In this document: piece after piece, positions 1-24,075 of the stretch | Numbering within the stretch: the stretch's first letter is position 1 | Layout: every line of letters starts with the position of its first letter | IMG/VR virus record: IMGVR_UViG_3300024262_000237 | Location: 1 to 24,075 of that record | Strand: one strand, 5' to 3' | Source: a virus | DNA length: 24,075 nt | Notes under the pieces: model-generated | Told to the model about the DNA's origin: nothing | What the model saw: only the letters and a program-made list of their open reading frames with translations | The model's database searches: none | Made by a program: the position numbers and the translations under genes

Positions 1-1836
1 ACAACTAAAAAGCTCACTAAAGAGCAGATGGTTAGATTAACTAAGACTTTTGAAGCTAACTTCACAGGTAAAAGACAACACCACAAAACACTTGTCCTTC
101 CAGAAGGAATGAAATATAACATCATAGAACAAAGTCCTGTAGACTCATCCTTGATTGAGTTTTCAAAGACTAATAAGGAACCAATACTTTCAGCTTATAA
201 TGTTCCTCCGATTAAAGTAGGACTTCTGGATGGTGCTACGTTTGCTAATGCTTTAATTCAAAACAAAACATATTATGTAGATACTATTATGCCTTTAACT
301 ACTTTGATTGAACAGGCAATAAATAAATCAGAGTCCATCTTAAAGTCTGCAAGAGGAATGAGGTTTAAGTTTGATTTTTCTCAAATTGAATCTCTTCAAG
401 AAGACTTTAAGGCCAAAGCTGATTCTGCTAAGTCTATGTTAGATTCTGGTATGACTATTAATGAGGTTAGAGAACAAGTTTGGGAACTTCCTGCACTTGA
501 AGGTGGAGACACTACTCCTGCTTTATCTGCTCCATCTGTGCCAAATCTATTTAGCTTAATGGCTCCACAGGGAGAACAAAAAGTAGACACAGCAAATGCT
601 CAAAACGATACAGGTGTCATTACAGATATAGTTCCTACAGAAGCTTCTTTTGAATCTAGAGTTGCTCAATTAATTATGCAAGCTATTACAGAAGGTTTAG
701 ATGTTGGTGTCGCTACTGAAAGAGCAATAATGCAGGCCCTTCAAGAAGGATTCATTCCAACTCCATTAGCTCCTAAAGAGGAAGAGGAAGATAAAGCTGC
801 TGGACATATTCATATTAGTGCAACTGGAAATAAAACAGGACCATCAGTTATTATTGGAGAAGAGAAACTTCATTATCATGTGTTATATAATGATACAGGA
901 GAAGAGTTAGGTCGCACATCCTCAGATAAAGAGGAACCAAGACATACCCATACAGACACAACAGGAACAACTACAGGTCCTAGATCGTCTAAGTTTATTC
1001 CTGCTCCTTTTTCAAAAGAAGTTCTTCAAAACTACGCAAAGGCGGTTTCAGGCGACGGTGTTTCTGAGATGCTTGAAGAAAGGAAAAAAGAGTATTTCAA
1101 CTTTATGAAGAGATTAGAAAGTTTTATAATCAAGAAGATTAAAAAGAAAGCTTATAAAAAAGGTTACAGTTTTAGAATTAAAGCAGATCTTCCTGATGCT
1201 AAAGATTTGGAGACTTTTATTGCAGAGGAATCTGAAAGAATATCTGAATCACTCTTTAAAGCTACTAAATATGGATATAAAACAAATATACCTACAAGAA
1301 CCTTAGTGTTTCCAAACGAAGAAGCTAATGCTATTCTCAAGAAGATATCCACAAGGAACGTTACCTCTGTAACTAAAACAAGCTTAAGTCAATTGAAAAA
1401 CATTATAACTTCTACTGCAGCTGATCAAGCCTCTGTAAGTGAATTAGCTTCAAGAATAGAAGACGCATTTGATGGTATCGCTAGAAGTAAAGCAGAAACA
1501 ATTGCAAGAACAGAGACACTAACTGCCGTATCTATAGGACAAGATTTAAAGACAAGTAATTTTAAAACTCAATTTCCTAAAGAATCTAAACAACTAAAGA
1601 GAGTTTGGATCACAGCTAACGATGCTAAGGTTAGAGATAGCCATGACGATTTAGAAGGTGATGTTGTTGAAGTTGGTGAAAAGTTCGCTAACGGTTTAGA
1701 ATATCCAAGAGATCCTAAAGGTGAAGCTAGAGAAGTAATTAACTGTAGATGCAGCTTTATTGACTACTTACCAGAAGATAGTGACGATATATTCTCTATT
1801 TTAACTGGTGGATCTCCATTAGCCAATGACGTGTAA
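1..1836 (+). CDS. Portal (C-terminal part) fused to Mu-F/SPP1 gp7-like head morphogenesis protein; 5' end outside window
   Basis: The reading frame is open from base 1, so the gene begins upstream. The ATG at 28 lies inside a portal-like stretch and is probably not the start. Counting from that ATG, residues 1-105 look like the end of an HK97-type portal: an NFTGKRQHHK-TLVLPEG segment, then EPILSAYNVPP and a terminal helix. Residues about 460-580 are a Mu-F/SPP1-gp7 minor head domain, shown by ARSKAETIARTET, WITANDAKVRDSHDDLEGD and the terminal VINCRCS. Between them are a helical linker and a His-rich patch (H260/H262, H282/H284, H306/H308). The portal forms the DNA-entry vertex, and Mu-F proteins help head assembly or are packaged with DNA. 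The prohead protease gene follows after 47 bases. Identification of the Mu-F domain is firm. The portal part rests on its C-terminal third only. Confidence 0.88.
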   Translation, partial: TTKKLTKEQMVRLTKTFEANFTGKRQHHKTLVLPEGMKYNIIEQSPVDSSLIEFSKTNKEPILSAYNVPPIKVGLLDGATFANALIQNKTYYVDTIMPLTTLIEQAINKSESILKSARGMRFKFDFSQIESLQEDFKAKADSAKSMLDSGMTINEVREQVWELPALEGGDTTPALSAPSVPNLFSLMAPQGEQKVDTANAQNDTGVITDIVPTEASFESRVAQLIMQAITEGLDVGVATERAIMQALQEGFIPTPLAPKEEEEDKAAGHIHISATGNKTGPSVIIGEEKLHYHVLYNDTGEELGRTSSDKEEPRHTHTDTTGTTTGPRSSKFIPAPFSKEVLQNYAKAVSGDGVSEMLEERKKEYFNFMKRLESFIIKKIKKKAYKKGYSFRIKADLPDAKDLETFIAEESERISESLFKATKYGYKTNIPTRTLVFPNEEANAILKKISTRNVTSVTKTSLSQLKNIITSTAADQASVSELASRIEDAFDGIARSKAETIARTETLTAVSIGQDLKTSNFKTQFPKESKQLKRVWITANDAKVRDSHDDLEGDVVEVGEKFANGLEYPRDPKGEAREVINCRCSFIDYLPEDSDDIFSILTGGSPLANDV

Positions 1837-1857
1837 AATAAAAATTTTCAGATGGTA

Positions 1858-1866
1858 ATGTATATA
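1858..1866 (+). promoter_or_regulatory. Candidate intergenic promoter-like motif ATGTATATA
   Basis: This 9-base motif lies in the 47-base gap before the protease gene. The same or a near-identical motif appears in four other intergenic gaps here. TATATA could serve as a -10 element, but no convincing -35 is visible. The RBS of the next gene (GAGAGG) starts only a few bases downstream, so any leader would be very short. Weak call, based only on recurrence. Confidence 0.22.
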
Positions 1867-1883
1867 GAACATGAGAGGTAAAC

Positions 1884-2573
1884 ATGACAAAAAAATATAA
1901 TATTAGACAGTCTAAGCGTGTCCAAGATGAATCAAAGATTAAGACTTTAACTTGCTCTGTTGATTGGGACACAAAAACAATCACAAAAGACGCTTCAGGC
2001 AATATGTTCATTGAAGGTTGGGCCAATACTGCTGATAAAGATAGAATTGGAGACGTCGTTCTTCCTTCTGCCTTCGCAGGAACCATGAAAGAGTATATGG
2101 AAAACCCTATAATGTTATACCAACACGATTGGGACAACGTTGCTGGAAATATTGTTGATTACAAGATAGTTGATGATGAGAATGAAAAAATAAATGGCCT
2201 TTGGGTTAAATGTAAGGTTTCAAACGCTAAAGACGTTGAGGATGTTAGAACTAAGATCAAAGAAGGTTCTCTAAAAACATTCTCAATAGGTTATAATGAA
2301 ATCGATTCAGATTTTGATAAAGAAACAAATACAAACGTAGTTAAAGAGCTTGAGTTGCTTGAAATCTCAATAGTAACTATACCATGTAACCCTTTTGCTA
2401 AGTTTGGTGTTTCTGGAGAAGAAGAAAAGAAAGACGACTACTCAGCGACTAAGGTTACTCCAGAGCTTTTATCGTTTGTTTCTGACGCTCTTAAAGAACT
2501 AAAAGATATAAATGATATTGATGGTGATTTCTTAAAAGAGATTATCGATATTTATAATGGTAACGAAGAATAA
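1884..2573 (+). CDS. HK97-type prohead protease (peptidase family U35)
   Basis: This serine protease matures the procapsid by cleaving scaffold or capsid N-termini, then itself, inside the prohead. The 229-residue length is usual for the family. Visible motifs are FIEGWANTADKDRIGDVV with PSAF (residues about 42-64), LYQHDW with the expected catalytic His81, LKTFSIGY with the expected nucleophile Ser134, and ELLEISIVTIPCNP (157-170), the family's conserved C-terminal block. The last 55 residues are acidic and helical and may be a self-cleaved tail. The start is the ATG at 1884 behind GAGAGG. The position between portal/Mu-F and capsid matches HK97-like phages. The protease substrates are inferred: the acidic protein at 2590 and the capsid N-terminus. 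Confidence 0.93.
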   Translation: MTKKYNIRQSKRVQDESKIKTLTCSVDWDTKTITKDASGNMFIEGWANTADKDRIGDVVLPSAFAGTMKEYMENPIMLYQHDWDNVAGNIVDYKIVDDENEKINGLWVKCKVSNAKDVEDVRTKIKEGSLKTFSIGYNEIDSDFDKETNTNVVKELELLEISIVTIPCNPFAKFGVSGEEEKKDDYSATKVTPELLSFVSDALKELKDINDIDGDFLKEIIDIYNGNEE

Positions 2574-2589
2574 TTTTAAGGAGATAATT

Positions 2590-3156
2590 ATGACTATTAA
2601 AACTAAAGGCCTAACAAAAAAACAAGTAATCGCTAAACTCAGATCTAAGTCTGTTAAAGTAGAAGAAACTGAAGCCGAAAAAGAAGCTCGTGAAGCTGCT
2701 GAAGCAAAAGCTAAAGAAGAAGAAGAGGCGAAAGCTAAAGAAGAAGAAGCAAAAAAAGAAAAACCAGAAGGTGAAGAAGAAAAACCTGTTGAAGAAGAAG
2801 AAAAACAAGAAGAGGAAGAAGGAACAACTATAGACCTTGCTATGGTTATGGAAACTTTAACTGCACTTGGAGAGCAAGTAAACCTTATCTCTGAGGGCCT
2901 TGCACTTGTTCTTGAATCTGCTGGTCTTATGGAATCTGAAATGTCAGAAGAAGAAAGTGAAGAAGATAAAGAAAAGCCTGCTGATGAAGAAGAAAAGCCT
3001 GCAGAAGAAGAGGAAATGGAAGAGGAAGAAAAAGAGGAAGAAAAAGAAGAGTGTGATAAAGAAGAAGACGAAGAAAAAACTATTGATGATATGACAGAAG
3101 AAGAAGCAGCGGTTGCTCTTCAAGCAACAATAGATGAACTTGAGAAACTTGGATAA
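2590..3156 (+). CDS. Highly acidic Glu/Lys-rich protein, scaffold-like
   Basis: The ATG at 2590 is chosen over an in-frame ATG at 2557 because it follows AAGGAG with correct spacing, while the earlier one lies inside the protease gene. The product is 188 residues. It has two low-complexity Glu/Lys blocks (about residues 30-75 and 118-165) around a hydrophobic helical stretch (TTIDLAMVMETLTALGEQ and onward, about 77-110), and ends in another helix. No recognised domain is present. Its place between protease and major capsid genes is where many phages encode a scaffold, so an assembly scaffold removed by the protease is the best inference. An internal head protein is the alternative. The GAAGAA-rich coding strand produces long Phe-rich frames on the other strand, which are artefacts. 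A terminator follows 33 bases after the stop. Confidence 0.7.
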   Translation: MTIKTKGLTKKQVIAKLRSKSVKVEETEAEKEAREAAEAKAKEEEEAKAKEEEAKKEKPEGEEEKPVEEEEKQEEEEGTTIDLAMVMETLTALGEQVNLISEGLALVLESAGLMESEMSEEESEEDKEKPADEEEKPAEEEEMEEEEKEEEKEECDKEEDEEKTIDDMTEEEAAVALQATIDELEKLG

Positions 3157-3189
3157 CAAGTAGAAAGTTTCAATATTTTAAACCAAATT

Positions 3190-3218
3190 AAAGGCTTCTT
3201 TATAGAGGCCTTTTTTTT
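3190..3218 (+). terminator. Rho-independent terminator after the head-assembly genes
   Basis: A 9-bp stem (AAAGGCTTC at 3190-3198 with GAGGCCTTT at 3205-3213, one G-T wobble) closes a 6-base loop and runs into eight Ts at 3211-3218. It separates the portal/protease/scaffold-like genes from the capsid gene. Confidence 0.85.
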
Positions 3219-3240
3219 ACCAAATTTTCCTATTGGTAAA
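3216..3240. promoter_or_regulatory. 8-bp inverted repeat, operator-like or second hairpin
   Basis: TTTACCAA (3216-3223) and TTGGTAAA (3233-3240) are perfect inverted arms separated by 9 bases. They overlap the T-run of the terminator and end where the ATGTATATA motif begins. A shorter palindrome with the same core, TGGTATAGTACCA (3257-3269), follows. They could be a protein-binding site controlling capsid transcription or an RNA hairpin. There is no direct evidence for either. Confidence 0.3.
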
Positions 3241-3248
3241 TGTATATA
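3240..3248 (+). promoter_or_regulatory. Candidate promoter-like motif ATGTATATA upstream of the capsid gene
   Basis: The motif lies between the terminator at 3190 and the capsid GTG at 3301, 61 bases upstream. Because a terminator precedes the capsid gene, a promoter in this gap is expected, and this is the best recurring candidate. No clear -35 is seen. Confidence 0.3.
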
Positions 3249-3300
3249 ACTTTCGTTGGTATAGTACCATTTAATATTAATATAAATAAAGGAGAGCGCC

Positions 3301-4674
3301 GTGGAATTAAAAGAGCTTCTTAAAAAGTCTCGAGAAGAACTGGCCAAAAAGAAAGCTGCTCGTGTAGCAGTTTCTCAAAAGACAGTTGTTCCCACAAAAA
3401 AAATTAAAGGTAGTAAACCTGAAGCTCTTGTTAAGAACCTCAAGAAATGGGGTGTAAAATCGCTTAACGAGTTGCTCAGAGTTAACACTGCAGAGAAAAA
3501 GTTTGCCTATCTTGGTAATGATTCAATTGCTATTGTTAAGCAATTGAAAGAAGACGTTGACGTCTGTGTTCTTACCGAAAAGATTCTAGGCATTCCTGTA
3601 AAAGATCAAAAGTATTTTCAAGAAAACTGTGAGTTTACTTTGAAAGCACTTGGTATCGAATCAGGTGATGATGGTTTCGAGTGGATCCCAACTATTGTTG
3701 CAGATTCATATATTGATGAATTTAATCTAGACAGAAAAGTTTCAGGACTATTCTTCGAAGTTAAAATGCCTTCAAATCCTTATAAATGGCCAGTTCTAAC
3801 TAACGGTGCAATTGCTCGTAGAGTTGGACAAGCTTCTGCTATTAATAAGCAAGTTTTCAAAACAGATAACACAATTCAATTTGACGCTGAAAAGCTAGCT
3901 GGTCGTTATGAACTTCCAGAAGAATTGAATGAAGATTCAGCTCCTGACGTAGTTAAAGCTATTCGTCAAGAATTGATGGAAGGTCAAGAAAAAGCAATGG
4001 AAATTGCAATTCTTGAAGGTGACACTGCTGGAACAATGCATGTGCTTACACAACTTCCAGATGAGCTTCCTACAGTAACTATTGCATCTATTGCTGCTGC
4101 TACTCCAGAAACTGCATTTGACGGACTTAGACTTCGTATTTTAAATGCAAACGCTGTTGTTGCAGGACAAGCTGCTGTTAATGCTGGTGGAGCCGCTGTA
4201 TCTGAAACAGAACTTAACGGTGCTCGTGGAAAAATGGGTAAATATGGTGTTGATCCTAGTCAATTGGCTATTATCGCAGGACCTAAAGTTTACAACCAAA
4301 TGCTTCTTCTTGACGACGTTCGTACAATCGAACAATACGGTGGTCAAGCAACTGTTCTTACAGGTGAATTGGCAAAATACGAAGGTATGCCAGTTATCGT
4401 ATCAGAATATTTGAGAGAAGACCTTGCAGCTACTGGTAAAAACGCGTTGATTACAGATGCTACTGGTTCTATTATCTTTGTTAATAGAAAAAGATGGTTT
4501 ACTGGTCTACGTAGAGCTGTTCAAATGAGAATTGAAAGAAACAAGACAGAATTTGATGTTCTTGATATGGTTTCATTCTCAAGAAAAGCTTTCCAAGCTG
4601 TTCTTAAGGTTGATGGATCAAACTATGCTTCTGAGTCTTCAGCAGCTATGGTTTACAACATCGGTGGACTATAA
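3301..4674 (+). CDS. HK97-fold major capsid protein
   Basis: This is the main shell protein of the head, 457 residues. The N-terminus (MELKELLKKSREELAKKKAA, then a basic helical stretch to about residue 120) resembles the delta domain that acts as built-in scaffold in HK97 and is removed by the protease. From about residue 125 the mature fold follows: GFEWIPTIVADSYIDEFNL, FFEVKMPSNPYKWPV (N-arm/E-loop region), an A-domain core with LAIIAGPKVYNQML, and the typical C-terminal ending ITDATGSIIFVNRKRWFTG followed by FSRKAFQAV. The start is GTG at 3301 behind AAGGAG. The gene stands alone between terminators at 3190 and 4710, fitting separate high expression. The cleavage site is not identifiable by eye. 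Confidence 0.92.
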   Translation: MELKELLKKSREELAKKKAARVAVSQKTVVPTKKIKGSKPEALVKNLKKWGVKSLNELLRVNTAEKKFAYLGNDSIAIVKQLKEDVDVCVLTEKILGIPVKDQKYFQENCEFTLKALGIESGDDGFEWIPTIVADSYIDEFNLDRKVSGLFFEVKMPSNPYKWPVLTNGAIARRVGQASAINKQVFKTDNTIQFDAEKLAGRYELPEELNEDSAPDVVKAIRQELMEGQEKAMEIAILEGDTAGTMHVLTQLPDELPTVTIASIAAATPETAFDGLRLRILNANAVVAGQAAVNAGGAAVSETELNGARGKMGKYGVDPSQLAIIAGPKVYNQMLLLDDVRTIEQYGGQATVLTGELAKYEGMPVIVSEYLREDLAATGKNALITDATGSIIFVNRKRWFTGLRRAVQMRIERNKTEFDVLDMVSFSRKAFQAVLKVDGSNYASESSAAMVYNIGGL

Positions 4675-4709
4675 GAAATTAAGTTAAAAGCTTAAATTTT
4701 TAATAACGA

Positions 4710-4736
4710 GGGCTGGTGTAATATCCAGCCCTTTTT
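4710..4736 (+). terminator. Rho-independent terminator after the capsid gene
   Basis: A perfect 7-bp GC-rich stem, GGGCTGG (4710-4716) with CCAGCCC (4725-4731), has an 8-base loop and five Ts (4732-4736). Only 16 bases separate the T-run from the next start codon, and the RBS lies in those bases. The next gene therefore has no room for its own promoter and probably depends on read-through. Confidence 0.9.
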
Positions 4737-4752
4737 ATCTTAAGGAGATTGT

Positions 4753-5013
4753 ATGTATCTAATAGTAAAAGCAAATCCAGAAAAAGCAAAAGAACTTTTA
4801 AAAACAAACAGAACATACGAGATAGGCGATAAAATAACAGGTGATGTTTTAATGATATCTAAATTGGCTAATAAAAACAAAGATGTGTTTGAGTTAGGTG
4901 GAGTTGAAAAAGTAGAACCTAAAGAGTCAAAGCCTAGAGGAAAAAGCAAACAAAGAAGAAAGTTTGGTCCTAAACAAGACAAAATGTTTGATGGAGATGT
5001 GAAGTCTAAATAA
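4753..5013 (+). CDS. Small lysine-rich protein of unknown function
   Basis: An 86-residue product starting at ATG 4753 behind AAGGAG. Residues 1-50 look like a small mixed alpha/beta domain (MYLIVKANPEKAKELL, then TYEIGDKITGDVLMISKL). The C-terminal 35 residues are strongly basic and probably disordered (RGKSKQRRKFG). Not recognised. Lying directly after the capsid terminator, it is likely a minor head or decoration-related protein expressed at lower level than the capsid. The basic tail could contact DNA or the acidic scaffold-like protein, which is inference. It resembles the gene at 11679 in size and Lys-rich tail, but no clear sequence similarity is visible. Confidence 0.6.
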   Translation: MYLIVKANPEKAKELLKTNRTYEIGDKITGDVLMISKLANKNKDVFELGGVEKVEPKESKPRGKSKQRRKFGPKQDKMFDGDVKSK

Positions 5014-5022
5014 GGACTAACA

Positions 5023-5871
5023 GTGACTGAAAGAAGTAAAGTTCAGATACATAATTCAAAGACGATCTTTCCTAGAAAGATCTATTCTAGTTTAGAAACA
5101 AAATATTTAGATATAAAGAATGGCGCTAGAATAGTTTTTACTATGTATGTCTATTCAATAGACCCTGGCGCAACAGTAACCGCAAAAGTCAAGACCTCTT
5201 TTTCTGAAGAGATGCCTTTTTGTGAAGTGTTAACACTGTCTTCTGATTCTGTTAAACATGTTAAAGGAGTCTTATCAGATTTCCATAACTTTATAGATAT
5301 AGACTTAGAAGTAGTTGGTGGAAACGCAGAAGTAATTCTAGGTATAAACGTATTTGACAATGCTTTAACTACAAGGATTGAGAATGCGGAAATATCTGTA
5401 GATCTTAACCATGATCTTCAACCTAATGGTGAATATGACTCTGTTAGGGTTGGAGATGGCACAGATGAATTAGAAATAAATCCAGATGGCTCAATAAACG
5501 TCAATATAGTAAATACCTTAGTGACGCCTGAAGTTGTAAAACCAATCTTTAATAAGATAACTAATCTTGTTGATTCTATACGTACCTCAGTTGTTTCACA
5601 TACCGCTGCGATTGGCAAAGAGACGTACCTGCAGTTTATATCTGTTAGCGGAAACAATATTGCAGACTACGAATTAGAAATTAATGGATCAGTAATAGAC
5701 GAAAGAAACACATACTTTGGAGGACCTTTATCTGAGCAGTTTGACTTTGCGTCATATTCAGAGAGTGGAATGTTAATCACTCCAGGTGAAAAAATAGAAG
5801 TATTTGTTACTCATTATAGAACAGAGGTAGGAGATTTTACATCTCGTATCCAAATATTAGAAATTGGATAA
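5023..5871 (+). CDS. Beta-rich probable virion protein, head decoration or fibre
   Basis: A 282-residue product with a GTG start at 5023 and an AAGGA-type site upstream. The first half (to about residue 130) alternates short strands and is Ser/Val-rich. A VRVGDGTDELEINPDG segment with INVNIV (about 141-162) is a style of strand-turn seen in phage structural proteins. A helix (PIFNKITNLVDSIRT, 175-189) leads to a C-terminal beta domain (YLQFISVSGNNIADYELEI to the end). No signal peptide, membrane segment or catalytic motif is seen. First of a run of beta-rich genes after the capsid, so a surface decoration or head fibre is the best guess. Family not recognised. Confidence 0.55.
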   Translation: MTERSKVQIHNSKTIFPRKIYSSLETKYLDIKNGARIVFTMYVYSIDPGATVTAKVKTSFSEEMPFCEVLTLSSDSVKHVKGVLSDFHNFIDIDLEVVGGNAEVILGINVFDNALTTRIENAEISVDLNHDLQPNGEYDSVRVGDGTDELEINPDGSINVNIVNTLVTPEVVKPIFNKITNLVDSIRTSVVSHTAAIGKETYLQFISVSGNNIADYELEINGSVIDERNTYFGGPLSEQFDFASYSESGMLITPGEKIEVFVTHYRTEVGDFTSRIQILEIG

Positions 5872-5896
5872 TTGTAAAATACCATTAGGAGATAAT

Positions 5897-6079
5897 ATGA
5901 GCTTATTAGAAACAAAAAAGAAAAATGCTGAAATAATGAGAATGAGATCTAATATTATGGACGCTGAAGTTCAAATAGAAGAACGCAAAGAAGAAATTGT
6001 TAGAATTGAAACTAGAATAGAATCATTTAAAGATAGAATCACCACTCTTGAAGAAGAGCTTAACAAAAACAAGGAGTAG
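5897..6079 (+). CDS. Short coiled-coil protein
   Basis: The product is 60 residues from the ATG at 5897, preferred over an upstream in-frame ATG at 5864 because it sits behind TAGGAG and the earlier one lies inside the preceding gene. Nearly the whole length is one charged amphipathic helix (MRSNIMDAEVQIEERKEE, then IETRIESFKDRITTLEEEL) with hydrophobic residues at heptad-like spacing, so a coiled coil is likely. No family is recognised. It may oligomerise or bridge neighbouring virion proteins. The next gene starts 2 bases after its stop. Confidence 0.6.
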   Translation: MSLLETKKKNAEIMRMRSNIMDAEVQIEERKEEIVRIETRIESFKDRITTLEEELNKNKE

Positions 6080-6081
6080 TT

Positions 6082-6888
6082 ATGAGTGACAACAAAAGAG
6101 GCCTTCCAGTTCGGACTCAAGAAGACCCAGATTTAAAATTACAAGTAAAGAATGTTGACTACACAACACCTACGCAAGGTCAAGAAGTTGATACAGACGG
6201 CAATGCCCATGTTGAAATTCATGGAAATGACGCTGCTGGTACAGATAGAGTCGTTGCTTTATCTGAAGAAGGTAGAGTAAATAGTAACGGCGATTATGAT
6301 GTAGCTACAAATACTAAGCCAGCATCTGCATCTCCAATTATGCATGATAGAAAAAGTACAGCAGAAACTCCTAGCGAAACAGATCAGAACCTCAGACAAA
6401 CTGGTATTACGTATGATAATGGCGTCGATGAGACGATTGTAGCTGCTGATGTTGCAATTAGAGATGAAGAAGGTGTTCCTTATTCTAAAGATAATCCACT
6501 TCCAGTTGCTATTGAAGAATCTGAAGGCGATGAAGTTCATGATTATAATGAAGCTGTTGATGTTGTTTCAAATGGCGGAACAGCTACTCATGAATATTCT
6601 GTAGCAAATAATAAAACATTCTTACTAGACCAAGTTCTTGCAGACGCTTCAATGGCTTTCAAAATTGATGTTGAAATTGGTGATGGAGCTGCTGTAGAGA
6701 CTTTTACTAAATTAGCAACAAGGTTTGCTTCTGAGGTAAATGACAATGCTGATATGGAACTAAAGAGACCTAAAAAGGTTGTTGGTACAGTGAACACTAC
6801 TACTGTTAGAGTTACTGTTACGAATAGAGACAAGAACGATGTCCAATCAGTTTACACAACAATTGTTGGTTTATTACACGATTCATAA
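6082..6888 (+). CDS. Beta-rich probable capsid decoration or head-fibre protein
   Basis: 268 residues, ATG 6082 behind AAGGAG. The N-terminal half has a repetitive, extended character: DTDGNAHVEIHGNDAAGTD, ALSEEGRVNSNGDYDVATN, then TKPASASPIMHDR, a style I associate with phage virion surface proteins whose role is not defined. The C-terminal half (about 165-268) reads as a beta-sandwich: EYSVANNKTFLLDQVLADAS, KIDVEIGDG, VVGTVNTTTVRVTVTNRD. No catalytic motif. It follows the coiled-coil gene by 2 bases and is probably translationally coupled to it. Decoration or fibre role is inferred from position and composition only. Confidence 0.55.
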   Translation: MSDNKRGLPVRTQEDPDLKLQVKNVDYTTPTQGQEVDTDGNAHVEIHGNDAAGTDRVVALSEEGRVNSNGDYDVATNTKPASASPIMHDRKSTAETPSETDQNLRQTGITYDNGVDETIVAADVAIRDEEGVPYSKDNPLPVAIEESEGDEVHDYNEAVDVVSNGGTATHEYSVANNKTFLLDQVLADASMAFKIDVEIGDGAAVETFTKLATRFASEVNDNADMELKRPKKVVGTVNTTTVRVTVTNRDKNDVQSVYTTIVGLLHDS

Positions 6889-6898
6889 GGATTAAATC

Positions 6899-7273
6899 AT
6901 GGGTGACGTGAGTAGAGATAGATCCAGTCAATCAACTAGGGTGACTAATTCAGAAGAAACTAATATTACTAAGGTTAGTTCTGATGGTGAATTTTCTATT
7001 CGCGATACCCACGATAACGGTGGATTAGATACTGTTTTAAATTTAACAACTACTCCTCAAGAAGGTAAAGTAGGTGCTACTGTTAAAGCTAATAGAAAAT
7101 ATGTAATTATGGAAGCTTTAGATAAAAATATAAAATGGGGATTTGATGTCTCCTCTCAAAGTTTTGATTTATTTAAAAGTCAACTAATAATGGTTCCTCT
7201 TGGTGAAAACACTGAAGTTTGGTTTAAAATGTCTACTGGAACTGGAGACGTTGCTTTTGGGGAGTTAAGCTAA
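6899..7273 (+). CDS. Small beta-rich probable virion protein
   Basis: 124 residues from ATG 6899. The first 35 residues are polar and Ser/Thr-rich (SRDRSSQSTRVTNSEETN). A compact C-terminal region follows (about 55-124) with strands around KYVIMEALDKNIKWGF, LIMVPLGENTEVWFKMS and DVAFGEL. No recognised domain or signal peptide. Its stop TAA shares a base with the next ATG (TAATG at 7271-7275), so the two are translationally coupled. Likely part of the same virion assembly as its neighbours. Confidence 0.55.
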   Translation: MGDVSRDRSSQSTRVTNSEETNITKVSSDGEFSIRDTHDNGGLDTVLNLTTTPQEGKVGATVKANRKYVIMEALDKNIKWGFDVSSQSFDLFKSQLIMVPLGENTEVWFKMSTGTGDVAFGELS

Positions 7274-7779
7274 TGGCTGGACCATTTACAGCACCTGTTG
7301 ACATAAGTGTTCCATTTGATGGGACAGAGGACTCTGATGGAATTGAAGTTGTTCCTCCATTTGAATCTGAAAACGTTAGAGATGGAATAATAGAGGCTAG
7401 AAATACAGCTGTTGGTATTCCTAGATTTACTGTCAATTGCACATCTAATGGAATCGTTGGTAATAATGAATGGCTAGGTCCTAATGAATTAATGCCAAAC
7501 ACTCCTATGGTTGTATTTCCTTTTAATGCAAAAATAGAAGAAATATCTTGGGCTAATCAAAACAGTGAACCTCGATTTCATATTGAGTTTAGAAGAAACT
7601 CAAAAACTGGAACAATATTCCATACGCTAACGGTAGATACTACTAATCCAGGTTATGGATATGAAACAGGTTTAGATTTAGACTTTGCTCCTGGTGAAGT
7701 TATTTACGCTCAATATAAAGACGATGGTCAGAATTGTTCAGATTTTGCAATGACGTTATGGTTGTCAAGAGTTATATAA
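7273..7779 (+). CDS. Beta-sandwich probable virion surface protein
   Basis: 168 residues. The short N-terminus (MAGPFTAPVDISVPFDG) is followed by a jelly-roll-like region from about residue 75 to the end: FPFNAKIEEISWANQN, FHIEFRRNSKTGTIFHTLTV, LDFAPGEVIYAQYKDDG, DFAMTLWLSRVI. The pattern of polar turns between aromatic strands fits a trimeric fibre-tip or decoration domain, though no named family is recognised. Coupled to the preceding gene by a one-base overlap. Confidence 0.55.
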   Translation: MAGPFTAPVDISVPFDGTEDSDGIEVVPPFESENVRDGIIEARNTAVGIPRFTVNCTSNGIVGNNEWLGPNELMPNTPMVVFPFNAKIEEISWANQNSEPRFHIEFRRNSKTGTIFHTLTVDTTNPGYGYETGLDLDFAPGEVIYAQYKDDGQNCSDFAMTLWLSRVI

Positions 7780-7788
7780 AGGATACGT

Positions 7789-8460
7789 ATGGATATTTAT
7801 GTAAAAAATTTAACTAATGAAGAAAAAGATTGGGGAACTGGTAGAACATTTTTACCAAATGAAGAGTTTTTAATTCCAACAATTAAACCAAACCTATTGT
7901 GTTTGTATTCAGAGAACAACCTGTTTTTATCAATATTAAACTCAGAAGCTCAAATAGGAGACGGATTAACATATTTTACAGACCTTAATTATCAAATTAA
8001 TTACTTAAAAGGTAAAATTACCCCATCTGTGTCTGTTGAAGAAATTCCACAACCATATGCTTTTGCTAAAAAGACATTAGCTGATGGTAAAAAGTTATAT
8101 AGAAGAAAACATGGGGTTAGACAAAATTGTCCTGCTAACTCAGAAACAAGTATTCAATTTGTTGTTCCTTATGCTCACTGTAAGATTGACGAAGTTGAAG
8201 TAATTAATTGCAGCGGTAATGACAATGTTGATTTAAAAGTATTAGATGATGAAAGCGGAACATACTCAACTGTTCCTAACTATTGTTTAAATCAATTTGG
8301 CTTTAATGTCTCTGTTTCTGATTTATATTATGCAGATTCTTCTAATTATGATGCAGATTTATACCAAAACATGGTACTTGAGGTTATTTTTAAAAACAAT
8401 GATGCTGAAGCTAAAAATATTGGAATAAACTTTGTCCTTCATGAAGTAGTAACAGTATGA
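7789..8460 (+). CDS. Probable virion surface protein with C-terminal beta-sandwich
   Basis: 223 residues from ATG 7789 behind AAGGA. The N-terminal part (1-90) has short strands (DIYVKNLTNEEKDWGTG, RTFLPNEEFLIPTIKPN). The C-terminal part (about 110-223) is a beta-sandwich-like domain: IQFVVPYAHCKIDEVEVINC, NVDLKVLDDESGTYSTV, LNQFGFNVSVSDLYY, LEVIFKNNDAEAKNIGINF. It contains five cysteines in all, uncommon among its neighbours. Not recognised by name. Its final codons overlap the ATG of the small peptide at 8457 (ATGA). Confidence 0.55.
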   Translation: MDIYVKNLTNEEKDWGTGRTFLPNEEFLIPTIKPNLLCLYSENNLFLSILNSEAQIGDGLTYFTDLNYQINYLKGKITPSVSVEEIPQPYAFAKKTLADGKKLYRRKHGVRQNCPANSETSIQFVVPYAHCKIDEVEVINCSGNDNVDLKVLDDESGTYSTVPNYCLNQFGFNVSVSDLYYADSSNYDADLYQNMVLEVIFKNNDAEAKNIGINFVLHEVVTV

Positions 8461-8546
8461 AAAAACTAACAAAAAAGCAAAAAAGACATATCCACAATAT
8501 AAATATAATACAAAGAAATCGTAAAAAAAGAAAGCATAGGAAATAG
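8457..8546 (+). CDS. 29-residue strongly basic peptide
   Basis: A short frame starts at an ATG that overlaps the previous stop (ATGA, 8457-8460) and ends at TAG 8544-8546, two bases before the next ATG. The peptide begins MKKLTKKQKRH and ends RNRKKRKHRK, with about half of its residues Lys, Arg or His. It has no good Shine-Dalgarno of its own, so translation would depend on re-initiation. Its exact fit between two genes suggests real coding. Even so, an A-rich spacer could give such a peptide by chance. Confidence 0.4.
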   Translation: MKKLTKKQKRHIHNINIIQRNRKKRKHRK

Positions 8547-8548
8547 CT

Positions 8549-9241
8549 ATGAAAATTATAAATAAGATAATTACTTTTATGAGTAATGCAGCAGGAAGTA
8601 TTCATGCTCCTTGGATAAACAAAGAGTTTAATTTAAAAGATTATAGAAAAATCGAAAAAAAAATAGAAACGCTTTCAACGCCATTCTTTGTTGGATTAGT
8701 CAAAACAAACGGAAACTTTTCTAACTTACTTATATATATAGCACAGCTTTTCTCAAAAAAAAGAACCAAAAGAGTAACTCATGCATTTGCCCATATAGGA
8801 GATGAATTTAAAATAGTTGAATCTATCGGTAAAGGTATACAAAAAATATCTTTATTAGAAGCTATTGGCCAAAGAGATAGCGTTGTTCTGAGATATCCAA
8901 ATCCACACTTTCTTAATAATACACTATGTGATCATGCTATAGATTATATTAAAGCTGTTGTGAAAAGAGATGTAGAAATTGGTGTAGAGTATGATATAAA
9001 GCATAGTTACGCTATAATTCCAATTGAAGATATTCGTGACTATAGTATAAAAAATGTAAAACTAGATTGTAGTGAACTAATTATGCAAGCTTTAGAGCAC
9101 GGTTTTAGAATGACTGATCAAAGAAGCTTAATAAAGAAAACTAATAGAGCTGGAAAGAAATCTTGGTCTCCAGGTGATATATATTTCTCAGAATTGTTTA
9201 TTACTTTTTACGACTCTAGAAAAGGATTTATAAATGGCTAG
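8549..9241 (+). CDS. Permuted NlpC/P60 (YiiX-like) papain-fold hydrolase
   Basis: 230 residues, ATG 8549 behind AGGAAA. The motif order matches the circularly permuted NlpC/P60 superfamily: an opening strand FFVGLVKTNGNFSNLLI (46-62, in place of the usual GDI-type strand), then VTHAFAHIG with the predicted catalytic His78, VESIGKGIQ (90-98), then LDCSELIMQAL with the predicted nucleophile Cys174. WSPGDIYFSELF follows near the C-terminus. Known family members act on peptidoglycan peptides or on amide/ester bonds. In a virion-gene block it could be a structural lysin or a DNA-injection helper. No signal peptide is evident. Its last 8 bases overlap the connector gene. Fold call is good, substrate unknown. 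Confidence 0.72.
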   Translation: MKIINKIITFMSNAAGSIHAPWINKEFNLKDYRKIEKKIETLSTPFFVGLVKTNGNFSNLLIYIAQLFSKKRTKRVTHAFAHIGDEFKIVESIGKGIQKISLLEAIGQRDSVVLRYPNPHFLNNTLCDHAIDYIKAVVKRDVEIGVEYDIKHSYAIIPIEDIRDYSIKNVKLDCSELIMQALEHGFRMTDQRSLIKKTNRAGKKSWSPGDIYFSELFITFYDSRKGFING

Positions 9242-10331
9242 TTATGTGAGTATATTAAAAGATAACGCATGGATTACTGCTGATGATGTTGGTGAATGGC
9301 TATATGATGATCATTCAGATAGATATGAGGTCCCAACTACAGGTGAATATGCTTATTTAGTTGAACAGTTTGTAAGATATACTGCCCAAACTATAGGAGT
9401 TATTGGTAATGCAATCACAATCGAATACACAGGTGGAGCAATTGCAGGATCTGAAGTCGTCACAGTTATCGGAAGTGCAATCTCTGTCCAACTTGAAGAC
9501 GGCGTATCAACGGCTGAACAAATTCGGACAGCAATCAGCGCAAGTGGTCCTGCCAGCGCCCTGGTTAACGTCCAACTCGAAGTTATTGCGCCAGATACTC
9601 TCCCAGATGTCCAAATCAGGACTCAAAATATTGCCGGACCAACAAGTTTAGCAAACGGTGTAGATGATACTCCTTTTCCTAAAACAGATGTCCCAATAAG
9701 AAGAAAAAGATTTGAATTATTAATTAATTCAGCATGTTCTAAAATAGAATCAATCTTACAAACAATAGTTTTAGCTAAAGACTTCCAAGAAGACGCAGAT
9801 GGTAACGATTCAAACGTAATTGTTCCAAGTATGTGGCCAATTTTGAGTCTTTCAGATGTTAGGATAGATTATAACAGAAATTTTGGTCCAGAAACAATAG
9901 TTGAGCAAATTAATCTACTTTTAAGAGGCATGGCAGATAAAAGAGCAGATCTTGGAGTTAATGATATTAGAATTGTTGGTAATGATATATACCTCAGAGA
10001 CGATGACAGCGATAATGTTATTGGTAGAATATTTAGTGGCTCTGTAGCTGGATCTGTAAGAGTAACTTATAAAGCTGGTTGGGCAAGAGATATCTCTGAT
10101 GTTCCTAGTGATCTTCGTCTCGCTACGCTTCAGCTTGTAGAATGGTATGAATTTAGAAGGTCTAATAAAGACGTTGGTATAGCTTCAAAAGGAGTTCGTG
10201 GAGAATCTTACTCTAAAATAACAGAGTTAGAAGAAGGAATACCGACTGAGATATATCAAACTCTGTCTTCATATATCAATGTGAGTTTTGGAATGTTTGA
10301 AAGAATTCAAAATAATATTTTTGGAGTTTAA
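9234..10331 (+). CDS. gp6-like head-tail connector (adaptor) with inserted beta-module
   Basis: 365 residues, far longer than the usual 100-200 for this family. The start (MASYVSILKDNAWITADDVG) and the helical part from residue 155 (RRKRFELLINSACSKIESIL, then VPSDLRLATLQLVEWYEFRR and SYSKITELEEGIPTEI) fit gp6-like connectors, which dock under the portal. Two things explain the extra length. Residues about 44-144 are a beta-module also found in the tail tube and fibre proteins here (FVRYTAQTIGVIGNAITIEY, SEVVTV, QLEDGVSTAEQI). A second stretch (about 200-290) is strand-rich and looks family-specific. The gene overlaps the NlpC/P60-like gene by 8 bases and is followed immediately by the gp10-like gene. 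Connector call is good. The role of the insert is unknown. Confidence 0.8.
   Translation: MASYVSILKDNAWITADDVGEWLYDDHSDRYEVPTTGEYAYLVEQFVRYTAQTIGVIGNAITIEYTGGAIAGSEVVTVIGSAISVQLEDGVSTAEQIRTAISASGPASALVNVQLEVIAPDTLPDVQIRTQNIAGPTSLANGVDDTPFPKTDVPIRRKRFELLINSACSKIESILQTIVLAKDFQEDADGNDSNVIVPSMWPILSLSDVRIDYNRNFGPETIVEQINLLLRGMADKRADLGVNDIRIVGNDIYLRDDDSDNVIGRIFSGSVAGSVRVTYKAGWARDISDVPSDLRLATLQLVEWYEFRRSNKDVGIASKGVRGESYSKITELEEGIPTEIYQTLSSYINVSFGMFERIQNNIFGV
9363..9665 (+). repeat. Shared beta-module, copy in the connector gene
   Basis: Codes for connector residues about 44-144. The pattern is an aromatic-Y/F-T-A strand, G-x-x-GN-x-I-x-I-x-Y, a Gly-rich loop with AGSEVV, then V-Q-L-E-DGVSTA, a helix with QIRTAI, and a closing LANG turn. 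It lines up with the modules in the genes at 11943 and 19565. From 9421 to 9660 the DNA is about 49% G+C by hand count (118 of 240), against 33% and 28% in the flanking 60-base lines. Confidence 0.8.
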
Positions 10332-10817
10332 TTGAAAGTACTTATTAAGTCTAATTTACAAAAAAAGTTTGCAGAATTAAATAAGGCTGGAGAGAATATT
10401 AATAGGCTTATGCCTAAACAAATATTTCGCGCACTAACGTTATTAGAAACAGCTATGAAACAAAATATTAGAACAGACTTAAATGTTCGTTCTGGTACTT
10501 TATTAAACTCTGTTCAAAAAGACTTAAGAAAAGTAGGACCTAATGAATGGGAAGGTGAAGTAGGACCATCTGGTAATGTTCCTTATGCTGGTGTTCAAAA
10601 CTGGGGACACACTTTTCCTGCTAGGTTTGTAGCGCCAAGAAACAAATTAGCTTTAAAGTGGACAAGCGGTGGAAAGACATTCTTTTCTAAAGGACACACT
10701 ATTCCTTCTTTTAAAGTTCCTGGAGTTCATTATTTAGAAAACGCTATAGAAATGGTTAATGATAAAATTGAAAAAGATTTAGGTATCTTTATAGAAGATC
10801 AACTAAGGAAAGCATAA
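10332..10817 (+). CDS. HK97 gp10-like neck / minor tail protein
   Basis: 161 residues starting at TTG 10332, supported by GGAG at 10323-10326 and by the previous stop ending one base before. The next in-frame Met is at residue 27 and would cut the conserved N-terminal helices. Family features visible are the helical start (QKKFAELNKAGENINRLM), NVRSGTLLNSV (51-61), VPYAGVQNWGHTFPAR (about 84-99) and the C-terminal FKVPGVHYLENAI helix. Members of this family sit at the neck or complete the tail end near the head. It lies between the connector and the tail terminator, the expected place. Confidence 0.82.
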   Translation: MKVLIKSNLQKKFAELNKAGENINRLMPKQIFRALTLLETAMKQNIRTDLNVRSGTLLNSVQKDLRKVGPNEWEGEVGPSGNVPYAGVQNWGHTFPARFVAPRNKLALKWTSGGKTFFSKGHTIPSFKVPGVHYLENAIEMVNDKIEKDLGIFIEDQLRKA

Positions 10818-11320
10818 TGGCTTGTATAGATCCAGCAAAATGTGAAGAGATAAGAAACTCTGTAGTAAACTTAAAGTCCAGAAGAATGAGGATCTTAGAT
10901 TCTCTGAGACAAATTTTAAATACTATTACAGAGGCTAATGGATATTGTCATGATATTTATGAAGCAAGCTTTGATGTTAATGGCTGGCAAGATAGATTAG
11001 AAGGCGATACTCCAGTTATCTTTATAGTAGATGAAAAAGTTAATAGAATTGAAAGAATGGCAGGAAGACAAAGACAGTATTATTGGAAAGTATTGCTCTT
11101 TGGTGTTGTAAAGGGTATGGATATATATGAATTTGAACAACATGTTGCAGATGTCCAAGAGTGTATAGAGAATAACGGTTATCTTTGTGGAGCTGCAAGT
11201 CAAACAGAAGTAGATTCTATTAGAACTGATAATCAACTATTCTCTAATAAAGAAGACACGCACCTTTACGAGATTGAATTGGAAATTAGATATATCCAGT
11301 GCCATAGCGAAACTAGATAA
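10817..11320 (+). CDS. Probable tail terminator / tail completion protein
   Basis: 167 residues. ATG 10817 shares a base with the preceding TAA. The layout fits tail terminators (lambda gpU-like fold): an N-terminal helix (RRMRILDSLRQILNTI), then strands DTPVIFIVDEKVN and QYYWKVLLFGVVKG, a helix (YEFEQHVADVQECIENNG), and a last strand HLYEIELEIRYIQ. Such proteins cap the tail tube and fix its length at the head-facing end. Assignment rests on gene order and secondary-structure pattern more than on a signature motif. A 64-base gap with a promoter-like motif follows. Confidence 0.68.
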   Translation: MACIDPAKCEEIRNSVVNLKSRRMRILDSLRQILNTITEANGYCHDIYEASFDVNGWQDRLEGDTPVIFIVDEKVNRIERMAGRQRQYYWKVLLFGVVKGMDIYEFEQHVADVQECIENNGYLCGAASQTEVDSIRTDNQLFSNKEDTHLYEIELEIRYIQCHSETR

Positions 11321-11335
11321 GAAACCATCTACCAT

Positions 11336-11344
11336 TTGTATATA
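11336..11344 (+). promoter_or_regulatory. Candidate promoter-like motif TTGTATATA before the tail tube cluster
   Basis: Lies in the 64-base gap between the tail terminator and the gene at 11385, 49 bases before that start. The following ATGTA, four bases on, also occurs at the 13608 site in the same spacing. Together the two sites agree at 13 of 18 positions. No terminator is seen in this gap. Confidence 0.3.
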
Positions 11345-11384
11345 CTCTATGTAAACCCGATAACCCCCAACGGAAGGAACTATT

Positions 11385-11669
11385 ATGGCACATTACAGAG
11401 GTCGAGACAACATCAACAAAAGAGTTGTTAAAACCGAAGCTTTGTTTTCAGATCGTCCTAGATCTTTCGTTTTTCAATATCGACCATTAGGATTAAGAAT
11501 TTCAGGCGACGATATGTCAGCTGTTGATTTTCAAGACAATGTTGGATTAGATATTACCTTTACATACGGTGGATCAGTCTATACGTTTGCAAAAGCCGAT
11601 ATCGTTATTGTTAGGCGACTAAGAACTAGAAAGTATGCCCTTGAACCATCAACCGTAACAATTGTTTAG
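11385..11669 (+). CDS. Small unknown protein upstream of the tail tube gene
   Basis: 94 residues, ATG 11385 behind GGAAGGA. Basic N-terminus (MAHYRGRDNINKRVVKTEAL), then strands around RSFVFQYRPLGLRISGDDM, LDITFTYGGSVYTFAKADI and VIVRRLRTRKYAL. It reads as a compact beta-rich domain without Cys or signal peptide. Not recognised. Position just before the tube gene suggests a tail component or tail assembly factor. Confidence 0.6.
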   Translation: MAHYRGRDNINKRVVKTEALFSDRPRSFVFQYRPLGLRISGDDMSAVDFQDNVGLDITFTYGGSVYTFAKADIVIVRRLRTRKYALEPSTVTIV

Positions 11670-11678
11670 GAGTAAGAA

Positions 11679-11939
11679 ATGAAAGGTAAAATGTTTTTAG
11701 CTCATTTAAACACGATTGTTACTGGAAGACAGTATAATATTAAAGACCTAGAAGGTGTTAAAGTATTGTCTGTTGAAGGTAATGTTCTTAAATGTGAGCA
11801 TGAAGGAAAAGAGTTTGATTTTTGTGTAGATAAGATAGTAGGTGGCAAAAAAGGCACTATTACTGTTTTTGATCTTATCGAAAATAAACCTGCAAAAAAA
11901 GTAAAAAAAGAAAAACCCACTACAGAAGATAAGGAGTAA
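11679..11939 (+). CDS. Small protein with Lys-rich tail, unknown
   Basis: 86 residues, ATG 11679 behind TAGGAG. Residues 1-68 form a likely small beta domain (HLNTIVTGRQYNIKDLEG, VKVLSVEGNVLKCEHEGKEF, TITVFDLIENK). The last 18 residues are charged (KPAKKVKKEKPTTEDKE) and probably disordered. No known family recognised. It ends 3 bases before the tail tube start, so it is likely co-translated with it. Confidence 0.6.
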   Translation: MKGKMFLAHLNTIVTGRQYNIKDLEGVKVLSVEGNVLKCEHEGKEFDFCVDKIVGGKKGTITVFDLIENKPAKKVKKEKPTTEDKE

Positions 11940-11942
11940 ATT

Positions 11943-13532
11943 ATGGGACGTAAATTATTAAGCCGCTCGTCCGAATTTTTAGGTGTTGACCAGAAAATCT
12001 GGATCGGCCTTGAAACGGGTGGGTTTGGTGACGCTGCTACAGGAGGACTTGTTCCTGCCGATGCGGGCGCTGTTGACTTTAATACAGCTGGTGTAACTTT
12101 TGACATTCCAAGAGACGATTCACCATCTCGTTCAGGAAGATCTGTTTTAGCTAGACTATCAGGAAAGAAAACTGTTGAAGCTACTTTAGAGTCTCAAATT
12201 ATTCCTGGTGATCCTGATATTTTAGGAAACCCAACACTTCCACCAATGCATCCATTTATTTTGACTGCGTTTGGAGAGGTTGATGTTACTAATCCAGCTG
12301 AAATTGTTTATAAGCTTTCAAGGTTTAATGCAAACTCTGCAAGAATTCTCGAAGAATCAACACATTATTCTAGATTAACTGTTGGAGCCATTATGGACTC
12401 TATTACTTTTAATCTTCCTGGTGATGATAAAGCTACAATGGCAATGGAAGGTTTTGCTCAAGATAGTTATATTGCAGGTGAAACTGTGTTAGCTCAGCTT
12501 CTTACAGGAGCAGAGCAGTTAGCTTCTCTTATAGTTCAAGACCTAACTTATACTGCATTAGCAGCTTCTGGAATTAATGGTAACTTAGTTAATATTACTT
12601 ATGTTGGCGGTGGTACTGCTGGATTAGAAGTAGTTACTGTTTCAGGAAACGATATTGAAGTTCAAATTGAAGATGGAGTATCTATTGCATCTGAAGTTGA
12701 ATCTGCAATTAATGGTTCTCCTGCTGCTCTTCTTTTAGTAACAGTTGCTCTTACTGGAGCTGATGTTGCTCAAGTAATTGCTGCTCAAGCTTTTCTTGAA
12801 GGTGGACTAGGCGTTAGTGATTTTAAAGTAGCAACTGGTAAAGGAATTCTTTTTGAGTTTGGAGCTTATATCGATGTTATCGATGCTTCTGATGGTGATA
12901 CTATTACTACTCAGAAAGCTAAAGTTCTTGCTGTTAATGGAACTCCTATTCCTACTAATGCTGGTGGACCTAATGCTGATATAATTACAGTAGATCTTCC
13001 TTTAGCTGCGGCTTTAGCTGGTGACTTTGTAATTGGACATGCTCCAGAAACTTATAACCCAATTAGTTCAGAAAAAGCTCTTCTTGGATTAAAAGGTAGT
13101 TTAAGCATTGTTGGTGCTACTGTTACTGACTGTGAGATGATTTCAGCAGAAATTTCACTAACAAACAACTACACTAAGAAAGACTTTATTTATGGAACAG
13201 GAAAGATGTGTGGATTTGTTCCTGATAAGAGAAGAGAAGTTATGCTTAACTTAGAGCTTCTTTTAAATAAAGATAACCTTTCTTTCTATATGAGAAACAA
13301 GTGTTTTATTGCAGAGGACATTACAATTACTCTTGAACCTCAAGATATTTGTGGTCCTGCTTATTCTTCTTCACTTGGTAGAACGTTTGAGTTTCACTTC
13401 CCTAAAGTAGAATTCAATATTCCACCTATTGAGAATCCTGCAGACGCTTATGTTACTCTTGCTCTAGAAGGTAAAGCTCTTGCTCCTTCTGGTAGTCAAT
13501 TGGACGAAGAGTTTACTTTAACTATTAAGTAA
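11943..13532 (+). CDS. Major tail tube protein with inserted beta-module
   Basis: 529 residues, ATG 11943 behind AAGGAG. It polymerises into the tail tube. The N-terminal part (FLGVDQKIWIGLETGGFGDA, FDIPRDDSPSRSGRSVLARL, SGKKTVEATLES) and the end (LNLELLLNKDNLSFYM, FHFPKVEFNIPPIENPADAY, VTLALEGKAL) follow the layout of tube proteins that bear a repeated core of two similar halves. Residues about 196-290 are the shared beta-module (IVQDLTYTALAASG, TAGLEVVTV, VQIEDGVSIASEV, EGGLGV). Residues 291-370 add a further strand-rich segment. Domains inserted in tube proteins usually project outward from the tail. It is followed by two terminators, fitting high expression. Confidence 0.78.
   Translation: MGRKLLSRSSEFLGVDQKIWIGLETGGFGDAATGGLVPADAGAVDFNTAGVTFDIPRDDSPSRSGRSVLARLSGKKTVEATLESQIIPGDPDILGNPTLPPMHPFILTAFGEVDVTNPAEIVYKLSRFNANSARILEESTHYSRLTVGAIMDSITFNLPGDDKATMAMEGFAQDSYIAGETVLAQLLTGAEQLASLIVQDLTYTALAASGINGNLVNITYVGGGTAGLEVVTVSGNDIEVQIEDGVSIASEVESAINGSPAALLLVTVALTGADVAQVIAAQAFLEGGLGVSDFKVATGKGILFEFGAYIDVIDASDGDTITTQKAKVLAVNGTPIPTNAGGPNADIITVDLPLAAALAGDFVIGHAPETYNPISSEKALLGLKGSLSIVGATVTDCEMISAEISLTNNYTKKDFIYGTGKMCGFVPDKRREVMLNLELLLNKDNLSFYMRNKCFIAEDITITLEPQDICGPAYSSSLGRTFEFHFPKVEFNIPPIENPADAYVTLALEGKALAPSGSQLDEEFTLTIK
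12528..12812 (+). repeat. Shared beta-module, copy in the tail tube gene
   Basis: Codes for residues about 196-290 of the tube protein. It has the full uninterrupted pattern: VQDLTYTA, GNLVNITYVGGGTAGLEVV, VSGNDIEVQIEDGVSIAS, EVESAINGSPAALLLV, FLEGGLG. Base composition is like the surrounding gene, unlike the connector copy. Confidence 0.85.
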
Positions 13533-13567
13533 AAGTAAAGACAATTTCCGTTTTTTCCTGGAAATAT

Positions 13568-13596
13568 AAGGGCTAGATTTTTTCTAGCCCTTTTTT
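13568..13596 (+). terminator. Rho-independent terminator after the tail tube gene
   Basis: A 10-bp stem (AAGGGCTAGA 13568-13577 with TCTAGCCCTT 13583-13592), a loop of five Ts, and a T-run at 13591-13596. Strong hairpin with the classical layout. Confidence 0.9.
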
Positions 13597-13607
13597 ATTA
13601 TAACTAA

Positions 13608-13616
13608 TTGTATTTA
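13608..13616 (+). promoter_or_regulatory. Candidate promoter-like motif TTGTATTTA between two terminators
   Basis: Lies between the terminators at 13568 and 13648. It shares TTGTAT-x-TA-N4-ATGTA with the site at 11336. If it is a promoter, the transcript would meet the second hairpin after about 25-50 bases, so the pair could act as an attenuator. Weak call. Confidence 0.28.
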
Positions 13617-13647
13617 TCTAATGTAGGGAAAAAACAATAAACAAGAT

Positions 13648-13672
13648 GGACTTCATAATGAAGTCCTTTTTT
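13648..13672 (+). terminator. Second terminator or attenuator just before the tail chaperone gene
   Basis: GGACTTC (13648-13654) pairs with GAAGTCC (13660-13666) across ATAAT, followed by six Ts. The T-run ends 18 bases before the ATG of the next gene and leaves room only for its RBS, so downstream expression must come from read-through or regulated antitermination. Confidence 0.85.
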
Positions 13673-13690
13673 ATTTTAAGGAGTTGTCGC

Positions 13691-14179
13691 ATGGCATTGA
13701 ATAAAATTGATCCGAAAAAAGTTTTAAAAACGTGTTCTACACTTGATCCAGCTATTGATCAAGAGGCCACAGGAAAAGAAGGCTTAAAAAACTTCGAAGA
13801 GTCTTATGATATGAAGTTTCTAAAGTTTAAGGAAGGAGAGTTTCCAACGATTTTTCATATTATGAATATCCTTTCTTCTGATGAAGCAAAAATTAAGCAA
13901 GATCACTTAAAAATTGAGTTTCCAGAGCTTAAAGATGCAACGGAAGAGACGATTAAGAACATAAAAGTTAAAGATATGAAACCAACTATCAAGCAAGTAG
14001 ATAGTCAAGAAATGATGGTTAAATATTTTAACTCTGGTATCTCTGTATATGAAGAAGACAAAATAATGTTTCCTTGTAATGCTAATGTGTTTCCATATAC
14101 CATAGTTCAAGAAATTGGATCACTTATAATGATGAGAACACAAATAGGAGATGATTTAAAAAACGTATTAGGGTCATGA
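13691..14179 (+). CDS. Tail assembly chaperone (lambda gpG-like position)
   Basis: 162 residues from ATG 13691, behind AAGGAG at 13678-13683. An upstream in-frame ATG at 13646 lies in the terminator and is rejected. The protein is mixed helical (KKVLKTCSTLDPAIDQEATG, MKFLKFKEGEFPTIFHIMN, then VFPYTIVQEIGSLIMMRTQI) with no named domain seen. Its position between tube and tape measure, and a slippery sequence seven codons before its stop leading to the next frame, are the hallmarks of the tail chaperone that coats the tape measure during tube assembly. Identification is from context and the frameshift, not sequence identity. Confidence 0.75.
   Translation: MALNKIDPKKVLKTCSTLDPAIDQEATGKEGLKNFEESYDMKFLKFKEGEFPTIFHIMNILSSDEAKIKQDHLKIEFPELKDATEETIKNIKVKDMKPTIKQVDSQEMMVKYFNSGISVYEEDKIMFPCNANVFPYTIVQEIGSLIMMRTQIGDDLKNVLGS
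14155..14164 (+). other. Predicted -1 programmed ribosomal frameshift site
   Basis: TTTAAAAAAC holds two overlapping slippery heptamers in the correct phase: T-TTA-AAA (14155-14161) and A-AAA-AAC (14158-14164). A -1 slip at the second moves reading from the 13691 frame into the frame of the gene at 14176 with no stop between, giving a fusion of 294 residues. A perfect 8-bp hairpin (14187-14194 with 14208-14215) lies 22 bases downstream. Confidence 0.78.
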
Positions 14180-14574
14180 TGGACCTGAGCCTTGACTATA
14201 AACAAGCCAAGGCTCTAGATTGTCAAACATGTGACCCTGGAAAAATGAGATTAAGGAATTGCAACGGTGCTTATGGAGAAACGTCTAAGTCACCAATTTT
14301 GGTAAATGGAAATGTTTATAGATCATGCCCTAGAGCATTGGTTGCACAAGATTGGAATTTAGGATATTTAGTTTCTTTGTATTTTGAATGTAGAGAGAAT
14401 AAAGTAAACCCTTTTGGACAAACTTTAGTAAGCACAACAGCTTTTTGCAAAAACGTTTTTGATCAAATGGACTCAATTGTCTCAAATTATCGTGAACGAG
14501 AGCATAAGAAGTTAGAAGAAAAAACAAAAGCTGATGCGAAAAAAGCAAAACTTAAAGGCAAAAGAGGGAAGTAA
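14176..14574 (+). CDS. Tail assembly chaperone extension (gpT-like), Cys-rich, made by -1 frameshift
   Basis: 132 residues if counted from ATG 14176. More likely it is mainly expressed as the C-terminal part of a -1 frameshift fusion with the preceding gene, since the frame is open back to the slippery site and the ATG has only AGGG two bases upstream. It contains Cys16-x2-Cys19, Cys29 and Cys51, a spacing compatible with a zinc site, plus Cys72 and Cys91. The C-terminus is a charged helix rich in Lys (from about 104). By analogy with lambda gpGT, the fusion would bind tape measure and recruit tube protein. A direct start would give a stand-alone small protein. It ends 2 bases before the tape measure gene. 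Confidence 0.72.
   Translation: MMDLSLDYKQAKALDCQTCDPGKMRLRNCNGAYGETSKSPILVNGNVYRSCPRALVAQDWNLGYLVSLYFECRENKVNPFGQTLVSTTAFCKNVFDQMDSIVSNYREREHKKLEEKTKADAKKAKLKGKRGK
14187..14215 (+). other. Perfect 8-bp hairpin downstream of the frameshift site
   Basis: GAGCCTTG (14187-14194) and CAAGGCTC (14208-14215) pair across a 13-base loop inside the coding region of the chaperone extension. It could stimulate frameshifting, but the 22-base spacer from the slippery site is longer than the usual 5-9 bases, so the link is uncertain. Confidence 0.4.
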
Positions 14575-14576
14575 TA

Positions 14577-17500
14577 ATGGCAATTGATAAAAAAGTTAAT
14601 ATTAGTCTTGAAGCATCAGATGAAGCTACTCCAAAAATTACAAAAATTGCAAAAGCTGTAGAGGGTTTAACTAAAGAAAACGAACAATTAAATAAAACCT
14701 ACAGTTCATTATCAGAATCATCTCAAGGTTTTTTACGAGGATTAGGATCAGAACTAGCAAGCGTTACTAAAACAGCTGTTGCTTTTGTTGGTGCTTGGGC
14801 AGGAGCTAAAGTTATTACAAAAACTTTTCCTGCTATAGAAGCTGCTATGGGTAGAACAGCTTTGGCTTCTATTAATCTTGCAAACAAAGCCGCTGAAATA
14901 AGAGTTCCTTATAATAGATTATCTGTATTAAGTGGTTCTTTAACTAAAAACTTACAAATATTATCATCTCAAGGATTAGAAGCTGTAGGAAAAGGACTAG
15001 GAAGTCTTAAAACTAGTTTAATGGCAGTTCGTAGTAATTTAGAAGCTAGTGTTCTTGTAACCAAATCAGTTACTAATGCTACTTTAGGAACTGGAAAAGC
15101 ATTTTTAGCCGCTGCTAAACATACAGAGTTGCTTGAAAAAGGACTTGGAGGTATGGTAATTAGGGCAAGTATTGGGGCTAGTGTTTTCAGTGCTTTAGGA
15201 GCTTCATTATTAACTTCTGATGGAATTATGAAAAAAATGGCTGGGGTAACATTAATTGGCCTTGCCCTTGCATTAGGCGGAGTAGTTGCAGTTATTCACC
15301 AATTATTAAACGCTGTTGGAAACGTAATTATATCTATAGGAGATAAATTAACTGCCGCTACTGAAAAGCAAATTAAAGATTTTTCAAAAGCAGAACAAAC
15401 AACTTACGCTTTCAATCAAACAATTTCTGCATATGCAAAAAACTCAGAAGAAGCTGCTAAATCAACAGACGAGTGGACTAATTTTCAAATTGCTCAAACA
15501 AACGCAACAGGTGCTCAAGCAGCAACTATGAGAGCTATGATTGCAGAGACAATTTCTGCTACAGAAGCAGCTGGATTGAATGTAGCACAACAAAAAGAAC
15601 TTATAAAGGCTTCTATTGACCTATCAGAAAGAGCTCATAAACCTCAGATAGACACATTGACCGCTTTAATTAATGCTATGAATGGTAATTCACAAGCTGT
15701 TATTGCTTTAGGATTACATATAAATGATACTGCTATTCAACATTCAAAATTAAGTCAATCCCAAAAGGATAATTTTAAGACTGCTTCTGAGGCCGAAAGA
15801 GCTCAAACTAGGTTAGCTGTTATTATGGAACAGTCTGGTAAGGCTGCTGGTTTTGCTACAGCCAATGCAGACTTATATTCAAAAGCTATAAAATTACAGA
15901 AAAACGCACAAGAAACATTAAACGCAGAGCTTGGTCGTGGTTCAGTAATAATTAATGGTGAATATAGGTTAGGATTAGCAACCGCAACCAATGCTTTAAC
16001 AAACTTTTTCAAACCTATTCTTCCTGGTGTAGGATTTTTACAGGCTTTAGGTGGTAGAGTATTACAAGTTACTGGTTTTTTAGCTAAAAACCTACTAACT
16101 ATTACATTATTAACAAGTGCATATAGGGCTTTAAATATTCTTCTTGCAAAAGGTTTTGCAGGAGGAGCTTTTGGTAAACAACTTCCTTTTATTAATAAAT
16201 CTATTGGACAAATGGCTAAAAACTTAGGAGCTACCAATATAAAGTTTAATTCTCTAAAAGGAGTCGCAAAAGGCGGGCTTCAAATTATTGCAAAACAATC
16301 TGCCAATGGAGCTAAAGCTTTATTAGGACTAGACTCTGCTGCAAAAATAACTGCTGGCTCTGTAGGAACACAAATGGTTAAAGGGTTTGCCAATGTAGCT
16401 AAAGGAATAGGATTAGCTACTAAGGCGTCTTTAGCTTTCTTAGCAACACCAATGGGGCTAACTATAGCTGCAATAGTTCTTGGTGCATTATTGCTTTACA
16501 AAGCTTTTCAAAAGCTAGAACAAGAAACTGGAATATTTTCAGAAATATGGGCAGACTTAGAAGAGTCCTTTTCAGGTACATCTGAAGTATTAGCTCCTCT
16601 ATATACAATATTAAAAGAAATAGGAATAGTTCTTGCAAAAGTAATAGGAGTACAAGTAAAACTAGCTGCTGCTGCGTTGTCTCAAATGGTAGCTAATGTT
16701 TTTAGAGTAATTCTAGCATTCCAAAAACTAAGTACTTTTTTACCTGGCTCTATGGGAGCTTCTGCTGCTGCAATTGCTAAAACAGAAGAAAGAATTGCTA
16801 AATTAAACGCAGCTAGTAAAAAACTTGCACTAGGTGCAATAAATGATATAGGAGATATTTTCCTTAATAGTGCTGAAGCTTCAGCAAAATCTATGATAGC
16901 AATGGAAAGGTGGAGAAAAGAATTAGCAGAAGCATCTATCGCTGTAGGTAAATATGAAGAGAAATCTAAAAAAGCTTTTGAATTTGCTTCTGAGTTTACT
17001 CCTAATATTAACTTAAATAAGTTTAAGAAAAAGGCTGCAGGGTTTGAAAGTACATTAATTCAACTACAAGGAGCACTTGAAGATAAGAAAATAACTTTAA
17101 TTAATGCTCCTGAACAAACAGCAGAGATTAAAAAGGCTCTTGAAGAAACTATCTCAAAAATAGCTGATGCAGAAGAAGCAATTCAAGGAGTTAGATTAAA
17201 GAAGGCTCAAGAAATTAGAAATGCTAGGCTCTCAGAAGTAAGCATGGAACTTCAAACACAAAAACAGAAGGTCTTTTCTGTTGAGCAAGAAATAAAACAG
17301 ATGAGACTTGATGCCGCTACAGATACAAGAGACCAGTTAGTCCTGATTGAGACCCAGAGGTTACTGGATCAACGTGGTTTATTGTCGGCACAAGCGCAAG
17401 CAGGTATATCAATCAAACAACAAGCAGCCCTTGAGGCCAATTCTATAGAACTTGAGGCATTCAGAAGTAGATTAAATGCTGAAAGAGAATTAGCCCTCAC

Positions 17501-18665
17501 AGCAGAACAACAGAAACAAAATGAAATTATTTCTCTGAGGGCAAGCTTACTTCAAGGTACAACCGCTGGAGCTCAAGCTAAAGAGGATGCTGAAGTAGTT
17601 AACGAAAGACAAAAAATACAAGCTTTAGAAGTTTTACAACAACAAAGGTTAATATCTACTGCACAGTTTGAAAAAGACCGCGCAGCAATAACAATGGCTG
17701 GAAGACAAAGATCTTTTGAGCTTGAAATGCAATTTGAATTAGAAAGAGCTAATGCATTAGGATTATCTCCAGAAGCTATGCAAGCAAGAATTGATGCTCA
17801 AGCAAGACAAGACGCTATGGAGTTAGAGCAATTAACTTTTAAGCTTCAAAATAAACAACTAACAGAAAAAGATTTTGCTACCGCCAAAGAACAATTAGCT
17901 TTTGCAAGTGAAGAAAGAATTGCTAAAATAAAAGAAGATCATTTAACTAAAGAATTAGAAAGAGCCAAAAGACAAGGCTCTTTTATGGATAGAATAAGAA
18001 TTCAATCCGAGATTAATCAAATCAAAGGAGCTGGAAAGGTTTCTACAGCAAAAGCTTTTTTTCAATCACAAGAGGTTTCTCATGCACAGTCTGCTCTAGG
18101 TAACTTAGCAACATTAACATCGTCTTCAAATGAAAAGATGTTTAAGATTGGTAAAGCCGCAGCTTTAGCCTCTGCTGTAGTAAATACTGCTAGAGCATTT
18201 ACATTAGCTCTTGCTGAAGGCGGACCTATTATGGGTCCAATTTTAGGAGCAACAATTTTAGCTGCCGGTGGTGTTCAAATAGCAAATATTAAAGCTCAAA
18301 AGTTTAGTGGAGCTTCAAGCGCTGGTTCAGGATCTACAGCAGCTCCTGTTGCACCAACACCTTCTGCAACACAAGGCGGACAAGCTGATAGTGGTATGGA
18401 CGCTGTTCCAAGATCTTTAAATGGAAAATCCTTTATCTTATCCGCTGGTGAAAGAGTTGTTCAACCAGAGGCTAATAAGAAACTAACTAGTTTTCTAGAT
18501 AATGTTGAAAACGGCGGTATTGGCGGAGGAAGCACCTTTAATATTAATATAGGAACTGTTGATAGTAATGAAAGAATTGATCAAATTGTTCTAAAAGTAA
18601 AAGAAGTTATTAGAGAAGATTCTGAAAGAGGCGAAACTATTATTAGTTCAAAAGGGGTTGCATAA
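14577..18665 (+). CDS. Tail tape measure protein
   Basis: The longest gene, 1362 residues, placed after the chaperone pair. It spans the tail lumen, sets tail length and is ejected with DNA. The N-terminus is a helical coiled-coil region (KVNISLEASDEATPKITKIA, LTKENEQLNKTYSSL). Hydrophobic stretches lie near residues 195-250 (AGVTLIGLALALGGVVAVIH) and 618-645 (TPMGLTIAAIVLGALLLY). A long Glu/Gln/Arg-rich coiled coil spans about 850-1180. The C-terminus has the family-typical run AALASAVVNTARAFTLALAE followed by QIANIKAQKF, then SFILSAGERVVQPEANKKL. At about 0.15 nm per residue it predicts a tail of about 200 nm. No lytic or peptidase domain is visible. Confidence 0.93.
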   Translation: MAIDKKVNISLEASDEATPKITKIAKAVEGLTKENEQLNKTYSSLSESSQGFLRGLGSELASVTKTAVAFVGAWAGAKVITKTFPAIEAAMGRTALASINLANKAAEIRVPYNRLSVLSGSLTKNLQILSSQGLEAVGKGLGSLKTSLMAVRSNLEASVLVTKSVTNATLGTGKAFLAAAKHTELLEKGLGGMVIRASIGASVFSALGASLLTSDGIMKKMAGVTLIGLALALGGVVAVIHQLLNAVGNVIISIGDKLTAATEKQIKDFSKAEQTTYAFNQTISAYAKNSEEAAKSTDEWTNFQIAQTNATGAQAATMRAMIAETISATEAAGLNVAQQKELIKASIDLSERAHKPQIDTLTALINAMNGNSQAVIALGLHINDTAIQHSKLSQSQKDNFKTASEAERAQTRLAVIMEQSGKAAGFATANADLYSKAIKLQKNAQETLNAELGRGSVIINGEYRLGLATATNALTNFFKPILPGVGFLQALGGRVLQVTGFLAKNLLTITLLTSAYRALNILLAKGFAGGAFGKQLPFINKSIGQMAKNLGATNIKFNSLKGVAKGGLQIIAKQSANGAKALLGLDSAAKITAGSVGTQMVKGFANVAKGIGLATKASLAFLATPMGLTIAAIVLGALLLYKAFQKLEQETGIFSEIWADLEESFSGTSEVLAPLYTILKEIGIVLAKVIGVQVKLAAAALSQMVANVFRVILAFQKLSTFLPGSMGASAAAIAKTEERIAKLNAASKKLALGAINDIGDIFLNSAEASAKSMIAMERWRKELAEASIAVGKYEEKSKKAFEFASEFTPNINLNKFKKKAAGFESTLIQLQGALEDKKITLINAPEQTAEIKKALEETISKIADAEEAIQGVRLKKAQEIRNARLSEVSMELQTQKQKVFSVEQEIKQMRLDAATDTRDQLVLIETQRLLDQRGLLSAQAQAGISIKQQAALEANSIELEAFRSRLNAERELALTAEQQKQNEIISLRASLLQGTTAGAQAKEDAEVVNERQKIQALEVLQQQRLISTAQFEKDRAAITMAGRQRSFELEMQFELERANALGLSPEAMQARIDAQARQDAMELEQLTFKLQNKQLTEKDFATAKEQLAFASEERIAKIKEDHLTKELERAKRQGSFMDRIRIQSEINQIKGAGKVSTAKAFFQSQEVSHAQSALGNLATLTSSSNEKMFKIGKAAALASAVVNTARAFTLALAEGGPIMGPILGATILAAGGVQIANIKAQKFSGASSAGSGSTAAPVAPTPSATQGGQADSGMDAVPRSLNGKSFILSAGERVVQPEANKKLTSFLDNVENGGIGGGSTFNINIGTVDSNERIDQIVLKVKEVIREDSERGETIISSKGVA

Positions 18666-19484
18666 ATGGCTACAAATCAAGGTATATCTTTTCTCTATAG
18701 TTTTGATTTAGGAAATAGATTAGTAGATAATTTTGGATCTAATGTAATTAGAGTATCTTCTACAAAAACAGGAGATTTTGATAAAGGAAATGTTACTTCT
18801 GAGTCTGTTAGAGAAGTTTGGAGATCAGATAATGTCTTAACTTTGCAAGAAATTGTTATTAAAGCAGATATTAAGTCAGAAATAGACACCTTTGCAATTC
18901 TTGGTCATAATTTTAGCATCGGAGCAGTAGTAAAGGTTGAGGCTAATATTGATGATGTGTGGATAGCTCCTCCTTTTTCTCAACAAGTTGTCGTTGATGA
19001 AGAAGTTAATAATATTATATTAGCTAATGGTGGTTTTGGCGGAGAATATGAATATTATAGAGTTACTGTTTTAGATCCATCAAACGCTTGCGGATATATA
19101 GAAATAGGAAGGATTGTTGGTGGTCAAGCATTTACTTTTGAAAATAATGAAGATATTACTGATACTTATAAAATAGCAAACGTAGATCAATCAGAAAAAA
19201 TGAAAACTCAAGGATATTTTAGAGCTTCTAATGAAAATATAATAGTTCGAAGCTTCTCAGCCAACTTTAGTAAGTTATTTTCTGTTACTGGTCAAGACGA
19301 TAACTTTAGAGGCTTTAGAAGGCTATGGAAAACAGTAAAAACAACCAGGCCTTTTTTAACTGTGTTAGATAGAGACAATACTCAAATCTTTAACGTTTGG
19401 GGACAGTTTAAATCACTTCCAGATGAATCTTTTGGTATTAATCAGTTTGTTAACACTCCTGTTTCTATAGAAGAAGTGTTTTAA
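18666..19484 (+). CDS. Probable distal tail / baseplate protein
   Basis: 272 residues, ATG 18666 directly after the tape measure stop. Mostly beta: LYSFDLGNRLVDNFGSNVIR, LTLQEIVIKADIKSEIDTF, then AILGHNFSIGAVVKVEANID, a strand-turn block I associate with phage tail-tip structural proteins, and EYYRVTVLDPSNACGYIEIG. The second half has SFSANFSKLFSVTGQDD and RPFLTVLDRDNTQIFNVWG. Gene order after the tape measure is the usual place for the distal tail protein that caps the tube and anchors the tip. No enzymatic motif. An 80-base AT-rich gap follows. Confidence 0.6.
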   Translation: MATNQGISFLYSFDLGNRLVDNFGSNVIRVSSTKTGDFDKGNVTSESVREVWRSDNVLTLQEIVIKADIKSEIDTFAILGHNFSIGAVVKVEANIDDVWIAPPFSQQVVVDEEVNNIILANGGFGGEYEYYRVTVLDPSNACGYIEIGRIVGGQAFTFENNEDITDTYKIANVDQSEKMKTQGYFRASNENIIVRSFSANFSKLFSVTGQDDNFRGFRRLWKTVKTTRPFLTVLDRDNTQIFNVWGQFKSLPDESFGINQFVNTPVSIEEVF

Positions 19485-19564
19485 TTGTATATTATCATTA
19501 TAAATCTTTTCTTTTTTTAAAAATATAAATATTTATAATAATTAAACACTTATAGGAGATGTAA
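19485..19564 (+). promoter_or_regulatory. AT-rich intergenic gap with promoter-like motif and 14-bp palindrome
   Basis: TTGTATATT (19485-19493), a relative of the motif in other gaps, begins right after the stop of the previous gene. A perfect 14-bp palindrome TATAAATATTTATA lies at 19524-19537. The RBS GGAG (19555-19558) serves the GTG at 19565. A fibre-operon promoter would fit here, but the composition makes chance matches easy. No clear terminator is seen. Confidence 0.3.
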
Positions 19565-22363
19565 GTGAGTCAAAATATTTTTCTTGATCCATCCGTTTCG
19601 TCTTTGCCAGCATTCGCTCCTGGTGCAGTTGGTAATGGTACCCTTACAGTTGATAAGCTGTCTCATTTTACCGTAACTCAAGATTATACAGCTATTTGTA
19701 CAGCCACAGATCCTTTCACTGTCTTTAATATAATCGGAAGCTTAGATGGTCCTGTTGGTGTCGCTATAGTTGGAACACAATTTGTTGATCAAGATAAAAA
19801 AATATTCTTAACGGTAAATCAAGGTCCTATTTTATTTGAAGTAGGAGATACCTTTGAATTCAGTGTAATACAAGGTACCGACTTAACACAATCTAATTTA
19901 GATACTTATAATGAACTTCCTCAAAAGAATTTTGGTCTTGGAGTAATTGGAGAAAACAAAGGTGACCACAATGTTCGCTTTAACGAAGCTGCTCAATTAG
20001 CTTTTAGAGAAATTCAAGACTTAAAATTTACAAGTAAATTAGCAGGTTCCTTAGGTAACTTAATATCTATTGAGTATTTTTTAGGAACTGTATTGGCTTC
20101 TGCTTCTAAAGTTATTCAAGATTTAACATATACTGCAAGCATTCCAGGAGCTTCTGGCAATGATATTCAGATTGCTTATGAACAATTTACTCCTGCGGTT
20201 CAAGCTGAAAGGCAAGTTCAAGATATTTTATTTACTGCTAAACCAATAGGTGTTTTAGGAAACGCTATTTCTGTTGAATATATCGCTGGAGGAACAGCTG
20301 GTTCTGAGGGCGTAAATGTTATTGGTAGTAAAGTTCAAGTTCAAATTGATGATGGAGTATCAACAGCTGATCAAGTTAGAGTTGCTATAGGTGGAAATCC
20401 TACAGCTTTTGCTTTATTAGATGGTATTTCAACAGGAACAGGATTAGAACCTCAAACAACTCAGGCAGAAATATTCTTACTTGGTGGATTAGACGCTATA
20501 GGAGACGCTGGAAACGAAGTAGTCACTGTTTTGGTTAATTTAATTACAGTTAAATTAGAAAGCGGAGTATCTACTGCTCAAAATGTTTATGATGCTATAT
20601 TAGGAAGTGCTCCTGCTTTAGCCTTAGTGACACCTTCAATCTCAGGAACACCTGCTACAACACAAATAGCTCCAGTTATTGCTACTAATTTAGAAAACGG
20701 AGCTGATAATGTTGGTATTCCTGGTTCTGAAGTAGTAAACGTAGTTGATAATCAAATACAAGTAACTTTTGTTTCTGGATTATCATCAGCTCAACAAATA
20801 AAAACAGCCATTGAAGGAAATGTAAGTGCAGATGCTTTAGTTACAGTAACTTTAATTGGTTTAGGACAACAAGAAACAACAGACTTACAAGCATTGGCTA
20901 CCGCTGATATTACTAACGGTGAAAGTTTGGATGTTTCTGATGCAAACGACGTAAGAACTGTTAGATTTTATTATAGAATTGATACTGTAGATGTTCCTCC
21001 TGGTTCAGGTGATGATATACCTATTGATATTGCAACTGGAGATACAAGCGGTGTTGTTGCTATAAAGACAGCGGCCACTATTAATTCAGAACCAGAGTGG
21101 AATGTTGCAACACCAGCAACCTCAGTATTTAGAGTTATAAATGCAGATGTAGGACCATCAACTGATATATCAAATGTTGATGTAGGTGTAGGACAAGCCG
21201 TACCTTTTAATATTGTTAAGGTTTTAGATGGCTTTTCAATAGGAGAAGAACTAGAAACTTCTCCAGTAAGTAGAACTTTTCTAGGCGGCGGTTTAGGACA
21301 AGGAACCTATGCTTTTAACACAAAAGAACTAACAGTTCCAGGAAGTTTTAATGAAGGTAATGCTGGAATTTTAGTTACTGGGATGAATAATCAAGGTGAT
21401 GAGACAACTTCGGGAGTATCTCTTAAAAAAGGAGTGGTAACTCTTGATGATAATGTTCCAGCAAATTTATCTGGACCAATTGTTGATAATACTCAGAAAA
21501 CCATAAATAATCTTATTCAAAATGGCAAGGTAGTCTTTGTTTCTGAGAACGAAGGTAAAGTTCTTTGGAGTAAGCCTGCTGGAACATTAGATATTGAAGA
21601 AGATTTAAAAATATTTTTTACTGAAACTGGAATTGTTAATACTATTTTAGCTTCAAACTTTCCTATAGCAATTGCTGATGGAGAACATATTTGGGTTGTA
21701 GTTGATAGGCAGAATTCTGTTAACTTAACTATAAACCAAGGAACAACTGTACCAGACTCTCCTAATGGAGAAAACGTCTTTAGGTTGTTAACACGAGTAG
21801 GAACTAGTCTTATTTGGTGGGACAATACCTTTCAAAGAGAAGGAAAAAAACTTAGAATTGGTGAAGGAGCGGGAACTGGCGCATTTCAAGAAAAACTTGG
21901 TGTCGGCAATGGAGTCCAAACTTCCTTTCCAATCTTATCTGGTCTGTTTCCGGTTAATAAAGACTCTATTTTAGTTTTTGCTAATGCTCACCAGTTTGTA
22001 GATACAGAGTGGGACTGGAATGAAATAACAAACGATATAGAGTTTGTTGTTGCTCCAGAAGTTGGAGTTGAACCTTATATATACTACTTAACTGATGGAG
22101 ACTCAATATCACCTCCATCAGTTTCTGGTATTGAACAATCATATGTTCATACGGTTTCTGTATTAGAACAAATAAACAAGGAATTACAGTTAATTGCTAC
22201 ACCAGCGCAACCTTCTAAAATGTTAGTAGACATTATAGGAGGAACATCTCAAATTATAAATATAGATTTTCAAATTACTGGTGATTTATTTCAATGGACA
22301 GGTTTAGCATTAGACGGAGTTTTAACATCTGGAGATAAAGTGAGATTTCACTTCTTTAGTTAA
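19565..22363 (+). CDS. Large tail fibre / baseplate protein with nested beta-modules
   Basis: 932 residues, GTG start at 19565 behind GGAG. Domains in order: an N-terminal beta region (1-145, with GNGTLTVDKLSHFTV and QGPILFEVGDTFEF); half-modules N1, N2, N3 (149-247) then C3, C2, C1 (248-453) of the shared beta-module; a different fibre-type repeat (about 464-558, VRFYYRIDTVDVPPGSGDD to IVKVLDGFSIG); a central beta region with TQKTINNLIQNGKVVFVSEN; a C-terminal fibre domain (777-845, VGNGVQTSFPILSGLFPVN to PYIYYLTDG); and a final strand-rich tail. No catalytic motif seen. It is the first gene of the fibre block, so a tail-tip hub or fibre base is likely. Receptor binding is inferred. Confidence 0.75.
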   Translation: MSQNIFLDPSVSSLPAFAPGAVGNGTLTVDKLSHFTVTQDYTAICTATDPFTVFNIIGSLDGPVGVAIVGTQFVDQDKKIFLTVNQGPILFEVGDTFEFSVIQGTDLTQSNLDTYNELPQKNFGLGVIGENKGDHNVRFNEAAQLAFREIQDLKFTSKLAGSLGNLISIEYFLGTVLASASKVIQDLTYTASIPGASGNDIQIAYEQFTPAVQAERQVQDILFTAKPIGVLGNAISVEYIAGGTAGSEGVNVIGSKVQVQIDDGVSTADQVRVAIGGNPTAFALLDGISTGTGLEPQTTQAEIFLLGGLDAIGDAGNEVVTVLVNLITVKLESGVSTAQNVYDAILGSAPALALVTPSISGTPATTQIAPVIATNLENGADNVGIPGSEVVNVVDNQIQVTFVSGLSSAQQIKTAIEGNVSADALVTVTLIGLGQQETTDLQALATADITNGESLDVSDANDVRTVRFYYRIDTVDVPPGSGDDIPIDIATGDTSGVVAIKTAATINSEPEWNVATPATSVFRVINADVGPSTDISNVDVGVGQAVPFNIVKVLDGFSIGEELETSPVSRTFLGGGLGQGTYAFNTKELTVPGSFNEGNAGILVTGMNNQGDETTSGVSLKKGVVTLDDNVPANLSGPIVDNTQKTINNLIQNGKVVFVSENEGKVLWSKPAGTLDIEEDLKIFFTETGIVNTILASNFPIAIADGEHIWVVVDRQNSVNLTINQGTTVPDSPNGENVFRLLTRVGTSLIWWDNTFQREGKKLRIGEGAGTGAFQEKLGVGNGVQTSFPILSGLFPVNKDSILVFANAHQFVDTEWDWNEITNDIEFVVAPEVGVEPYIYYLTDGDSISPPSVSGIEQSYVHTVSVLEQINKELQLIATPAQPSKMLVDIIGGTSQIINIDFQITGDLFQWTGLALDGVLTSGDKVRFHFFS
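20009..20923 (+). repeat. Nested array of the shared beta-module (N1-N2-N3-C3-C2-C1)
   Basis: Three N halves start at residues 149, 183 and 217 (IQDLKFTSKLAGSLGN, IQDLTYTASIPGASGN, VQDILFTAKPIGVLGN), a period of 34. Three C halves start with E at 248, 318 and 389 (EGVNVIG, EVVTVLVN, EVVNVVDN), a period of 70-71, each with a GVSTA or GLSSA turn and a closing GG/NG. Only N3-C3 is continuous through YIAGGTAGSEG. The order suits a module inserted into another module's loop, twice. Confidence 0.8.
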
Positions 22364-22404
22364 TATAAAAATTGTAAAAAATAAGAGAAAGTAAGGAGTT
22401 TAAA

Positions 22405-23292
22405 GTGAGTAAAAACGTAGGAAAGTGGATTGAGGACGATACCATTAATGGTAGCAAAATCAGATTAACCAATGACCAATCTTTAAGATCAAGAAACGCT
22501 GCTAATACGGCTGATTTAAATCTTTTAAAGGGCAACTCAGTAGATAAAGCTGAGTTTGGAGTAGAGCCTGTTTATAATGGTGCTCCTTCAGGTGCTACTT
22601 CATTAGTAAATAAACAGTGGGTTGATGATGTTATTGCTGGAATTAGAGATCCTAAAGATGCTGTTAGATTAGCAACAACCGCCGCTCTTCCTGCAAATAC
22701 TCCTGCTGGTTCTGGTATTGGTAAAACACTTACCGCCGACGCAAATGGTGCTTTAACAATAGATTCTACATTAGTTGCAAACGGTGATAGAATTTTAGTC
22801 AAAGACGAGGGTAGTCTTAGTGATGGTATCTATGTTGTAACTGATTTAGGTTCCGCTGGAACTCCTTGGATACTTACTAGAGCAACAGACGCAGATGAAG
22901 ATGCTGAAGTTACACAAGGATTATCAGTTGACGTTGTTGAAGGTACGGTTAATGGTAAAACAAGGTGGCTTTTAACAACCGCTGATCCTTTTACTGTTGA
23001 TACTACTGTTCCTACTTTTGTGGAAGTTCCAGTAGCTGCTGCGGTAATTCAATTTAAAGAAGAAGTATTTACTTTAGTTGCTTTAGATATTTCAAATGGA
23101 TATGTTGACTTAGCTAATGCTGCAGAGTCTCAATCAATAACAGTTTATCCAGTTAATGGTCCTGTGCAAGAACCAACAGTAGATTATACACTATCTGTTC
23201 CTGGTTCGGTTACAAGAGTGACCTTTGCAGGAGACCTTGCTTCAACATTGGTTGCAACTGATAAATTAGTAGTAAGATACGCACACTTTTAG
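22405..23292 (+). CDS. Tail fibre protein
   Basis: 295 residues, GTG start at 22405 behind AAGGAG. The N-terminal segment (MSKNVGKWIEDDTINGSKIR) and helix-like linker lead to a well-known phage fibre domain at about 80-210: VRLATTAALPANTPAGSG, KTLTADANGALTIDSTLVAN, GDRILVKDEGSLSDGIYVV, TPWILTRATDADEDAEVTQG. The C-terminus (about 215-295, EVFTLVALDISNGYVDLANA, then SITVYPVNGP and RVTFAGDLA) is a beta domain like those closing the genes at 19565 and 23301. No enzyme motif. Likely part of the tail tip or side fibres. The actual receptor-binding tip cannot be assigned. Confidence 0.8.
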   Translation: MSKNVGKWIEDDTINGSKIRLTNDQSLRSRNAANTADLNLLKGNSVDKAEFGVEPVYNGAPSGATSLVNKQWVDDVIAGIRDPKDAVRLATTAALPANTPAGSGIGKTLTADANGALTIDSTLVANGDRILVKDEGSLSDGIYVVTDLGSAGTPWILTRATDADEDAEVTQGLSVDVVEGTVNGKTRWLLTTADPFTVDTTVPTFVEVPVAAAVIQFKEEVFTLVALDISNGYVDLANAAESQSITVYPVNGPVQEPTVDYTLSVPGSVTRVTFAGDLASTLVATDKLVVRYAHF

Positions 23293-23300
23293 GATAAAAA

Positions 23301-23552
23301 ATGGCTAAAGTAGCAGATAAATGGTTAGCAAATCCCGGTGGAACTACATTTTTAAGTGAAGTTCCTACCGGGACTATTAATGGAGTTAACAAAGACTTTG
23401 TTGTTTCTGAGACTCCAATATCTGGGTCTTTAAAGGTTTTTCTTGATGGTTTATTAGATGTTGAATTTACTTTTGATAGTCCATCTAAAACAATTACTAT
23501 GACAACAGCTCCAGTAGTTGGTCAAGGCATTAGAGCAGTTTATAATTATTAA
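23301..23552 (+). CDS. Small fibre-associated single-domain protein
   Basis: 83 residues, ATG 23301, 8 bases after the preceding stop. Nearly all of it is one fibre-type beta domain: VPTGTINGVNKDFVVSETPI, SGSLKVFLDGLLDVEFTFD, KTITMTTAPVVGQGIRAVY. The same NG-x-N/Q-x-x-F, S-x-x-VF-x-x-G and A-P-x-x-G landmarks are at residues 777-845 of the gene at 19565. It could be a small fibre tip, a fibre chaperone or a joint between fibres. The next fibre gene starts 10 bases later. Confidence 0.65.
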   Translation: MAKVADKWLANPGGTTFLSEVPTGTINGVNKDFVVSETPISGSLKVFLDGLLDVEFTFDSPSKTITMTTAPVVGQGIRAVYNY

Positions 23553-23562
23553 GGAATAAGAT

Positions 23563-24075
23563 ATGGTTGGTAAAATTCAAAATGCTGATATAAAGTCTTT
23601 AGGAGAGCTAACTGGTTTAGGAGCTACTAAAACAGAACTGCTAAATACAGGTAAAATGTACACTCCTAAATCAGACGAAGTTTTAGAAACAACGCTCAGA
23701 AAGAATAACTACTCTGCTGTAGTTGATCCAGTAGCTGGTGATGATTCTGCAGATGGCTATGAGGTTGGTTCTAGGTGGGTAAATACAGCTACTAGAAAAA
23801 GATATACCTGTGTTGATAATACTGCAGCCACTGCTGTTTGGGAAGAAGATGCAGGTGGAGTTGGAGGAATTAATTTTATTGAAAATTCAGACGCTGAAGC
23901 TAATACTACCGGATGGGATACTTATGCTGATGCGGCTGGTGAAAGTCCTGTAGATGGTACTGGTGGAGTTCCAACAACTACTTTTACAAGGTCAACATCT
24001 TTGCCTCTTAGAGGAGTTGCTTCTTTTTTAGAAACTAAAGACGCAGCTAATCGTCAAGGTGAAGGTGTCAGTTAC
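23563..24075 (+). CDS. Tail fibre protein with carbohydrate-binding-like domain, truncated by window end
   Basis: ATG 23563 behind AAGGA. 171 codons are open to the last base without a stop. Residues 1-48 are an N-terminal linker (MVGKIQNADIKSLGELTG). Residues about 54-96 are a short fibre domain (DPVAGDDSADGYEVGSRWVN, then KRYTCVDNTAATAVWEE) common in phage fibres. From residue 104 a jelly-roll typical of carbohydrate-binding modules begins (NFIENSDAEANTTGWDTY, then SLPLRGVASFLETKDAANRQ). This suggests a receptor-binding fibre that recognises surface glycans, which is inference. The C-terminal part lies outside the window. Confidence 0.75.
   Translation, partial: MVGKIQNADIKSLGELTGLGATKTELLNTGKMYTPKSDEVLETTLRKNNYSAVVDPVAGDDSADGYEVGSRWVNTATRKRYTCVDNTAATAVWEEDAGGVGGINFIENSDAEANTTGWDTYADAAGESPVDGTGGVPTTTFTRSTSLPLRGVASFLETKDAANRQGEGVSY

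Follow-up and report, generated by a model that had tools for sequence, protein, structure and literature searches.

A virion domain probably nested three deep within its own loop in a phage tail protein

The 932-residue product of a tail gene in a viral record (IMG/VR IMGVR_UViG_3300024262_000237; the 24,075 nucleotides analysed are called the window here) very probably contains a triple nest of one virion domain of about 92 residues, built by insertion of whole modules into the loop between the second and third strands (beta2 and beta3) of a resident copy. We read it this way because relatives hold none, two or three of each half of the module at the same site, tail sheaths offer a parallel series, further nests occupy other loops, modules turn over as units, and both AlphaFold2 models and a pairing test point in this direction. 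Directly established are the halves and their order, their equal numbers in relatives, empty and part-filled sites, recurrent nests, and a model of the single copy as one domain.

Three N halves followed by three C halves

The window carries a tail gene cluster encoding a head-tail adaptor, a neck protein, a tail terminator, a tail tube (PF18906), a tape measure protein and fibre-like proteins. The gene for the 932-residue protein lies two after the tape measure gene, and its product is a virion or fibre-like tail protein. As a whole, this protein gave no match in Pfam, PHROGs or solved structures by sequence search, nor in phage records (tblastn) or in a scan of viral contigs with the single protein. 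Unlike these whole-protein searches, module profiles did reach relatives: a profile made from the five copies in the window led to 39 viral loci and a wider profile to 80, while a profile of the outer C halves, a diverse set, varied too much for scanning.

To describe the nest we refer to the two parts of each module as its N half and its C half. For either half an HMM was trained on 102 single modules taken from other contigs; the window and the family of the 932-residue protein were left out. These independent profiles matched all six halves (Table 1), in the order N1-N2-N3-C3-C2-C1 over residues 148–455; the top score among 500 shuffled controls was 3.7 bits for the N HMM and 7.5 bits for the C HMM. 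The N halves start at residues 148, 182 and 216 (a period of 34) and the C halves at about 247, 317 and 388 (a period of 70–71). A first-pass annotation, made from the sequence alone, had described this arrangement and these periods, and it was also right that only the innermost pair is joined through an intact GGTAGSE loop, the motif being found only between N3 and C3. The single N-C copies that it had noted elsewhere in the window were located as well.

That annotation had placed the nest at 20009–20923. The order of halves stands but the end does not, since alignment with relatives assigns the strand that closes the outermost module, ELETSPVSRTFLGGG, to a position well downstream. In relatives beta5 runs directly into this strand, whereas in the window the strand follows about 115 residues further on, after an insertion that is absent in all aligned relatives and has low pLDDT in the AlphaFold2 model. 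A strand is predicted in the ELETSPVSRTFLGGG region at construct residues 451–455. The insertion showed no similarity to the module in a profile comparison and no match in phage records.

Table 1. Positions of the nest, its parts and related features in the window
Feature	Coordinates	Strand	Evidence
Tail protein, 932 aa, carrier of the predicted triple nest	19565..22363	+	ORF
Conserved N-terminal domain, upstream of nest	19565..20002	+	46–72% identity across 10 viral loci
N1, N half of outermost module, residues 148–181	20006..20107	+	28.3 bits
N2, N half of middle module, residues 182–215	20108..20209	+	30.4 bits
N3, N half of innermost module, residues 216–246	20210..20302	+	47.1 bits
Intact GGTAGSE loop (beta2-beta3) of innermost module; insertion point in the outer modules	20288..20308	+	pattern found once in the record
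C3, C half of innermost module	20303..20491	+	59.7 bits
C2, C half of middle module, including linker AIGDAGNEVV	20492..20704	+	58.0 bits; linker common to relatives
C1, body of C half of outermost module	20705..20881	+	43.5 bits, model positions 1–53 of 62
Insertion specific to the window, about 115 aa, in beta5-beta6 loop of outermost module	20882..21244 (boundaries approximate)	+	alignment, low pLDDT
Displaced last strand of outermost module, ELETSPVSRTFLGGG, residues 561–576	21245..21292	+	alignment with C1 end of relatives
Single module in tail tube protein	12534..12812	+	tube is PF18906; module-less homologues about 100 aa shorter
Single module in head-tail adaptor protein	9372..9659	+	adaptor phrog_442; homologues of 234–242 aa without module
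94-aa neck-region protein, module-less in window	11385..11669	+	homologues with one module or one split module

Empty, part-filled and filled sites in relatives

Using the conserved N-terminal domain, we found relatives at the nest site in ten loci. One of them (L054) has an empty site with zero modules, the chain passing straight from NLRYDN to KKFSFNADEVTDP. Another (L052) carries N-N-C-C, and N-N-N-C-C-C is present in nine distinct proteins, counting that of the window and L144. In L050 the sequence stops at the contig end after N-N-N. In the complete proteins at the nest site the N halves always equal the C halves in number, and neither N-N-C-C-C nor any other mismatched combination was found. 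Insertion of a complete module into the loop between Y-x-x-GG and the E-V-V strand, as proposed in the first-pass annotation, accounts for every relative examined at this site, and the differently nested forms that it suggested looking for exist: zero, two and three levels here, and a one-to-two series in the sheath described below.

The nest could also have grown in the opposite direction, with new outer modules wrapped around existing ones, or recombination could have removed outer levels; we consider this unlikely. L052 leaves some room for it, having two levels of which the outer pair could not be placed. Its levels were compared with loops masked, since an intact loop inflates similarity to level 3, and both halves of its inner module then matched level 2 of the triple nests, which would fit level 3 having been inserted later, within level 2. 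Moreover, wrapping requires two coordinated joins. A reading of L052 as lacking the outermost level came from the first comparison and was gone once the intact loop was masked.

The module as one domain and the pairing of its halves

From 60 aligned single modules, AlphaFold2 predicted one compact domain (pLDDT 89, pTM 0.81) with the elements beta1, a less certain segment, beta2, beta3, beta4, two helices, beta5 and beta6. In this model the N half is beta1-beta2, the C half is beta3-beta4-alpha-alpha-beta5-beta6, and GGTAGSE forms the beta2-beta3 loop. With only two of the six predicted strands, the N half is therefore unlikely to be a self-standing unit, and we saw nothing to suggest that each half folds independently.

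Structure prediction for the nest itself (window construct, ten aligned sequences) repeated the secondary structure of the single domain, mostly at pLDDT 85–97; pTM was 0.46 for a construct that includes a long low-confidence segment. The first-pass annotation had imagined a branched stack of domains. Of branching there was no sign, and nested insertion predicts a linear stack.

We then asked which halves belong together by correlating the similarity profile of an N half to all single N halves with the corresponding profile of each C half. Among single modules this procedure recognised the true N-C pairs with an AUC of 0.87. Applied to nine related nested proteins, it gave the pairing N1-C1, N2-C2, N3-C3 the highest mean of the six possibilities (0.415 vs 0.323 for the next). 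This pairing was best in four of the nine proteins and not best in five, the window protein among them. The test lends modest support to nested pairing. In three dimensions, N1 would be expected to pack with C1 and N2 with C2 inside the nest.

The halves might be nested in sequence while the levels swap strands to form a single interdigitated body, as described for HABAS domains inserted recursively in cyanobacterial RNA polymerase (PMC11515920). Besides this precedent, the pairing signal of N1 and N2 is weak, and extra strands are predicted by AlphaFold2 in the N1-N2 and N2-N3 linkers. We nevertheless think such an exchange quite unlikely, as nested pairing has the top mean score and the secondary structure of the single domain is kept at each level.

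Nests in other proteins and other loops

A DUF3383 tail sheath (L089; PHROG 205, E 1.5e-63) contains a nested pair, N-N-C-C, where three other sheaths (L071, L100 and L065) have a single module. The sheath is an independent comparison of one with two modules, at the same loop but in a protein unrelated to the 932-residue one. Two more of the module's loops harbour nests: the beta3-beta4 hairpin (twice in L101, and in L042) and, in L010, the loop that connects beta4 to the helix. Nesting arose in at least four different proteins and at three loops. The half profiles, together with empty, single and nested alleles, show one domain broken by a whole second member of its own family.

Separate tandem duplication of N halves and of C halves, arriving at three each by chance, would suit the regular periods of 34 and 70–71 residues, and whole-module tandem arrays do exist elsewhere, but it is very improbable given that the nest site shows only matched states (none, two or three of each half) with no unequal complete relative, that the sheath goes from one of each to two of each, and that an N half is just two strands of the predicted domain.

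Not every insert in a module is another module. In L009 (3329–4390), a homologue of the 94-residue neck-region protein of the window, a 140-aa segment lies within the beta2-beta3 loop, and a profile comparison found no similarity between it and the module. This segment and the insertion in C1 of the window were considered as extra module copies and rejected on the profile comparisons; both are therefore treated as foreign inserts.

Plain tandem arrangement is the non-nested alternative: five short proteins (L031, L067, L093, L102 and L122) consist of three modules as N-C-N-C-N-C.

Gain and loss of single modules

After removal of duplicates, our census held 134 module-bearing proteins, 101 of them with a single N-C module and the remainder tandem, nested or partial. 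In the wider set the host proteins are tail tubes, sheaths, SU10-type adaptors, baseplate proteins, central fibre J and tail fibres. Tail tubes measure 419–425 aa without the module and about 520–536 aa with it, and adaptors 234–242 aa and about 341–390 aa, respectively. The family of the 94-residue protein provides a second presence/absence series, with no module in the window, L046 and L055, one module in L007, L011 and L057, and a module split by the foreign insert in L009. In a tree of 14 tail tubes, calculated with the module removed, module presence changes three times, and at least two of these changes are forced by supported branches. Judged from these comparisons, single modules evidently come and go as whole units, and the module behaves as a promiscuous virion domain that is gained and lost whole.

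Mean identity between modules is 47% within one site across phages and 40% between sites of different phages. Since average identity is only about 40% between modules from different sites or levels, most insertions look old. Modules of one phage in different genes share 42% identity, barely above the 40% background, so that a general homogenisation of modules within genomes was not supported. Single pairs from different genes of one phage do reach high identity (Ga_P/Ga_T, 67%; Gh_A/Gh_P, 62%), and these values suggest occasional copying between genes.

Relation to known domains

No family in Pfam or PHROGs accounts for the module. Eight of 24 modules match the sheath family Phage_sheath_domII (PF17481) below threshold, with a best E of 7e-4 and scores of 13.1 and 17 bits for the modules shown against a gathering cut-off of 31.4 bits; seven of the 24 match the sheath PHROG phrog_279 (best E 3e-3). 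The nest model, too, had sheath proteins as its top matches among solved structures (E 1.1e-3), with poor superposition (low TM), and in the DUF3383 sheaths L071, L100, L065 and L186 the module corresponds in position to the variable middle region in the sheath of Vibrio phage XM1 (7KH1). By sequence, then, a distant relationship between the module and tail-sheath domain II is possible. PF17481 is a domain of sheaths, whereas the module is found far outside sheaths too. The single-module model had no match among solved structures (best E 3.0), and we therefore do not claim membership in sheath domain II.

To our knowledge, a domain inserted recursively into itself is rare. The precedent is Si3 of the cyanobacterial RNA polymerase beta' subunit, with its recursively inserted HABAS/SBHM domains (PMC11515920, PMC10802570, PMC13114784), whose nesting reaches six levels (PMC13114784). 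Both cases involve small beta domains placed, over several levels, inside members of their own family. Si3, however, is built from another domain at a single conserved locus of a cellular enzyme, whereas the phage module occurs in many structural genes, with repeated independent nests, several insertion loops and intermediates of zero, one, two and three copies. Recursive self-insertion is thus known from HABAS/SBHM domains, and what is new here are clear intermediates and several independent occurrences in phage tails. A limited literature search brought up no earlier description of self-nesting in phage tails.

Optional extra domains on virion proteins, phage sheaths included, are thought to help adhesion or adsorption, or stability (PMC9230969). 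The module resembles the promiscuous Ig-like domains of phages in being such an optional addition, but differs from them in having two helices, in being usually an internal insertion and in accepting copies of itself. No Ig-like Pfam family matched it, either with single modules or among the families matched by the set of 24 modules.

Formation and possible role of the nest

In the nest as we propose it, the chain would enter module 1, leave it at the beta2-beta3 loop for module 2, leave that at the same loop for module 3, and then finish modules 3, 2 and 1 in turn. Each step would have a complete module landing in frame in the beta2-beta3 loop of a resident copy. The donors are likely to be module copies that the phage carries elsewhere among its structural genes, and the route may be short-homology or illegitimate recombination with the same genome or that of a co-infecting phage. 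Such insertions are presumably tolerated since both ends of the domain are near each other.

To judge by its host proteins, the module probably decorates the surface of tail tube, sheath, neck and fibre-like proteins or serves there as a spacer, and from these hosts we predict surface exposure and binding to cell surfaces or stabilisation of the virion. In L040 the N-terminal region and the nest head a protein of 1841 aa that has a C1q-type domain close to the C terminus. The nest is therefore likely to act as spacer or decoration at a fibre-like protein's base. From its location, it probably lengthens that base and gives more contact surface.

Relatives with none, one, two and three copies indicate that the module enters and leaves whole, and the viruses therefore seem to extend their tail attachments in the manner of a Russian doll. 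On the broader proposal, that an undescribed family of tail domains moves as a unit between virion genes, repeatedly enters its own loops and lets tails grow by recursive nesting, our judgement is evenly balanced. If true, nesting rather than tandem repetition would be a general route of growth for phage adhesion structures. With states of zero, one, two and three copies at the same sites, the order and rules of domain nesting become testable in small proteins, and phage annotation gains a widespread virion domain family that had not been catalogued.

Two further observations concern the surroundings of the module. In L023 (4638–5531) it seemingly lies inside a different phage module, of the VNGVTFTA type. 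Relatives also occur in bacterial assemblies (L126–L137), several Bdellovibrio-like and planctomycete MAGs among them, and some of the relatives (L128 and L129) are in proteins of about 1790 aa.
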